Below, piece by piece: positions 1 to 64,000 of a DNA stretch of 64,000 nt. The number at the start of each line of letters is the position of its first letter. The stretch's first letter is position 1. The stretch lies in NCBI RefSeq assembly GCF_013410775.1, contig NZ_JACCFH010000001.1, positions 3,472,001 to 3,536,000 on the forward strand, given 5' to 3'. Position numbers and translations under genes: made by a program. Origin of the DNA: Sphaerotilus montanus (GTDB lineage: Bacteria; Pseudomonadota; Gammaproteobacteria; Burkholderiales; Burkholderiaceae_C). The notes under the pieces were generated by a model. It was not told the DNA's origin. It was given only the letters and a program-made list of their open reading frames with translations, and ran no database searches.

Positions 1-197
1 TCGCCCAGCGCCTGGAAGAGCTGGGCTTCGTGCCGGGCGAGCGGGTGCGCGTCATCGCCCACGGGCCGCTGGGGGCGGAGCCGATCGCGGTGCAGCTCGG
101 CTTCACCCGGTTCGCGCTGCGGCGGGCCGAGGCCGAGCGGGTGATGCTCAGTGCCGCGTCGATCGAGCCGCCCGCCACCGCTCCGGACCATTCATGA
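1..197 (+). CDS. feoA: FeoA ferrous iron transport protein A (3' end only)
   Basis: The reading frame is open from the window edge (first full codon at base 3) and gives the last 64 residues of a FeoA protein, a small SH3-like cytoplasmic partner of the Fe(II) transporter FeoB. The visible part has the LEELGFVPGERV and PLG-x-EPI-x-V motifs typical of the FeoA core, then a short Ala/Pro-rich tail. Its TGA overlaps the feoB ATG (ATGA), so the two are translationally coupled. The start and any Fur-controlled promoter lie outside the window. Identity rests on the motif and on the feoB context. Confidence 0.88.
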   Translation, partial: AQRLEELGFVPGERVRVIAHGPLGAEPIAVQLGFTRFALRRAEAERVMLSAASIEPPATAPDHS

Positions 198-2056
198 GCG
201 CCGCAGCCGCTGCAGGCCATCCCACCGCCCACCTGGCGCTGGTCGGCAATCCCAACTGCGGCAAGACGGCGCTGTTCAACCGCCTGACCGGCAGCCGGCA
301 GAAGGTCGCCAACTACACCGGCGTCACCGTCGAGCGCAAGGAGGGCCGCTTCACCGGACCGTCCGGCCAGCATTTCCGCATCCTCGACCTGCCCGGCGCC
401 TACAGCCTGCAGCCCAAGAGCCCGGACGAGGCCGTGACGCGCGCCGTGTGTCTGGGCGAACTGGCCAGCGAGCCGCTGCCGGACGTGCTGATCGCCGTCG
501 TCTCGGCCACCAACCTGCGGCTGCACCTGCGTTTCGCGCTGGAGGTGCGCGCGCTCGGGCGGCCGATGGTGCTGGTGCTCAACATGATGGACGAGGCCCG
601 CCGCCTCGGCATGCAGATCGACCGCGAGGCCCTGGCGCGGGAGCTGGGCGTGCCCGTGGTCGAGGCCATCGCCGTCCAGCACGATGGCGCGCAGGCGCTG
701 GTCGAGCTGCTGGACCGGGGCGTGCCGCCAGCCCCGACCGTGGCCACCCCTGTCGATCTGCACGCCGAAACCGCGCGCCTGCTCGCCCGGACTGTCACCT
801 TCAGCGACACGGTGAGCCTGCGCGACGAGCGGCTGGACGCCGTGCTGCTGCACCCGGTCTGGGGGCCGCTGGTGCTGACGGCGGTGCTGTTCCTGATGTT
901 CCAGGCGGTGTTCTCGTGGGCGGGGCCGCTGATGGAGGGCATCAAGGCCGGCATGGAGTGGCTGACCGGGCTGGTCAACGGCGTGATGCCCGAAGGCCCG
1001 TTGCGCGGTCTGCTGACCGATGGCGTGATCGCCGGGGCGGGGGGCGTGCTGGTGTTCCTGCCGCAGATCCTGATCCTGTTCCTCTTCATCCTGGCGCTCG
1101 AAGAATCGGGCTACCTGCCGCGGGCGGCCTTCCTGCTCGACCGGGTGATGGTCGGCGCGGGGCTGTCGGGGCGTTCGTTCATCCCGCTGCTGTCGAGCTT
1201 CGCCTGTGCGGTGCCGGGCATCATGGCCACGCGCAGCATCCAGCACCCGCGCGACCGCCTGGTCACCATCCTGGTCGCGCCGCTGATGACCTGCTCGGCG
1301 CGGCTGCCGGTCTATGCGCTGCTGATCGGTGCCTTCATCCCGGACACGACCGTGGGCGGGGTGTTCAACCTGCAGGGGCTGGTGCTGTTCACGCTGTACG
1401 TCGCGGGCATCGTCAGCGCGGTCGCCGTGTCGATGGTGCTCAAGCGCTGGTTCTCGGTCTCTGGTCAAGGCGACACCGAACAGCCACTGCTGCTGGAGCT
1501 GCCGGCGTATCGGCTGCCGAATCCGCGCGACCTGGCGATCGGCCTGCTGGAGCGGGCGCGCATCTTCGTGCGCCGCGTCGGCACGATCATCCTGTCGCTG
1601 ACCGTGCTGCTGTGGGGGCTGGGCAGCTTTCCCGCACCCCCGGAAGGCGCCACTGGCGCTGCAATCTCCTACAGCCTGGCCGGCACGATCGGTCATGCGC
1701 TGGAGTTCGTGTTCGCGCCGATCGGGTTCAACTGGCAGATCTGCATCGCGCTGGTGCCGGGCATGGCGGCGCGCGAGGTGGTCGTCGGGGCGCTGGCCAC
1801 GGTGTACGCGCTGTCCGACACCAGCGACGCCGCCACCCAGCAGCTCGCCGGCCTGATCGGCGCGCAGTGGGGACTGCCGACGGCGCTGTCGCTGCTGGCC
1901 TGGTTCGTGTTCGCGCCACAGTGCATCTCGACGCTGGCCGTCATCCGCCGCGAGACCAACTCGGCGCGCACGATGTGGCTGTCGGCGGCCTACCTGACCA
2001 CGCTGGCCTACGGCGCGGCCTTCCTGACCTTCCACATCGCCAAGGCACTGACATGA
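194..2056 (+). CDS. feoB: Ferrous iron transporter B (FeoB)
   Basis: FeoB is the GTP-regulated inner-membrane Fe(II) permease. The 620 residues begin with a G domain: G1 GNPNCGKT at residues 18-25, a DLPGAYSL G3 region near 63-70 and an NMMD G4 motif near 129. Then come the two Gate regions, the first with the GRSFIPLLSSFACAVPG stretch and the TCSARLPVY motif, and about eight to ten hydrophobic segments. It is shorter than the 773-residue E. coli protein, mainly in the helical regulatory part and the C-terminus, which is common in betaproteobacteria. The ATG overlaps the feoA stop, and its own stop overlaps the next start at 2053. Confidence 0.97.
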   Translation: MSAAAAAGHPTAHLALVGNPNCGKTALFNRLTGSRQKVANYTGVTVERKEGRFTGPSGQHFRILDLPGAYSLQPKSPDEAVTRAVCLGELASEPLPDVLIAVVSATNLRLHLRFALEVRALGRPMVLVLNMMDEARRLGMQIDREALARELGVPVVEAIAVQHDGAQALVELLDRGVPPAPTVATPVDLHAETARLLARTVTFSDTVSLRDERLDAVLLHPVWGPLVLTAVLFLMFQAVFSWAGPLMEGIKAGMEWLTGLVNGVMPEGPLRGLLTDGVIAGAGGVLVFLPQILILFLFILALEESGYLPRAAFLLDRVMVGAGLSGRSFIPLLSSFACAVPGIMATRSIQHPRDRLVTILVAPLMTCSARLPVYALLIGAFIPDTTVGGVFNLQGLVLFTLYVAGIVSAVAVSMVLKRWFSVSGQGDTEQPLLLELPAYRLPNPRDLAIGLLERARIFVRRVGTIILSLTVLLWGLGSFPAPPEGATGAAISYSLAGTIGHALEFVFAPIGFNWQICIALVPGMAAREVVVGALATVYALSDTSDAATQQLAGLIGAQWGLPTALSLLAWFVFAPQCISTLAVIRRETNSARTMWLSAAYLTTLAYGAAFLTFHIAKALT

Positions 2057-2322
2057 CGACGACGCTCTACGCCGCCTTCGAAGCCACCGTGATCGCCGCG
2101 GCCTGCGGCTGGGCGCTGTGGCACACCGCCACGCGCGTGCTCAAGCTGAAGCTCGGGCGCCGCGCGGGGGCGTCCGCGTCTTCGTCTGCGGGTGGGTGCG
2201 GGAGCGGCTGCGGGGGATGCAGCGCTTCATCCGGGGCTGGCAACGCTTGCGGAAGCGGTGCCAGCCAACCGGAGCGGATCAGCGTGGTGGCTGCGCCTTC
2301 AACCAGGCGTAAGTCCGGCTGA
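2053..2322 (+). CDS. FeoB-associated Cys-rich small membrane protein (DUF6587-like)
   Basis: This 89-residue protein starts with an ATG that overlaps the feoB stop codon (ATGA), so it is the third gene of the feo operon. Residues about 5-25 form one hydrophobic helix, followed by a basic stretch (KLKLGRR) and a Ser/Gly/Cys-rich region containing CGSGCGGC and a further Cys. Small Cys-rich single-span proteins after feoB are a known group (FeoB-associated Cys-rich membrane protein, DUF6587). Their role is not settled; they may replace FeoC or handle Fe(II) at the membrane. The last 44 bases overlap, tail to tail, the end of the minus-strand epimerase gene. Confidence 0.75.
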   Translation: MTTTLYAAFEATVIAAACGWALWHTATRVLKLKLGRRAGASASSSAGGCGSGCGGCSASSGAGNACGSGASQPERISVVAAPSTRRKSG

Positions 2323-3285
2323 GGCCTTCGGGGGTCGGCACGCGCTGGGTCCAGCCGATGCGCTTGAGGCCCTCGTTGCTGTAGCGGATCGGCGTGTACA
2401 TCGACTGGACGACGTAAGGCGTGAAGACCGCGGGCATCTGGCCCTTGGACGCCTTGTTGTACGCCACCAGCTTCTTCGACAGCCACAGGAACAGCCCGAA
2501 CGACAGCGGGATGACGCGCATCTTCTGCACGTTCTTCAGGTAGCCATCAAGGTACTGGCGGCAAGTCGGGATGTTGTCGTCGGTGACGGCAAACGCACTG
2601 CCGCTCGGCGCATGGACCGCCGCCCGCGCCACCGCATCGGCGCAGTTCTCGACATAGGTCAGCGGCAGCAGCGCGCCGTTGCCCAGGCTCGCGAACAGCC
2701 CCATCGCCTTCAGCCCGACCCGCGGCGACAGCGCGCCACCGCCCGGTCCGTAGATCACGCCGGGGCGCAGGATCACGGTCTCGAAGCCGTACTGCGCCGC
2801 GAACTCCATGAACATGTGTTCCTGGCGTGTCTTGGCGTAGCCGTAGGGGCCCTTGTCCACGCCGACCGGCTCGATCGGGGTGTCCTCGCCCAGCGTGTCG
2901 CCTGGCTTCATCCCGTCGGTCTTGTAGACGGCGAACGAGCTGATCAGCGTGATGCGCTGGATGCCGGTCTTGCCACACGCCTCGAAGACGTTGCGGCTGC
3001 CCATGACGGTGTTGGCGAACATGTCGGCCGCCGCGCCCTTCATTCCGGCCGCCGCATGGATCACGCAGTCCACGCCCTGCAGCATCGCGTCGAAGGAGCC
3101 GCGTGCGAGCAGGTTGGCCGCGGCGGTCTCGATCTGCGCCTGCGGGAACTCCTTGACCAGCGACTCGATGAAGCCGGCCGGAGCCTTGTTGCGGAAGTGC
3201 AGCCGCAGGTCGAACTGACCCTGCATCAGGAGGCTGCGCGCGATCTGCTTGCCGAGGAAACCGCCGGCGCCGGTGACGAGGATCT

Positions 3286-3289
<4 letters not shown>
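2279..3289 (-). CDS. NAD-dependent epimerase/dehydratase (extended SDR)
   Basis: The 336-residue protein is an extended short-chain dehydrogenase with a Rossmann fold. It begins MKILVTGAGGFLG (GxxGxxG at residues 7-13), has a YxxxK catalytic pair at Y149/K153 and an LRPGVIYGPGGG segment typical of nucleotide-sugar epimerases. The substrate cannot be read from the sequence; UDP- or GDP-sugars are likely from the context. Its ATG overlaps the stop of the upstream Gfo/Idh gene (ATGA), so both are made together. It is the last gene of a minus-strand set that also holds a GT2 glycosyltransferase, a deacetylase-like protein and an O-antigen-ligase-type protein. Confidence 0.85.
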
Positions 3290-4398
<1,109 letters not shown>

Positions 4399-4444
4399 GG
4401 CATGCACTCCCGGTGGTTCTTCAATTTGTCGCAATTCGTCAGAT

Positions 4445-5659
4445 TCAGCGGCTCGTGCGGCCCCAGCTGCCGCTGGCCCGCCCGGTCGAAAAGCGCCAGG
4501 ACGCCACCAGGAACGCCCAGTTCAGCGCAAACAGGAAGGCCGCCAGCTTGACCAGCGTCGGCAGCTTCACGCCGCGGCTCGTCAGTCGCCAGCCCGCCCA
4601 GGCCAGCACGTAGCTCGTTGCCTGCGCCAGCGCGTAGACCGCCCAGCCCGCCGACTGCTGCTGCACCGCCAGCACGACCGAGGCGGCCAGGGCCAGCAGC
4701 AGCAGGTGCGGCGCGGTCCAGCGCAGCACCTTGTGCGAGACATAGGCGAAGGCGGTGGCCAGCGAGGTGCGTGTCAGGTACTGCGGGTGGCGGGCGAGCG
4801 CCTGGAAGTTGCCGATGCCGATCCGGATGCGGCGCTTGACCTCTTCGCCGATCTGCTCGGGGGTGTCTTCCTCGGCCCAGGCTTTGGGTTCGTAGACGAG
4901 GCGGTGCCCGGCGGCCGACACGTTCATCGCGACGCAGAAGTCGTCGCAGATCGTGTCCGGGCGCAGCGGCTGCCACAAGGTGCGGCGGATGGCGTAGATC
5001 GCACCGTTCGCGCCCAGCAGCGCGCCGATGCGGGCCTCGAAGAACTTCAGGAACTGCTCGATGCGCCAGTACAGGCTGTCCTGGTTGTCGCCGCTGGCGT
5101 TGCCCAGCAGGCGCAGCTCCCCGGTGACGCCACCGACCTTCGGGTCCTGGAAACGCGCCACCAGCCGCTTCAGCGCGCTGCGTTCGAAGTAGGTGTTGGC
5201 GTCCGAGAACACGACGATCGGCTCGACCGTGCGCGACACCAGGTCGTTGAGCACGCTGGCCTTGCCGCGGTTGACCTCGAAGGGCAGGGCGACGACGCGC
5301 GGCTCGTCCTTGAACTGCGCCATCAGTTCGGCCGTGCGGTCGCGGCTGCCGTCGGAGCCGATGTAGGCGCGCAACTTGTCGGCCGGGTAGTCGAGTGCCA
5401 GCAGGTTCTCGATGCGCGAGACGATGTGCGTCTCTTCGTTGTACGCCGAGATCACCACGGCCACCGGCGGCCAGTCGGGTTCGGCCTCGGTGTGGCCGGC
5501 GTCGATGCGGCGGTCGCGCTTGCGAAAGACGAAGCCGACATCGCGCAGCCCCTGGGCCACCGATCCGACGACGAACAGCACCACCGGGTAGAGCGCGTAG
5601 GAGTAGAGGACCGCGACGACACCCCCGATGGCGACGACGGCCAGCAGCGTGTGCAGCAC
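4445..5659 (-). CDS. Membrane glycosyltransferase family 2
   Basis: A 404-residue processive-type GT2 enzyme. There is one N-terminal hydrophobic helix (about 5-35), then the GT-A domain with the nucleotide-binding SAYNEE motif at 71-76, DGSRDRT at 103-109, a DxD-like DAN at 153-155, DDFCV near 238 (possible catalytic acceptor-site Asp) and a RRxRIGxGN segment in place of QxxRW. Two to three C-terminal membrane helices follow. Such enzymes transfer sugars to a growing chain or lipid carrier at the inner membrane. It starts 4 bases after the stop of the upstream deacetylase-like gene, which points to joint expression. Confidence 0.86.
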   Translation of the reverse strand: MLHTLLAVVAIGGVVAVLYSYALYPVVLFVVGSVAQGLRDVGFVFRKRDRRIDAGHTEAEPDWPPVAVVISAYNEETHIVSRIENLLALDYPADKLRAYIGSDGSRDRTAELMAQFKDEPRVVALPFEVNRGKASVLNDLVSRTVEPIVVFSDANTYFERSALKRLVARFQDPKVGGVTGELRLLGNASGDNQDSLYWRIEQFLKFFEARIGALLGANGAIYAIRRTLWQPLRPDTICDDFCVAMNVSAAGHRLVYEPKAWAEEDTPEQIGEEVKRRIRIGIGNFQALARHPQYLTRTSLATAFAYVSHKVLRWTAPHLLLLALAASVVLAVQQQSAGWAVYALAQATSYVLAWAGWRLTSRGVKLPTLVKLAAFLFALNWAFLVASWRFSTGRASGSWGRTSR

Positions 5660-5663
5660 CGGC

Positions 5664-6851
5664 TCAGCCCTTCGCCGCTGCGTTCGTGGTGTCCCGGTAG
5701 CCCGGACGCGGGATCACCAGATCGCGGTACTGTCCCGGCTCGCCCGGCAGGTTCTGCTCGGCGGCCTTGACGATGTTATACATCTCGCGGGCGCTGACGT
5801 AGTGCAGCTTCCAGTCCTTGCCGTCGTTGTACCTGGCGTGCAGGTGCTCGTAGCACTGGCGCATCGGCTCGCCCAGCAGCGTGTCCATGTCGCGCTCTTG
5901 CGTGCCGTGGGTGTGGATCTTGACGAAGATCCATTCCGGCTTGCCTTCGACGTGGATGCCGGTCTCGATCCAGGTGTCCACCCGGTCCGGTGTCGGCGGG
6001 CAACTGGTGCGGATGTCCGAGTTCTCGATGCGCGGGATGATGCCGAACTTGCGGTCGGTCCACTTGAAGCCGAGCGGGCCCTGGATCAGCATCAGGTCGC
6101 CCGACGCCTGGCCGCCGACCTTCACGCGCACGCCGGTGTCGTGCGACTTGCAGGCGTGCGGGTCGTCCTTGGCGTAGTAGATCTTGTTGATGGTCGAGGT
6201 CTGGCACGGGTCCGGCGAGGCCGGGAAGGTGTAGTCGACGTAGCAGCCTTCTTCGCGCAGCACGATCAGCTCGTTGTTGACGCCGCAGCCATAGCCATCC
6301 GGGTGCGAGTTGTCGAGCGCCCAGTTGCCGTGGATGAAGGCCCAGCGTGGCTGCTTCGTGACCGGGTCGACCGGCAGCGCGTCGTGGCGATCGACCAGCA
6401 GTTGTGTGAAGCGGCGCAGCTTCTCGCGCAGGCCCGCCTCGGTGTCCTTGTCGTGGTGCAGGTGGATCTCGATCTCGCCCAGCCCCATGCGGCAGATCTC
6501 GACCAGCGGGTCGAGGTGCTCGGGGCGGTACTCTTCTTCAGGGTAGAAGAAGCTGTGGATCGGTCCGCGGCCGTCCGCGTCCTTGAACGGGGCGCACAGG
6601 GCGGGGTACTCCTGGCGCCAGCGGGCCACGCGCTTGCATTCGGTGGCGTAGTCCGGCTGCTTCCACATCGGCTCGTAATGGTCGACGAAGCAGAACATCA
6701 CGTGCTTCGTCACCCCGGCCGGGGCGGGGGCGCGCCAGTCCTGCTTCAGGTAACTGGCCAGCCAGGTCTGGATATTGCGCTGGCGGATGAACAGCGCCAC
6801 GACGCCAGCGGTGGCCGCAAGCAGCACGAGAAGGACAAGCACGACACTCAT
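5664..6851 (-). CDS. Membrane-anchored polysaccharide deacetylase-like protein (hypothetical)
   Basis: I do not recognise a named family with certainty. The 395-residue protein has an N-terminal hydrophobic anchor (residues 2-22), then a soluble domain with Asp/His-rich motifs that look metal-binding: FVDHYEP at 55-61, HSFFYPEEEY at 99-108, HLHHDKD at 130-136, HGNWALDN at 174-181 and VDYTFPASPD at 205-214. The order Asp-His, His-x-His-His-Asp and His-Gly-Asn is reminiscent of NodB-type carbohydrate esterases, so a membrane-tethered periplasmic deacetylase or hydrolase is plausible. It lies 4 bases upstream of the GT2 gene. An AAAAGG site precedes its ATG. Confidence 0.6.
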   Translation of the reverse strand: MSVVLVLLVLLAATAGVVALFIRQRNIQTWLASYLKQDWRAPAPAGVTKHVMFCFVDHYEPMWKQPDYATECKRVARWRQEYPALCAPFKDADGRGPIHSFFYPEEEYRPEHLDPLVEICRMGLGEIEIHLHHDKDTEAGLREKLRRFTQLLVDRHDALPVDPVTKQPRWAFIHGNWALDNSHPDGYGCGVNNELIVLREEGCYVDYTFPASPDPCQTSTINKIYYAKDDPHACKSHDTGVRVKVGGQASGDLMLIQGPLGFKWTDRKFGIIPRIENSDIRTSCPPTPDRVDTWIETGIHVEGKPEWIFVKIHTHGTQERDMDTLLGEPMRQCYEHLHARYNDGKDWKLHYVSAREMYNIVKAAEQNLPGEPGQYRDLVIPRPGYRDTTNAAAKG

Positions 6852-7014
6852 CGGAGCCTTTTGGTATTGTGGAAGTCAGCCAGCACTCTGGCCAGTCCGT
6901 GGGTTGCAACCCGGGCGCCCAGTGCCAGAACCGGAACCGGACTGCCCGAAAAAAACGGACCGGCCGAACTCTAGCATCGCCTGCGGGCCCGTAAAGATCC
7001 TCACGGGCTCAAGC

Positions 7015-8388
7015 TCATCCGCCGTTGCCGAGGTAGTGGGAAACTACAAAGGCTTTAACTGCAAAAAGTGTGAAAGCCATCATCAGGAATGTACTTTTTA
7101 CCCACTTGATGTTGTGCACGCGCTGATAAGCGGGTGAATCCCGGTCGGTCATGCCAGGTGATTGCGAGGCGCAATACCAGGCAGAAACGCACAGTGCCAG
7201 CAGAAAGTACAGCACCGGCTGGTAGGTGCGTGACAGGAACCATGCGCAGACCAGAAATCCGACCAGTGAATTGCGCAGCAATGCCACCATCTGGCGGCTC
7301 GGATTGCGGCTTGGCATGCAGTCGATGACGGTGGACAAGCTCTTGTAGGTCAGCACGATCATGGCGATCCACAGGAAATAACCCACGAGTCCCAATTCTG
7401 CAAAACAGAGAACGAAGGAATTGTGGGCTGTCAGATGGTGGTGGTCGGTGAAATTGCCGTATCCGGCGCCGAATATGGGGCGCCATTTCAGCAGTTCGAG
7501 TCCCACGGACCAGGCCTCGATGCGCTCGCCCGCCGACTGCTCCTTGGACGAGAAGCCGCGCCCGCCGACTGCGCTGAGCGCGATGAAACCGGTGCCGCCG
7601 AGCGCCATCAGCACCGTGGTGCGGGTCGTGCCCAGCCAGTCCCGCACGACGAAGAACAGCAGCGAGGCGGCTCCCAGCAACGCACCGCGCGACTGGCTGA
7701 GGAAGATGGCGTAGCCCATGACAGCGCCCGGCGCGAGCACGAAGAGCAGATTGCGCAGGTGCTTGCCGGCCTGCCAGGCGGCCCACAGCAATGGCAGGCA
7801 CATCACCAGCACCTGCGAGAAGTCGTTCGGGTCGCTCAGGAAACCCTGCCCGCGCACCCGCCAGAGGTACCAGCCCGTGGTGTCCTGGGCAGGAATTTCC
7901 GATGCGGCGGAGGGCGGCGCACGGCTCGGGTCATCGTCCTCGTGGCTCGGTGCGGTCTGGCGCAGCACCAGTTGCGAGGCGTACTGGCCGGTGTGGAAGG
8001 CCTGGATGCCGAAGCCGGCCGCGAACAGCATGGACAGCACCACCGCAGCACAGGTCTTCTTCAGGCGTTCCAGCGTGGTCACGTTCAGCGCCACCAGCAC
8101 GAACAGCATCGACGAGGTGCTGAAATCGTTCATCGCGGTGACCGCGCCACCCGCCCAGCCGTTGAACAGCAGCGACAAGCCCAGCGTGGCCATGAAGGCG
8201 AACAGCAGCTTGAAGTCGATGGCCCGGGCGGCCACCTGCTTGCGCACCATCGCGCGGCTGGCCGCCAGCACAAAACCGAGCGTCCAGAGCACCAGCATCG
8301 GCCGGAATTCCGCAATTTCGGGCACGAACAATTCGATCGGCCGGAAAAAGCTCAGGAACACATACAGCAGGAATACCGCGAAGCTCAT
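7015..8388 (-). CDS. O-antigen ligase/polymerase family membrane protein (Wzy/WaaL-like)
   Basis: A 457-residue polytopic membrane protein with about ten to twelve hydrophobic segments and a large periplasmic loop. Near residues 325-345 lies the HNSFVLCFAELG motif that marks the O-antigen ligase (Wzy_C) family, where the His is functionally important. Such proteins polymerise or ligate polysaccharide repeats, or O-glycosylate proteins. I start it at the ATG at 8388; a longer frame to 8460 adds a non-hydrophobic stretch. The last 100 bases are visibly richer in A+T than the neighbours. It is the first gene of the minus-strand polysaccharide set and is divergent from the GT4 gene. Confidence 0.82.
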   Translation of the reverse strand: MSFAVFLLYVFLSFFRPIELFVPEIAEFRPMLVLWTLGFVLAASRAMVRKQVAARAIDFKLLFAFMATLGLSLLFNGWAGGAVTAMNDFSTSSMLFVLVALNVTTLERLKKTCAAVVLSMLFAAGFGIQAFHTGQYASQLVLRQTAPSHEDDDPSRAPPSAASEIPAQDTTGWYLWRVRGQGFLSDPNDFSQVLVMCLPLLWAAWQAGKHLRNLLFVLAPGAVMGYAIFLSQSRGALLGAASLLFFVVRDWLGTTRTTVLMALGGTGFIALSAVGGRGFSSKEQSAGERIEAWSVGLELLKWRPIFGAGYGNFTDHHHLTAHNSFVLCFAELGLVGYFLWIAMIVLTYKSLSTVIDCMPSRNPSRQMVALLRNSLVGFLVCAWFLSRTYQPVLYFLLALCVSAWYCASQSPGMTDRDSPAYQRVHNIKWVKSTFLMMAFTLFAVKAFVVSHYLGNGG

Positions 8389-8611
8389 TGTCGATGACCG
8401 ATGTTCTGGCGCAAAGGCTCGATCGTACCGGCTTCTGCATGCAATCCGCGTGACGAACACCCCGGCAGACAGGGGAGTCGCCTTAATCTGGAATTACTTG
8501 GTACCGCGGGCTGTTGCACAAACATCGACGCCGTGTCGTTCGGCACTGCGTGCCGGGGTGTGGCCCGCGTACCATCACGGCCGCGTGAATACGGAAAACC
8601 AACCCCCCTCC

Positions 8612-9817
8612 ATGAACAAGCCTGCTGTCCTCCCTCCCTTGCGCCGTGTGCTGTACCACCACCGTACCCAGGGCAAGGCCGTCGAAGGCGTCCACATCCG
8701 CGGCATCACCGACGCGTTGCGCGCCGAAGGGGTGACGGTCGACATCATCTCGCTGCCGGGTGCCGACCCGTATGCGAGCCCCAAGGCGCTGAGCCCGACC
8801 AAGCAGGCGCGTCCGTGGATGAAATGGGTCACCAGCCTGCCGGAGCCGCTGTTCGAGCTGGTCGAGCTGGCCTACAACGCGGTGTCCGGCTGGCGCATCC
8901 GCGAGTACCTGAGCGCCCACAAGGACGTGGACCTGATCTACGAGCGCTACTCCCTGTACATGTTCGTTGCCGTGGTGATCGGCCGGGCGCGCAAGATCCC
9001 GGTGATCCTGGAGGTCAACGACTCGGCCACTGTCTACCGCGTGCGCCCGCTGTTCTTCCTGAAGCTGGCGACGATGATCGAGCGCTGGGTGTTCCGGCGT
9101 GCCAACGGACTGGTGTTCGTCTCCGGAGCCTTCCGGGACCGCGTGACCAAGGCGCACGGCCACATCGCGCCGTCGCTGGTCTCGCACAACGCGGCCAACA
9201 TCGACAAGTTCAGCTTCACGCCCGAGCAGCGCGCCCAGACCCGCGTCAAGTGGGGGCTGAAGGACGGCGAAGTGGTGTGCGGCTACCTGGGCGCCTTCGT
9301 GCCGTGGCACGCGATCGACCAGTTCGTCTACAAGATCGCCGACCGCCTGAAGGCCAACCCGCACCTGAAGCTGTTGCTGGTCGGGGACGGCGCGACCTTC
9401 CCGACCGTGCAGGAGTTCGTGACGAAGAACGGCCTGGAGCAGCAGGTGATCCTGACCGGCCGCGTCTCGCACGACGAGGTGCCGGGCCTGCTGGCGGCGA
9501 TGGACATGGCGGTGCTGCCGAGTGCGGGTGACTACACCTCGCCGGTCAAGCTGTTCGAGTTCATGGCCTGCGGCATCGCGCCGATCGCGCCGGACTTCAT
9601 CCCGATCAAGGAAGTGGTCAAGGAAAACGAGACGGGCTGGCTGTTCAAGGCCGGTGACCTGGAGAGCGCGGTCGGCATGGTCCTGCAGCGCAGCCGTGAC
9701 CTGCCCGCGCTGCAGAAGATCGGCCAGGCCGCGCGCGCCTACATCGCCCGCGAGCGCCAGTGGCGCAACAACATCCTGGCGCTGGTCGACTTCCGCACCC
9801 AGGTCAAGGACAACTGA
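8612..9817 (+). CDS. Glycosyltransferase family 4
   Basis: A 401-residue GT-B fold enzyme. The N-terminal half has the loosely conserved acceptor domain; the C-terminal half carries the GT4 signatures LLLVGDG, a VILTGRV motif and the SPVKLFEFMACG segment, where EFMACG corresponds to the E-x7-E nucleotide-sugar site. No signal peptide or membrane helix is seen. It likely adds a sugar in the cytoplasm to the lipid-linked repeat. The start is uncertain: a GTG at 8585 would add nine residues, and neither start has a strong ribosome site. An acyltransferase follows 12 bases downstream. Confidence 0.88.
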   Translation: MNKPAVLPPLRRVLYHHRTQGKAVEGVHIRGITDALRAEGVTVDIISLPGADPYASPKALSPTKQARPWMKWVTSLPEPLFELVELAYNAVSGWRIREYLSAHKDVDLIYERYSLYMFVAVVIGRARKIPVILEVNDSATVYRVRPLFFLKLATMIERWVFRRANGLVFVSGAFRDRVTKAHGHIAPSLVSHNAANIDKFSFTPEQRAQTRVKWGLKDGEVVCGYLGAFVPWHAIDQFVYKIADRLKANPHLKLLLVGDGATFPTVQEFVTKNGLEQQVILTGRVSHDEVPGLLAAMDMAVLPSAGDYTSPVKLFEFMACGIAPIAPDFIPIKEVVKENETGWLFKAGDLESAVGMVLQRSRDLPALQKIGQAARAYIARERQWRNNILALVDFRTQVKDN

Positions 9818-9829
9818 GGCGCACCGGCG

Positions 9830-10354
9830 ATGAAACTGCTGCTGTCCGACCTGCGTGCCAAGCAGGTGCTCTATGGCGATGGCGGCCCGCCCGTCTCGCT
9901 GCTCAAGGTCCTGCTGGCTGACGGCACGCTGGCCAATGCGCTCTACCGGCTGCAGGCCTGGCTGGCCCGCTGCGGGCTGGCACCGCTGGCGCTGCTGCCG
10001 CACATCCTGAACAAGTGGCTCAACGGCTGCGTGATCGGGGTGAAGGCGCAGTTCGGGCCCGGGTTCGTGCTGATCCATCCGGTGGGCGTGGTGATCAACT
10101 CCAGCGTGCGCGGCGGGCGCAACGTGTGGCTGGAGAGCGGGGTCGTCATCGGCGAGAACCGCGGTGCCTTTCCCCGGCTGGGCGACGACATCTTCGTCGG
10201 CTCGGGCGCGAAGATCATCGGTGGCGTGCAGGTGGGCGACGGGGCGCGGGTCGGGGCCAATGCCGTGGTCCTGCACGATGTGCCGCCTGGCCACACCGCG
10301 CTGGGCATCCCGGCCCGCAACCGCCCGCCGTCCCCGGTGTCCTCGAATGGCTGA
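9830..10354 (+). CDS. Hexapeptide-repeat acyltransferase (serine acetyltransferase-like)
   Basis: A 174-residue protein of the CysE/LpxA-fold group. The first 65 residues are helical; after that come hexapeptide repeats of the left-handed beta helix (GPGFVLIHPVGVVIN, VRGGRNVWLESGVVIG, VGDGARVGANAVV) and a LGIPAR-type C-terminal motif. The HPVG His fits the catalytic His of CysE-type acetyltransferases. Since it directly follows the GT4 gene it more likely acetylates a sugar of the polysaccharide than serine for cysteine synthesis, though the latter cannot be excluded. The C-terminal tail (RNRPPSPVSSNG) is short and polar. Confidence 0.82.
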   Translation: MKLLLSDLRAKQVLYGDGGPPVSLLKVLLADGTLANALYRLQAWLARCGLAPLALLPHILNKWLNGCVIGVKAQFGPGFVLIHPVGVVINSSVRGGRNVWLESGVVIGENRGAFPRLGDDIFVGSGAKIIGGVQVGDGARVGANAVVLHDVPPGHTALGIPARNRPPSPVSSNG

Positions 10355-10496
10355 AACCGTTCAGGCTGCACGCCCGGACCAGAGTTCCCCGGGCTGCATC
10401 AACGCATTCCCTAGTGCGCCGCCGCTGGTGTCGCGGTAGTCTAGGACCTGTCGATCGATGGTTTCACGGCCTTCGTGGTCGGCGCATCAGAGCATT

Positions 10497-10532
10497 TGCC
10501 CCCCGGTTACCGCAACCTGGGGGCATTTTTTT
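10497..10532 (+). terminator. Rho-independent terminator after the GT4/acyltransferase genes
   Basis: A seven-base-pair stem TGCCCCC/GGGGGCA (10497-10503 with 10519-10525) is followed by a run of seven T. It lies about 140 bases beyond the acyltransferase stop and ahead of the small DUF3149 gene, so it separates the two transcription units. Confidence 0.7.
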
Positions 10533-10641
10533 GTCCGGTTTGATCTGGCCCAGAAGGTGAAGGGGTGGGGGTTGATGCACCGCAATCGGTGCTGTCCCGG
10601 TCGGGAGTGTGATGGAGGCCTGATTCAACAAGGAGCCTTCC

Positions 10642-10809
10642 ATGCACGCCTTACAAGATTTCCTGTCGACCGACTACGGGCTGATGAGTGCGGCGGGTCT
10701 GGCCTTCATGCTTGGCATGGGCGTATTTTTCCTGCGTTACTTCCTGCGGCACATCCGCGAGGACAGCGAGGCCGCCGAGCGTGCGGCACACCAGGGCCGT
10801 GCAGCCTGA
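10642..10809 (+). CDS. Small DUF3149 membrane protein
   Basis: This 55-residue gene has a clear AGGAG ribosome site at 10631-10635. The peptide has a short amphipathic start with a TDYGLMS segment, one hydrophobic helix (about residues 14-33, AAGLAFMLGMGVFFLRYFL) and a charged tail (REDSEAAERAA). This is the layout of DUF3149 proteins, tiny inner-membrane proteins common in betaproteobacteria; their function is unknown. Two perfect hairpins lie in its leader at 10577-10592 and 10595-10606. It is convergent with the rluA-type gene 17 bases away. Confidence 0.75.
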   Translation: MHALQDFLSTDYGLMSAAGLAFMLGMGVFFLRYFLRHIREDSEAAERAAHQGRAA

Positions 10810-10826
10810 ACGCATGCGCTTGTGCA

Positions 10827-11483
10827 TCAGAAGTCGGCCGGGTCGCTGAAGGCCAGTGCGGATCCGTCGAGAGGGTGCACGAACGCAAGGTGGCAGGCAT
10901 GCAGCAGCAGCCGTGGGGATGCGCGTTGCCAGTGGGCCGGTGCGTACAGTTCATCGCCGACGATCGGATGCCCGATCGACTGCAGGTGGACCCGCAGCTG
11001 GTGCGAGCGTCCGGTGACGGGTTCGAGTTCGAGCCGCGCCGTGCCGTCCGATGGCTGGCGTGACAGGACCCGCCAGCGGGTGAGCGCAGGCTTGCCGAGC
11101 GCGTGGTCGACCATCTGGCGGGGTCGGTTCGGCCAGTCGCAGCGCAGCGGCAGCGAGATCTCGCCGCAGTCGCCGTCCGGCATGCCGGCGACGACCGCGA
11201 CATAGCGCTTGGCCACACGCCGCTCGGCGAATGCCACGCTCAGGAGTCGCTGTGCCTGCGGACCGCGGGCCATCAGCAGCAGTCCGGACGTGGCCATGTC
11301 GAGCCGGTGCACGACCAGCGCGTCCGGCACGCGCCGTTGCACGCGTGCCGCCACGCAATCGGCGCGCTCCGGTCCCCGACCGGGCACGGACAGCAGGCCG
11401 GCCGGCTTGCGCACGACCACCAGGCCGTCGTCAAGGTGAAGGAGGTCGATGTCGGAGGGGTCGGCGCGGACAGGCGTGGTCAT
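10827..11483 (-). CDS. rluA: RNA pseudouridine synthase, RluA family
   Basis: A 218-residue enzyme that turns uridine into pseudouridine in RNA. The catalytic motif HRLDMATSGLLL lies at residues 59-70 with the nucleophile D62, and a VTGRSHQLRVH motif follows near 176. The length and lack of an S4 domain match E. coli RluA (219 residues), which modifies 23S rRNA U746 and tRNA U32; the exact target here is inferred. The ATG at 11483 is preceded by an upstream region shared with the divergent mscS-type gene. Confidence 0.85.
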   Translation of the reverse strand: MTTPVRADPSDIDLLHLDDGLVVVRKPAGLLSVPGRGPERADCVAARVQRRVPDALVVHRLDMATSGLLLMARGPQAQRLLSVAFAERRVAKRYVAVVAGMPDGDCGEISLPLRCDWPNRPRQMVDHALGKPALTRWRVLSRQPSDGTARLELEPVTGRSHQLRVHLQSIGHPIVGDELYAPAHWQRASPRLLLHACHLAFVHPLDGSALAFSDPADF

Positions 11484-11598
11484 GGCCGGATTGTCGCGGC
11501 TTGTGTGCCCGTGTTCCTGCACATACACCCCGAAACCCGGGCAGACCCGGCCGGCCGGCAGAATCAGGCCCCTCTGAACTGCCGACCTCGCCTCTGCC

Positions 11599-12915
11599 AT
11601 GACGATTCCTCCCGCTGTCGATCTGTCCACCTTGCTGGCGTCCCTGGCGCGGCCTTCGTCACTGATCGAGCTGGCCGTCCTGGCGGGCGTGCTGCTGGCG
11701 AGCTGGCTGCTGGTGTGGGGACTGCGCCGCAGCCTGCAGGATCCGCCGGACCACCGCTCGATCTGGTTCGGTGCCCATCTGGTCGATGGAGTGCTGTTTC
11801 CAGTGCTGGCGCTGGCGCTGGCGTATGTGGCGCGCCGTGTGCTGCTGGATCTCGGGCAGCCGCTGGCCGTGTTCCGGCTCGCCATTCCGGTGCTGCTGTC
11901 GCTGGTGGCGATCCGGCTGAGCGTGCGGGTGCTGCGGCTGGCGTTCCCGGCGTCGGCGCTGGTGCGCGCGGTGGAGCGCACGATCTCGTGGTTCGCCTGG
12001 CTGGGCATGGTGCTCTGGGTGACCGGGCTGCTGCCTGCCGTGCTCGACGAGATGGATGACATCCAGTGGAAGATCGGTGCACACCCGATCACCTTGCGCA
12101 ACGTGATCGAGGGCACGCTGTCGGCGGGCTTCGTGCTGGTGGTGGCGCTGTGGATCTCGGCGGCGCTGGAGGCGCGGCTGCTGGCGGGGGCGGTCGGGGC
12201 CCAGCTGTCGCTGCGCAAGGTGGCGGCCAATGTGCTGCGCGCCGCGCTGTTGTCCATCGGGCTGCTGATGGCGCTGTCGGGCGTGGGCATCGATCTGACG
12301 GCGCTCTCGGTGCTGGGCGGTGCGCTCGGCGTGGGCATCGGCCTGGGCCTGCAGAAGCTCGCGGCCAACTACGTCAGCGGCTTCGTGATCCTGGCCGAGC
12401 GGGCGCTGCGCATCGGCGACATGGTGAAGGTCGCCGATTTCGAGGGCGTGATCACCGACATCACCACGCGCTACACGGTGATCCGCGCCCCGTCCGGGCG
12501 CGAGGCCATCGTGCCCAACGAGATCCTCGTCACCACGGCCGTGCAGACGATGTCGCTGGCCGATCGGAACGTGCTCCTCAGCACGGTGGTCGGGGTGGAC
12601 TATGCGACCGATGTCGCGGCGCTGCGGCAGCGGCTGATCGAGGCGATTGCCGCCGTGCCACGTGTTCTGCAGGAGCCCGGTCCGGCGGCGCAGCTGACGG
12701 GTTTCGGCGCCGATGCGCTGGAGTTGTCACTGTATTTCTGGATCTCGGATCCCGAGAACGGCCAGGGCAATGTGCGCTCCGAAGTCAATCTGGCCATCCT
12801 CGACCTGCTGCGGCGCGAGGGGATCGGCATCCCGTATCCGCAGCGGGTCGTGCACCTGCCGGCCCAGCCCCCGGTGAACGCGTTCAAGGCGCCTTCAGCG
12901 GAATCTGCACCGTGA
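11599..12915 (+). CDS. Mechanosensitive ion channel, MscS family
   Basis: A 438-residue inner-membrane channel that opens under membrane tension. There are about five hydrophobic segments (near 22-40, 62-82, 90-108, 128-150 and 175-195) before the pore helix region, where the GGALGVGIGLGLQKLAANYVSGF sequence matches the TM3 glycine/alanine face plus the conserved LQ-x-ANYVSG motif. The beta domain (RIGDMVKV, GVITDITTRYTVIR, VPNE) and the alpha/beta C-terminal vestibule follow. It is longer than E. coli MscS (286 residues) because of the extra N-terminal helices. The last 32 bases overlap, tail to tail, the histidine kinase gene. Confidence 0.92.
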   Translation: MTIPPAVDLSTLLASLARPSSLIELAVLAGVLLASWLLVWGLRRSLQDPPDHRSIWFGAHLVDGVLFPVLALALAYVARRVLLDLGQPLAVFRLAIPVLLSLVAIRLSVRVLRLAFPASALVRAVERTISWFAWLGMVLWVTGLLPAVLDEMDDIQWKIGAHPITLRNVIEGTLSAGFVLVVALWISAALEARLLAGAVGAQLSLRKVAANVLRAALLSIGLLMALSGVGIDLTALSVLGGALGVGIGLGLQKLAANYVSGFVILAERALRIGDMVKVADFEGVITDITTRYTVIRAPSGREAIVPNEILVTTAVQTMSLADRNVLLSTVVGVDYATDVAALRQRLIEAIAAVPRVLQEPGPAAQLTGFGADALELSLYFWISDPENGQGNVRSEVNLAILDLLRREGIGIPYPQRVVHLPAQPPVNAFKAPSAESAP

Positions 12916-14752
12916 ACCGGCTGCCCTGACCCGGGCTGGTGGTCACCGTCACCCGTCCGCCCAGCACCTGGGTGCAGAAGTGGTGGCACAGGTGCAGGCC
13001 GATGCCGGTGCCGCCGCGGCCGCGCCGGGTGGTGAAAAACGGGTCGAAGATGCGTGGCAGCACGTTGGCGTCGATGCCGCGCCCGTTGTCGATCACCGCG
13101 ATCTCCAGGCAACCGCTGTGTGGATCGATCTGGCTGCGCACGCGGATTTCCGCAGGACAGGCGCGCGGTGGTGGCGAACCGAGATCCGATTCGAAGGCGT
13201 GCAGCTGGGCGTTGCCGACCAGGTTCTCGACCACCTGTCCGAGCGGGCCGGGATAGCTGTCGAGCACGAGACCGGGGGCGGGTTCGATGTGCAGCGCGAC
13301 GTCTGGTGCCATCTGGCGCGCGGCGAGCAGCCGCTGCACGTCGCTCAGCAGGTCGTCGAGCGCGAACACCCGGCGCTCGACGGCGCCCCGGTCCACCGCC
13401 AGCTGCTTGAACAGGCGGATGACCTGGCCGGCGCGGCCCAGGCTGTGGTCGACGATGTCGAGCCCGGCGCGCTGGTTGTTCAGCACGGTGCGCATCTGCT
13501 GCGGTGTCAGCGTGTCGGTCGCTGCGCTGCGCAGGGCGTCATCCAGCCGGCGCGACATGGTGGATGCAGTGACCTTGGCGCTGCCCAGCGGCGTGTTCAG
13601 TTCGTGGGCGACGCCGGCCACCAGCAGGCCCAGCGAGGCCAGCTTCTCGGCCTGCACCAGCTCGGTCTGCAACTGCTGGAGCCGCTGCAGCGAGGCCTCG
13701 GCCTCGGCCTTGGCGGCCGCCAGTGCGCGGTGGTTGCTCTGCAGGTCGGCCAGCAGCCGTTCGCGTTCGCGCTCGATCTGGCGCCGCCGGCCAATGGCCC
13801 AGACCGCCAGCACCAGCACCACCGCACTGGCGCCACCGCTCTGCCAGGCGCTCGTGCTGCGCAACTGTCCGACCGTCTCGGCCGGCACGTGGGCGATGAA
13901 ATGCCAGGGCGTCGATGCCAGCCGGCCCGGCCCGGGCTCGGTGGGCAGGAAGTCCTGGAAGTGCCACATGCCCTCGGCGCCTTCGCGGCGCCCGCGTCCC
14001 TGTTCCTGCATCAGCTGCCACAGCCCGGGGTCGGTGAACGGCAGCCCGGGGGTGGGGGTCCCCGCCGCGACCAGGCGGCCATCGGGGCCGATGAGCTGGA
14101 TGGGCTGGACCCCTGCGCTGTCGAGCGCCTGCAACTGGGTCAGCAGGCGGCGCAGATCCAGCGTCAGCACCACCATGCCGCGCTGCCGGCCGCGCCCGTC
14201 GTAGACCGGCGAGGCCGCATGCAACCGGATCCCGCCGTCACGGTCGTCGAGCGGCGTGAAGCGGGCCTCGGTGGGCAGCAGGTCGGAGAGCGACTGGAGC
14301 CAGGGGCCTGGTGCCATGCGCCGCAGCCGGGCGGGGTCGACCAGGGTGGCCATGCCGTCGCTGTTGTCGATGCGGCTGCGTTCACGGCCGGTCTCGTCGA
14401 TCCAGGCGATGCGGGCATACGGGCGAGAGGCGCGGGCGAACGTCAGCAGCGCCGTGCCGGTGGCGGGCAGGTTGTCGGTGCTGACGGCGGTGGTCAGTGC
14501 CGGATTCTGGCCGAGCACCAGCGCATCCCGGGACAGGTTGGACAGCTCGCTGGTGGTGAGTGCCACGCTCTGCTCGATCAGCAGGCGTGCGCCGTTGCGC
14601 AAGGGGGTCAGCCGCAGGTCCAGCAGGCGCAGATAGCTCAGCGCCCCGGCCACGCACACGACCACCACCCAGGGCAGCAACCGCAGGACGAGCACCCTGA
14701 ACTCGCGTTTCCATGCGGCCCGGGGCGGTGGGGGCGGCGTGTCGGGTTTCAA
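12884..14752 (-). CDS. Membrane sensor histidine kinase
   Basis: About 622 residues. After a proline-rich start and a first membrane helix (about 25-43) there is a periplasmic sensor region to about residue 300 that looks Cache-like, a second helix (about 305-325) and a coiled-coil segment. The dimerisation/phosphoacceptor motif VAHELNTPLGSAK puts the phospho-His at H383; the ATPase has ENLVGNAQLHAF (N box), IDNGRGID (G1), FDPFFTTRRGRGGTGIGLHL (F/G2). The start is the TTG at 14752, which overlaps the stop of the upstream response-regulator gene; no ATG is available near the first helix. It very likely phosphorylates that regulator. Confidence 0.88.
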   Translation of the reverse strand: MKPDTPPPPPRAAWKREFRVLVLRLLPWVVVVCVAGALSYLRLLDLRLTPLRNGARLLIEQSVALTTSELSNLSRDALVLGQNPALTTAVSTDNLPATGTALLTFARASRPYARIAWIDETGRERSRIDNSDGMATLVDPARLRRMAPGPWLQSLSDLLPTEARFTPLDDRDGGIRLHAASPVYDGRGRQRGMVVLTLDLRRLLTQLQALDSAGVQPIQLIGPDGRLVAAGTPTPGLPFTDPGLWQLMQEQGRGRREGAEGMWHFQDFLPTEPGPGRLASTPWHFIAHVPAETVGQLRSTSAWQSGGASAVVLVLAVWAIGRRRQIERERERLLADLQSNHRALAAAKAEAEASLQRLQQLQTELVQAEKLASLGLLVAGVAHELNTPLGSAKVTASTMSRRLDDALRSAATDTLTPQQMRTVLNNQRAGLDIVDHSLGRAGQVIRLFKQLAVDRGAVERRVFALDDLLSDVQRLLAARQMAPDVALHIEPAPGLVLDSYPGPLGQVVENLVGNAQLHAFESDLGSPPPRACPAEIRVRSQIDPHSGCLEIAVIDNGRGIDANVLPRIFDPFFTTRRGRGGTGIGLHLCHHFCTQVLGGRVTVTTSPGQGSRFTVQIPLKAP

Positions 14753-17064
14753 TCGGCCGTGGCTGGCTGGACCGGAAGGTGGCCGTGCGCGTGCAGCCAG
14801 GCGGGCAGGGCCGAGACCGGCATCGGTGCGCCGATCAGCAGGCCCTGCGCGGCCAGACAGCCGCTGCGCATCAACCACAGGCGCTGGGCTTCGGTCTCGA
14901 CGCCTTCGGCCAGCGACTTCAGGCCGAGCTGGCGCGACAGCGTGACGATCATGCCCGGCAGGGTTTCGTGGTCGGGCCGCTGGCCGATCTCGCCGAGGAA
15001 GGCCCGGTCGATCTTGATCCAGTCCAGATCGAAGCTGCGCAGGCGGGCCAGCGACGAGAACCCGGTGCCGAAGTCGTCCAGCGCCACCTCGAAGCCGATC
15101 TGGCGCAGGCGGGTGAGCTGCAGCGTGGCACCGTCCGGGTCGAGCATCACGGCGCTTTCCGTCACCTCCAGCTCGATCGCGTCGGGCGGCACGCCCGCAT
15201 CGGCACACTGTTTGGCGATGTCCTGCGCCAGCGTGGGCGCGGAGAGCTGCAGCGCCGAGAGGTTGACCGCGATGCGCAGGTGGCCCAGCCCCAGCGCCTC
15301 CAGCACCCGCCAGGCGTGGCAGGACTGCTGCAGCACCTGCGTGAACAGGGCGGTGATGTGGCCGGAGGCCTCGGCCAGGGCGATGAAGGTGACCGGGGAC
15401 ACCTCCTGTCCGCGCCGGTCGGTCCAGCGTGCGAGGGCTTCGAACCCCTTCAGGGTGCCGTCGTTCAGCCAGACCTGCGGCTGCAGCGCGATGTGGATCT
15501 CGCCCGCACGCAGGGCCTCGTGCAGGGCCTGTCCCAGCCGGTAGTTGTCGCGCGCGGCGGCTTCCATGCCGGGGCGGTAGGCCACTTCCTGGCCGGAGCC
15601 GCGCCGCTTGGCGTCGTTGAGCAGGTAGCGGGCGGTGGACAGGGTCTCCTCGGGCGGGCCGTTGAACAGCGCCAGATCGACCCGCGCGCCGGTCAGGTGC
15701 AGCACGGCCGAGAAGTGACCGTCGCTCACCGTGATGCCCTCGCTGCGGTGGCGGTGCAGCGGCGTGTCGAGCCGGTCGCGCGGGCCGAGCAGGGCGAAGG
15801 TGTCGTTGTCCACCCGTGCGACCAGCACTTCCGGGCCAGCCTCGTCGCGCAGCCGCTGGGCGAGCGCCTGCAGCAGCCGGTTGGTGGTCTCGAAACCGAG
15901 CATCAGGTTCAGGTCGGAGAACTGGTCCACGTCCTCGAACTGCAGCACCATGGTCGACAGGCGCTCGCCCGCCGCATGCATCCTGCGCAGCAGGCCGTTG
16001 CGGTTGGGCAGTTCGGTCAGCGGGTCGTGGTAGGCCAGCCGGTCGAGCTTGGCGATCAGCTCCAGCCGGTGCATCTGGGCGCCGACATTGGCCACCAGCA
16101 GCTGCACCATCTCGGTCTCGTTGGTGCCGGGCGGCTGCTGGCGTGGCATCCACAGCGCGAACAGCGTGGCCAGATCGATCTGCCGGCCGGCGCCGGTGGA
16201 CAGCGCCGATGACGGGTGCAGCGGGATCAGCAGGTCCAGCGCATGGGCCGCGGCGTCCTCGGGATCGGCCGCCGGTTCGGTGTGGCTGGTGAGGGTCTGC
16301 TCGATGCGCAGGACCTGGGCCGGGTCGTTCAGTTCGTCGAGCGGCCGGCCCTGCAGTTCCGCGAACCGGCCGGTCGCGCCGATGACCAGCGCTGCAGTGG
16401 TGTGGGCGGGCCACATCACCACCAGACCCTCGCTGGGCATGCCCAGCAGCCGGGCCACGTCCACCAGCAGCCGCTGGCTCAGGCTCGTCAGGTCGGGCAC
16501 GTGGCTGGCACCGTCGACCGCGGCCAGCAGCTGTTCTAGCTGGCGCCGGGTGTGCAGGGCCTCGCGGATGAACTGGTGGCTGCGCAGGTTGGCGTTGAGG
16601 ATGGCCTCCAGCCGGTCGCTGCCCAGCTCGGTCTTGTGCCAGTACTCGTTGACGTCGAGGTTGCGCATCACGTCGCGCATCGGGGCCATGCCGGGCTGGC
16701 CGGTCAGCAGCACGATGCGGATGTCGCGCCGGCCCATGACCTCGCGCACGTGGCGCACCAGCAGGAGGCCGTCGTCGTTGTCCTCCATCACCACGTCGAG
16801 CAGCAGCAGGGCGATGTCGGGGTGGGCGACCAGCAGCGCCCGGGCCTGGGCGGCGCTACCAGCCTGGAGCAGGGTGATGTCGCGGTCCTGGAAGCGGTAG
16901 CCTTCCAGCGCGAAGGCCATCGACCGGCGGAAGACCGGGTCGTCATCGACAGTCAGAACCTTCAGCTCGGAGGGGTCGGCCGGGTGGTGTGGCCGTGCCG
17001 GTGTCGACTCGGCAGGGGAAGCGGGAAACGTCAAGGTCAAGTACGACTCCGGGCAATGCCTCAT
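14749..17064 (-). CDS. Response regulator REC-DUF3369-GGDEF(degenerate)-EAL
   Basis: A protein of about 771 residues. A REC domain begins near residue 30 with TVDDDP and has the phospho-Asp at D90 (LLLLDVVMED). The next region fits DUF3369. A GGDEF-like domain starts at DPLTELPNRNGLL but reads VDNDTF where GGDEF should be (near 420), so it is unlikely to make c-di-GMP. The EAL domain keeps EAL (E542), NLS, EVTES, DDFGTG, KIDRAF and AEGVET, so it should be an active phosphodiesterase. A TTG at 17040 with GGAG six bases upstream is an alternative start to the ATG at 17064. It overlaps the kinase gene by 4 bases. Confidence 0.9.
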   Translation of the reverse strand: MRHCPESYLTLTFPASPAESTPARPHHPADPSELKVLTVDDDPVFRRSMAFALEGYRFQDRDITLLQAGSAAQARALLVAHPDIALLLLDVVMEDNDDGLLLVRHVREVMGRRDIRIVLLTGQPGMAPMRDVMRNLDVNEYWHKTELGSDRLEAILNANLRSHQFIREALHTRRQLEQLLAAVDGASHVPDLTSLSQRLLVDVARLLGMPSEGLVVMWPAHTTAALVIGATGRFAELQGRPLDELNDPAQVLRIEQTLTSHTEPAADPEDAAAHALDLLIPLHPSSALSTGAGRQIDLATLFALWMPRQQPPGTNETEMVQLLVANVGAQMHRLELIAKLDRLAYHDPLTELPNRNGLLRRMHAAGERLSTMVLQFEDVDQFSDLNLMLGFETTNRLLQALAQRLRDEAGPEVLVARVDNDTFALLGPRDRLDTPLHRHRSEGITVSDGHFSAVLHLTGARVDLALFNGPPEETLSTARYLLNDAKRRGSGQEVAYRPGMEAAARDNYRLGQALHEALRAGEIHIALQPQVWLNDGTLKGFEALARWTDRRGQEVSPVTFIALAEASGHITALFTQVLQQSCHAWRVLEALGLGHLRIAVNLSALQLSAPTLAQDIAKQCADAGVPPDAIELEVTESAVMLDPDGATLQLTRLRQIGFEVALDDFGTGFSSLARLRSFDLDWIKIDRAFLGEIGQRPDHETLPGMIVTLSRQLGLKSLAEGVETEAQRLWLMRSGCLAAQGLLIGAPMPVSALPAWLHAHGHLPVQPATAD

Positions 17065-17181
17065 GCAACGCTGGCGGGCAGGGCCGCATGCCCCCCGGCT
17101 GCAGTCTGTCTCAGGCTCCGTGACTTGGCAATTACTCAAGGCTGATGTCCGGCCGCCGATATTTGAAAACAACTGGTTCCA

Positions 17182-20058
17182 ATGCGCCGCCTCCTAGTGT
17201 CTGCCCACCCCGTGGATTCGCCTCCCATGCCTGCTCCGAAGGCCCGTCGGTGGCTGCGCAGCCCGCTGGCCTGGCGCATCGGCGTGTCCGTGCTGCTGGC
17301 CGTGATGCTGCCGCTGGTGGTGCTGGCGCTGCTGGGCGGGCAGGTGCTGGAATCGCTGGCGCAGCGCCATGAAGCGCGCGAACGGATGCTGCTCGTGCGC
17401 GGGGTGGCCTGGCAGGTGGGCGCCCATCTCGGAGATGCCGCCGTCCTCATGGCGACCTGGCCGGGTGCTGCGCCCTCCGGGGAGCCCGGCGTCGATCCGG
17501 CCGACGCCAGCCTGCGCGCCCGGCTGCCCGGGCTGGGGCTGCGCTTTCGCCAGGCGGCACTGGTCGATGCCCGCGGGCAGCTGCGCTGGTCCTCTGGCGG
17601 CTGGCCCGGCCCGCTCGCCGATGCCGCCATGGCGCTGCCGCCGCCGGCGACCCGCAGCCAGCTGCTCGCGCAGGAGCGCAACGGCCAGCTCCAGCTCCTG
17701 CTCGCCCAGGCGCCCCGGTCCGATGGCAGCCGCTGGCTGGCCGAACTCGCGCCCGACGCGCTGTGGCAGCCGCTGGCGGCAGCGGATGCATCGATCTACT
17801 GGTGCGTGCAGAACGCGCAAGGACTGCGCCTGCACTGCCCGACGCCGCGCAAGGCCGTGGGCAGCGATCCGCCGGCACTCGTCGATGCGTCGATTGCCGA
17901 CCGGGTCCACACCGGCTGGACCTTGCCGCTCGATGCCGATTTCGGCGCAGGCCACTGGCAGTTCGACATGGTCCAGGTGCGCACGGCTGCAGCGGCTTCG
18001 ACCCTGTCGCTGACCGGACCCCTGGTGGGCGGTGCACTTTGTGCGCTGTTCGGGGTGGTGCTGGTCAGCGGCCTGCTGATCACGCGCACGCTGGATCCGC
18101 TGCGGCGCCTGCGCGAGGGTGCCCGCCGGATCGAGCAGCGTGCGCCGGGTGTGCGGGTGGACGTGGCCAGGGGCGACGAATTCGGCGATCTGGCCCAGGA
18201 CTTCAACCAGATGGCCGCGGCCATCGACGGCCAGTTCCGCTCGCTGGAGCTGCTGGCCTCGATCGACCGGGACATCGTGGGCCACCGCGATGTCGACGAG
18301 GTGTTCCGGCGCGTGCTGGTGCAGGCGCTGCCGGGGCTGGGTGCGGCGGTGATGGGGCTGGCGCGGGTCGAGTCCGAGCGGGTGCCGCGCCTGCATCTGC
18401 AATGGAACGACGAGGCCTTTCCGCGCAAGGTGCGGCGCAGCGTGCGGGCACTGGTGCCGGCGGAGGTGCAGGCGCTGGACGCCGTGATCACCGACATGGC
18501 GTGGCCGCCCGGCGATCTGGCGTCGGCGTCGTCGTGGTGCGCGCCGATGCGTCAGGACAAGGATCTGGCGCTGCAGGCCCTGCCGCTGCGCTGGCAGGGC
18601 CGCACCCACGGGCTGCTGCTGCTGGGCTGGTCGGCCGCCTCGTCACCGCAGCGCGTGCGCGAGGCGGGTGAGCTGCGTGACCGGCTGTCGGTGGCACTGG
18701 CGGCGCACCAGCGCGAGCGCGAACTGACGTGGCAGGCGCGGCACGACGACCTGACCGGCCTGCTCAACCGCAATGGCCTGCACCAGGAACTGGATGCGCT
18801 GCTCGTGACGCCCGAGGGGGCCGAGGGGTCCGAGCCAGGCGCCGCTGCGCTGGCAGTGCTGTTCATCGACCTGGACCATTTCAAGACGGTCAACGACAAC
18901 CTGGGCCACGGGCTGGGGGATGAACTGCTGCGCCAGGCCGCCGAGCGGCTGGAGGCGAGTGCCCCGACCCGCGCCGTGGTGGCGCGGCCGGGCGGGGACG
19001 AGTTCGTCCTGCTGCTGCCGGGGGCCGGGGCCGAGGCCGCGACCGCCGTGGCCTCGGCGGTCTGCCGGCGCATGGCGGTGCCGTTCACGTTGAGTGGCAA
19101 GGAGCATTTCCTCGGCGCCAGCATCGGCATCGCGCTGGCGCCGGTGCATGGCGACACGCGCATCGACCTGCTGCGCCATGCCGACATGGCGATGTACACG
19201 GCCAAGGACGCCGGGCGCGGGCGCCACGCCATGTTCGAGGAGCCGCTGGATGCCCGGCTGCTGGAGCGCAGCTCCCTGCTGGCGGACCTGCGCCAGGCGG
19301 TGGCGCGCAAGGAGCTGGTGCTGTTCTACCAGCCCCGGATCTGTGTGGCCGATGGCAGCATCGTGTCCGCCGAGGCGCTGATCCGCTGGCGACACCCGAC
19401 CCGCGGGCTGCTGGGGCCGTCGGTGTTCATCCCGCTGGCCGAGGAGTCCGAGCTGATCGAGGTGATCGGCCAGTGGGTGATCCAGGCCGCCTGCGCCCAG
19501 CTGGCCCGCTGGCGGCGCGAGGCCGTGCCGCTGAAGCGCCTGTCCGTCAACGTCTCGCCGCGCCAGCTGCAGTCCGGCCGGCTGATGGACGATGTCGAAG
19601 AGGCGCTGGTGCGGCACGGCGTGCCGTGGAACATGCTGGAGCTGGAGGTGACCGAAAGCCTGCTGGTCGGCGATGCGCGCTCTGCCAGCGAGCAGCTCGG
19701 GCGACTGCGCGAGCGGGGCGTGCTGATCGCACTGGACGATTTCGGCACCGGCTACTCGTCGATGGCCACGCTGCGCACGCTGCCGATCGACGTGATGAAG
19801 GTGGACCGCGCCTTCGTGCAGGACCTGAGCGAGGACCCGTCCGCGCTGGCCGTGACCCGCGCCATCCTGACGCTGGCCCAGGCGCTGGGCAAGCACACGG
19901 TGGCCGAGGGCATCGAGACCCAGGCCCAGGCGGACACCCTGCGCCAGCTCGGCTGCGACGAGTTCCAGGGTTTCCTGTTCAGCCAGGCGGTGCCCGCGGC
20001 CGAGTTCGCGGCGCTGTGCCGCTTCTCGGCTCAGCAGCCGCTGTCGGCGTCCGCCTGA
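17182..20058 (+). CDS. Membrane HAMP-GGDEF-EAL protein (c-di-GMP metabolism)
   Basis: A 958-residue protein with a first membrane helix at about 32-55, a periplasmic region to about 275, a second helix (about 275-297), a HAMP domain (about 298-350), a GAF-like stretch, a GGDEF domain with intact RPGGDEF (604-608) and an EAL domain with EAL at 731-733, SVNVSPRQL, EVTES, DDFGTGYSS, KVDRAF and AEGIET. Both catalytic sites look complete, so it could be bifunctional; which activity dominates cannot be told. It is divergent from the response-regulator gene, sharing a 117-base intergenic region. An alternative ATG is at 17227. Confidence 0.9.
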   Translation: MRRLLVSAHPVDSPPMPAPKARRWLRSPLAWRIGVSVLLAVMLPLVVLALLGGQVLESLAQRHEARERMLLVRGVAWQVGAHLGDAAVLMATWPGAAPSGEPGVDPADASLRARLPGLGLRFRQAALVDARGQLRWSSGGWPGPLADAAMALPPPATRSQLLAQERNGQLQLLLAQAPRSDGSRWLAELAPDALWQPLAAADASIYWCVQNAQGLRLHCPTPRKAVGSDPPALVDASIADRVHTGWTLPLDADFGAGHWQFDMVQVRTAAAASTLSLTGPLVGGALCALFGVVLVSGLLITRTLDPLRRLREGARRIEQRAPGVRVDVARGDEFGDLAQDFNQMAAAIDGQFRSLELLASIDRDIVGHRDVDEVFRRVLVQALPGLGAAVMGLARVESERVPRLHLQWNDEAFPRKVRRSVRALVPAEVQALDAVITDMAWPPGDLASASSWCAPMRQDKDLALQALPLRWQGRTHGLLLLGWSAASSPQRVREAGELRDRLSVALAAHQRERELTWQARHDDLTGLLNRNGLHQELDALLVTPEGAEGSEPGAAALAVLFIDLDHFKTVNDNLGHGLGDELLRQAAERLEASAPTRAVVARPGGDEFVLLLPGAGAEAATAVASAVCRRMAVPFTLSGKEHFLGASIGIALAPVHGDTRIDLLRHADMAMYTAKDAGRGRHAMFEEPLDARLLERSSLLADLRQAVARKELVLFYQPRICVADGSIVSAEALIRWRHPTRGLLGPSVFIPLAEESELIEVIGQWVIQAACAQLARWRREAVPLKRLSVNVSPRQLQSGRLMDDVEEALVRHGVPWNMLELEVTESLLVGDARSASEQLGRLRERGVLIALDDFGTGYSSMATLRTLPIDVMKVDRAFVQDLSEDPSALAVTRAILTLAQALGKHTVAEGIETQAQADTLRQLGCDEFQGFLFSQAVPAAEFAALCRFSAQQPLSASA

Positions 20059-20285
20059 GCCTGGCGGGCACCCGCTTCGGCGCAGGCGCGGCAGATGCAG
20101 GCCTGCCCGCGCTGCGCTGCGGGCACCCGCGCCAGCACCTCGGCCGGGATCTGCACCGTGGTGCACCAGCAGGGGCTGTCGAAGGAGCCGGACACCGCTG
20201 GCGCGCAGCCGTTCGGCCCGCCGCACAGCGGGCAGCCCGTGGCGGGCAGCGGGGTGAGCAGCCGTTCGCGCACGGGATCAGTCAT
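20031..20285 (-). CDS. Cysteine-rich CWC family protein
   Basis: An 84-residue protein with CPLCGGPNGC near residues 18-27, a PCWC motif near 38-41 and CICRAC near 63-68: eight cysteines that fit the Cys_rich_CWC family, thought to bind metal. No signal peptide or membrane helix is seen. Its ATG is only 5 bases after the fumarase stop, so it is the second gene of a fumarase operon. The function is unknown; the position next to an Fe-S enzyme is suggestive only. The last 28 bases overlap, tail to tail, the end of the GGDEF-EAL gene. Confidence 0.8.
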   Translation of the reverse strand: MTDPVRERLLTPLPATGCPLCGGPNGCAPAVSGSFDSPCWCTTVQIPAEVLARVPAAQRGQACICRACAEAGARQAQADADSGC

Positions 20286-20290
20286 GCGGC

Positions 20291-21814
20291 TCAGGCCTCG
20301 ACGACCGGGATCTTGCCGATCTTGGCCTGCCAGATCTTCGGGCCGGTGATGTGGGCGCTGGTGCCTCCTGCGTCCACCGCCACCGTCACGGGCATGTCGA
20401 CCACGTCGAACTCGTAGATCGCTTCCATGCCCAGATCGGCGAAGCCGACGACCTTGGCCGCCTTGATCGCCTTGGAGACGAGGTAGGCCGAGCCGCCGAC
20501 CGCCATCAGGTAGGCCGACTGGTTGTCCTTGATCGCCTGGATCGCGACCGGGCCGCGCTCGGCCTTGCCCACCATCGAGATCAGGCCGGTCTTCTCCAGC
20601 ATCATGCGGGTGAAGCCGTCCATGCGGGTCGCCGTCGTCGGACCAGCCGGGCCGACCACCTCGTCACGCACCGGATCGACCGGGCCGACGTAATAGATGA
20701 CACGGTTGGTGAAGTCTACGGGCAGCGTCTCGCCCTTGGCCAGCATGTCGGCGATGCGCTTGTGGGCGGCGTCGCGGCCGGTGAGCATCTTGCCGTTCAG
20801 CAGCAACGTGTCGCCCGGCTTCCAGCTCGCCACTTCGGCCTTGGTCAGCGTGTTCAGGTCGACGCGCTTGCTCTTGTTGTAGTCGGGTGCCCAGTGGACG
20901 TCCGGCCACAGGTCGAGGCTCGGCGGGGTCATGTAGGACGGGCCCGAGCCGTCCAGCACGAAGTGGCCGTGGCGCGTCGCGGCGCAGTTCGGGATCATCG
21001 CGATCGGCTTGGAGGCGGCGTGCGTGGGGAAGGTCTTGATCTTCACGTCCAGCACGGTGGTCAGCCCGCCCAGGCCCTGCGCGCCGATGCCCAGCGCGTT
21101 GACCTTCTCGTACAGCTCGATGCGCATCTCTTCGAGCTTGTTCTGCGGGCCGCGCTCCAGGAGTTCATACATGTCGATGTCCTCCATCAGCGCTTCCTTG
21201 GCCATCATCACGGCCTTCTCGGCGGTACCGCCGACGCCGATGCCCAGCATGCCCGGCGGGCACCAGCCCGCGCCCATCGTCGGCACGGTCTTCAGCACCC
21301 AGTCGACGATGTTGTCGCCCGGGTTGAGCATGTACATCTTGGACTTGTTCTCGCTGCCGCCGCCCTTGGCCGCGACGATGACGTCCACCTTGTCACCGGG
21401 CACCACTTCCATGTGGATGACGGCCGGCGTGTTGTCCTTGGTGTTCTTGCGGGCGAAGATCGGATCGTCCAGCACCGAGGCGCGCAGCACGTTGTCCGGG
21501 TTCAGGTAGCCCTGGCGCACGCCTTGGTTCACGGCGTCGGCGATCGAGCCGGTGAAGCCCTCCCACTTCACGTCCATCCCGATCTTCAGGAACACGTTGA
21601 CGATGCCGGTGTCCTGGCAGATCGGGCGGCGGCCTTCGGCGCACATGCGGCTGTTGGTCAGGATCTGGGCGATCGCGTCCTTGGCGGCGGGTGATTCCTC
21701 GCGCTCGTAGGCGCGGGCGAGGTGGGCGATGTAGTCGGCCGGGTGGTAGTAGCTGATGTATTGCAGCGCGGCGGCGACGCTTTCAACCAGATCGGCTTGG
21801 CGGATGGTGGTCAT
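20291..21814 (-). CDS. Fumarate hydratase class I (Fe-S)
   Basis: A 507-residue fumarase of the iron-sulfur type (FumA/FumB family), catalysing fumarate to malate in the TCA cycle. The three cysteines that would hold the 4Fe-4S cluster are at 66 (RRPICQDTG), 185 (GAGWCPPG) and 277 (MIPNCAATRH). The N-terminal alpha domain and the C-terminal beta domain (GPTTATRMDGF, GGSAYLVSKAIK, GGTSAH) are fused, as in E. coli FumA of 548 residues. A Cys-rich CWC gene follows 5 bases downstream. It is divergent from the PBP-like gene. Confidence 0.95.
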   Translation of the reverse strand: MTTIRQADLVESVAAALQYISYYHPADYIAHLARAYEREESPAAKDAIAQILTNSRMCAEGRRPICQDTGIVNVFLKIGMDVKWEGFTGSIADAVNQGVRQGYLNPDNVLRASVLDDPIFARKNTKDNTPAVIHMEVVPGDKVDVIVAAKGGGSENKSKMYMLNPGDNIVDWVLKTVPTMGAGWCPPGMLGIGVGGTAEKAVMMAKEALMEDIDMYELLERGPQNKLEEMRIELYEKVNALGIGAQGLGGLTTVLDVKIKTFPTHAASKPIAMIPNCAATRHGHFVLDGSGPSYMTPPSLDLWPDVHWAPDYNKSKRVDLNTLTKAEVASWKPGDTLLLNGKMLTGRDAAHKRIADMLAKGETLPVDFTNRVIYYVGPVDPVRDEVVGPAGPTTATRMDGFTRMMLEKTGLISMVGKAERGPVAIQAIKDNQSAYLMAVGGSAYLVSKAIKAAKVVGFADLGMEAIYEFDVVDMPVTVAVDAGGTSAHITGPKIWQAKIGKIPVVEA

Positions 21815-22138
21815 GACGGGACTTTCGACGGATCGCCCGGCGGGCGGATGGAACGTGAATGCGGAGGCGACAGGCCCAGGCGGAAGCGGATCCGCGATGC
21901 TGCGCCCCTCGACTTGCTGCGAGTTTACTCAAGCGGGTGTCCCGTCTTGCCACAGGTGCAGGGCAGTGGCAACAGGTGCGCGTCAATCGTTTCAAGAGGC
22001 CGCATTCACCAGCTTTTCAGTTTCAGCCGGGGGGTGTCGATACGATAAGCTTCCAGGAGGTCCGGCGATGCGGCGGAACCTTGCAGTCCGGGTGCTTGCC
22101 CCGGGAGACCCACAAGAATATTCAGGTACGTGCTGCCC
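21815..22138. other. Divergent intergenic region between fumarase and the PBP-like gene
   Basis: This 324-base stretch separates two divergent genes and must hold both promoters. I cannot point to a confident -35/-10 pair on either strand. The only clear element is a strong ribosome site (AGGAGG at 22055-22060) that serves a short upstream ORF at 22068-22142, described separately. A small palindrome GAGTTTACTC occurs near 21920. Confidence 0.4.
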
Positions 22139-22142
22139 ATGA
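22068..22142 (+). CDS. Short upstream ORF, translationally coupled to the PBP-like gene
   Basis: A 24-codon ORF (begins MRRNLAVRV, ends TCCP) has the best ribosome site in the region, AGGAGGT six bases before its ATG. Its TGA overlaps the ATG of the PBP-like gene at 22139 (ATGA), and that ATG has no ribosome site of its own. This is the usual layout of a coupled leader ORF. The peptide has no recognisable domain. An alternative is that the two ORFs are one gene split by a real or artefactual frameshift; the peptide does not look like a PBP N-terminus, so I prefer coupling. Confidence 0.45.
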   Translation: MRRNLAVRVLAPGDPQEYSGTCCP

Positions 22143-25100
22143 CTCCAGGCGACACCGGGAACCAGCCGTCGGCTGCAAGCGCCCCCGACGCGGCCTCCAC
22201 TTCCACTGCCGGCACCGAGGTGCCGGACACCCCGCCGCCGACGGCGACGCCTCCCGTGGCAGCCCCGTCGTCACCCCGCCGCTGGCCGGTCACGCTGGCC
22301 AAGTGGTCCACCGGTCTGGCAGTGGTTGCCGGGGTGTCGTCTCTGGTCCATGTCGAGATGCAGTCGTCGACGCTGCAATCCCGCTTCTTCTCCGACTGGG
22401 CGGCCAGGCTCGGATACGAACTGCAGCCGCAGCCTGCCACTGGCAGCCGCTATCCCCAGGCCGGCCCGAGCGACGAGCGCATGGGCTACACGCGTCTGCC
22501 GGACTTTCTCGCGAGCCTGACCGGCCGCAGCTACCAGATCGTGTCGCAGGCCCGGCAGTCTGCCGCCCTGCAGGACTTCATGGCCCGGGGCTTCTTCCCG
22601 CCGTATCCTGAAAAGGTGCAGACCGGGCTGACGCTGACGGACTGCCGCGGCGAGCCGCTGTTCCGTTCGCGGTTTCCGCTCCACACCTACGAGCACGAGC
22701 AGGACATGCCGGCGCTGGTGGCGCAGACACTCGGGTTCATCGAGAACCGCGAGGTCCTCGACACCAGCGAGCCGCGGCACAACCCGGCCATCGAGTGGAC
22801 CCGGCTCGGCAAGGCCGTGCTGGACCAGGCCGTCGCCGTCGCCCACGAGGACCACGCCGCCGCTGGCGGCAGCACGCTGGCCACCCAGACGGAAAAGTTC
22901 CGCCATTCCCCCGACGGCCGGACCTCCTCGGTCCGCGACAAGTACCTCCAGATGGTGTCGGCCTCCGTGCGCGCCTACCGTGACGGCGACAATACCGTGG
23001 CCGCACGCCGCCGCATCCTCCAGGACTACCTCAACAGCCTGCCGCTGGGTGCCCAGAAAGGCTGGGGCGAAGTGCATGGCGTCAATGACGGACTGGCCGC
23101 CTGGTACGGAGTCGATGTCGAGGCGGCCAACCGGCGCCTGCGCGAACCGGGCGAGCAGGAGTCCGGCTTGCAGGCGCGTGGCCTGGCGTTCCGGCAGGTG
23201 CTCAGCCTGATGATCGCCCAGCGCCGTCCGGCCCACTATTTCGGCCCTGGCCATGCGCAGCTGCTGAACATGACCGCCAGCTACATCCGGCTGCTGGCCC
23301 AGGAGGGCATCATCGGTCCGGCGCTGCGAGACGCCGCCCTGGCCGCGCCGCTGGACGTGCGCGGCGCCTATACCGGCCCGGCCGCGGGCATCGAGTTCGG
23401 CGAACGCAACGCCTCGACGCTGCTGCGGGTGCAGCTGTCATCGATGCTCAACACGCCGCGGCTGTACGAGCTGGACCGCTACGACCTGGGTGCCACCAGC
23501 CACCTCGACGGCCGCCTGCAGCGCGAGATCACGAATCTGCTCAACCGCCTGCGCGATCCGCAGGTGGCCAAGGAGGCCGGCCTGCTCGGCTTCCAGCTGC
23601 TGGAGAAGGGCGATCCCTCGAAGCTGCTCTACAGCTTCACCCTCTACGAACGCGGCGAGGGTGTCAACCGTGTGCGGGTGCAGACCGACAACCTCGACCA
23701 GCCCTTCGACATCAACGGCAGCGCCAAGCTCGAACTCGGCTCCACCGCCAAGCTGCGCACGCTGGTGACGTATCTGGAGATCATCGCCAAGCTCCACCAG
23801 GCGCATGCGGCGATGGACCCGAAGGCGCTTGCCGCGGTCGAGGTCGGCCCCAAGGACCGCCTGACGCGCTGGGCCATCGACTGGCTGGTGACGGCCAAGG
23901 ACCGCTCGCTGTCGGCCATGCTCGAAGCGGCCATGCTGCGCAAGTATTCGGCCAGCCCCGGCGAGAGCTTCTTCACCGGGGGCGGCGCGCACGTGTTCGC
24001 CAACTTCAACGCCTCCGACAACGGCCGCATGGCCACGCTCTACGAATCGCTGCGCGACTCGCTCAACCTGCCCTTCATCCGGCTAATGCGCGACATCGTC
24101 TACCACCACCTCTACAACGCCGCGAACCCTGCTGCCGACATCCTCGAAGACGAGGACCATCCGCGCCGGATGGAACTGCTCAAGCTCTTCATCAACAAGG
24201 AGGGGCGCCAGTTCATGCGCAAGTTCTACCAGCGCCACCACGACAAGCCGGTCGAGGGGATGCTGGAGCGCATGGCGGCCAGCGTCAGCAAGACGGCGCC
24301 GCGGCTGGCCGTGATCTACCGCTCGGTCCATCCGGACGGCAGCTTCGAGGACTTCAGCGCCTACATCGTGCGCCAGCTGCCCGGCGCACCGCTGCCGCCG
24401 GACTACCTGCGCAAGCTCTACGACCGGCATGCCCCCGGCAATTACTCGCTGGCCGACCGAGGCTATCTGGCGCGGCTGCACCCGCTGGAGCTGTGGGTGG
24501 CCAACTACCTGCGCCAGAACCCCGCCGCGACGCTGGAGCAGGTGCTCGACGCCGGGGCGGTCGAGCGCGAGGAGTCCTACAACTGGCTGCTGCGCAACAA
24601 GGCGCGGCGCGGACAGAACAGCCGCATCCTGCAGCTGCTGGAGATCGAGGCTTTCGCCAGGATCCACGCCCAGTGGAAGCAGGTGGGGTTTCCGTTCGAG
24701 ACGCTCGTGCCGTCGTATGCCACGGCCATCGGCAGCTCTGGCGACCGGCCTGCCGCCTTGGCCGAGTTGATGGGCATCCTGGTCAACGACGGCCGGCGCC
24801 TGCCTGCCGCGATGCTCGACACGCTGCATTTCGCCGCCGGATCGCCTTACGAGGTGACGCTGAAGAAAAAGCCGGTCGAGGGCGAGCAGGTGCTGCGGCC
24901 GGAAGTCGCGGCCACGGCGCGCAAGGCGCTGGCGCTCGTGGTGAGCGATGGAACCGCCCGGCGCATCAAGGGCACGCTGGACGAGCCTGGCCAGCCGCCC
25001 ATGGTCATCGGCGGCAAGACCGGCACCGGCGACAACCGGCTCAACACCTATACCCGTGGAGGCGGGCTGCTGGCGTCCAAGGTCACCAGCCGGACCGCGA

Positions 25101-25279
25101 CCTTCGTGTTCTACCTGGGGCCGCGCCACTTCGGCACGCTCACCGCCTTCGTGCTCGGCCCGGAGGCCGGCGGCTACAAGTTCACCAGTGCCCTGCCGAC
25201 CCAGATCCTGAAGAACATGGCGCCGCTGCTCAAGCCGGTGCTCTCCGGCGTTGCTGCCGCAGCGTGTCCGGCGTCCTGA
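22139..25279 (+). CDS. Atypical class A PBP-like transglycosylase/transpeptidase
   Basis: About 1046 residues, much longer than usual class A PBPs (700-850). A Pro/Thr/Ala-rich tail is followed by one membrane helix (about 50-70). The GT51 part keeps the Glu in ENRE at 202 and GGSTLATQ from 243, with a DYLNSLPLG motif, but the usual EDxxFxxHxG is changed to ENREVLDTSEPRHN. The transpeptidase part has STAK (S535-K538), SLN (641-643) and KTGTG (960-964), so it may be active. It would polymerise and cross-link peptidoglycan in the periplasm. A GTG nine bases upstream is an alternative start; coupling to the upstream ORF favours the ATG. Confidence 0.78.
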   Translation: MTPGDTGNQPSAASAPDAASTSTAGTEVPDTPPPTATPPVAAPSSPRRWPVTLAKWSTGLAVVAGVSSLVHVEMQSSTLQSRFFSDWAARLGYELQPQPATGSRYPQAGPSDERMGYTRLPDFLASLTGRSYQIVSQARQSAALQDFMARGFFPPYPEKVQTGLTLTDCRGEPLFRSRFPLHTYEHEQDMPALVAQTLGFIENREVLDTSEPRHNPAIEWTRLGKAVLDQAVAVAHEDHAAAGGSTLATQTEKFRHSPDGRTSSVRDKYLQMVSASVRAYRDGDNTVAARRRILQDYLNSLPLGAQKGWGEVHGVNDGLAAWYGVDVEAANRRLREPGEQESGLQARGLAFRQVLSLMIAQRRPAHYFGPGHAQLLNMTASYIRLLAQEGIIGPALRDAALAAPLDVRGAYTGPAAGIEFGERNASTLLRVQLSSMLNTPRLYELDRYDLGATSHLDGRLQREITNLLNRLRDPQVAKEAGLLGFQLLEKGDPSKLLYSFTLYERGEGVNRVRVQTDNLDQPFDINGSAKLELGSTAKLRTLVTYLEIIAKLHQAHAAMDPKALAAVEVGPKDRLTRWAIDWLVTAKDRSLSAMLEAAMLRKYSASPGESFFTGGGAHVFANFNASDNGRMATLYESLRDSLNLPFIRLMRDIVYHHLYNAANPAADILEDEDHPRRMELLKLFINKEGRQFMRKFYQRHHDKPVEGMLERMAASVSKTAPRLAVIYRSVHPDGSFEDFSAYIVRQLPGAPLPPDYLRKLYDRHAPGNYSLADRGYLARLHPLELWVANYLRQNPAATLEQVLDAGAVEREESYNWLLRNKARRGQNSRILQLLEIEAFARIHAQWKQVGFPFETLVPSYATAIGSSGDRPAALAELMGILVNDGRRLPAAMLDTLHFAAGSPYEVTLKKKPVEGEQVLRPEVAATARKALALVVSDGTARRIKGTLDEPGQPPMVIGGKTGTGDNRLNTYTRGGGLLASKVTSRTATFVFYLGPRHFGTLTAFVLGPEAGGYKFTSALPTQILKNMAPLLKPVLSGVAAAACPAS

Positions 25280-25288
25280 TCCCCGGGG

Positions 25289-25900
25289 TCAGTGCTCTCC
25301 GGCGCCACCTGCCGACGGCGGATGCATGATGCGGTCGGCCATCGCGATGGCGATGGCCGAGGCCAGGAACGCCACGTGGATGATGGTTTGCCACATCAGC
25401 GTCTTGTCGCTGTAGTTTTCGGCGTTGATGAAGGTCTTGAGCAGGTGGATCGAGCTGATGCCGATGATGGCCGTGCCCAGCTTGACCTTCAGCACCGACG
25501 CGTTGACATGGCTCAGCCACTCCGGCTGGTCCGGGTGCCCGTCCAGATTCAGCCGCGACACGAAGGTCTCGTAGCCGCCCACGATCACCATGATCAGCAG
25601 GTTCGAGATCATCACCACGTCGATCAGCCCGAGCACCACCAGCATGATCACGGTCTCGTTGAGGGCTTCGATCGGCGTGTTGCTCTTGTAGCCGATGCTG
25701 GACACGAGGATCTGCAGCGCATGCTGGTTGCCCAGCGCGGCCTCGATCAGGTGGACCAGCTCCTTCCAGAACTGCAGCACATAGACCCCCTGCGCCAGGA
25801 TCAACCCCAGGTACAGCGGCAACTGCAGCCAGCGGCTGGCGAAGATGAGTTTCGACAGCGGCGAAAGGGTCGAGGAGGGTGCAAGTGGTGTGTGGGCCAT
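25289..25900 (-). CDS. YqhA/UPF0114 family membrane protein
   Basis: A 203-residue inner-membrane protein of the UPF0114 (YqhA) family. It has about four hydrophobic segments (near 25-48, 84-112, 137-160 and 166-187) and the family's [27 protein letters not shown]-type region around residues 115-140, seen here as [11 protein letters not shown]. The function of the family is not established. It is convergent with the PBP-like gene, only 9 bases apart, and divergent from acs. Confidence 0.85.
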
Positions 25901-26110
25901 GGGCGTGTCAGCGATCGGATTCGAAACGGAACAACTGTGGGAAAAAGCACGGGAAAACCAGAGGATTCTAGTGGGCCGATCGTGTCAGGATGGCGCGCGA
26001 TTTCCTGATCTCGACCAGGTTCCCACAGGAATGAAAATTGCGAAGTAAGGGGTTCGTAAGAGCCCCTCCCTAATGTGGGGGACAGCACTTTTCCACCGCA
26101 GGAGACAAGC

Positions 26111-28093
26111 GTGACCCAAGCCGAAACCACCTCAGAAACCAAGATCTATCTGCCTTCCGACGCCTTCGTCGCGAATGCCGCCGTCTCCGGCATGGCCGCC
26201 TACGAGGCCCTGTGCGCCAAGGCCGAAGCCGACTACGAAGGTTACTGGGCCGACCTCGCCCGCGAACTGATCAGCTGGAAAACCCCGTTCACCACGGCGC
26301 TGGACGAGTCGAATGCCCCGTTCTTCAAGTGGTTCGCCGACGGCACGCTGAACGCCTCCTACAACTGCCTCGATCGCAACGTCGAGCGCGGCCTGGGCGA
26401 CAAGACCGCGATCATCTTCGAAGCCGACGGCGGCGAAGTCACCAAGATCACCTACAGCGAACTGCTGGCCAAGACCTGCCAGATCGCCAACGGCCTGCGC
26501 TCGATCGGCATCGGCAAGGGTGACCGCGTCGTCATCTACATCTCCATGTCCATCGAAGGCGTGGCTGCCATGCAGGCCTGCGCCCGCATCGGTGCGACGC
26601 ACTCGGTGGTGTTCGGCGGCTTCTCGGCGCAGTCCTTGCGCGATCGCATCGAGGACACCGGCGCCAAGGCCGTCATCACCGCCGACTGCCAGGTCCGCGG
26701 CGGCAAGAAGCTGGCGCTGAAGTCGATCGTCGACGAAGCGCTGGCCATGCCCGGCTGCGAGAAGATCGAGAAGGTGCTGGTCGTCAACCGCGCCGATGCG
26801 CCGGTCACGATGGTCGAAGGCCGCGACGTGTGGATGAACGACCTCACTGCCGGTCAGGCCACCACCTGCGAGCCGGAATGGGTCAGCGCCGAGCACCCGC
26901 TGTTCCTGCTCTACACCTCCGGCTCGACCGGCAAGCCCAAGGGTGTCCAGCACTCCACCGGCGGCTATCTGCTGCACGCTGCGCTGACCACCAAGTGGAC
27001 CTTCGACCTGAAGGCCGATGACGTGTTCTGGTGCACGGCCGACATCGGCTGGGTCACGGGCCACACCTACATCACCTACGGCCCGCTCGCCCTCGGCGGT
27101 ACCGAGATCGTGTTCGAAGGCGTGCCGACCTACCCGGACGCCGGCCGCTTCTGGAAGATGATCCAGGACCACAAGGTCTCGATCTTCTACACCGCGCCGA
27201 CCGCGATCCGCTCGCTGATCAAGGCCGCCGAAGCCAACGACGCCGTGCATCCGAAGAGCTATGACCTGACGAGCCTGCGCCTGCTGGGTTCGGTGGGCGA
27301 GCCGATCAACCCGGCCGCCTGGGAGTGGTACTACAAGCACGTCGGCGGCAGCCGTTGCCCGATCGCCGACACCTTCTGGCAGACCGAGACCGGCGGCCAC
27401 ATGATCACCCCGCTGCCGGGCGTCACGCCGATGGTGCCGGGTTCCTGCACGCTGCCGTTCCCGGGCATCCAGGCCGCGATCGTGGACGAGACCGGCAAGG
27501 ACGTGCCGAACGGGCAGGGCGGCATCCTCGTCGTCAAGAAGCCGTGGCCGTCGATGATCCGCACCATCTGGGGTGACGGCGAGCGCTTCGTGAAGAGCTA
27601 CTACCCGGCCGACTTCCAGGGCAAGTACTACCTGGCAGGCGACGGCGCGATCCGCGACGCCAAGACCGGCTACTTCACCATCACTGGCCGCATCGACGAC
27701 GTGCTGAATGTCTCGGGCCACCGCATGGGCACGATGGAAATCGAGTCCGCGCTGGTGAGTTGCACCGAACTGGTGGCCGAAGCCGCCGTGGTCGGCCGTC
27801 CGGACGACACGACCGGCGAGGCCGTGTGCGCGTTCGTCGTGCTGAAGCGTCCGCTGCCGGTCGGTGACGAGGCCAAGGCCATCGCCAAGCAGCTGCGTGA
27901 CCACGTCGGCAAGGAGATCGGTCCGATCGCCAAGCCGAAGGACATCCGCTTCGGCGAGAACCTGCCCAAGACCCGCTCGGGCAAGATCATGCGCCGCCTG
28001 CTGCGCTCGCTGGCCAAGGGCGAAGAGATCACCCAGGACACCAGCACGCTGGAAAACCCGACCATCCTGAGCCAGCTCGGCCAGGCGTACTGA
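26111..28093 (+). CDS. acs: Acetyl-CoA synthetase
   Basis: A 660-residue AMP-forming acetate-CoA ligase that activates acetate. Motifs: the P-loop [11 protein letters not shown], the TFWQTETGG adenine-site motif, the YYLAGDGA and [13 protein letters not shown] hinge region, and [11 protein letters not shown] near the C-terminus with K625, the Lys that is acetylated to switch the enzyme off in other bacteria. I chose the GTG start at 26111 because GGAG lies 6 bases before it; the frame is open to 26075 without a better start. A 210-base leader separates it from the yqhA-type gene. It ends at a strong bidirectional terminator. Confidence 0.97.
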
Positions 28094-28130
28094 TCCGGCC
28101 TGACCGGACCATGCTGGCCTTCGGGCCATG

Positions 28131-28160
28131 AAAAAAGCCCCGATCCGTCGGGGCTTTTTG
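28131..28160. terminator. Bidirectional terminator between acs and the cytochrome c gene
   Basis: GCCCCGA/TCGGGGC (28137-28143 with 28148-28154, TCCG loop) is flanked by A5-6 on the left and T5 on the right, so it can end transcription of acs on the plus strand and of the cytochrome gene on the minus strand. Confidence 0.88.
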
Positions 28161-28186
28161 TTTTGCGCTGACTGATTGCGCTGAAC

Positions 28187-28492
28187 TTACTTCTGGCTCA
28201 GTACCCAGGTCACCAGCGTCTTGGCCTCGTCTGGCGTCACGGCATTTGCCGGCATCGGGATCTGCCCCCAGGCGCCCGATCCCCCCTTGATGACCTTCTC
28301 GGCCAGCCTGGCGACGGCGTCCTTCTGGCCCGCATACTTTGCCGCGATGTCCTTGTAGCCCGGACCGACGACCTTCTTGTCGATGGCGTGGCAGGCCATG
28401 CAGTTTTTCTTCTGTGCCAGTTCGGCGTTGGCGAAGACCGGGCCGGACAAGGTGGCGATGGCCAGGGCGGCGAGTGCAAGCAGCGGCTTCAT
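28187..28492 (-). CDS. Class I cytochrome c (c551/c552-like)
   Basis: A 101-residue periplasmic electron carrier. A signal peptide (residues 1-22, cleavage after VFANA or nearby) precedes the mature part with the haem motif CMACH at 31-35, a VGPGYKDIA segment and the axial Met ligand in WGQIPMPAN (M80). Size and motif spacing match the c551/c552 group. It probably feeds electrons to a terminal oxidase or reductase not in this window. The gene stands alone, between the acs terminator and the divergent small Trp-rich gene. Confidence 0.92.
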   Translation of the reverse strand: MKPLLALAALAIATLSGPVFANAELAQKKNCMACHAIDKKVVGPGYKDIAAKYAGQKDAVARLAEKVIKGGSGAWGQIPMPANAVTPDEAKTLVTWVLSQK

Positions 28493-28664
28493 GGTGGAAA
28501 GGTTCCGTTTCTGTTGAAAGTGGTGGTGTGAATGCCCACTGGAGAACGATTCTAGAGGCGCCTGCGTTGACCTTGTCGATCCGCCTGCAACGCCAGGCAG
28601 AGGCCGTCGGGGTATCCTCGGCGGGCATGCATTTCGTGATGGACGGATGCCGAGGGGTAGTCGA

Positions 28665-28913
28665 ATGGCGCTGGTGTGGTTGGGTGTGGTGGGGCTGCTG
28701 CTGAAGTGGCTGGAGATCGGTCCGGTGGCCCAGTGGTCGTGGTGGACGGTGCTGGCGCCGTTCGGGATGGCGATCGTCTGGTGGTCGGTGTCCGATGCCC
28801 TCGGGTTCACGGCCCGCGCCCGCCAGAAGCGCGAGGATGCGCACCGCGACCAGCGCCGGCGCAACACCATCGACGCGCTGGGTCGCAAGACGCCGTTGCC
28901 GCGCCGCCGCTGA
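28665..28913 (+). CDS. Small Trp-rich membrane protein (TIGR04438-like)
   Basis: An 82-residue protein with two short hydrophobic segments (about 2-15 and 22-42) that contain many tryptophans ([28 protein letters not shown]), then a highly basic tail ([14 protein letters not shown]). This is the pattern of the small Trp-rich protein family of betaproteobacteria, whose role is unknown. The ATG at 28665 follows GAGGGG at a suitable distance. It lies 87 bases upstream of lgt on the same strand. Confidence 0.78.
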
Positions 28914-29000
28914 AGTCGGCCCCGATCCCGCACCCTTGCCGCGCCGGGCTGGCGCAGCAGCGACAATCCGCACCTGTTTCCCACTCATGGAGTGCCGCCG

Positions 29001-29822
29001 ATGCTGGTGCATCCCCAATTCGACCCAGTCGCTCTGAACCTGGGCTTCCTCCAGATCCACTGGTATGGCCTGACCTATCTGGCCGCCTTCGGCCTGTTCT
29101 ACTGGCTGGCCACCCGCCGCATCCGCCAGCCACCGTACGCCGCGGGCGGATGGACGCCACGCGAGGTCGAAGATCTGCTCTTCTACGGTGTCATGGGCGT
29201 GATCCTGGGCGGGCGTCTCGGCTACGTGCTGTTCTACAAGCCCGCGTACTACCTGGCCAACCCGGGCGAGATCTTCGCGGTCTGGAAGGGGGGCATGGCC
29301 TTCCACGGGGGGCTGCTGGGCGTGATCGCAGCGATGGCCGTGTTCGCGTGGGTGCGCAAGAAGCGTTTCTTCGAGGTCACGGATCTGGTGGCGCCGTGCG
29401 TGCCGACCGGGCTCGCCTGCGGGCGTGTCGGCAATTTCATCAACGGCGAACTCTGGGGCCGCGCTGCGGATGCCAGCGTGCCGTGGGCCATGGTGTTCCC
29501 GCAGTCGGGCAGCGAGATCGCGCGCCATCCGTCCCAGGTCTACCAGTTCCTGCTCGAAGGGTTGCTGCTGTTCGTGATCCTGTGGTTTTACGGGCGCACC
29601 CGCTCTGCACATTCTCGGCCGGATGGCTCGGTGGTCTGGGGCCGGGTGTCGGGGCTGTTCCTGATCGGGTATGGCGCATTCCGTTTCATCGCCGAATACT
29701 TCCGCGAACCAGACAGCTTCCTCGGGCTGCTGGCGCTGAACCTGAGCATGGGCCAGTGGCTGTGCGTGCCGATGGTGGTCGCGGGCATGGGCATCTGGGT
29801 CTGGGCGGGGAGACGCGCGTGA
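29001..29822 (+). CDS. lgt: Prolipoprotein diacylglyceryl transferase
   Basis: Lgt moves a diacylglyceryl group from phosphatidylglycerol to the lipobox Cys of prolipoproteins in the inner membrane. The 273 residues carry about seven membrane helices, HGGLLG with the essential His at 102, and the Lgt signature [15 protein letters not shown] (R142, N145). Length matches E. coli Lgt (291). The ATG at 29001 lies 8 bases after GGAG. Its stop overlaps the GTG start of tsaD. Confidence 0.96.
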
Positions 29823-30880
29823 GCGGGCCGCTGAGGGTGCTGGGCATCGAATCCTCGTGCGACGAGACCGGCATCGCGCTGGTCGAATTGCCCGAGGGGG
29901 TGGGCGGAGCGGCGCCGCCGCGGCTGCTGGCCCAGGCGCTGCACAGCCAGATCGACATGCACCAGGCCTATGGCGGCGTGGTGCCGGAGCTGGCCTCGCG
30001 CGACCACATCCGCCGCGTCGTGCCGCTGCTGCGCGAGACGCTGAGCGGCGCCGGACTCGGTCTGGACGCCGTGGATGTCGTCGCCTACACGCAGGGGCCA
30101 GGGCTGGCCGGCGCGCTGCTGGTGGGCACCGGCATGGCCTGTGCGCTGGGCATGGCGCTGGACCGGCCGGTGCTGGGCGTGCACCACCTGGAAGGGCATC
30201 TGCTGTCGCCCTTCCTCTCGGTGGATCCGCCGCAGTTCCCGTTCGTGGCGCTGCTGGTGTCGGGTGGCCACACGCAGCTCATGCGGGTCGACGGGGTCGG
30301 GCACTACACGATGCTCGGCGAGACCATCGATGACGCGGCCGGCGAGGCCTTCGACAAGACGGCCAAGATGCTCGGGCTCGGCTATCCGGGTGGGCCGGCG
30401 CTGGCGAAGCTGGCCGAGCAGGGCGATGACGCCGCGTTCAAGCTGCCGCGGCCGCTGATGCGCGGTGACCTGCTGGACTTCTCGTTCGCGGGCCTGAAGA
30501 CCGCCGTCTGGACGCAGCTGAACAAGCTCGATCCCGCTGCGGAGGATGCCGCGCAGGCCCGTGCCGATCTGGCCGCCTCGACGCAGGCGGCGATCGTCGA
30601 TGTGCTGGTGGCCAAGTCGCTGCTGGCGCTGAAGCAGACCGGGCTGAAGCGGATGGTGGTCGCGGGCGGGGTGGGGGCGAATCGGCGGCTGCGGGCGCAG
30701 CTTGACGCGCAGTGCCGCCGCCGCGGGGTGCGCGTGCACTACCCGGAGCTGCACCTGTGCACCGACAACGGCGCCATGATCGCGCTGGCCGGTGCCATGC
30801 GGCTGCAGAGCGGCCGGGCGCAGGCGAGCCGGGAGTACGCCTTCGACGTGCGTCCGCGCTGGGATCTGTCCACGGTCTGA
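29819..30880 (+). CDS. tsaD: tRNA N6-threonylcarbamoyladenosine synthase subunit TsaD
   Basis: TsaD transfers the threonylcarbamoyl group to A37 of ANN-decoding tRNAs, together with TsaB and TsaE. The 353 residues show the ASKHA fold: IESSCDETG at the N-terminus, metal-binding HHLEGH (H123, H127), VSGGHTQL and the [10 protein letters not shown] motif near 260, and a C-terminal TDNGAMIA. It starts with GTG overlapping the lgt stop (GTGA). The length fits E. coli TsaD (337). Confidence 0.97.
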
Positions 30881-30923
30881 ACGCGGCGTTGGGCTGGATT
30901 TTGTAATGCATAATTCAAAATCC

Positions 30924-32201
30924 ATGAAAAATACCCCGTTCTCCCTTTCTTTCCTGGCCTTGTCGGGCGCGCTGGCGCTGGGTGCGTCGGCGGCCCAGGC
31001 GGCCGATCCGATCCGTCTGGGTCTCATCGAAGGCCTGTCCGGCCCGTTTGCCAACGCCGGCGAAGCGGTGGCGCGCAACCTCAACTGGGCGATCGAGCGG
31101 GTGAATGCCCGTGGCGGCGTGAAGTTGCCCGGTGGCAATCGGCCGCTTGAACTGGTCCGTCTCGACAGCAAGGGCAACACCGAGGAGGCGCTGACCATGC
31201 TGAAGAGCGCGGTCGACCAGCAGATCGGTGTCGTGCTGCAGGGCAACAGCTCCGCCACCGCCGCTGCGCTGATCGACGCGCTCAACAAGCACAACGACCG
31301 CGAACCCCAGCGCCGCGCCGTGTTCCTCAACTACTCCGCCGTCGAGCCCTCGCTGACCAACGAGAAGTGCAGTCCGTGGCACTTCCGCTTCGATGCCCAC
31401 GCCGACATGCGCCTGGCCGCGCTCACCGACGTGCTGCAGCAGGACACCGCGCTCAAGCGTGTCTACCTGATCGGCCAGGACTACAGCTTCGGCCAGCACG
31501 TCGTGCGCCAGGGCAGGGCGATGATCGTGGCCAAGCGTCCGGACATCCAGGTCGTCGGCGAAGAGCTGCACCCGGTCGGGCGCGTCAAGGATTTCCTGCC
31601 CTACGCGACCAAGATCAAGGCCAGTGGCGCGCAGGCCGTCGTCACCGGCAACTGGGGCAACGACCTGACGCTGCTGGTCAAGGCGGCGCGCGATGTCGGC
31701 TTCGAGGGCAAGTTCTACACCTTCTACGGCAACGCGCTGGGCGTGCCGGGCGCGCTGGGTGATGCCGGCGTGGGGCGCGTGGTGGCCGTGGCCGAGTGGC
31801 ATCCGAACGCGGGTGGCAAGGCATCCGACGCGCTCGTCACCAGCTTCCACCAGCGCTTCCCCAAGCCGGAGGACGACTACCTGCACGTGCGCATGCAGGC
31901 CATGGTCGAGATGCTCGCGCAGGCGATGGAGCGTGCGCACGCCACCGATGCCGCGGCGGTCGCCAAGGCGCTGTCCGGTGCGCGCTTCGATGGCAAGGCG
32001 CTGGGTGGCCTGGGGGCCGGCCAGATGCGCGCCGGGGACCACCAGTTCCTGCAGCCGCTCTACGTCAGCACGATGCAGAAGGCTGGCACCGAGGGCGTGC
32101 GCTTCGATGTCGAGGGCTCCGGCTACGGCTTCCGCACTGTTCGTTACCTGACCGCCGAGCAGACGGCGCAGCCGCATTCGTGCAAGATGGCTCCCCTCTG
32201 A
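30924..32201 (+). CDS. ABC-type branched-chain amino acid substrate-binding protein
   Basis: A periplasmic binding protein of the LivJ/LivK type (type 1 periplasmic fold) of about 425 residues. A signal peptide covers residues 1-26 (ends GASAAQA), followed by IRLGLIEGLSGPFANAGEA, the usual start of the mature domain, and GQDYSFGQ near 190. No permease or ATPase gene lies nearby, so its transporter is encoded elsewhere or it serves as a sensor. The ligand cannot be read. An ATG at 30906 would add six residues; the 30890-30925 leader is unusually A+T-rich and neither start has a clear ribosome site. Confidence 0.88.
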   Translation: MKNTPFSLSFLALSGALALGASAAQAADPIRLGLIEGLSGPFANAGEAVARNLNWAIERVNARGGVKLPGGNRPLELVRLDSKGNTEEALTMLKSAVDQQIGVVLQGNSSATAAALIDALNKHNDREPQRRAVFLNYSAVEPSLTNEKCSPWHFRFDAHADMRLAALTDVLQQDTALKRVYLIGQDYSFGQHVVRQGRAMIVAKRPDIQVVGEELHPVGRVKDFLPYATKIKASGAQAVVTGNWGNDLTLLVKAARDVGFEGKFYTFYGNALGVPGALGDAGVGRVVAVAEWHPNAGGKASDALVTSFHQRFPKPEDDYLHVRMQAMVEMLAQAMERAHATDAAAVAKALSGARFDGKALGGLGAGQMRAGDHQFLQPLYVSTMQKAGTEGVRFDVEGSGYGFRTVRYLTAEQTAQPHSCKMAPL

Positions 32202-32239
32202 TCCTTGCGGATCTGCTCTGTGTCCACAGTGGGGTGTTC

Positions 32240-33409
32240 ATGCGTCAGGTGATTGCCGATCTGCCGGCTTCTCGCATCCGTGAAGTGGCCAATGCCGGCC
32301 TGGGCCGCAGCGATGTGCTGGCCTTCTGGTTCGGCGAAAGCGACGAGATCACGCCCATGGGCGTGCGCGACGCGGCCGTGACGTCGATCGAGGCGGGCGA
32401 GACCTTCTATGCCCACAACCTCGGCCTGCCGGCGCTGCGCGAGGCGCTGTCGGGCTACATCTCGGCGCTGCACCGGCCGGTGGGCGTGGAGCGCATCGCG
32501 GTGACGTCGTCCGGCGTGAGTGCGCTGATGCTGGCGCAGCAGGCGCTGGTCGATCCGGGCGACGAGGTGGTCGTGGTCGTGCCGGTGTGGCCGAACCTGA
32601 CGGCGCAGCCCGCGATCATGGGCGCCCGTGTGCGCCGGGTGAGCCTGCGCGCCGAAGCCGGTGCGTGGCGACTCGACCTGGACGAGCTGCTGGCGGCGGT
32701 GACGCCGGCCACGCGCGTGCTGGTGCTCAATGCGCCGAACAACCCGACCGGCTGGACGCTGACCCGCGCCGAGCAGCAGGTCATCCTCGACCACTGCCGC
32801 CGCACGGGCACCTGGATCGTGTCGGACGAGGTCTACGAGCGTCTTTATTACCCGGACGCCGTGCCCCGGCCCGGGCAGGTGGTCTGTGCGCCGAGCTTTC
32901 TCGATCTGGCCGATCCGGAGGACCGGCTGGTCGTCGTACACAGCTTCTCGAAATCCTTCCTGATGACAGGGTGGCGGCTGGGCAATCTGGTCGCGCCGGC
33001 CGCACTCATCGAGCAGCTCGGCAAGCTGATCGAATTCAATACCTCTTGCACGCCGGTGTTCGTGCAGCGCGCAGGGCTGGCGGCGCTGGCCGATGCGCCG
33101 GTGTCGGTACCGGCCTTGCAGGCGCGGCTGCGGGTGTGCCGCGACACGCTGGTCGCCGCGCTGCAGACCCTGCCGCGGGTCGAGGTGGCCACACCGCCCG
33201 GCGCGATGTACGCTTTCCTGCGCATCGATGGCGAGCGCGATGCACTCTCGCTCGCCAGGCGGCTGGTGACCGACCACGGTCTGGGTCTGGCGCCGGGCAC
33301 CGCCTTCGGTGACGAGGCCGAGGGCTGGCTGCGCTGGTGCTTTGCCTCGCGCCAGCCGCAGCGGCTGCTTCAGGGGGTGGATCGGCTGGCGCGCGCCTTG
33401 GCGCTATAA
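32240..33409 (+). CDS. Class I/II PLP-dependent aminotransferase
   Basis: A 389-residue fold type I aminotransferase. It has the NAPNNPTGW motif at 164-172, SDEVYERLYY at 195-204 with the PLP-contacting Asp and Tyr, and HSFSKSFLMTGWRLG with the Schiff-base K238, then a C-terminal Arg region (LRWCFASR). The amino-donor specificity is unknown. The start ATG at 32240 follows GGGG. Its TAA stop lies inside a perfect TATAAT box that probably belongs to the rpsO promoter. Confidence 0.9.
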   Translation: MRQVIADLPASRIREVANAGLGRSDVLAFWFGESDEITPMGVRDAAVTSIEAGETFYAHNLGLPALREALSGYISALHRPVGVERIAVTSSGVSALMLAQQALVDPGDEVVVVVPVWPNLTAQPAIMGARVRRVSLRAEAGAWRLDLDELLAAVTPATRVLVLNAPNNPTGWTLTRAEQQVILDHCRRTGTWIVSDEVYERLYYPDAVPRPGQVVCAPSFLDLADPEDRLVVVHSFSKSFLMTGWRLGNLVAPAALIEQLGKLIEFNTSCTPVFVQRAGLAALADAPVSVPALQARLRVCRDTLVAALQTLPRVEVATPPGAMYAFLRIDGERDALSLARRLVTDHGLGLAPGTAFGDEAEGWLRWCFASRQPQRLLQGVDRLARALAL

Positions 33410-33410
33410 T
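33382..33410 (+). promoter_or_regulatory. Candidate rpsO promoter with a perfect -10 box
   Basis: A perfect TATAAT at 33405-33410 overlaps the aminotransferase stop codon and lies 114 bases before rpsO. The -35 region 17 bases upstream (around 33382-33387) is poor. A perfect -10 hexamer is rare by chance in sequence this G+C-rich. Confidence 0.5.
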
Positions 33411-33523
33411 CGCAGGCTTCGCTGCCGTTTCTGGTGGCGGAGGAACGCGCATCGGCGCGTGCACGGCGCGGGGCGGTTTCCCCCACGGCCGCAAGTGAAC
33501 CTCGAAACCGAAGGAAATTTGAC

Positions 33524-33787
33524 ATGTCCGAAATCAACAAGGCAGAAGTTGTTGCCGCCAACGCCCGCGGCGTCGCCGACACCGGATCGCCGGAAGTCCA
33601 GGTCGCCCTGCTGACCGCCCGCATCAACCACCTGACCCCGCACTTCAAGACCCACAAGAAGGACCACCACGGTCGTCGCGGTCTGCTGCGCATGGTCAGC
33701 CGCCGCCGCAAGCTGCTGGACTACCTGAAGGACCGTGACGCTGACCGTTACACCTCGCTGATCCAGAAGCTGGGCCTGCGCAAGTAA
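33524..33787 (+). CDS. rpsO: 30S ribosomal protein S15
   Basis: S15 is a primary binding protein of the 16S rRNA central domain. The 87 residues match the family (88-89) with [34 protein letters not shown] and RRRKLLDYL. It has a strong AAGGA ribosome site at 33511-33515. Its leader contains a hairpin (ACGCGC ATCG GCGCGT, 33445-33460); S15 controls its own translation through the leader in E. coli, so the same may hold here. A terminator follows, then pnp. Confidence 0.98.
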
Positions 33788-33804
33788 TCGCTGCATGCAT
33801 GTGA

Positions 33805-33845
33805 AGAGCCTGTCTGGACCCTCCAGCACAGGCTCTTTGTTTTTA
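33805..33845 (+). terminator. Terminator between rpsO and pnp
   Basis: A long stem AGAGCCTGT/ACAGGCTCT (33805-33813 with 33828-33836), extended inside by CTGGA/TCCAG, is followed by a T-rich tail TTTGTTTTT. In E. coli the same position holds a partly read-through terminator, so some pnp mRNA may come from the rpsO promoter. Confidence 0.85.
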
Positions 33846-33870
33846 CGGCCACGCGTGGGCGCTGCTGTGT

Positions 33871-33970
33871 CATTCCATCCCGATCCGATCCTGCTGTGCA
33901 GGTGGCGGGTCCGGATGGAATGGCATCCCGCCGCGGTGACCGGCCACCTACCAGAAGAAAGCATTCCATG
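33871..33970 (+). promoter_or_regulatory. pnp leader with two mutually exclusive hairpins
   Basis: CATTCCATCC (33871-33880) and GGATGGAATG (33913-33922) are exact inverted repeats and enclose a second small hairpin (CCTGC TGT GCAGG). The sequence CATTCCAT occurs again at 33962-33969, overlapping the AT of the pnp start codon, and can pair with ATGGAATG (33915-33922) instead. The right arm can therefore form either an upstream stem or one that hides the start codon. PNPase represses its own mRNA through an RNase III-cut leader stem in enterobacteria; a link here is inference. Confidence 0.55.
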
Positions 33971-36253
33971 AGCCTGTTCAACAAAGTCACCAAGACCTTC
34001 CAATGGGGTCAGCACACCGTCACCCTGGAAACCGGCGAAATCGCCCGCCAGGCCAGTGGCGCTGTCATCGTCAACATGGACGACACCGTGGTGCTCGCCA
34101 CCGTGGTCGCCCGCAAGGAAGCCAAGCCGGGCCAGGACTTCTTCCCGCTGACGGTCGACTACATCGAGAAGACCTACGCTGCCGGCAAGATCCCGGGCAG
34201 CTTCTTCAAGCGCGAAGCCAAGCCGAGCGAGCTGGAAGTGCTGACCAGCCGCCTGATCGACCGCCCGCTGCGCCCGCTGTTCCCGGAAGGCTTCTACAAC
34301 GAAGTCCAGGTCGTCATCCACGTCCTGTCGCTGAACCCGGAAGCCTCGGCCGACATCGCCGCGCTGATCGGATCAAGCGCTGCGCTGGCCATCTCCGGCA
34401 TCCCGTTCAACGGCCCGGTGGGTGCAGCCCGCGTGGGTTACATCAACGGTGAATACGTCCTGAATCCGGGCCCGACGCAGCTCAAGCAGTCGCAGCTGGA
34501 CCTGGTGGTCGCCGGCACCGAAGCCGCCGTGCTGATGGTCGAATCCGAAGCGCAGCAGCTCACCGAAGAAGTGATGCTGGGCGGCATCGTGTACGGCCAC
34601 GAGCAGGCCAAGGTCGCCATCGCTGCGATCAACGAGCTGGTGCGTGACGCCGGCAAGCCGGAATGGACGTGGCAGGCTCCGGCCAAGAACGAGCCGCTGA
34701 TCGCCAAGGTCGCCGAATTCGGTCTGGCCAAGATCGAAGCTGCCTACCAGATCCGCTCCAAGCAGGCCCGTACCGACGCCTGCCGCGCCGCCTACGCCGA
34801 AGTCAAGGCCGCGCTGAAGGCCGACGGCATCGAGTTCGACGGTGTCGAAATCGACAACCTGCTGTTCGAGATCGAAGCCAGGACCGTGCGTGGCCAGATC
34901 CTCGCCGGCGAGCCGCGCATCGACGGCCGCGACACCCGCACCGTGCGTCCGATCGAGATCCGCAACGGCGTGCTGCCGCGCACCCACGGCTCGGCGCTGT
35001 TCACCCGTGGTGAAACGCAGGCCCTCGTCGTCGCCACCCTCGGCACCGACCAGGACGCGCAGCGCATCGACGCGCTGGCCGGCGATTTCCGCGACACCTT
35101 CCTGTTCCACTACAACATGCCCCCCTTCGCCACCGGCGAAGCCGGCCGCATGGGCACGCCGAAGCGCCGCGAAACCGGCCACGGCCGTCTGGCCAAGCGC
35201 GCCCTGGTGCCGCTGCTGCCGAACCGCGAAGACTTCGCCTACACGATCCGCGTCGTCTCCGAGATCACCGAGTCCAACGGCTCCTCGTCGATGGCCTCCG
35301 TCTGCGGCGGCTGCCTGGCGCTGATGGATGCCGGCGTGCCGATGAAGGCGCACGTCGCCGGCATCGCCATGGGCCTGATCAAGGATGGCAACCGCTTCGC
35401 GGTGCTGACCGACATCCTGGGTGACGAGGACCACCTCGGCGACATGGACTTCAAGGTCGCGGGCACCACCACCGGCGTGACCGCCCTGCAGATGGACATC
35501 AAGATCCAGGGCATCACCAAGGAAATCATGCAGGTCGCCCTGGCGCAGGCCAAGGAAGCGCGTCTGCACATCCTGGGCAAGATGGTGGAAGCCATGGGCA
35601 CGGCCAACACCGAGGTCTCCGACTTCGCGCCGCGCCTGTACACGATGAAGATCAACCCGGAAAAGATCCGTGACGTCATCGGCAAGGGTGGCTCCGTCAT
35701 CCGTGCGCTGACCGAAGAGACCGGCTGCCAGATCAACATCGACGAAGACGGCACGATCACGATCGCCTCGACCGACAGCGCCAAGGCCGACGTCGCCAAG
35801 AAGCGCATCGCCGACATCACCGCCGAAGCCGAGATCGGCAAGGTCTACGAAGGCCCGGTCGTCAAGATCCTGGACTTCGGTGCACTGGTCAACGTGCTGC
35901 CGGGCAAGGACGGCCTGCTGCACATCAGCCAGATCGCCCACCAGCGCGTCGAGAAGGTCACCGATTTCCTGACCGAAGGCCAGATCGTCAAGGTCAAGGT
36001 GCTGGAGACGGACGAGAAGGGCCGCATCAAGCTGTCGATGAAGGCGCTGCTGGAGCGTCCGGAAGGCATGGAAGAAGAGCGCTTCGAGCGTGCGCCGCGC
36101 CGCGAGTTCGGGGACCGCAATGACCGTGGCGACCGTGGTCCGCGCCGTGAGCGCAGCGAGCGCCCGCCGCGCAGCGAGCAGCCTGCTGCTGCGCCGGAAG
36201 CGTCCGCTCCGGTGGCTGCACCGGACGCCGGTTCGGAGCCGTCGCAGTCCTGA
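33968..36253 (+). CDS. pnp: Polyribonucleotide nucleotidyltransferase (PNPase)
   Basis: A 761-residue trimeric 3'-5' exoribonuclease that uses phosphate to degrade RNA. Domains in order: first RNase PH domain (about 12-143), alpha-helical linker, second RNase PH domain with [12 protein letters not shown] and the [15 protein letters not shown] catalytic segment, KH domain with IRDVIGKGG near 565, and S1 domain (about 622-690). A 70-residue tail is rich in Arg, Asp and Gly (repeats of DRGDR), then Ala/Pro/Glu, longer than in E. coli (711 residues in total) and likely disordered. The start ATG is preceded by a weak AGAAG site within the leader. Confidence 0.98.
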
Positions 36254-36280
36254 TCCCTGTCCGTCCGGAGGAGTCCGCGC

Positions 36281-37288
36281 ATGAAAGCCATTGAAATCTC
36301 TCGCCCGGGTGCTCCGGACGTGCTGACGCTGGTCGATCGCGCGGATCCGGTACCCGGCGCTGGCGAGGTGCTGATCCGTGTCACCGCCAGCGGCATCAAC
36401 CGCCCGGACGTGCTGCAGCGGATGGGCGCCTATCCGCCGCCGCCGGGAGCGTCGGACCTGCCGGGGCTGGAAGTGGCCGGGGTCATCGTGTCGGGTGATG
36501 CCGAGGCGATGGCCGCCGCCGGTCTGTCGGTCGGGCAGCGTGTCTGCGCGCTGACGCCGGGTGGTGGCTACGCCGAGTTGTGCGTGACGCCGGCGGTGCA
36601 GTGCCTGCCGGTGCCGGACGGCCTGAGCGACATCGAGGCCGCCAGCCTGCCCGAGACCTGCTTCACCGTGTGGTCCAACGTCTTCATGCGTGCCGGACTG
36701 CAGGCGGGCGAAACCCTGCTCATCCAGGGCGGCACGAGCGGCATCGGTGTCACAGCCATCCAGATGGCCAAGGCGCTGGGCGCGGCGGTGATCGCCACGG
36801 CCGGCAGCGACGCCAAGTGCCAGGCGTGCCTGGACCTGGGGGCCGACCACGCCATCAATTACCGCACGGCCGACTTCGCCGAAGAGGTGCGCCGACTCAC
36901 TGCGGGGCGCGGTGTCGACGTCATCCTCGACATGGTGGCTGGCGACTACATCGCACGCGAAGTGGCAGCGCTCGCCGAGGACGGTCGGCTGGTCGTGATC
37001 GCCGTGCAGGGTGGCGTGAAGGCGCAGTTCGATGCTGGCCTGGTGCTGCGGCGTCGTCTGACCATCACGGGCTCGACCCTGCGGCCGCGTTCCGTGGACT
37101 TCAAGGGCGCAGTGGCCCGCGCCTTGCGCGAGCGTGTGTGGCCGTTGATCGCGGCAGGCCGGATCCGTCCGGTCCTGTACAGCGTGCTGCCCGCCGCATC
37201 GGCCGCACAGGCCCACGCGCTGATGGAGTCCAACCAGCATGTCGGCAAGATCGTGCTGCGCTGGACGCCTGAAGCGGCTGGTGCCTGA
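36281..37288 (+). CDS. NAD(P)H-quinone oxidoreductase, zinc-free MDR family (PIG3-like)
   Basis: A 335-residue medium-chain reductase. It begins MKAIEISRPG, shows the GINRPDVLQR(M)G segment and the cofactor motif in IQGGTSGIGVTAIQMAKALGA (GxSGIG type, about 149-156), and lacks the Cys/His set for catalytic zinc. Closest by pattern to the PIG3/quinone oxidoreductase subfamily, which reduces quinones with NADPH. A GGAGGAG ribosome site lies 8 bases before the ATG. It stands between pnp and tpiA on the same strand with gaps of 27 and 35 bases. Confidence 0.88.
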   Translation: MKAIEISRPGAPDVLTLVDRADPVPGAGEVLIRVTASGINRPDVLQRMGAYPPPPGASDLPGLEVAGVIVSGDAEAMAAAGLSVGQRVCALTPGGGYAELCVTPAVQCLPVPDGLSDIEAASLPETCFTVWSNVFMRAGLQAGETLLIQGGTSGIGVTAIQMAKALGAAVIATAGSDAKCQACLDLGADHAINYRTADFAEEVRRLTAGRGVDVILDMVAGDYIAREVAALAEDGRLVVIAVQGGVKAQFDAGLVLRRRLTITGSTLRPRSVDFKGAVARALRERVWPLIAAGRIRPVLYSVLPAASAAQAHALMESNQHVGKIVLRWTPEAAGA

Positions 37289-37323
37289 ACCTCATTTTTC
37301 AACTTGATCGAAGAGCATTCATC

Positions 37324-38070
37324 ATGACGACACGTCACAAGCTGGTGGTGGGCAACTGGAAGATGCACGGCAGCCACGCGGCGAACGCCGAACTGCTGCA
37401 GGGCATTCTGGCCGCTCGGCCCTTCGTGGCCGAGGTGGCGGTGTGCGTACCGTTTCCCTACCTGTCCGAAGTGGCGGTGACGCTGTCCAACAGCAGCGTG
37501 GCCTGGGGGTCGCAGGATTGTTCCGCCCATGTGCAGGGCGCCTATACCGGCGAAGTGTCGGCGACGATGCTGGCCGAGTTCGGCTGCCGCTACGCCATCG
37601 TCGGGCACTCGGAGCGCCGCGCCTTCCATGGGGAGTCGGACCAGCTCGTGGCGGACAAGGCCAAGGCGGCGCTGGCCAAGGGCATCACGCCCATCGTGTG
37701 TGTCGGCGAGACGCTGGAGCAGCGCGAGGCCGGCGAGACCGAGGCAGTCGTGAAGCGCCAGCTGTCGGCGGTCATCCACGCGCTCGGGCAGTGCATCGGT
37801 GAAGTGGTCGTGGCCTACGAACCGGTGTGGGCCATCGGCACGGGCCGGACCGCCTCCCCGGAGCAGGCGCAGGCCGTGCATGCCGTGCTGCGTGCCCAGC
37901 TGGCTGCGGCAACGCCGCGGGCCAGCGACATGAAGCTGCTGTACGGTGGCAGCGTCAAGCCTGACAACGCCGCGATTCTCTTTTCCCAGGCCGACATCGA
38001 TGGCGGCCTGATCGGCGGCGCGGCACTCAAGGCGGCGGATTTCGTCGCCGTGGCGCGCGCAGCGAGCTGA
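37324..38070 (+). CDS. tpiA: Triosephosphate isomerase
   Basis: A 248-residue TIM barrel enzyme that interconverts dihydroxyacetone phosphate and glyceraldehyde 3-phosphate. Conserved pieces: VVGNWKMHGS with the catalytic Lys, VGHSERR with the catalytic His, YEPVWAIGTGRTASPEQ with the catalytic Glu and flexible loop, and LYGGSVKPDNA at the phosphate site. Length matches the family. It is followed by secG 45 bases downstream, the usual betaproteobacterial order. Confidence 0.98.
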   Translation: MTTRHKLVVGNWKMHGSHAANAELLQGILAARPFVAEVAVCVPFPYLSEVAVTLSNSSVAWGSQDCSAHVQGAYTGEVSATMLAEFGCRYAIVGHSERRAFHGESDQLVADKAKAALAKGITPIVCVGETLEQREAGETEAVVKRQLSAVIHALGQCIGEVVVAYEPVWAIGTGRTASPEQAQAVHAVLRAQLAAATPRASDMKLLYGGSVKPDNAAILFSQADIDGGLIGGAALKAADFVAVARAAS

Positions 38071-38115
38071 CCGATTGCCGGTCGGTCCTGTCGAGTTCAT
38101 ACGGAGTTTCTTTCC

Positions 38116-38505
38116 ATGCAAGTGATGATGAATCTGGTGCTGCTGCTGCAGCTGGTGACGGCCATTGCCATGATCGGGCTGGTGCTGATGCAGCACGGCA
38201 AGGGCGCCGACATGGGGGCCGCCTTTGGTGGGGGATCCTCCGGCAGTCTGTTTGGCGCCACAGGCAGTGCCAACTTCCTGTCCCGTTCGACTGCGGTGGC
38301 TGCAACGTTGTTTTTTGTCTGCACTCTGGCGCTGGCCTACTTCGGCAACCTGCGCGGCGCTGGCGGCTCCGATGGCAGCATCCTGGACAGGGCCTCTGCG
38401 CCTGCGCCAGTGGCGGCCAGCGGCCCGGTTGCGGCCCAGATTCCGGGTCTGGTGGCTGCTCCTGCAGCCTCTGCTGCGGCCGCTTCGGCGCCCGCCTCGC
38501 GCTGA
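38116..38505 (+). CDS. secG: Preprotein translocase subunit SecG
   Basis: SecG supports the SecYE channel. The 129 residues have two membrane helices (about 4-24 and 55-75), with the family's IGLVLMQHGKGADMGAAFGGG loop seen here as VLMQHGKGADMG and GSSGSLFG. The C-terminal 40 residues are Ala/Pro-rich and of low complexity, common in betaproteobacteria. The ATG follows CGGAG. No terminator separates it from the tRNA-Leu gene. Confidence 0.95.
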   Translation: MQVMMNLVLLLQLVTAIAMIGLVLMQHGKGADMGAAFGGGSSGSLFGATGSANFLSRSTAVAATLFFVCTLALAYFGNLRGAGGSDGSILDRASAPAPVAASGPVAAQIPGLVAAPAASAAAASAPASR

Positions 38506-38531
38506 ATCGAGCGAAAAATCAGGCTGGGTAC

Positions 38532-38560
38532 TTGAGGCAAACCCTTGTTGGCATTAGAAT
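38532..38560 (+). promoter_or_regulatory. Candidate promoter for tRNA-Leu (and nuo)
   Basis: TTGAGG at 38532-38537 and TAGAAT at 38555-38560 are 17 bases apart, close to the sigma-70 consensus. A second TAGAAT lies at 38656-38661, about 13 bases before the tRNA 5' end, but without a matching -35. Confidence 0.5.
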
Positions 38561-38674
38561 TCAAGGCTGCGCTGCAAGGGATTACCTGCAGTTCAGCCAG
38601 CCAGACAAGGTTCTGGATTCGCTTGATTGCAGAGATGCAGCGGCGATGCTGGTTGTAGAATGATGGTTTCACGT

Positions 38675-38759
38675 GCCGACGTGGTGAAATTGGTAGACAC
38701 GCTATCTTGAGGGGGTAGTGGCGAAAGCTGTGCGAGTTCGAGTCTCGCCGTCGGCACCA
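38675..38759 (+). tRNA. tRNA-Leu (anticodon GAG)
   Basis: The 85-base sequence folds as a class II tRNA: acceptor stem GCCGACG/CGTCGGC, D arm TGGTGAAATTGGTAGAC, anticodon stem CTATC/GGTAG with loop TTGAGGG (anticodon GAG, reads CUC/CUU), a variable arm GTGGCGAAAGCTGT and T arm GCGAGTTCGAGTCTCGC. The 3' ACCA is encoded. The position between secG and nuoA is conserved in betaproteobacteria. Confidence 0.97.
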
Positions 38760-38840
38760 TACGAAATGACATGTGAATCAGATTCTCTTCGAGGGTTTGG
38801 TTCGGCGCCCTGGCAATACTTAGGCGCAGGGAACAGGTGG

Positions 38841-38899
38841 GCGCGCTAAGCACGCGGTTAAGCACTCAAGTGCTTTCCCGGGCGGCGCGCTTTATTTTT
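38841..38899 (+). terminator. GC hairpin with T-run just before nuoA (terminator or attenuator)
   Basis: GCGCGC at 38841-38846 can pair with GCGCGC at 38885-38890, enclosing a smaller AAGCACT/AGTGCTT hairpin (38860-38875), and is followed by TTTATTTTT. It ends 18 bases before the nuoA ATG. It may end tRNA transcription or attenuate entry into the nuo operon. Confidence 0.5.
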
Positions 38900-38917
38900 G
38901 CCGCATGAGAGGCTGAC

Positions 38918-39277
38918 ATGAATCTGGAACAATACCTCCCCGTCATTCTGTTCATTCTTGTCGGCGTCGGTGTCGGCGTTGCGCCCCAGTTGCTGGGTGC
39001 GCTGCTGGGTCCGCACCGTCCGGATCCTGCCAAGAACTCCCCCTACGAATGCGGTTTCGAGGCATTCGAGGATGCGCGCATGAAGTTCGATGTGCGCTAC
39101 TACCTGGTGGCGATTCTCTTCATTCTGTTCGATCTGGAAATTGCGTTCCTGTTTCCGTGGGCGGTGTCGCTGCGTGAAATCGGGGCGACAGGTTTCTGGG
39201 CGATGATGATCTTCCTGGGCATCCTGGTGGTCGGATTCGTGTACGAATGGAAAAAGGGCGCCCTCGATTGGGAATGA
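38918..39277 (+). CDS. nuoA: NADH-quinone oxidoreductase subunit A
   Basis: First gene of a complete 14-gene complex I operon. The 119-residue membrane subunit has three helices (about 6-30, 60-82, 88-108), the conserved [12 protein letters not shown] loop near 36-47 with the redox-sensitive Cys, and the [22 protein letters not shown] helix. It sits at the junction of the membrane and peripheral arms near the quinone site. AGAGG precedes the ATG. Confidence 0.98.
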
Positions 39278-39313
39278 ATTCGATCCAGACCACGAGAGCC
39301 ACGGAAGCACACC

Positions 39314-39790
39314 ATGGGCATTGAAGGCGTACTCAAGGAAGGTTTCGTCACGACCAGTGTCGATACCCTGATCAACTGGTCGAAGACCGGTTCGCTCTGG
39401 CCGATGACCTTTGGTCTGGCCTGCTGCGCGGTCGAGATGATGCACGCGGGAGCGTCCCGCTACGACATCGACCGCTTCGGCATGCTGTTCCGGCCAAGTC
39501 CCCGGCAGTCCGATCTGATGATCGTTGCCGGCACGCTGTGCAACAAGATGGCGCCGGCCCTGCGCAAGGTCTATGACCAGATGGCCGAGCCGCGCTGGGT
39601 GCTCAGCATGGGCTCCTGTGCCAACGGCGGTGGCTATTACCACTACAGCTATTCGGTGGTGCGGGGTTGTGACCGTGTCGTGCCGGTGGACGTCTATGTG
39701 CCGGGCTGTCCGCCCACGGCCGAGGCGCTGCTGTACGGCATCCTGCAGTTGCAGGCCAAGATCCGGCGCGAAAACACCATCGCCCGCTGA
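39314..39790 (+). CDS. nuoB: NADH-quinone oxidoreductase subunit B
   Basis: The 158-residue subunit holds the terminal N2 4Fe-4S cluster that passes electrons to quinone. The cluster ligands are visible as the twin Cys in [12 protein letters not shown], the Cys in [11 protein letters not shown] and the Cys in [12 protein letters not shown]. It starts with ATG after GGAAG and lies 36 bases after nuoA. The length is typical for betaproteobacteria. Confidence 0.98.
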
Positions 39791-39805
39791 GCAGGTGCAT
39801 CCGAC

Positions 39806-40405
39806 ATGACTCAGAAACTCGATACCCTGCAAGCTGCGCTGGAGCGTGTGCTGGCCGACCGCCTCGTGCGCCTGGTGCGTGCACGTGGGGAACTCACGAT
39901 CACGGTCAAGGCGACCGACTACCTGTCCGTTGCCAAGACTCTGCGCGATCATCCGGACCTCGGATTCGAGCAGTTGATCGACCTTTGCGGCGTCGATTAC
40001 AGCGGTTACCGCGATGGCGCACACGAGGGGCCTCGCTATGCTGTCGTGAGCCACCTGCTGTCCGTGCGCCTGAACTGGCGTCTGCGTCTCAAGGTGTTCG
40101 CGACCGATGACGACTTCCCGGTCGTGGCGGCACTCACGCCGCTGTGGTCCTCTGCCAACTGGTTCGAGCGCGAAGCGTTCGACATGTTCGGCATCGTGTT
40201 CGACGGTCACGACGACCTGCGCCGCATTCTGACGGACTACGGTTTCATCGGGCATCCGATGCGCAAGGATTTTCCGGTCACGGGGCACGTCGAGATGCGC
40301 TATGACCCGGAGCAGAAGCGTGTCATCTACCAGCCGGTCACGATCGAGCCGCGCGAGATCACGCCGCGCATCATCCGCGAAGACAACTACGGCGGCCTGC
40401 ACTGA
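39806..40405 (+). CDS. nuoC: NADH-quinone oxidoreductase subunit C
   Basis: A 199-residue peripheral-arm subunit (30 kDa type). The signature [32 protein letters not shown] is recognisable around residues 125-160. nuoC and nuoD are separate genes here, unlike the fused nuoCD of E. coli. It carries no redox centre and supports the quinone site with NuoD. Confidence 0.97.
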
Positions 40406-40436
40406 GCTGGCGCAGCGCCCAACCTGAGGTTGATCC

Positions 40437-41690
40437 ATGGCTGAAATCAAGAACTACACCCTGAACTTCGGTCCGCAGCACCCGGCCGCGCACGGCGTGC
40501 TGCGCCTGGTGCTGGAGCTGGACGGCGAAGTCATCCAGCGCGCCGACCCGCACATCGGCCTGCTGCACCGCGCCACCGAGAAGCTGGCCGAGAGCAAGAC
40601 CTTCATCCAGTCGCTGCCCTACATGGACCGCCTCGACTACGTGTCGATGATGGCCAACGAGCATGCCTACTGCCTCGCGATCGAGAAGCTGCTGGGTGTC
40701 GATGTGCCGATCCGCGCACAGTACATCCGTGTGCTGTTCAGCGAGATCACCCGCCTGCTGAACCACCTGCTGTGGCTGGGTTGCCACGGCATGGACTGCG
40801 GCGCGATGAACATGCTGATCTACTGCTTCCGCGAGCGGGAAGACCTGTTCGACATGTACGAAGCGGTGTCGGGTGCGCGCATGCACGCGGCGTACTTCCG
40901 TCCGGGTGGCGTCTACCGCGACCTGCCGGACACGATGCCGCAGTACAAGCACAGCAAGATCCGCAACGCCAAGGCGATGGCGCGTCTGAACGAGAACCGC
41001 CAGGGCTCGCTGCTGGACTTCATCGATGACTTCGCGACCCGCTTCCCGACGCTGATCGACGAGTACGAAACCCTGCTCACCGACAACCGCATCTGGAAGC
41101 AGCGCACGGTCGGCATCGGTGTCGTGTCGCCGGAGCGGGCGCTGAATCTCGGTTTCACGGGCGCGATGCTGCGGGGTTCGGGCATTGCCTGGGACCTGCG
41201 CAAGAACCAGCCGTATGAAGTCTACGACCGCATGGATTTCGACATCCCGGTCGGCGTCAACGGCGACACCTACGACCGCTATCTGGTGCGTGTCGAGGAA
41301 ATGCGCCAGTCCAACCGCATCATCAAGCAGTGCGTCGACTGGCTGCGCAAGAACCCCGGTCCGGTCATCACCGACAACCACAAGGTGGCACCGCCGTCGC
41401 GCGTCGAGATGAAGACCTCGATGGAAGAGCTGATCCACCACTTCAAGCTCTTCACCGAAGGTTTCCACGTGCCCGAAGGCGAGGCCTACGCCGCTGTCGA
41501 GCATCCGAAGGGCGAATTCGGCATTTACCTGATCAGCGACGGTGCCAACAAGCCCTACCGCATGAAGATCCGCCCGCCCGGCTATGTGCATCTGGCCGCG
41601 CTCGACGAGATGTCGCGCGGCCACATGATCGCGGACGCCGTGGCCATCATCGGCACGATGGACGTCGTGTTCGGCGAGATCGACCGCTGA
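40437..41690 (+). CDS. nuoD: NADH-quinone oxidoreductase subunit D
   Basis: A 417-residue peripheral subunit (49 kDa type) that forms the quinone cavity with NuoB. Motifs: [14 protein letters not shown] with the conserved His, [24 protein letters not shown] with the quinone-contacting Tyr, and [14 protein letters not shown] near the C-terminus. TGAGG precedes the ATG. The size matches the family. Confidence 0.98.
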
Positions 41691-41722
41691 TTGACTGATG
41701 CTCTCCGGAAGCGACCACCTCC

Positions 41723-42220
41723 ATGTTCAGTGAAGCCACCCTGGCGCGCTTTGCGCGCGAAGTTGCCAAGTACCCCGCCGACCAGAAGCAGTCGGCGGTG
41801 ATGGCCTGCCTGTCGATTGCCCAGCAGGAACTGGGCTGGGTTTCGGCCGAGGCAGAGAAGGCCATCGCCGATGTCCTCGGCATGGCGCCGGTCGCGGTGC
41901 GCGAGGTCACGACCTTCTACAACATGTACAACCAGCGTCCGGTGGGTCAGTTCAAGCTGAACGTCTGCACCAACCTGCCGTGCCAGCTGCGCAACGGTCA
42001 GCAGGCGATGGACTACCTGTGCGAGAAGCTCGGCGTCGAAGACGGTGGCACCACCGCTGACGGTCTGTTCACCGTGCAGAAGTGCGAGTGCCTGGGCGCT
42101 TGCGCCGACGCGCCGGTGATGCTGGTCAACGACCGCCAGATGATCAGCTACATGAGCAACGACCGGCTGGATGACCTGGTCGCCACGCTCAAGGCGCAGT
42201 CCAGGGCCAAGGCCAACTGA
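41723..42220 (+). CDS. nuoE: NADH-quinone oxidoreductase subunit E
   Basis: A 165-residue subunit (24 kDa type) with a thioredoxin-like 2Fe-2S domain. The N1a ligands are the Cys pair in CTNLPC and the later Cys pair in [11 protein letters not shown]. The N-terminal helical part (about 1-70) packs on NuoF. It lies between nuoD and nuoF with gaps of 32 and 20 bases. Confidence 0.97.
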
Positions 42221-42240
42221 CCCCAGGGGCGGACAAGCAC

Positions 42241-43593
42241 ATGACTCTTGATCTCTCCAAATTCCAGGCGACCGGTTTCGAGACCTGTTTCCATGACCGG
42301 CACATCAATCCGCAGATCTATGCGGGTCTGAACGGCAGCAACTGGCACCTCCAGGACTACGAAGCGCGTGGTGGTTACCAGGCGCTGCGCAAGATCCTGT
42401 CGCAGGCCGAGGGCGAGGGCATGACCCCCGACCAAGTGATCGCGGACGTGAAGGCTTCGGGTCTGCGTGGCCGTGGCGGTGCGGGCTTCCCGACCGGCCT
42501 GAAGTGGAGCTTCATGCCGCGCGCGCTGCCGGTGCAGAAGTACCTCGTCTGCAATTCCGACGAAGGCGAGCCGGGGACGTGCAAGGACCGCGAGATCCTG
42601 CGCTTCAACCCGCACATCGTCATCGAGGGCATGATCATCGCCGCCTACGCGATGGGCATCTCGGTCGGCTACAACTACATCCACGGTGAAATCTTCGAGG
42701 CCTACGAGCGCTTCGAAGAGGCTCTGGAAGAAGCCCGTGCCGCTGGCTACCTGGGTGCCAACATCCTCGGCAGCAAGCACAGCTTCCAGCTCCACGCCTT
42801 CCACGGCTTTGGCGCCTATATCTGCGGTGAAGAGACCGCCCTGCTGGAGTCGCTCGAAGGCAAGAAGGGCCAGCCCCGCTTCAAGCCGCCGTTCCCCGCG
42901 AGCTTCGGTCTTTATGGTCGTCCGACGACGATCAACAACACCGAGACCTTCGCGGCCGTGCCCTGGATCATCCGCAACGGTGGTCCGGCGTATCTGGAAT
43001 GTGGCAAGCCGAACAACGGCGGCACCAAGATCTTCTCGATGGTCGGCGACGTGGAGCGTCCCGGCAACTACGAGATCCCGATGGGCACGCCGTTCTCGAA
43101 GCTGCTGGAGCTCGCGGGTGGCGTCAAGGGTGGCAAGAAGCTCAAGGCGGTGATCCCGGGTGGATCGTCGTCGCCGGTGCTGCCCGCGGACGTGATGATG
43201 GCCTGCACGATGGACTATGACTCCATCAGCAAGGCGGGCTCGATGCTCGGCTCGGGCGCCGTCATCGTGATGGACGAGACCCGCTGCATGGTCAAGAGCC
43301 TGCAGCGCCTGTCCTACTTCTACGCCCACGAGTCCTGCGGCCAATGCACGCCGTGCCGCGAAGGCACTGGCTGGCTGTCCAAGATGGTCGACCGCATCGA
43401 GACCGGCCACGGTCGCCCGGACGATCTGGCGCTGCTCGACAACGTGGCCGAGAACATCATGGGCCGCACCATCTGTGCGCTGGGGGACGCGGCAGCGATG
43501 CCGGTGCGCGGCATGCTCAAGCATTTCCGCCACGAATTTGTCCACCACATCGAACACAAGACCTGCATGGCCGGGACGAACCAACATGGTTGA
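42241..43593 (+). CDS. nuoF: NADH-quinone oxidoreductase subunit F
   Basis: A 450-residue subunit (51 kDa type) that binds NADH and FMN. It has [20 protein letters not shown] (NADH/FMN loop), [16 protein letters not shown] (FMN), [17 protein letters not shown] and the N3 4Fe-4S ligands in [16 protein letters not shown] plus a later Cys. Its last 8 bases overlap nuoG, which implies coupled translation. The length fits the family. Confidence 0.98.
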
Positions 43594-45901
43594 AATCGAA
43601 CTCGACGGCAAGAAGGTGTCCGTGCTTGAGGGCAGCATGGTGATGCATGCTGCCGAAGCGGCGGGCACCTACATCCCGCACTTCTGCTACCACAAGAAGC
43701 TCTCGATCGCCGCGAACTGTCGCATGTGCCTCGTGGACGTCGAGAAGGCGCCCAAGCCCATGCCTGCCTGCGCCACGCCGGTGACGCAGGGCATGATCGT
43801 GCGTACCAAGAGCGACAAGGCGCTGAAGGCCCAGCAGTCGGTGATGGAGTTTCTCCTCATCAACCACCCGTTGGACTGCCCCATCTGTGACCAGGGCGGC
43901 GAGTGCCAGCTGCAGGATCTGGCCGTGGGCTACGGCAAGTCGGCCTCGCGCTACGAAGAAGAAAAGCGCGTCGTCTTCCACAAGGAGGTCGGTCCGCTGA
44001 TTTCCATGCAGGAGATGAGCCGCTGTATCCACTGCACGCGCTGTGTCCGTTTCGGCCAGGAAATCGCCGGCCAGATGGAACTCGGCATGCTGCAGCGTGG
44101 CGAGCACTCCGAGATCACGACCTTTGTCGGCCAGACGATCGATTCCGAGCTGTCGGGCAACATGATCGACATCTGCCCGGTCGGCGCGCTCACCAGCAAG
44201 CCATTCCGCTACAGCGCCCGCACCTGGGAACTGTCGCGCCGCAAGAGCGTCAGCCCGCACGACTCGACGGGTGCCAACCTGATCGTGCAGGTCAAGAACC
44301 ACAAGGTGCTGCGCGCGGTGCCGCTGGAAAACGACGCCGTCAACGAGTGCTGGATCGCCGACCGCGACCGCTTCAGCTACGAGGCGCTCAACAGCGATGC
44401 CCGCCTGACGCAGCCGATGCTCAAGCAGGGCGGCCAGTGGAAGCCGGTGGACTGGACCACGGCGCTCGAATACGTCGCCAATGGCCTGAAGCAGATCAAG
44501 ACGCAGCACGGCGCGGCTTCGATCGGTGCGCTGGCCTCGGCCATGAGCACCAGCGAAGAGCTGTTCCTGCTGGGCGAGTTCATGCGCGGTCTGGGCAGCC
44601 AGAACATCGACCACCGCCTGCGCCACGCCGATTTCCGTACCGAAGCCGGTGCCGTGCGTTGGCTGGGGCTGCCGATTGCCGAGCTGTCCACGCTGGACCG
44701 CGCGCTGGTGATCGGCTCCTTCCTGCGCAAGGACCACCCGCTGTTCGCGCAGCGTCTGCGCCAGGCGACCCGCCGCGGTGCGCGTGTCATGCGCATCGGC
44801 GCACAGTCGGACAACTGGGCCATGAACGTCGCCGGCGAGATCGTCGCGGCGCCGTCGGACTGGCTGTCGGTGCTGATCGAGGTGGCCGCGGCTGTCGCGA
44901 CCGCCAAGGGCGTGACCGCGCCGCTGTCGGTGACGCCTGGCGAGCAGGCGCAAGCCATCGCCAACGCGCTGCTGTCGGGTGAACGCAAGGCCGTGCTGCT
45001 GGGCAACGCTGCCGCGGCACACCCGCAAGCGGCCGAACTGCTGGCCATCGCCAACTGGATTGCCGAGCAAGCCGGTGCCCGCTGCGGCTACCTGGGGGAC
45101 TCCGGCAACGGTGTCGGCGCTCAGCTGGTCGGTGCGCAGCCGGGGCAGGGCGGTCTGGACGCCGGGCAGATGCTGGCCAAGCCGCTCAAGGCTTACCTGC
45201 TGTTCAACACCGAGCCGGTGCTGGACGCTGCCAACGCAGCGCAAGCCGCCAAGTCGCTGCAAGCGGCCGAGATGGTCATCGCTTTCAGCCCGTTCCAGGC
45301 GAATGCCGAGTTCGCCGACGTGATGCTGCCGATCGCGCCGTTCACCGAAACCGGTGGCAGCTTCGTCAACGCCGATGGCCGCGTGCAGAGCTTCCACGGT
45401 GTGGTGCGTCCGCTGGGCGACACCCGTCCGGGCTGGAAGGTGCTGCGTGTGCTGGGCAACCTGCTGGGCCTGAACGGCTTCGCGCAGGAGTCGGTCGAGG
45501 ACGTGCGTGCGGCTGCCGGGCTGAACGATGCCGGCAAGATTGCTGCCCGCCTGTCCAACGCGAGCAGCGCCACGCCGCAGATCATGGCCGCCCCGGCCGG
45601 GCTGCAACGCATTGCCAACGTGCCGGTCTATGCCACGGATTCCATCGTCCGTCGTGCTCCGTCGCTGCAGGAAACCGCAGACGCCAACGCGCCGCTGGTG
45701 GCCCTGAACGCCGCGCTCTGGGCGCATCTGGGGCTGCAAGAAGGCGCCAAGGTGCGTGTCAAGCAAGGTGACGGCAGTGTCGTGCTGCCCGCCTCGCTGG
45801 ATGCCACGCTGGCTGCCAACACCGCACGGGTGAGCGCCGGTCATCCCTCCACCGCCGTTCTGGGGGCCGTGTTCGGCACCCTGAGCATCGAACGCGCCTG
45901 A
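43586..45901 (+). CDS. nuoG: NADH-quinone oxidoreductase subunit G
   Basis: A 771-residue subunit (75 kDa type) holding several Fe-S clusters. The N-terminal ferredoxin-like part has [15 protein letters not shown] and CATPV for N1b, then H..C..CGGEC ([10 protein letters not shown]) for N5, and [10 protein letters not shown] with CPVGAL for N4. The rest is a degenerate molybdopterin-oxidoreductase fold. Its ATG lies inside the end of nuoF. C-terminal sequence is Ala-rich and less conserved, as is usual. Confidence 0.97.
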
Positions 45902-45917
45902 GCCGCAGAAGGACCTG

Positions 45918-46979
45918 ATGATGCTGGACACCCTGCAAACCGTCGGCGCTTCCACGCTGGGCTCCGCCTGGACCGTGGTCTGGACGCTGCTCAAGATCGT
46001 GGCCGTGCTGCTGCCGCTGCTCGGCTGCGTGGCCTATCTGACGCTCTGGGAGCGCAAGGCCATCGGCTGGACCCAGATCCGTCCCGGCCCGAACCGGGTC
46101 GGTCCGTGGGGTCTGCTGACTCCGATCGCCGACGCCGTCAAGCTGATCTTCAAGGAGATCATTGCCCCGACCGCCGCCAACAAGGGCCTGTTCTTCCTGG
46201 GCCCGATCATGACCATCATGCCGGCGCTGGCTGCCTGGGCGGTCGTGCCGTTCGGTCCGGAAGTGGCGCTGGCCAACGTCAACGCCGGCCTGCTGTTCCT
46301 GATGGCGATCACCTCGATGGAAGTCTATGGCGTGATCATCGCCGGCTGGGCTTCGAACTCGAAGTACGCCTTCCTGGGTGCGATGCGTGCCTCGGCCCAG
46401 ATGGTCAGCTACGAAATCGCGATGGGCTTCTGTTTTGTCGTCGTGCTGATGGTCGCTGGCAGTCTGAACATGACGGACATCGTCATGAGCCAGACCAAGG
46501 GCTATTTTGCCGACATGGGTGTTCCCCTGCTGTCGTGGAACTGGCTGCCGCTGTTCCCCGTGTTCATCGTGTATTTCATCTCCGGTCTGGCCGAGACGAA
46601 CCGCCACCCCTTCGATGTGGTCGAAGGTGAAGCCGAAATCGTGGCCGGTCACATGATCGAGTATTCGGGCATGTCGTTCGCCATGTTCTTCCTGGCCGAA
46701 TACGCCAACATGATCCTGGTGTCGATGATGGCCGTGCTGATGTTCCTCGGTGGCTGGTCGACTCCGTTCACCGCACTGGGGTTCATCCCGGGCTGGATCT
46801 GGCTGGGCCTGAAGACCTTCTGTGTCGCGACGATGTTCCTGTGGGTGCGCGCCACCTTCCCGCGCTACCGCTATGACCAGATCATGCGCCTGGGCTGGAA
46901 GATCTTCATCCCGATCACGCTGGTGTGGCTGGTGGTGGTGGGTCTGTGGATCCAGTCGCCCTGGAACATCTGGAAATAA
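45918..46979 (+). CDS. nuoH: NADH-quinone oxidoreductase subunit H
   Basis: A 353-residue membrane subunit with about eight helices that connects the quinone cavity to the proton-pumping arm. Conserved: [21 protein letters not shown], the [27 protein letters not shown] loop (seen here as [14 protein letters not shown]), and the C-terminal [16 protein letters not shown]. Two ATG codons in tandem (45918 and 45921) follow AAGGA. Confidence 0.98.
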
Positions 46980-47003
46980 TCCGAGCGAGCGAGGAAAACA
47001 ACC

Positions 47004-47501
47004 ATGTCCGCCGTGGCCAGTGTCAAGGATTTTGTCTCCAGTTTCATGCTGCTTGAGTTGCTCAAGGGCATGAAGCTGACGGGGCGTCACTTCTTCCAGC
47101 GCAGTGTGACTGTGCAGTTTCCGGAAGAGAAGACGCCGCTTTCGCCGCGATTCCGCGGTCTGCATGCGCTGCGTCGTTATGAAAACGGCGAAGAGCGCTG
47201 CATCGCCTGCAAGCTGTGCGAGGCGGTCTGTCCGGCGATGGCGATCACCATCGAATCGGACGTCCGCGCCGATGGCAGCCGCCGTACCTCCCGCTACGAC
47301 ATCGATCTGACCAAATGCATCTTCTGCGGTTTCTGCGAAGAGAGCTGTCCGGTCGACTCGATCGTCGAGACGCACATCTTCGAATACCACGGCGAAAAAC
47401 GCGGTGACCTGTACTTCACGAAGGACATGTTGCTGGCCGTCGGCGATCGCTACGAAAAAGAGATTGCAGCCAACAAGGAGGCGGACGCCAAGTACCGGTA
47501 A
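47004..47501 (+). CDS. nuoI: NADH-quinone oxidoreductase subunit I
   Basis: A 165-residue peripheral subunit (23 kDa type, TYKY) with two 4Fe-4S clusters, N6a and N6b. Both ferredoxin motifs are intact: [12 protein letters not shown] near 62-73 and [12 protein letters not shown] near 105-116. An amphipathic N-terminal helix lies on the membrane. The ATG is 24 bases after nuoH, preceded by GAGGAAAA. Confidence 0.98.
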
Positions 47502-47585
47502 GGCAAGGCGCCCACACTCGCGGCCGCGGTCCTGATGACTGCACTGCGGGACTGGGCTTGCACCAACCGCGTACCCGACTACGAC

Positions 47586-48239
47586 ATGGACACGACCACC
47601 GCGCTCTTCTACGTCTTCTCCGCCGTGCTGCTGCTCTCGGCCTTCCGAGTCATCACGGCCAACAGCCCGGTCCATTCCGCGCTGTTCCTGGTGCTGTCTT
47701 TTTTCAGCGCTTCGTGCATCTGGATGCTGCTGCATGCCGAGTTCCTGGCGATTTCGCTGGTGCTGGTGTATGTCGGCGCCGTCATGGTGCTGTTCCTGTT
47801 CGTCGTGATGATGCTTGACATCAACATCGAGGTGCTGAAGCAGGGTTTCTGGAAACACTTTCCCGTGGCGGCACTCGTGGGTGTCGTGATCGCACTGGAA
47901 ATGGCCTGGGTGCTTCAACGGGGATTCAACACCTCCGTGGTCAAGCCGATGGAAGGTCCGGTCGGCATGCCCAACACCAAGCTGCTGGGCATCGAGCTGT
48001 ACACCGACTACCTCTATCCGCTGGAAATCGCTGCGGTGCTGCTGCTGGTGGCGATCATTTCCGCCATCGCGCTGACGCTGCGTCGCCGCAAGGACGTGCG
48101 CGGCCAGAACCCGTCCGAGCAGGTCAAGGCGAAGAAGGCCGACCGCCTGCGCATCGTGAAGATGGATGCCGTGCGCGAAGTGGCCTCCGTGCCTGCTGCC
48201 GCGCCCGCTGCCGACGCCGCCCCGAAAGGAAAAGCATGA
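47586..48239 (+). CDS. nuoJ: NADH-quinone oxidoreductase subunit J
   Basis: A 217-residue membrane subunit with five helices, including the [19 protein letters not shown] helix whose pi-bulge is central to coupling. I start it at the ATG at 47586 because the protein then begins [16 protein letters not shown] like other betaproteobacterial NuoJ; the frame is open to 47535 but the extra residues do not look like NuoJ. The C-terminal 45 residues are charged, then Ala/Pro-rich. Its stop overlaps the nuoK ATG. Confidence 0.95.
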
Positions 48240-48541
48240 TCTCGCTCGGACACTATCTGACGCTGGGCGCGATCCTGTTCGCGATCTCCGTGGTCGGCAT
48301 CTTCCTGAACCGCAAGAACCTGATCGTGCTGCTGATGGCCATCGAGTTGATGCTGCTGGCGGTCAATCTGAATTTCGTGGCCTTCTCCCACTACCTGGGG
48401 GACATGGCCGGCCAGGTGTTCGTGTTCTTCATCCTGACGGTGGCCGCGGCCGAGTCCGCGATCGGTCTGGCCATCCTGGTCGTGCTGTTCCGCAACCGCG
48501 CCACGATCAATGTCGATGAGCTCGACTCGCTGAAGGGCTGA
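48236..48541 (+). CDS. nuoK: NADH-quinone oxidoreductase subunit K
   Basis: A 101-residue membrane subunit (MrpC/ND4L type) with three helices. The two buried glutamates used in proton transfer are visible in [14 protein letters not shown] and [11 protein letters not shown]. It starts with ATGA overlapping the nuoJ stop. Length matches E. coli NuoK (100). Confidence 0.98.
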
Positions 48542-48562
48542 CGCCAAGGGGAACAACAGAAA

Positions 48563-50587
48563 ATGTCTCAGCTCTCGCAATCGATGCTGTTGGCCGTGCC
48601 GCTGGCGCCCCTCGCGGGTGCCGTGCTGGCCGGTTTCTTCGGCAAGTCCATCGGCCGGACGGGTTCACACGTCGCCACCATCCTGGGCGTGCTGGTCGCC
48701 TTCATCCTGTCGGCCATCACGCTCAAGGCCGTTGCCCTGGACGGGGCGCGCTACAACCAGACCGTCTATGAATGGATGGTGCTGGGCGGCATGAAGATGG
48801 AAGTCGGTTTCATGATCGACGGCCTCACGGCGATGATGATGTGCGTGGTGACCTTCGTGTCGCTGATGGTGCACATCTACACCATCGGCTACATGGAAGA
48901 GGATCCGGGTTACCAGCGCTTCTTCTCCTACATCTCGCTGTTCACGTTCTCGATGCTGATGCTCGTCATGAGCAACAACTTCCTGCAACTGTTCTTCGGC
49001 TGGGAAGCGGTGGGTCTGGTGTCCTACCTGCTGATCGGTTTCTGGTTCAAGAAGCCGACCGCGGTGTTCGCCAACATGAAGGCCTTCCTGGTCAACCGCG
49101 TCGGTGACTTCGGCTTCATCCTCGGCATCGGCCTGATCGCCGCCTATGCGGGCACGCTGAGCTACACCGAGACCTTCGCCAAGGCGGATGAACTCTCGAA
49201 GATCGTCTTCCCGTACGACACCTGGGGTGGCGACTGGATGCTGATCACCGTGATCTGCATCTGCCTGTTCATCGGCGCGATGGGCAAGTCGGCGCAGTTC
49301 CCGCTGCACGTCTGGCTGCCGGACTCGATGGAAGGCCCGACCCCGATCTCGGCGCTGATCCACGCGGCGACGATGGTGACGGCCGGCATCTTCATGGTGG
49401 CGCGCATGTCGCCGCTGTTCGAGCTGTCGGACACCGCACTGAACTTCATCCTGGTCATCGGTTCGATCACGGCGCTGTTCATGGGTTTCCTGGGCATCAT
49501 CCAGAACGACATCAAGCGGGTGGTCGCGTATTCCACGCTGTCCCAGCTGGGTTACATGACGATCGCGCTCGGCGCTTCGGCCTACTCGGTCGCCGTGTTC
49601 CACCTGATGACGCACGCCTTCTTCAAGGCACTGCTGTTCCTCGGTGCCGGCTCGGTCATCATGGGCATGCACCACGACCAGGACATCCGCAACATGGGCG
49701 GCCTGCGCAAGTACATGCCCATCACCTGGATCACGTCGCTGCTGGGTTCGCTTGCGCTGATCGGCACGCCGTTCTTCTCGGGCTTCTACTCGAAGGACTC
49801 GATCATCGAGGCGCTGCACGCGAGCACGCTGTCCGCAGCCCCGATCGCCTACGCGGCGGCCGTGATCGGCGTGTTCGTCACGGCGTTCTACTCGTTCCGC
49901 ATGTACTTCCTCGTCTTCCATGGCAAGGAGCACTTCCACCACAAGCCGTTCCCCGGCGAGCACGACCACCATGACGAAGACGACCACGGCCATGCGCATG
50001 CACACACGCCGCACGAGTCGCCCTGGGTCGTGACCGTGCCGCTGCTGCTGCTGGCGATCCCTTCGGTGGTGATCGGCTACCTCACCATCCAGCCGATGCT
50101 GTACGGTGATTTCCTCAAGGATGCGATTTCCGTGAATCTGCATGCGCATCCTGCAATGGAAGAACTGGCGCAGGAGTTCCACGGTGCGGCGGCGATGGCC
50201 ATGCATGCGTTCAGTACGCTGCCGTTCATGCTGGCCCTGGGCGGCGTCGTGACGGCGTACGTGTTCTACATGCTGGTTCCGGCTGTCCCGGCGTTCTTCG
50301 CCCGGACACTGGCACCGCTGGTGACCGTGATGGAAAACAAGTACTACATGGACTGGATCAACGAGAACATCTTCGCTGCAGGCGCCCGTCTGCTGGGCCG
50401 CGGCCTGTGGAAGATCGGCGACGTGACGATCATCGACGGCCTGTTCGTCAATGGTTCCGCTCGCCTGGTGGGCTGGATCGGGTCGCTCGTGCGCCTGTTC
50501 CAGACTGGCTATATCTACCACTATGCACTGGTCATGCTCGTCGGCGTCTTCGCGCTGATGACGTGGTTCGTGCTGCAGTATCGCTGA
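48563..50587 (+). CDS. nuoL: NADH-quinone oxidoreductase subunit L
   Basis: A 674-residue antiporter-like subunit (ND5 type) at the tip of the membrane arm, with about 16 helices and the long lateral C-terminal helix. Motifs: FFGWEAVGLVSYLLIGFW with the key Glu, GAMGKSAQFPLHVWLPDSMEGPTPISALIHAATMV (the pumping Lys and HAATMV), KRVVAYSTLSQLGYM. A His/Asp/Glu-rich stretch around residues 455-485 (contains HDHHDEDDHGHAHAH) lies in a loop before the last conserved block. Confidence 0.98.
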   Translation: MSQLSQSMLLAVPLAPLAGAVLAGFFGKSIGRTGSHVATILGVLVAFILSAITLKAVALDGARYNQTVYEWMVLGGMKMEVGFMIDGLTAMMMCVVTFVSLMVHIYTIGYMEEDPGYQRFFSYISLFTFSMLMLVMSNNFLQLFFGWEAVGLVSYLLIGFWFKKPTAVFANMKAFLVNRVGDFGFILGIGLIAAYAGTLSYTETFAKADELSKIVFPYDTWGGDWMLITVICICLFIGAMGKSAQFPLHVWLPDSMEGPTPISALIHAATMVTAGIFMVARMSPLFELSDTALNFILVIGSITALFMGFLGIIQNDIKRVVAYSTLSQLGYMTIALGASAYSVAVFHLMTHAFFKALLFLGAGSVIMGMHHDQDIRNMGGLRKYMPITWITSLLGSLALIGTPFFSGFYSKDSIIEALHASTLSAAPIAYAAAVIGVFVTAFYSFRMYFLVFHGKEHFHHKPFPGEHDHHDEDDHGHAHAHTPHESPWVVTVPLLLLAIPSVVIGYLTIQPMLYGDFLKDAISVNLHAHPAMEELAQEFHGAAAMAMHAFSTLPFMLALGGVVTAYVFYMLVPAVPAFFARTLAPLVTVMENKYYMDWINENIFAAGARLLGRGLWKIGDVTIIDGLFVNGSARLVGWIGSLVRLFQTGYIYHYALVMLVGVFALMTWFVLQYR

Positions 50588-50602
50588 GCGGAGGTAAGGA
50601 CC

Positions 50603-52075
50603 ATGGCATACCTCTCACTTGCGATCTGGATCCCCATCGCCTTTGGCGTGCTGCTGCTGGCGATCGGGCGTGATGACCAACCCCAGGCCGCCCGCTGGAT
50701 CGGCCTGATCGGTGCGCTGATCGGTTTCGCGGTCACGCTGCCGCTGATCACCGGCTTCGACACCACGACGGCGGCCCTGCAGTTCCAGGAAAACTTCGCC
50801 TGGATTCCGCGGTTCAATATCCGCTACCACCTGGGTGTCGACGGCATCTCGGTGTGGTTCGTGCTGCTCACGGCCTTCATCTCGATCATCGTCGTGCTGG
50901 CGGGCTGGGAAGTCATCACCGACCGTGCCCACCAGTACATCGGTGCCTTCCTGATCATGTCCGGCCTGACGGTCGGCGTGTTCTCGGCGGCCGATGGCAT
51001 GCTGTTCTACGTGTTCTTCGAAGCGACCCTGATCCCGATGTACATCATCATCGGCATCTGGGGCGGACCGCGCCGTGTCTACGCCGCGATCAAGTTCTTC
51101 CTGTACACGCTGGCAGGATCGCTGCTGCTGCTGCTGGCCCTGATCTTCCTGTACTACAAGTCGGGTGGCAGCTTCGACATCCTGACCTGGCACAAGCTCC
51201 CGCTGCCGGCCGATGCCCAGACGATGCTCTTCTTCGCCTTCCTGGCCGCCTTCGCGGTGAAGGTGCCGATGTGGCCGGTGCACACCTGGCTGCCGGACGC
51301 CCACGTCGAAGCGCCCACGGGTGGCTCCATCGTGCTGGCCGCGATCATGCTGAAGCTGGGCGCCTACGGGTTCCTGCGTTTCTCGCTGCCGATCGCGCCG
51401 GATGCCTCGCACGAGTGGTCGGGTCTCCTGATCACGCTGTCGCTGGTCGCGGTGATCTACATCGGCCTGGTCGCGATGGTGCAGACCGACATGAAGAAGC
51501 TGGTCGCCTACTCGTCGATCGCGCACATGGGTTTCGTCACGCTGGGCTTCTTCTTCTTCAGCGAACTGGGCATTTCCGGCGGTCTGGTGCAGATGATCTC
51601 GCACGGCTTCGTGTCGGGTGCGATGTTCCTGTCGATCGGGGTGCTGTACGACCGTGTGCATTCGCGTGAAATTTCCTCGTACGGCGGCGTGGCCAACACC
51701 ATGCCCAAGTTCGCGGCATTCGCGGTGTTCTTCGGCATGGCCAACGCCGGCTTGCCTGGCACGGCAGGGTTCATCGGCGAGTGGATGGTGATCCTCGGTG
51801 CCGTGCAGTTCAACTTCTGGATCGGCATGCTGGCGGCTTCCGCGCTGATTTTTGGCGCTGCGTACACGCTGTGGATGGTCAAGCGGGTCTACTTCGGTGA
51901 AGTTGCCAATGACCATGTGCGTGAACTCGCCGACATCAATGCCCGCGAGTACCTGCTGCTGGCAGTGCTGGCGATCTGCACCCTCGCGATGGGTCTGTAC
52001 CCCAAGCCCTTCACCGACGTCATGCATGTGTCGGTGACCGAGCTGATCCGCCACGTTGGCGTGTCGAAACTGTGA
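50603..52075 (+). CDS. nuoM: NADH-quinone oxidoreductase subunit M
   Basis: A 490-residue antiporter-like subunit (ND4 type) with about 14 helices. It shows [20 protein letters not shown] with the key Glu, [36 protein letters not shown] and [15 protein letters not shown] with the conserved Lys residues. CGGAGG precedes the ATG. The gene ends 19 bases before nuoN. Confidence 0.98.
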
Positions 52076-52094
52076 TCCTGGAGCGCTGCACCCC

Positions 52095-53573
52095 ATGACT
52101 GCAATGAATTGGCTCGCGGTGTATCCCGAGATCTTCCTGCTGGTGATGGCCTGCGTGGTCGCGCTGGCCGACCTGTTCGTCACCGACCCCCGGCGCACGC
52201 CGACCCATGTGCTGACCCTGCTGACGCTGATCGGCGTCGGCGGCATGCACTGGGTACTGTTCAACGAGGGACAGACCTCCTATGCGATGAACCGCATGGT
52301 GGTCACCGACCCGATGGGGCACCTGCTGGCCCTGTTCGCCACGATCGCGGTGGCCGTGACCCTGGTCTACGCGCGTCCCTATGCCGCCAGCCGCGAGATG
52401 CTCAAGGGCGAGTTGTACACGCTGAGCCTGTTCTCGCTGCTCGGCATCTCGATCATGGTGTCCGGCAACAACCTGCTGACGCTGTACCTCGGCCTGGAAG
52501 TGATGAGCCTGTCGCTGTACTCGCTGGTCGCGTTGCGCCGTGACCATGCGCAGTCCACCGAAGCGGCCATGAAGTACTTCGTGCTGGGCGCGCTGGCCTC
52601 GGGCTTCCTGCTCTACGGCATGTCGATGATGTACGGTGCCACCGGCTCGCTGGATCTGGGCCAGATCTTCGACTTCATCGGCAGGGGCGAAAGTCACCAG
52701 TTGCTGGTGTTCGGGCTGGTCTTCATCGTCTCCGGTCTGGCATTCAAGCTGGGTGCCGTGCCGTTCCACATGTGGCTGCCGGACGTCTACCAAGGGGCTC
52801 CGACGGCTGCCACGCTGCTGATCGCTGGTGCCCCCAAGATCGCGGCCTTCGGCATGACGATGCGTCTGCTGGTCGATGGCATGCTGGGACTTGCGGTGGA
52901 CTGGCAACAGATGCTGATGGTGCTGGCGGTCTGCTCGCTCCTGGTCGGCAATCTGGCGGCCATTGCCCAGACGAACCTGAAGCGCATGCTGGCCTACTCG
53001 ACCATTGCGCAGATGGGCTTCCTGCTGCTGGGCCTGCTGGCCGGCGTGGTCAACGGCAACACGCTGTCCGCGGCCAATGCCTACAGCTCGTCCATGTTCT
53101 ACATCATCACCTATGTGGTGACGACGCTGGGCACCTTTGGTCTGATCATGCTGATGGCACGCGCCGGCTTCGAGGCGGACGAGATTGCCGATCTGGCCGG
53201 ACTGCACCGCCGCAGCCCGACGCTGGCCGCGGTGATGGGCATCTTCATGTTCTCGCTGGCCGGTGTGCCGCCCATGGTCGGTTTCTATGCCAAGCTGGCC
53301 GTGCTGCAGGCCTTGGTTTCGACCAACGACACGGTGCACCTGCTGCTGGCGCTCTTCGCGGTGGTGATGTCGCTGATCGGTGCCTTCTACTACCTGCGCA
53401 TCGTCAAGGTCATGTACTTCGATGAGCCGAAGGACACATCGCCGATCGTCACGCCCACGGGTGCACGCGCGGTGCTGTCGCTGAATGGTGCCGCGGTGCT
53501 GCTGCTGGGCGTCCTGCCGGGCAGTCTGATGGCCATGTGTGCGCAGGCCATCGTCAAGGCGCTGGCCACCTGA
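52095..53573 (+). CDS. nuoN: NADH-quinone oxidoreductase subunit N
   Basis: A 492-residue antiporter-like subunit (ND2 type). Motifs: [19 protein letters not shown] with the key Glu, [22 protein letters not shown] and [14 protein letters not shown] with the conserved Lys. I start at the ATG at 52095, which gives [12 protein letters not shown]; a second ATG lies three codons on. Its TGA shares one base with the ATG of the DUF2818 gene (TGATG). Confidence 0.97.
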
Positions 53574-53872
53574 TGACGCCGGCAGCCTCGATCTGGCTGG
53601 TGCTGCTGCTCGCAGCCGTGCTGGCCAACCTGCCGTTCTTCAGTGAACGGCTTTTTGCGGTGGGTCCCCGCAGGACGACCAGAACCGTGTCGTGGCGCCT
53701 GCTGGAGCTGATGCTCTACACCGCCGTGGTGACGGGGGTCGGCCGCTGGCTGGAAGGCCGTGGCGGCCAGATGGCCGAACAGGGCTGGCAGTTCTACGCA
53801 GTTCTGGTGTGCGTGATGCTGACGCTGGCCTTCCCGGGGTTCGTCTGGCGCCACCTTCGCCGCAAGCACTGA
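53573..53872 (+). CDS. DUF2818 small membrane protein
   Basis: A 99-residue protein with three hydrophobic segments (about 5-22, 42-58 and 68-87) and a basic end (WRHLRRKH). It matches DUF2818, a family found right after nuoN in many betaproteobacteria. Its ATG shares one base with the nuoN stop, so it is translated with complex I. A role as a complex I accessory or assembly factor is possible but unproven. A Nudix gene follows 16 bases later. Confidence 0.85.
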   Translation: MTPAASIWLVLLLAAVLANLPFFSERLFAVGPRRTTRTVSWRLLELMLYTAVVTGVGRWLEGRGGQMAEQGWQFYAVLVCVMLTLAFPGFVWRHLRRKH

Positions 53873-53888
53873 GAGACAAGACCCCTCC

Positions 53889-54512
53889 ATGGCATTGCTG
53901 GAACTGGATGGACTGCCCGCCGATGACGCGCACCTGCGCGAGACCTGCGTGCAATCGCGCGAGGCCTACCGCGGACGCTTCCTGCAGGTGCGCCAGGACG
54001 ATGTGTCGCTGCCCGATGGCAGCACCTCGTACCGCGAATACATCGTTCACCCGGGTGCCGTGATGGTCGTGCCGGTGCTGGACGACGGGCGTCTGGTGAT
54101 GGAGCGGCAGTACCGTTACCCCATGCACCGTGCCTACCTCGAATTTCCGGCCGGCAAGCTGGAAGCGGGCGAGCCCGGCATCGTCTGCGGCGTGCGCGAG
54201 CTGTTCGAGGAAACGGGCTACCGTGCGGCCGAATGGGCGTATGCAGGAGAGTTGCACAACGCCATTGCCTACTCCAGCGAGCGGATCGAAGTCTGGTTCG
54301 CCCGCGGACTGGTGGCGGGCGAGCGGCAACTGGATGCGGGGGAGTTCCTCGATGTCTTCGCGGCCACCGAAGACGATCTGGCCGGATGGATCGCCGATGG
54401 CTCCGTCACCGATGCCAAGACCATGGTCGCGCTGCTCTGGTTGCAGCAATGGCGTGCCGGTCGCTGGGCTTTGACCTGGAAAAAAGCCGAAGACTGGGGC
54501 TGCGACCGATAA
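53889..54512 (+). CDS. Nudix hydrolase (ADP-ribose pyrophosphatase-like)
   Basis: A 207-residue cytoplasmic enzyme. The Nudix box GxxxxxExxxxxxxREUxEExGU is complete at about residues 91-113 (seen as GKLEAGE and RELFEETGY). The sequence around it (EYIVHPGAVMVVPV, RQYRYPMHRAYLEFPAGK) is that of the ADP-ribose pyrophosphatase group. It follows nuoN and DUF2818 in the same direction, as commonly seen in the order. The true substrate could be another nucleotide sugar or NAD breakdown product. Confidence 0.9.
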   Translation: MALLELDGLPADDAHLRETCVQSREAYRGRFLQVRQDDVSLPDGSTSYREYIVHPGAVMVVPVLDDGRLVMERQYRYPMHRAYLEFPAGKLEAGEPGIVCGVRELFEETGYRAAEWAYAGELHNAIAYSSERIEVWFARGLVAGERQLDAGEFLDVFAATEDDLAGWIADGSVTDAKTMVALLWLQQWRAGRWALTWKKAEDWGCDR

Positions 54513-54522
54513 TCGTTCGGTC

Positions 54523-55029
54523 ATGAAAGTACTCAATCTGCAATGTGCGTCCGGCCATGCCTTCGAGGGCTGGTTCGGCTCGGAAGAGGATTACCAGTCG
54601 CAGCAGTCCCGCGGATTGCTGACCTGTCCGATGTGCGGGATGGCCGAGGTCCTGCGCATGCCCTCTGCACCGCGGCTCAACCTGTCCGGCGCCAGAACAC
54701 CCCCTGCGGACATCCCATCGGCTCCCGCCAGTCCCGCACCAGGCCATGTGCCCAGGTCCGGACTTGAACCGGGCTCACGCATTGCCCAGACCCCCGAGCG
54801 TGCCCAGGCCGAGGCCATCCTGCTCCAGGCCATGCGCCATGTCCTGGCCAACACCGAAGACGTCGGGGCGCACTTCGCGGAGGAGGCCCGGCGCATCCAC
54901 CACGGCGAGATCGAACACCGCAACATCCGCGGCGAGGCGACACCTGTTGAGGCGCAGGCCCTGCGCGAAGAGGGCATCGACGTCGTTCACCTGCCGATTC
55001 CCGAGGGACTCAAGGGTCCGTTGCAGTGA
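54523..55029 (+). CDS. DUF1178 family protein
   Basis: A 168-residue soluble protein. It has the DUF1178 start (MKVLNLQCASGHAFEGWFGS) with a zinc-ribbon-like pair: one Cys and His in LQCASGH and CPMCG near 36-40. The middle is low-complexity Pro/Ala; the C-terminus carries VGAHFAEEARRIHHGEIEHRNIRG, the second conserved block. Function unknown. It begins 10 bases after the Nudix gene. The last 20 bases overlap, tail to tail, the FAD-oxidoreductase gene. Confidence 0.9.
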   Translation: MKVLNLQCASGHAFEGWFGSEEDYQSQQSRGLLTCPMCGMAEVLRMPSAPRLNLSGARTPPADIPSAPASPAPGHVPRSGLEPGSRIAQTPERAQAEAILLQAMRHVLANTEDVGAHFAEEARRIHHGEIEHRNIRGEATPVEAQALREEGIDVVHLPIPEGLKGPLQ

Positions 55030-56455
55030 TGCTGGCGGTGTCCAGCATCCGGCCAGGGTTCATGCGCTGACCGGGGTCCAGTGCCTGCTTGATCGACCGC
55101 ATCAGCGTCAGCGCGACCGGTGACTTGCGCTGCGCCAGTTCATCCCGCTTCAGGGCCCCGATGCCGTGCTCGGCCGAGATCGAACCGCCGTGCGCCTGCA
55201 CCGCGTCATAGACCAGCGTGTTGACCGCGTGTTCGTGCCGTGCCAGGAACTCCGCGGGGGATCCACCGACCGGCACCTGCACGTTGTAGTGCAGGTTGCC
55301 GTCGCCGAGATGCCCGAAGTTGACCAGCCGTGCGCCCGGGAAGGCCTGCTCCAGCGCCGCATCCGTGCTGGCCACGAAGGCCGGAATGCGCGACACAGGC
55401 AAGGCGATGTCGTGCTTGATGTTGAGGCCTTCTTCGGCCTGCGCCATCGAGATCGACTCGCGCAGGTGCCACATCGACCGCGACTGTGCGACCGAGGACG
55501 CCACGGCCGCATCGGTGATGGCCCCGGCCTCCAGCGCGGCCTCCAGCAACCCTTCGAACACGGTCCGGGCGTGGTCGGCGCTTTCGGCGTCGGAGACTTC
55601 CAGCAGCACGGTCCAGGCGGCGGGTGGCAGCGGCTGCGGGATCTGCGGGAAGTGCTTGCGGACCAGCGACAGCGCGCAGTCGCTCATCACCTCGAAGCCG
55701 GTCAGTGATGCCGCCGCGCGGGCCTGTGCCAGTTGCAGCAGCGCCACGCACTGTTCCACCGACGCACAGGCGGCCAGCGCGGTCATCGAGGCCGCCGGCT
55801 GCGGATACAGGCGCATCACCGCGGCGGTGATCACGCCCAGCGTGCCTTCGCTGCCGATGTAGAGGTGGCGCAGGTCGTAGCCAGTGTTGTCCTTGCGCAG
55901 TCCGCTCAGACCCTCCCAGATGTCGCCGGATGGCGTCACCACCTCCAGCCCGAGGCAGAGCTCGCGGGCATTGCCGTAGCGCAGCACCTGCGTGCCCCCT
56001 GCATTGGTCGAGAGGTTGCCGCCGATGGTGCAACTGCCTTCCGCCGCCAGACTCAGCGGCAGCAGCAGCCCTGCCGCCTCGGCCGCGGCCTGTGCGGCCT
56101 GCAGCACGCAGCCGGCCTCGACCGTCATCGTCAGGTTGGCCGCGTCGATGCTGCGCACCCGGTGCAGCCGGCCCAGGTTCAGCAGCACTTGCGTGCCGCT
56201 GTCGTCCGGCACCGAGCCACCAACCAGGCTGGTGTTGCCGCCCTGCGGCACCACGGCCACGCCGTGTCGGGCGCACAGGCGCATCACCGCGGCCACTTCG
56301 GCCGTGCTGCCGGGCCGCACCACCGCCAGCGCGCGGCCGTGCCAGCGCTTGCGCCAGTCGCGTTCGTAGGCCACCAGATCACCGTCGCGCAGCACGTGGG
56401 CGGCTCCGACAGCGGTGCAGAGTTCGGCGATCAGCGGAAGGTCCTGGTTCGGCAT
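55010..56455 (-). CDS. FAD-binding D-2-hydroxyacid dehydrogenase (GlcD/D2HGDH-like)
   Basis: A 481-residue flavoenzyme with a PCMH-type FAD domain (PQGGNTSLVGGSVP, AEGSCTIGGNLSTNAGGTQVLRYGN, GSEGTLGVITA) and a C-terminal FAD-oxidase domain (FGHLGDGNLHYN with metal-binding His, HGGSISAEHGIGALKR). It oxidises a D-2-hydroxyacid such as D-lactate, D-2-hydroxyglutarate or glycolate; the exact one cannot be told. It lies 17 bases after the DUF2069 gene in the same operon. Confidence 0.88.
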   Translation of the reverse strand: MPNQDLPLIAELCTAVGAAHVLRDGDLVAYERDWRKRWHGRALAVVRPGSTAEVAAVMRLCARHGVAVVPQGGNTSLVGGSVPDDSGTQVLLNLGRLHRVRSIDAANLTMTVEAGCVLQAAQAAAEAAGLLLPLSLAAEGSCTIGGNLSTNAGGTQVLRYGNARELCLGLEVVTPSGDIWEGLSGLRKDNTGYDLRHLYIGSEGTLGVITAAVMRLYPQPAASMTALAACASVEQCVALLQLAQARAAASLTGFEVMSDCALSLVRKHFPQIPQPLPPAAWTVLLEVSDAESADHARTVFEGLLEAALEAGAITDAAVASSVAQSRSMWHLRESISMAQAEEGLNIKHDIALPVSRIPAFVASTDAALEQAFPGARLVNFGHLGDGNLHYNVQVPVGGSPAEFLARHEHAVNTLVYDAVQAHGGSISAEHGIGALKRDELAQRKSPVALTLMRSIKQALDPGQRMNPGRMLDTASITATDP

Positions 56456-56472
56456 GGGTGTCCTCCTGCCGT

Positions 56473-56913
56473 TCAGGCCACCGCAGCGGCCAGCCGCCCG
56501 GCTGCCAGCCGTTCACGCACATGCCAGGCACAGGCGGTGAACAGCAGCACCGAGAGCACGATCTCGACCGCGGCCAGCGGCACCTCGCGTCCTGGCGCGC
56601 TGTTGATCCGCACCGCGCCTTCGGCGGCGTAGAGCCAGACGGCCAGGCTCAGCCAGCGGTAGGTGTAGAGCTTCATGCGCCACAGGCCCGGTAGTGCCAG
56701 CACCAGCGGCAGCACCTTGATGGCGAGCGTGCCGCTGCCGGTGCGTGCCAGTGCCAGTTCCCAGAGCAGCCCCAGCGCCACGAGCGCCAGACAGGTCCCG
56801 AAGGCCAGCCAGCGGCTGCGCAGGACCGCGGAGGTGGGGATGCCGGCCGGATGGGCGGGCGCAGGGACAGCGTGGGGTGTGGACAGGGCGGGTTCGGTCA
56901 TCGTGGGGGTCAT
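56473..56913 (-). CDS. DUF2069 membrane protein
   Basis: A 146-residue protein. The first 30 residues are Pro/Ala-rich; then come about four hydrophobic segments (about 38-56, 66-80, 86-103, 112-130) with the DUF2069 pattern LPLVLALPGLWRMKLYTYRWLSLAVWLYAAEG, of which LYTYRWLSL and the following Glu are most typical. Function unknown. A later ATG at 56901 is possible. It is divergent from the yihY-type gene and leads an operon with the FAD dehydrogenase. Confidence 0.85.
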   Translation of the reverse strand: MTPTMTEPALSTPHAVPAPAHPAGIPTSAVLRSRWLAFGTCLALVALGLLWELALARTGSGTLAIKVLPLVLALPGLWRMKLYTYRWLSLAVWLYAAEGAVRINSAPGREVPLAAVEIVLSVLLFTACAWHVRERLAAGRLAAAVA

Positions 56914-56940
56914 CGGTTCAGCTTTGGCATGATAGCCATC

Positions 56941-58155
56941 ATGAATCCCTTCAGCAGTCGCTGGGCTGCCCTCCAGCACTGGCCGTGGCTCGACACGCTG
57001 CGCACGCTGCGCCAGCGTTTCCGTGAAGACCGGCTCGGTGTCACGGCCGGCAGCCTGACCTTCACGACCATGATCTCGCTGGTGCCGCTGGCGACGGTGA
57101 CCTTCGCGCTCTTCACGGCTTTCCCGATGTTCGCGAATTTCCGCAAGGCGCTGGAGGTCTATTTCCTGCAGAACCTGGTGCCGGACGCCATCGCCCGCCC
57201 CGTGCTGAAGCAGCTGACGCTGTTCGCCAGCAAGGCGAGCCAGGTCGGTACGATCGGCCTGGTGGTGCTGGTCTTCACGGCCCTCGCGCTGCTGCTGACC
57301 ATCGACCGCTCCCTCAACGCCATCTGGCGGGTGCGCCAGCCCCGACCGCTCGCCCAGCGCGTGCTGGTGTACTGGGCCACGGCCACGCTGACACCACTGG
57401 TGCTGGGTGTCAGCCTGTCGATGACCTCGTATGCCGTGTCCGCTTCCAGCGGACTGGTCGAGGCCTTGCCGGGCGGGGTCTCCTTCTTGCTGGGGCTGAT
57501 CGAGCTGGGACTGATGGCCGCCGGCATGTCGGCACTGTTCAAGTTCGTGCCCAACACCCAGGTGCGCTGGAGCCATGCGGCGCTGGGGGGCGTGTTTGTC
57601 GCCGTGGGGTTCGAGCTGGCCAAGCGCGGGCTGGCCTGGTACCTGGGCCTCGCACCGACCTACACCACGATCTACGGCGCATTCGCCACGGTGCCGATCC
57701 TGCTGAGCTGGATCTACCTGGGCTGGGTGATCGTGCTGCTCGGCGCGGTGATCGCGGCCTATGCGCCGAGCCTGCAGATGCGCGTGGTGCGCCACGCGGT
57801 GACGCCGGGATGGCGGTTCATGCTCGCGCTGACCGTGCTGCGCGAACTGGCCCTGGCCCGGCAGAGCACGGTGCGTGGTGTGGCGCTGGTCGAGCTGTGC
57901 GAGCGGCTGCATCTGGATCCGCTGCAGGTCGATCCGGTGGTCGAGCAATTGCAGCGCCTGGACTGGGTCGGCAGCCTGTCCGAGCCGGGGCTGGCGCGCC
58001 ACGTGCTGCTGATCGATCCGGCCTGCACGCCGGTGGCGCCACTGGTGCAGGCCTTGCTGCTGTCCGCACGCTGGCAGGATGAGCCGTTCTGGCGCCATGC
58101 CGGTCTGTCCGAGATGCGACTGGCGGACGCGCTGGGCGGGGCGTTCTCGCCTTGA
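56941..58155 (+). CDS. YihY family inner membrane protein
   Basis: A 404-residue protein with about six hydrophobic segments in its first 290 residues, the YihY/virulence factor BrkB fold. Typical pieces are DRLGVTAGSLTFTTMISLVPL, IDRSLNAIWRV and the RGLAWYLGLAPTYTTIYGAFATVPILLSWIYLGW region (seen as YLGLAPTYTTIYGA). The C-terminal 110 residues are soluble and look winged-helix-like. It was once thought to be RNase BN, which is now discounted. An ATG at 56929 is an alternative start. Confidence 0.9.
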   Translation: MNPFSSRWAALQHWPWLDTLRTLRQRFREDRLGVTAGSLTFTTMISLVPLATVTFALFTAFPMFANFRKALEVYFLQNLVPDAIARPVLKQLTLFASKASQVGTIGLVVLVFTALALLLTIDRSLNAIWRVRQPRPLAQRVLVYWATATLTPLVLGVSLSMTSYAVSASSGLVEALPGGVSFLLGLIELGLMAAGMSALFKFVPNTQVRWSHAALGGVFVAVGFELAKRGLAWYLGLAPTYTTIYGAFATVPILLSWIYLGWVIVLLGAVIAAYAPSLQMRVVRHAVTPGWRFMLALTVLRELALARQSTVRGVALVELCERLHLDPLQVDPVVEQLQRLDWVGSLSEPGLARHVLLIDPACTPVAPLVQALLLSARWQDEPFWRHAGLSEMRLADALGGAFSP

Positions 58156-58159
58156 TGCT

Positions 58160-58195
58160 GGTATCGGTGTCGGTATCGGTACCGGTACCGGCATC
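58160..58195 (+). repeat. Six tandem GGTATC-type hexamers
   Basis: Six in-register hexamers: GGTATC, GGTGTC, GGTATC, GGTACC, GGTACC, GGCATC. They begin 4 bases after the yihY-type stop codon, in the gap before the chemoreceptor gene. No promoter element is obvious in them. Confidence 0.8.
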
Positions 58196-58329
58196 TGTCC
58201 CTGTCTCGCGCTGAAACTACCCCGCGTTAGTCCCTGTTTTATGCATCTCTGGCGCGCGTGCATTGCATAACCTCTCGCCAGACCGTCATTTGACGGAATC
58301 GGGCCGAGCGTGTTACCGGGGGGTATCCC

Positions 58330-59979
58330 ATGCGCAGCAACTTGCCAGTCACCCAGACTGAATATCCATTTCCGACCGGGCGAGCACTGGTGTCAACCAC
58401 GGATGCGCAGGGGCGCATCCTCTATTGCAATCCCGCGTTCATCGAGGTCAGTGGTTTTGTCCGGGAGGAACTGCTCGGGCAGCCGCACAACCTGATCCGC
58501 CATCCCGACATGCCGGCGGAGGCCTTTCGCGACATGTGGACCACGATCGCTGGTGGCGAGCCCTGGTCCGGGATCGTCAAGAACCGGCGCAAGAACGGCG
58601 ACCATTACTGGGTCATGGCCAATGTCACGCCACTGTTCGAGGGCGATCGGCCCGCGGGGTACATGTCGGTGCGCACGCAGGCCAGTCGCGCGCAAATCGA
58701 GGCTGCGGAGCAACTCTACGCCGCGATGCGGGCGGAGCAGTCGTCCGGCGGTGCCGGCCGTCACCGGCTGCGCAGCGGACGGGTCGAACTGCACACTTGG
58801 TCAGCAAGGCTGGGCCGCCGGCTGGCAGTCCGTCCATCCAAGCGACTGTTTCTGCTCTGCTGCGGGTGTGGCCTGACCGGGATGGTCGCCGGACAGGTCG
58901 GCCAGGCGGCTGCTGGGGGCCTGGGTGTGTTGTCGTGGGTGCTGGCCGCGGTGCTGGTGGCGGGCGCGGCAGCAGTGGCCGCCTGGCGCATCGGCTTCAC
59001 GACCGTGCAGCCGATGCAGCGCTTGCTCCAGTTCGCCAACCGCATGGCTGCGGGTGATCTGAGCCGCCGCCTGCCAGCCGATCAACCCGGTCTGGCCGGG
59101 CGGCTCGAACGGGCACTCAACCAGCTGTCGGTCAACCTGCTGGCGATTGTCGGGGACACCCGTGCCGGGGTGGAATCGCTGCAGGGCACGGCGGGTGAAA
59201 TGGCCCGCGGCAACCTCGAACTGTCCGAGCGCACCGAGTCCCAGGCGTCCAGTCTGGTTCAGACGTCGGCGTCGATGACGCAGATCACCGCCACCGTGCG
59301 CCACAGCGCCGAAAGCGCCCGCGGCGTGGCCGACATGGCCTTGCAGACGTCGGACATCACCTCGCGCAGCACGAACGCCGTCCACCGCGTGACGGAGACG
59401 ATGCAGACCATCAGCCAGGCCTCGCGCCGCATCCAGGAAATCGTCCAGGTCATCGATGGCATCGCGCTGCAGACCAATCTGCTGGCGCTGAATGCAGCGG
59501 TCGAGGCGGCCCGGGCGGGTGAGCAGGGCCGCGGCTTTGCCGTGGTGGCGGGCGAGGTGCGCCAGCTGGCCAAGAGCACGTCGGTGGCGGCGCAGGAAAT
59601 CAAGGAGCTGATCCAGGATGCCGCCAGCAAGGTCGAGGCGGGGACCCTGCAGACCGACCTGGCCTGCAGCTCCATGGACGAGGCGCTCGCTGCCGTGCGG
59701 CAGATGAGCACGCTGGTGGGCGGCATCGGCGCGGGCGCCACCGAGCAACTGGTCGGCATCTCGCAGATCAACGAGGCCGTGGCCAACATGGAAACCCTCA
59801 CCCAGCACAACGCCACGCTGGTGCAGGACCTGAGCCGTGCGGCCAGTTCGGTGGGCGCGCAGGCCGAGATGGTGTCCGAAGCGGTCCGCATCTTTCGGCT
59901 GGACACCCAGGCCCAACCCGCAGCGGCCACGTCGGCGGTTGCCCTGCGCCGCCAGATGAAGCCGGCGATGTCGCGCTGA
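58330..59979 (+). CDS. Aer-like methyl-accepting chemotaxis protein (PAS-HAMP-MA)
   Basis: A 549-residue chemoreceptor. The N-terminal PAS domain (about 20-115: [33 protein letters not shown]) has the Aer-type NLIRHPDMP motif and probably binds FAD to sense redox or oxygen. There is no periplasmic domain; two closely spaced membrane helices (about 175-215) lead to HAMP (about 217-270) and the signalling domain with the hairpin tip [33 protein letters not shown]. It lacks a C-terminal NWETF tether. A GGGGG site precedes the ATG. Confidence 0.93.
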
Positions 59980-59984
59980 GTCGC

Positions 59985-60827
59985 TCAGCGCAGCGACAGG
60001 CGCAGCGCGGCGAGCAGGCCGTCCGGGTCTTCCTGCATGAGGGCGTGGCCGGCGGTCGGCAGCGTGTGCACCTGTGCACCGAGGGCCTGGGCGATCGTGG
60101 CGGCCTGTTTCGGCATGGTCATGCGGTCCCGGCCGCCCACGATGAGGCTGCAGCGGGTGTTTCCGGCGGTGCGCAGCTGCTCCGCTGCGGCCAGTCCATG
60201 GGCGTAGCGGTCGCAGGCCGTGAAGTCGTGGTGGAACAGGTTGTGTTCGATGCCTGCCACCCCGGTGCCCCGCGCGAGCACCTGACGCATCAGCGCGCGG
60301 CTGGCGCCATGCAGCCACGCACCTGGCCCGGGGTAGGATGGCTTGGCTGCCATCGACGCGTGCGAGAAGGTCACCACCTGGTCGATCGCCGCCAGCGGCT
60401 CCTGTGCCGCAGTGGCCAGCAGCGCGGGCGAGACACGCATCGGATAGGCGGTACCGACCATCACGAGGTGACTGACCAGCCCTGGTGCGGCCCGACTGGC
60501 GGCTTCCAGCGCGATCAGCGAGCCCATGCTGTGCCCGACCAGCGCCGTCTGCTGCACGCCGTGTTCGGCCAGCAGCGCGAGCACGGCGTCGGCCATCGCT
60601 TCGACATCCGGCAGGGCAGGGCCCGCGCTGCGGCCATGCCCCGGCAGATCCACGGCGAGCACGCCGTGGCCGTGGTGTGCGCACCAGCGCGCGGCCAGCG
60701 TCCAGACGCTGTGGTCGTTGAGCGCGCCGTGGATGAACACGACGCAGGGCAGGGCTGCGTCGAACGGCCGGCCGCCGGTGTAGGCGTACATGGCAGAGCG
60801 GGTGGAAAGGGACATGGGCATGGCCAT
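59985..60827 (-). CDS. Alpha/beta hydrolase
   Basis: A 280-residue alpha/beta hydrolase. The oxyanion motif FIHGALNDHSVW is at 31-42, the nucleophile S100 is in LVGHSMGS, and the Asp and His of the triad fit GGRDRM (about 239-244) and AGHALMQED. No signal peptide is seen. The substrate is unknown. Its ATG shares one base with the stop of the upstream sulfhydrylase gene (TGATG), so it may act on a homoserine ester or thioester; this is only a guess. Confidence 0.88.
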   Translation of the reverse strand: MAMPMSLSTRSAMYAYTGGRPFDAALPCVVFIHGALNDHSVWTLAARWCAHHGHGVLAVDLPGHGRSAGPALPDVEAMADAVLALLAEHGVQQTALVGHSMGSLIALEAASRAAPGLVSHLVMVGTAYPMRVSPALLATAAQEPLAAIDQVVTFSHASMAAKPSYPGPGAWLHGASRALMRQVLARGTGVAGIEHNLFHHDFTACDRYAHGLAAAEQLRTAGNTRCSLIVGGRDRMTMPKQAATIAQALGAQVHTLPTAGHALMQEDPDGLLAALRLSLR

Positions 60828-62137
60828 CACGCGGCTTTCTGCGCCACCTTGAGGGCGCGCTGGAGGTCGTCGATCAGGTCGGCCGGGTCTTCCAGGCCGA
60901 CCGACAGCCGGACCGTGCCGGGGCCGATGCCGGCGGCGGCCAGCGCTGCGTCGTCCATGCGGAAGTGGGTGGTCGAGGCCGGGTGGATCACCAGCGAGCG
61001 GGCATCGCCCACATTGGCGAGGTGCGAGAACAGCTCCAGCGCCTCGATGAAGGCCTGGCCCTGCCGGCGCGAGCCTTGCAGGTCGAAGCTGAACACCGCG
61101 CCACAGCCCTTGGGCAGGAGGCGGCTGGCCAGGGCGTGGTCGGGATGGTCGGGCCGCGAGGGATGGCGGATGCGACCGACCATCGGCTGTGTGGCGAGAA
61201 ACTCGACGATGCGCTGCGTGTTCTCGACATGGCGCGCCATGCGCAGTGGCAGCGTCTCGATGCCCTGCAGGATCAGCCACGCCGTGTGCGGGCTCATGCA
61301 GGCCCCGAAATCGCGCAGACCTTCGCGCCGTGCCCGCAACCCGAAGGCGCCGACCGAGCTTTCCTCGGTGAACACCATGCCGTGGAAGCCGTCGCAGGGC
61401 TCGCACAGCGTCGCGGCGCGGCCGTGCCGGGCATGGGCGGCGTCCCAGTCGAAGTTGCCCCCATCGACCAGCAGCCCCCCGACGACCGTGCCGTGGCCGC
61501 AGAGAAACTTGGTCGCCGAATGCAGGACCAGCGACGCCCCAAGGTCCAGCGGACGCTGCAGCCAGGGCGTGGTCAGCGTGGCGTCCACCAGCAGCGGCAG
61601 GCCGTGGTCGTGGCCGATCTGCGCCACGGCGGGGATGTCGAGCACGTCCAGACCCGGACTGCCCAGCGTCTCGCCGAACAGCAGCCTGGTCTCGGGCCGG
61701 ATCGCGGCGCGCCAGGCGTCGTGGTCACCAGGGCGCACGAAGGTGGTCTGGATGCCCAGGCGTGGCAGCGTGTAGTGCAGCAGGTTGTGCGAGCCGCCGT
61801 AGAGCGCGCTGCTGGCCACGATGTGGTCGCCCGCGCTGGCCAGCGTGGTGATGGCCAGCATCAGACCGGCCTGTCCGCTGGCCGTGGCCAGACCGCCGAC
61901 ACCGCCTTCCAGCGCGGCGATGCGCTCCTCCAGTACCGCGGTGGTCGGGTTGGACAGCCGGCTGTAGACGTGACCGGGGCGCTCCAGGTTGAACAGCGAG
62001 GCGGCATGCTCGGCCGACTCGAAGACGAAGGACGTGCTCAGGTGCAGCGGGACGGCGCGGGCCCCGGTGACCGGGTCGGGCGCGCTGCCGGCGTGCAGCG
62101 CGAGGGTGTCGAATCCGGGGGCGGCGTATCCGGCCAT
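60827..62137 (-). CDS. metY: O-acetylhomoserine/O-succinylhomoserine sulfhydrylase
   Basis: A 436-residue PLP enzyme of the Cys/Met metabolism family, with PLP-Lys K210 in LHSATKFLCGHG, YSRLSNPT near 58-65, and SGQAG at 87-91. The length and the GTVVGG motif fit O-acetylhomoserine aminocarboxypropyltransferase (MetY) better than MetZ (about 400), but I cannot exclude an O-succinyl substrate. It makes homocysteine from sulfide, a step of methionine synthesis. It is the first gene of a two-gene operon. Confidence 0.88.
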   Translation of the reverse strand: MAGYAAPGFDTLALHAGSAPDPVTGARAVPLHLSTSFVFESAEHAASLFNLERPGHVYSRLSNPTTAVLEERIAALEGGVGGLATASGQAGLMLAITTLASAGDHIVASSALYGGSHNLLHYTLPRLGIQTTFVRPGDHDAWRAAIRPETRLLFGETLGSPGLDVLDIPAVAQIGHDHGLPLLVDATLTTPWLQRPLDLGASLVLHSATKFLCGHGTVVGGLLVDGGNFDWDAAHARHGRAATLCEPCDGFHGMVFTEESSVGAFGLRARREGLRDFGACMSPHTAWLILQGIETLPLRMARHVENTQRIVEFLATQPMVGRIRHPSRPDHPDHALASRLLPKGCGAVFSFDLQGSRRQGQAFIEALELFSHLANVGDARSLVIHPASTTHFRMDDAALAAAGIGPGTVRLSVGLEDPADLIDDLQRALKVAQKAA

Positions 62138-62262
62138 CGGGGGCTCCTCAGGGTGATTTTTGCGCGCATTGTGGGCTATATTGGCGCAACAGCGCCTGTC
62201 GTTCGCGCATCCGTTTGCAGCGTTTCCAGCGTTTCCAGTATTCCAGTCTTCGAGAGGCCACC

Positions 62263-62742
62263 ATGAAAGTCAGCGACATCCTGCGTGTGAAGGGCAACAC
62301 GCTGTTCACCGTCACCCCGGACCACCCGCTGTCCGAAGCGATCACGGCCATGGCCGAGAACGACATCGGCTCGCTCGTGGTGATGGAGCACGGCGATCTG
62401 GCCGGCATGCTCACCTTCCGCGAAGTGATCCAGGCGATCGTGCGCAATGGCGGCGTGGTCGGCAAGATGCTGGTGCGTGGCGTGATGGACGACCATCCGC
62501 TGACCTGCACGCCCGGCACCGAGATCGACGAGGTGCGCCGCATGATGCTGGAGCGCCATGCGCGCTACATGCCCGTGATGAGCGCGCGCATGCTGATGGG
62601 CGTGATCTCGTTCTACGACGTCGCCAAGGCCGTGGTGGACAGCCAGGACTTCGAGAACCGCATGCTCAAGGCCTATATCCGCGACTGGCCGGCCGACGCG
62701 ACCGAGCCGACCACGACCGACCCGGTCCGCGGTCAGGCCTGA
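62263..62742 (+). CDS. Tandem CBS domain protein
   Basis: A 159-residue protein made of two CBS motifs (about 5-60 and 70-130), with VTPDHPLSEAITAMAENDIGSLVVME, MLTFREVIQAI and YMPVMSARMLMGVISFYDVAKAVV. CBS pairs bind adenine nucleotides and sense energy state. No catalytic domain is attached. GAGAGG precedes the ATG. Its leader holds three short copies of a TTCCAG motif. The last 10 bases overlap the HAMP protein gene tail to tail. Confidence 0.92.
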   Translation: MKVSDILRVKGNTLFTVTPDHPLSEAITAMAENDIGSLVVMEHGDLAGMLTFREVIQAIVRNGGVVGKMLVRGVMDDHPLTCTPGTEIDEVRRMMLERHARYMPVMSARMLMGVISFYDVAKAVVDSQDFENRMLKAYIRDWPADATEPTTTDPVRGQA

Positions 62743-63281
62743 GCGGTCAGCAGACGAAGGTGTGCTGGCGATGGTGTCGGCGATGCCTTCGGCAGGACCG
62801 CAGTCGGTGCGGCAGACCGGTCTTCGTCGCCGCGCAACTGCTCGGCAATGCGCTCCAGCGCGCCGGTCGTCGGGCCCGTGTGTCGCGAACGGCCTGATGC
62901 CTCGTCATCGGGTTCCGGCAGCATCACCGCCAGGTAGTCACCGAGCTGTTCCAGCGCGACCAGCAACTGGCCTGTCTCGTCCAGCCGGTTCACGCGCACG
63001 TGGACCCCGTACTGCCCCTGCATCAGTGCCTTTGTCATCGCGCTGGCGTCTTCCAGCGGGCGCTGGACGGCCTGGGTGTTGACCTGCAGCAGGACCAGCC
63101 CCGTTCCGATGGCCACGAACAGCAGCGCCACGGACAGCAGCTCGAAGCGGCCTGCGCTGGCCGAACCGGTGATGGCCGGCACCCAGGCCATCCCCATGCC
63201 TGCAGCGGCAAACCCCAGCGGAACCATGGTTCCCAGGACCAGCCGAGTCTGGATGGACATGTGTCGGAAGCGATCAGCCAT
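62733..63281 (-). CDS. HAMP-only membrane protein (chemoreceptor-like, no MA domain)
   Basis: A 182-residue protein. The start SIQTRLVLGTMVPLGFAAAG resembles a chemoreceptor first helix; a second helix follows at 46-64 with almost no periplasmic loop, then a HAMP-like segment (66-118) ending QLGDYLAVML. The last 60 residues are polar and Pro-rich; no signalling domain is present. A strong AGGAGG lies 8 bases before the ATG, so it is expressed rather than decayed. It could be a truncated receptor or an independent regulator. cheW lies upstream on the same strand. Confidence 0.6.
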   Translation of the reverse strand: MADRFRHMSIQTRLVLGTMVPLGFAAAGMGMAWVPAITGSASAGRFELLSVALLFVAIGTGLVLLQVNTQAVQRPLEDASAMTKALMQGQYGVHVRVNRLDETGQLLVALEQLGDYLAVMLPEPDDEASGRSRHTGPTTGALERIAEQLRGDEDRSAAPTAVLPKASPTPSPAHLRLLTAQA

Positions 63282-63306
63282 GGTTTTTTCCTCCTGGATC
63301 GATTAC

Positions 63307-63323
63307 GTATCAATTTCTGATAC
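63307..63323. promoter_or_regulatory. Perfect inverted repeat GTATCA-N5-TGATAC (possible operator)
   Basis: GTATCA (63307-63312) and TGATAC (63318-63323) are exact inverted repeats around ATTTC in the A+T-rich patch just upstream of the HAMP protein gene. It could be a binding site for a dimeric regulator; no known site matches. Confidence 0.4.
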
Positions 63324-63356
63324 AAAAGTAACTAAATGTTATTAACGCAGGATGCC

Positions 63357-63392
63357 ATAAAAAAGGCACGGTGCCCTTAACGCACCGTGCCT
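63357..63392 (-). terminator. Terminator downstream of cheW (minus strand)
   Basis: On the minus strand AGGCACGGTGC/GCACCGTGCCT (11 base pairs, loop of 7) is followed by six T. It ends the cheW unit and lies upstream of the HAMP gene, so the two are likely separate transcripts. Confidence 0.9.
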
Positions 63393-63437
63393 GAAACGAG
63401 CCCCTGGGGACTCGCGGCTGGAATCTTCAGCATCTGT

Positions 63438-64000
63438 TCACATGTCGGACGAGGCCGAACTGAGGCCGAGGTCGTTGCTGCCCATCAGGCGTTCGATGTC
63501 GAGCAGGATCAGCATGCGGTCCTGCAGGCTGGCAATGCCGGTGATGAAACTGGTGTCCTGGCTGGTGTCCATGTCCGGGGCAGGGCGCACGGCCTCGCCG
63601 GGCAACTCCAGCACGTCCGACACCGAGTCGACCACCGCACCGACCACCCGCCCGCGGATGTTCAGCACGATCACCACCGTGAAGCCGTTGTACTCGACGC
63701 TCTCGCAGCCGAACTTGATGCGCAGATCGACGATCGGCACGATCACGCCGCGCAGGTTCACCACGCCCTTGAAGCACGAGGCGGCATTGGCGATGCGCGT
63801 CGGGGCCTCGTAGGAGCGGATTTCCTGCACCTTGAGGATGTCGATGCCGTATTCCTCATGGCCGAGGCGGAACGTCAGGTACTCGCCTCGCATGTGGCTG
63901 GTATCACCGGCAGCGCCTGCAGCGTTGCCGCTGCGCTGTGCGGAGGGGGTTCCGCCGCCAGTCGATGACCGGGGGGATGTAGGGTTCTTGAGGGCCGTGC
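63438..64000 (-). CDS. cheW: CheW chemotaxis coupling protein (5' end outside the window)
   Basis: CheW links chemoreceptors to the CheA kinase. The visible 187 residues include a CheW fold with [37 protein letters not shown] and [20 protein letters not shown]. The frame stays open to the window end. An ATG at 63893 would give 151 residues but has no ribosome site, and the sequence upstream (Ser/Gly/Ala-rich, containing [19 protein letters not shown]) looks like a coding N-terminal extension, so the true start is probably outside. It is followed by a strong terminator. Confidence 0.9.

Follow-up and report, generated by a model that had tools for sequence, protein, structure and literature searches.

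A conserved NodB-like protein family in exopolysaccharide loci, tentatively read as a cytoplasmic-face deacylase

The gene under study lies in a 64,000-nucleotide stretch of Sphaerotilus montanus DNA (the window) and encodes a protein, here called X, that belongs to a real conserved family. It is no chance open reading frame, because a search through 84,980 species genomes matched 456 stretches, of which 353 encode relatives, and 27 columns of the family alignment (106 rows) are invariant across members reaching down to 36% identity with the window protein. The family has no Pfam or NCBIfam model and is predicted to carry the NodB barrel with motifs 1 and 2 rewritten. Our preferred reading, which we hold only tentatively, is that X represents an undescribed NodB-like family of exopolysaccharide (EPS) loci and would act at the cytoplasmic face as a metal-dependent deacylase of lipid-linked or nascent glycan. 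In many bacterial polymers, charge and stickiness depend on deacylation. If X is active, it would widen the chemistry of the NodB barrel and would point to an editing step in glycan assembly. The gene, its parts and its neighbours are listed in Table 1.

Table 1. Features of the X gene and its surroundings (window positions).
Feature	Position	Strand	Basis
CDS of protein X (NodB-like), 395 aa from ATG	5664..6851	-	ORF listing, translation, relatives
N-terminal hydrophobic helix, predicted membrane anchor, residues 2-24	6780..6848	-	Model helix and charge pattern
Helix, residues 27-36, right behind the anchor, conserved W30	6744..6773	-	Model; W30 nearly invariant
FCFVDHYEP, residues 53-61, end of barrel strand 1	6669..6695	-	Model, alignment; place of CE4 motif 1 by anchors
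GEIEIHLHHDKDT, residues 125-137	6441..6479	-	Model, alignment; put at CE4 motif 2 from its order and spacing
HGNWALDN, residues 174-181	6309..6332	-	Model, alignment
CYVDYTFP, residues 203-210	6222..6245	-	Model, alignment
KIHTHG, residues 311-316	5904..5921	-	Model, alignment; close to CE4 motif 5 by weak anchor
GT2 glycosyltransferase, downstream of X	4445..5659	-	Pfam; top NCBIfam model PgaC/IcaA, below cut-off
Gfo/Idh/MocA oxidoreductase, start codon uncertain	3286..4434	-	Pfam/NCBIfam profiles
NAD-dependent epimerase/dehydratase; 4-base overlap with the Gfo/Idh/MocA gene	2279..3289	-	Profiles, homologue survey
Wzy_C / O-antigen ligase-like protein; lies upstream of X, uncertain start	7015..8460	-	Profiles
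GT4 glycosyltransferase, divergent, start uncertain	8645..9817	+	Profiles
Hexapeptide acetyltransferase; serine O-acetyltransferase/EpsC-like, below cut-off	9830..10354	+	Profiles
MscS-type mechanosensitive channel gene, just past the cluster	11599..12915	+	Profiles

The family and its gene neighbourhood

Searches with X returned no family from Pfam or PHROGs at E ≤ 5 and none from NCBIfam at E ≤ 1, the ArnD model and the XrtA system polysaccharide deacetylase model TIGR03006 included. When 8 and 20 family members were searched against Pfam and NCBIfam, only scattered rows appeared (best E 0.013); PF01522 was absent among the matches of both sets at E ≤ 10, and ArnD was absent among the 11 chance NCBIfam rows from the 20 members. 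The PF01522 profile itself detects five genes elsewhere in the source genome. The GH38 profile PF01074 matched neither X (E ≤ 5) nor the 20 members (E ≤ 10), and in Pfam PF03065 likewise matched neither. Sequence searches of the PDB at E ≤ 10 gave 0, 1 and 3 rows, all unrelated-looking, with a best E of 0.17. The earlier note had proposed an HHpred-type check against carbohydrate esterase family 4 (CE4). HHalign of the 106-row alignment against four NodB-type sets (8, 9, 8 and 3 sequences) was null, and so were the comparisons with GH38 (3 sequences), PuuE-like proteins (3) and the single protein L108, with probabilities of 0.1–0.3% and E of 0.2–0.82 across these seven sets, whose labels were assigned in this analysis. 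L108 (source genome C1, near 71664) is a second non-standard deacetylase-like protein, with PF01522 over positions 47–122 only and the motif NWHIDDRK. Two pattern scans of viral contigs matched 2 and 53 stretches with no relative of X among them, and a structure search of BFVD gave one match at E ≤ 0.001, which is unnamed. No description of the family was found in the (mainly open) literature, where it has no name to search by. The suspicion that the family is not well described was thus borne out by the lack of a Pfam, NCBIfam or PHROGs model.

The closest relatives in the genome scan were found in two Sphaerotilus MAGs (94–95% protein identity). With the source genome included each time, X is present in 11 of 60 related genomes sampled, 11/398 genomes of the phylum sample and 17/369 of the class sample. 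Loci were kept for the best 80 of the 353 relatives, and the hosts of these were Burkholderiales, Lysobacter, Luteimonas, Dyella, Luteibacter, Rhodanobacter and related taxa, Thalassotalea, Colwellia and further MAGs of proteobacteria. A further relative, L012, is carried on a planctomycete plasmid (CP151668.1, 27449–28690; identity 49.4%, coverage 83%), sits within a cluster of glycosyltransferase genes and is annotated as 'hypothetical protein', being the sole annotated record of the family that was examined. Its place in a glycosyltransferase block suggests that whole polysaccharide loci have been transferred. The sheath genes of the Sphaerotilus-Leptothrix group are described as poorly understood in the accessible part of PMC13386937. 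X is a candidate EPS gene in this sheath-forming group, though it is missing from three of the 13 genus genomes (G009, G011, G012), the sheath role having been examined by gene presence only in these 13.

The alignment consists of the window protein and 105 relatives. Left out were L054, which has a wrong start, L093 and L109, which are the window gene, and L103, which duplicates L125; further duplicates remain, at least L073/L094, L080/L097 and L086/L111; the HH-suite filter retained 79 rows. Counts out of 106 are therefore somewhat inflated, because some rows are the same gene twice. Ten residues are identical in 106/106 rows, namely D57, H58, H130, H132, H133, D136, E194, D206, K311 and H315. 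E60 is found in 105 rows behind a residue 59 that is Y, F or W, while H313 is found in 97 rows and replaced by Tyr in nine. G175, W177, L179 and N181 are invariant within HGNWALDN, as are C203, D206, T208 and P210 within CYVDYTFP. C203 is accompanied by C189, which is identical in 104/106 rows (window 6222–6287), and the pair may have a disulfide, metal or structural role; a disulfide, if real, would be odd in a cytoplasmic enzyme.

The gap of 4 bases to a GT2 gene, already pointed out in the earlier note, was confirmed by the ORF positions (5664 is the last base of X and 5659 the first of the ORF that follows on this strand) and by Pfam, which identified the neighbour through PF13641 (E 2.7e-18) and PF00535 (E 1.3e-16). 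Its top-scoring NCBIfam model, PgaC/IcaA, reached 99.5 bits at a cut-off of 422.3. The neighbourhood survey covered 81 mutually related loci (L012–L092), some of them with flanks that end at contig edges. Homologues of the window genes (E ≤ 1e-8) were found in 60 loci for Wzy, 54 for GT4, 45 for GT2, 36 for the epimerase, 34 for MocA and 16 for the acetyltransferase, and in two for feoB, the sole unrelated window gene queried. When only the closest queried neighbour up to 600 bases away is counted, GT2 lies directly downstream of X on the same strand in 27 loci, and Wzy, a canonical NodB gene and a same-strand GT4 lie directly upstream in 24, 13 and 12, respectively; no queried neighbour occurred within this distance upstream in 20 loci and downstream in 12. 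Polysaccharide genes thus surround X in most of the 81 loci, in agreement with the polysaccharide operon and the GT2/Wzy co-occurrence claimed beforehand.

Because 13 of the 81 loci already contain an adjacent canonical NodB, the role of X in them is not just that of the deacetylase, which suggests a different sugar, step or reaction for X. Canonical PF01522 genes that share a cluster with X are located at L091:6143-6787, L080:9167-10141, L062:208-1314 and L085:12435-13094, and such a cluster places two NodB-fold proteins in one pathway. Locus L022 has the XrtA-type EPS export genes TIGR03007, TIGR03027 and TIGR03018, all over cut-off, within 8 kb. Among the 60 related genomes, TIGR03007 was over cut-off in 11/11 with X and in 14/49 without it, but this association is weak because 10 of the 11 belong to one genus, whose three genomes without X carry TIGR03007 too. 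In the source genome, the TIGR03007 gene lies approximately 2.4 Mb from X.

Predicted fold and rewritten motifs

The AlphaFold2 model of X (pLDDT 91.7, pTM 0.92, 44-sequence alignment) has the NodB or glycoside hydrolase/deacetylase barrel as its predicted fold, where the earlier note had named an unrelated fold as the outcome that would speak against it. Foldseek against the PDB gave a single match at E ≤ 0.001, the insect chitin deacetylase 5z34 (E 3.8e-5, TM 0.45/0.49), and ranks 2 and 4 were taken by GH38 structures (6rrw, E 1.4e-3; 2wyh, E 7.9e-3). The top entry in VIA-align was 3lm3 (Z 18.0, rmsd 3.4, 264 aligned), an uncharacterised 'putative glycoside hydrolase/deacetylase'. Further entries were 3rxz (Z 17.4, rmsd 3.5, 236 aligned), 3qbu, i.e. 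HP0310 (17.1, 3.3, 235), 5znt (16.8, 4.2, 284), GH57 1k1x (16.2, 3.8, 241), ArnD 8t0j (14.1, 3.1, 212) and GH38 2wyi (13.5, 3.8, 239). CE4 proper (2c1g, 5lgc, 6h8l) scored about 12–13, and NodB-domain structures overall 12–17. The deacetylases that follow 3lm3 form the NodB1.2 group, a subclass that barely retains the NodB motifs according to the available text of PMC10967932. The barrel also occurs in glycosidases (GH38, GH57), in the metal-free PuuE allantoinase and in pseudoenzymes (in part PMC10967932, available text), and a common fold by itself proves no function.

X might instead be a GH38- or GH57-like glycosidase or transglycosylase that trims or edits the glycan through a GH38-like metal site of H58-x-E60, D206 and H313/H315, which we consider unlikely. 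The ranks and scores of 6rrw, 2wyh, 1k1x and 2wyi speak for it, and H58, D206 and H315 are invariant and E60 nearly so, in an order that would fit the H-x-D, Asp and His of the GH38 zinc site. However, the NodB1.2 deacetylases outscore GH38 (Z 15.5–17.4 versus 13.5 or less), neither PF01074 nor PF03065 was matched, the HMM-HMM comparison with the three-sequence GH38 set was null, and the jack bean GH38 anchor lies one residue off the presumed positions of the zinc ligands.

Clustering of the conserved His and Asp in the model had been set as a test beforehand, and these residues were found to gather where the main strands have their C-terminal ends. Residues 48–366 include 107 H/D/E/K/R, of which 18 are conserved, meaning present in 97% or more of the 106 rows. 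Counted by strand positions along the sequence of the model, 11 of these 18 fall within −1 to +5 of the C-terminal end of one of seven strands, compared with 20 of all 107, and one of the 18 falls at the N-terminal end of such a strand. The hypergeometric p of 9e-6 is only indicative, because the seven strands, out of 13 with at least 3 residues, and the ranges around their ends were hand-picked after seeing the alignment.

All four motifs highlighted in the earlier note are present in the translation (FVDHYEP 55–61, HLHHDKD 130–136, HGNWALDN 174–181, VDYTFPASPD 205–214). For their comparison with the CE4 motifs, the first residue pairs of VIA-align ranges were used as anchors and counted on gap-free, on predicted coordinates throughout, with four templates checked against papers. 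In the full model, X 49 pairs with PgdA 266, and X 48 with HP0310 2 and with ArCE4A (5lfz) 45. The piece 53–317 was modelled separately (pLDDT 70.1, pTM 0.72), and its first residue pairs with BmCDA8 57 and with 5lgc 27 (5lfz 50, offset 23). Both anchor runs agree exactly for the nine entries whose full-model range starts at residue 47–51; for 5z34, 3rxz and 7bkf, with ranges starting further upstream, they disagree unless gapped.

On these gap-free anchors, H58 falls on HP0310 Asp12, on PgdA Asp275 and on ArCE4A Asp55, the latter two being given as catalytic bases in the accessible parts of PMC4876506 and PMC5673215. On BmCDA8 it falls on residue 62 (61 from the full-model start), beside Asp63, the metal Asp in the text available from PMC6463723. 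E60 falls on Asp14 of HP0310, for which the accessible part of PMC3084791 gives the metal ligands Asp14, His86 and His90 and the motif 1 D12-x-D14. The distances from H58 to H132 and D136 (74 and 78 residues) are those from Asp12 to His86 and His90 of HP0310, possibly by chance. At the other end, the anchor of T317 on 5lgc 177 would place H313 on ArCE4A His196, the motif-5 His in the same part of PMC5673215, at a point where the pLDDT of the piece is near 58.

CE4 motif 1, T(F/Y)DD, is absent, with FVDHYEP in its place and neither the base nor the metal Asp kept, and motif 2, H(S/T)xxH, is absent as well, X reading HLHHxxD, i.e. H-x-x-x-D. FIHGNW and CYVDYT are candidates for motifs 3 (R(P/x)PY) and 4 (DxxD(W/Y)) by order only, and for motif 5 (LxH) X has KxH313, by an anchor from the low-confidence model end and at a position varying to Tyr as above. 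Membership of CE4 was therefore dropped, and X as modelled is NodB-like, not CE4, because motifs 1 and 2 are not kept and the PF01522 profile is unmatched. Of the claim that X has His/Asp motifs in a NodB-like order, the fold and the strand-end site stood, but the motifs are not the CE4 set, with His at the base Asp and Asp at the end of motif 2.

As the CE4 base and metal Asp positions are occupied by non-Asp residues, X could also be a catalytically dead NodB-fold scaffold or a glycan-binding protein in an assembly complex; dead CE4 relatives exist, and 7bkf is titled a CE4 family pseudoenzyme. We regard this as quite unlikely, since ten H/D/E/K residues kept in every row and the gathering at strand ends exceed the needs of a scaffold. 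Against the deacylase reading itself, there is no link to CE4 or any deacetylase at the level of sequence, H313 is not fully conserved, and the best TM in Foldseek is just that of 5z34.

Predicted membrane helix and orientation

The N-terminal anchor postulated in the earlier note appears in the predicted model as a hydrophobic helix, and 93 of the 106 rows have a hydrophobic segment before residue 55. Of the other 13, seven (L047, L062, L077, L078, L083, L084, L086) have an ATG chosen too late, L124 and L125 are ambiguous, and L115 and L116 (near-identical), L118 and L123 have no such segment in their open frames. K+R were more frequent in the 20 residues after the helix than before it in 93/93 rows (means 4.73 vs 0.13). 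The control of eight secreted CE4 proteins from the source and related genomes, not strictly matched because of its 13-residue core and mostly fewer than 20 following residues, had more K+R before the helix in four cases and ties in four. By the positive-inside rule, the helix is predicted to lie in the inner membrane and the barrel on the cytoplasmic face, because K+R prevail after the helix in all 93 rows and at least four members do without it. This prediction runs counter to the exported enzyme that the earlier note had implied. In L091, the canonical NodB gene in the vicinity of X likewise lacks an evident signal sequence at its start.

Export is common among polysaccharide deacetylases. 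That X is a deacetylase outside the cytoplasm, held by an uncleaved signal anchor and editing the exported polymer, would agree with the hydrophobic helix of most rows, but it is the least probable of the alternatives given the charge asymmetry around that helix, the opposite or tied pattern of the secreted CE4 proteins and the four members without a hydrophobic segment.

Proposed function and comparison with known systems

In the preferred reading as a cytoplasmic-face deacylase, the predicted helix would tether X to the inner membrane and leave the barrel in the cytoplasm, where X may bind one divalent metal, most likely through E60, H132 and D136. H58 would stand in place of the CE4 catalytic base, with H313 and/or H315 as the acid, and an acyl group, most likely N-acetyl, would be hydrolysed from a glycan sugar beside the GT2 enzyme. 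The metal site is a guess, because X departs from CE4 at both Asp positions of motif 1 and has Asp in place of the second His of motif 2. ArnD and NodB deacylate glycan that is lipid-linked or nascent, presumably on the cytoplasmic side of the membrane, and by analogy the substrate of X might be of this kind. Somewhat less probable is the fuller proposal of a new esterase-like family that combines a rebuilt mononuclear Glu-His-Asp metal site and His for the base Asp with cytoplasmic deacylation of lipid-linked EPS intermediates together with a PgaC/NodC-like GT2. If this were true, the glycan would be edited during assembly and not after export.

Among named deacetylases, HP0310/HpPgdA (3QBU) and the NodB1.2 structures (3RXZ, 5Z34, 5ZNT, 1Z7A, 3S6O) reached the highest Z (15.5–17.4). 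HP0310 shares with X the two-residue spacing in motif 1 (D12-x-D14 and H58-x-E60) and the 74/78 spacing to H86/H90 or H132/D136, whereas in X the base Asp is replaced by His, the metal Asp by Glu and the second His by Asp. Unlike HP0310 and NodB1.2, with which it has no detectable sequence similarity, X carries an N-terminal membrane helix. With CE4 proper (PgdA, ArCE4A, PdaC, PgaB, NodB; PF01522) it has the barrel fold and the strand-end site in common, but not the profile match, TFDD of motif 1 or H(S/T)xxH of motif 2. GH38/GH57 and PuuE belong to the same fold class, with GH38 structurally more distant. In the available text of PMC10967932, PuuE is metal-free and has neither Asp of motif 1 nor the second His of motif 2; X, by contrast, still has acidic and His residues around these positions. 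Precedents of NodB-fold deacetylase families outside CE4 are Agd3 (CE18), ChbG and ArnD (in part PMC10967932, available text). As far as its accessible description goes, Agd3 retains the Asp-Asp and HxxxH motifs, where X has V-D-H and H-x-x-x-D.

The membrane-associated deformylase ArnD (8T0J) is similar to X in structure (Z 14.1), but X has no sequence match to it, has an N-terminal helix of its own and is found in EPS loci rather than with lipid A. ArnD presumably acts at the cytoplasmic face and has D-x-D as motif 1. In three of the 81 loci (L091:9113-9907, L063, L067), a gene with a formyltransferase domain (PF00551) lies directly downstream of X; at this frequency the pairing was not used as main evidence, and it recalls the formylation and deformylation by ArnA and ArnD.
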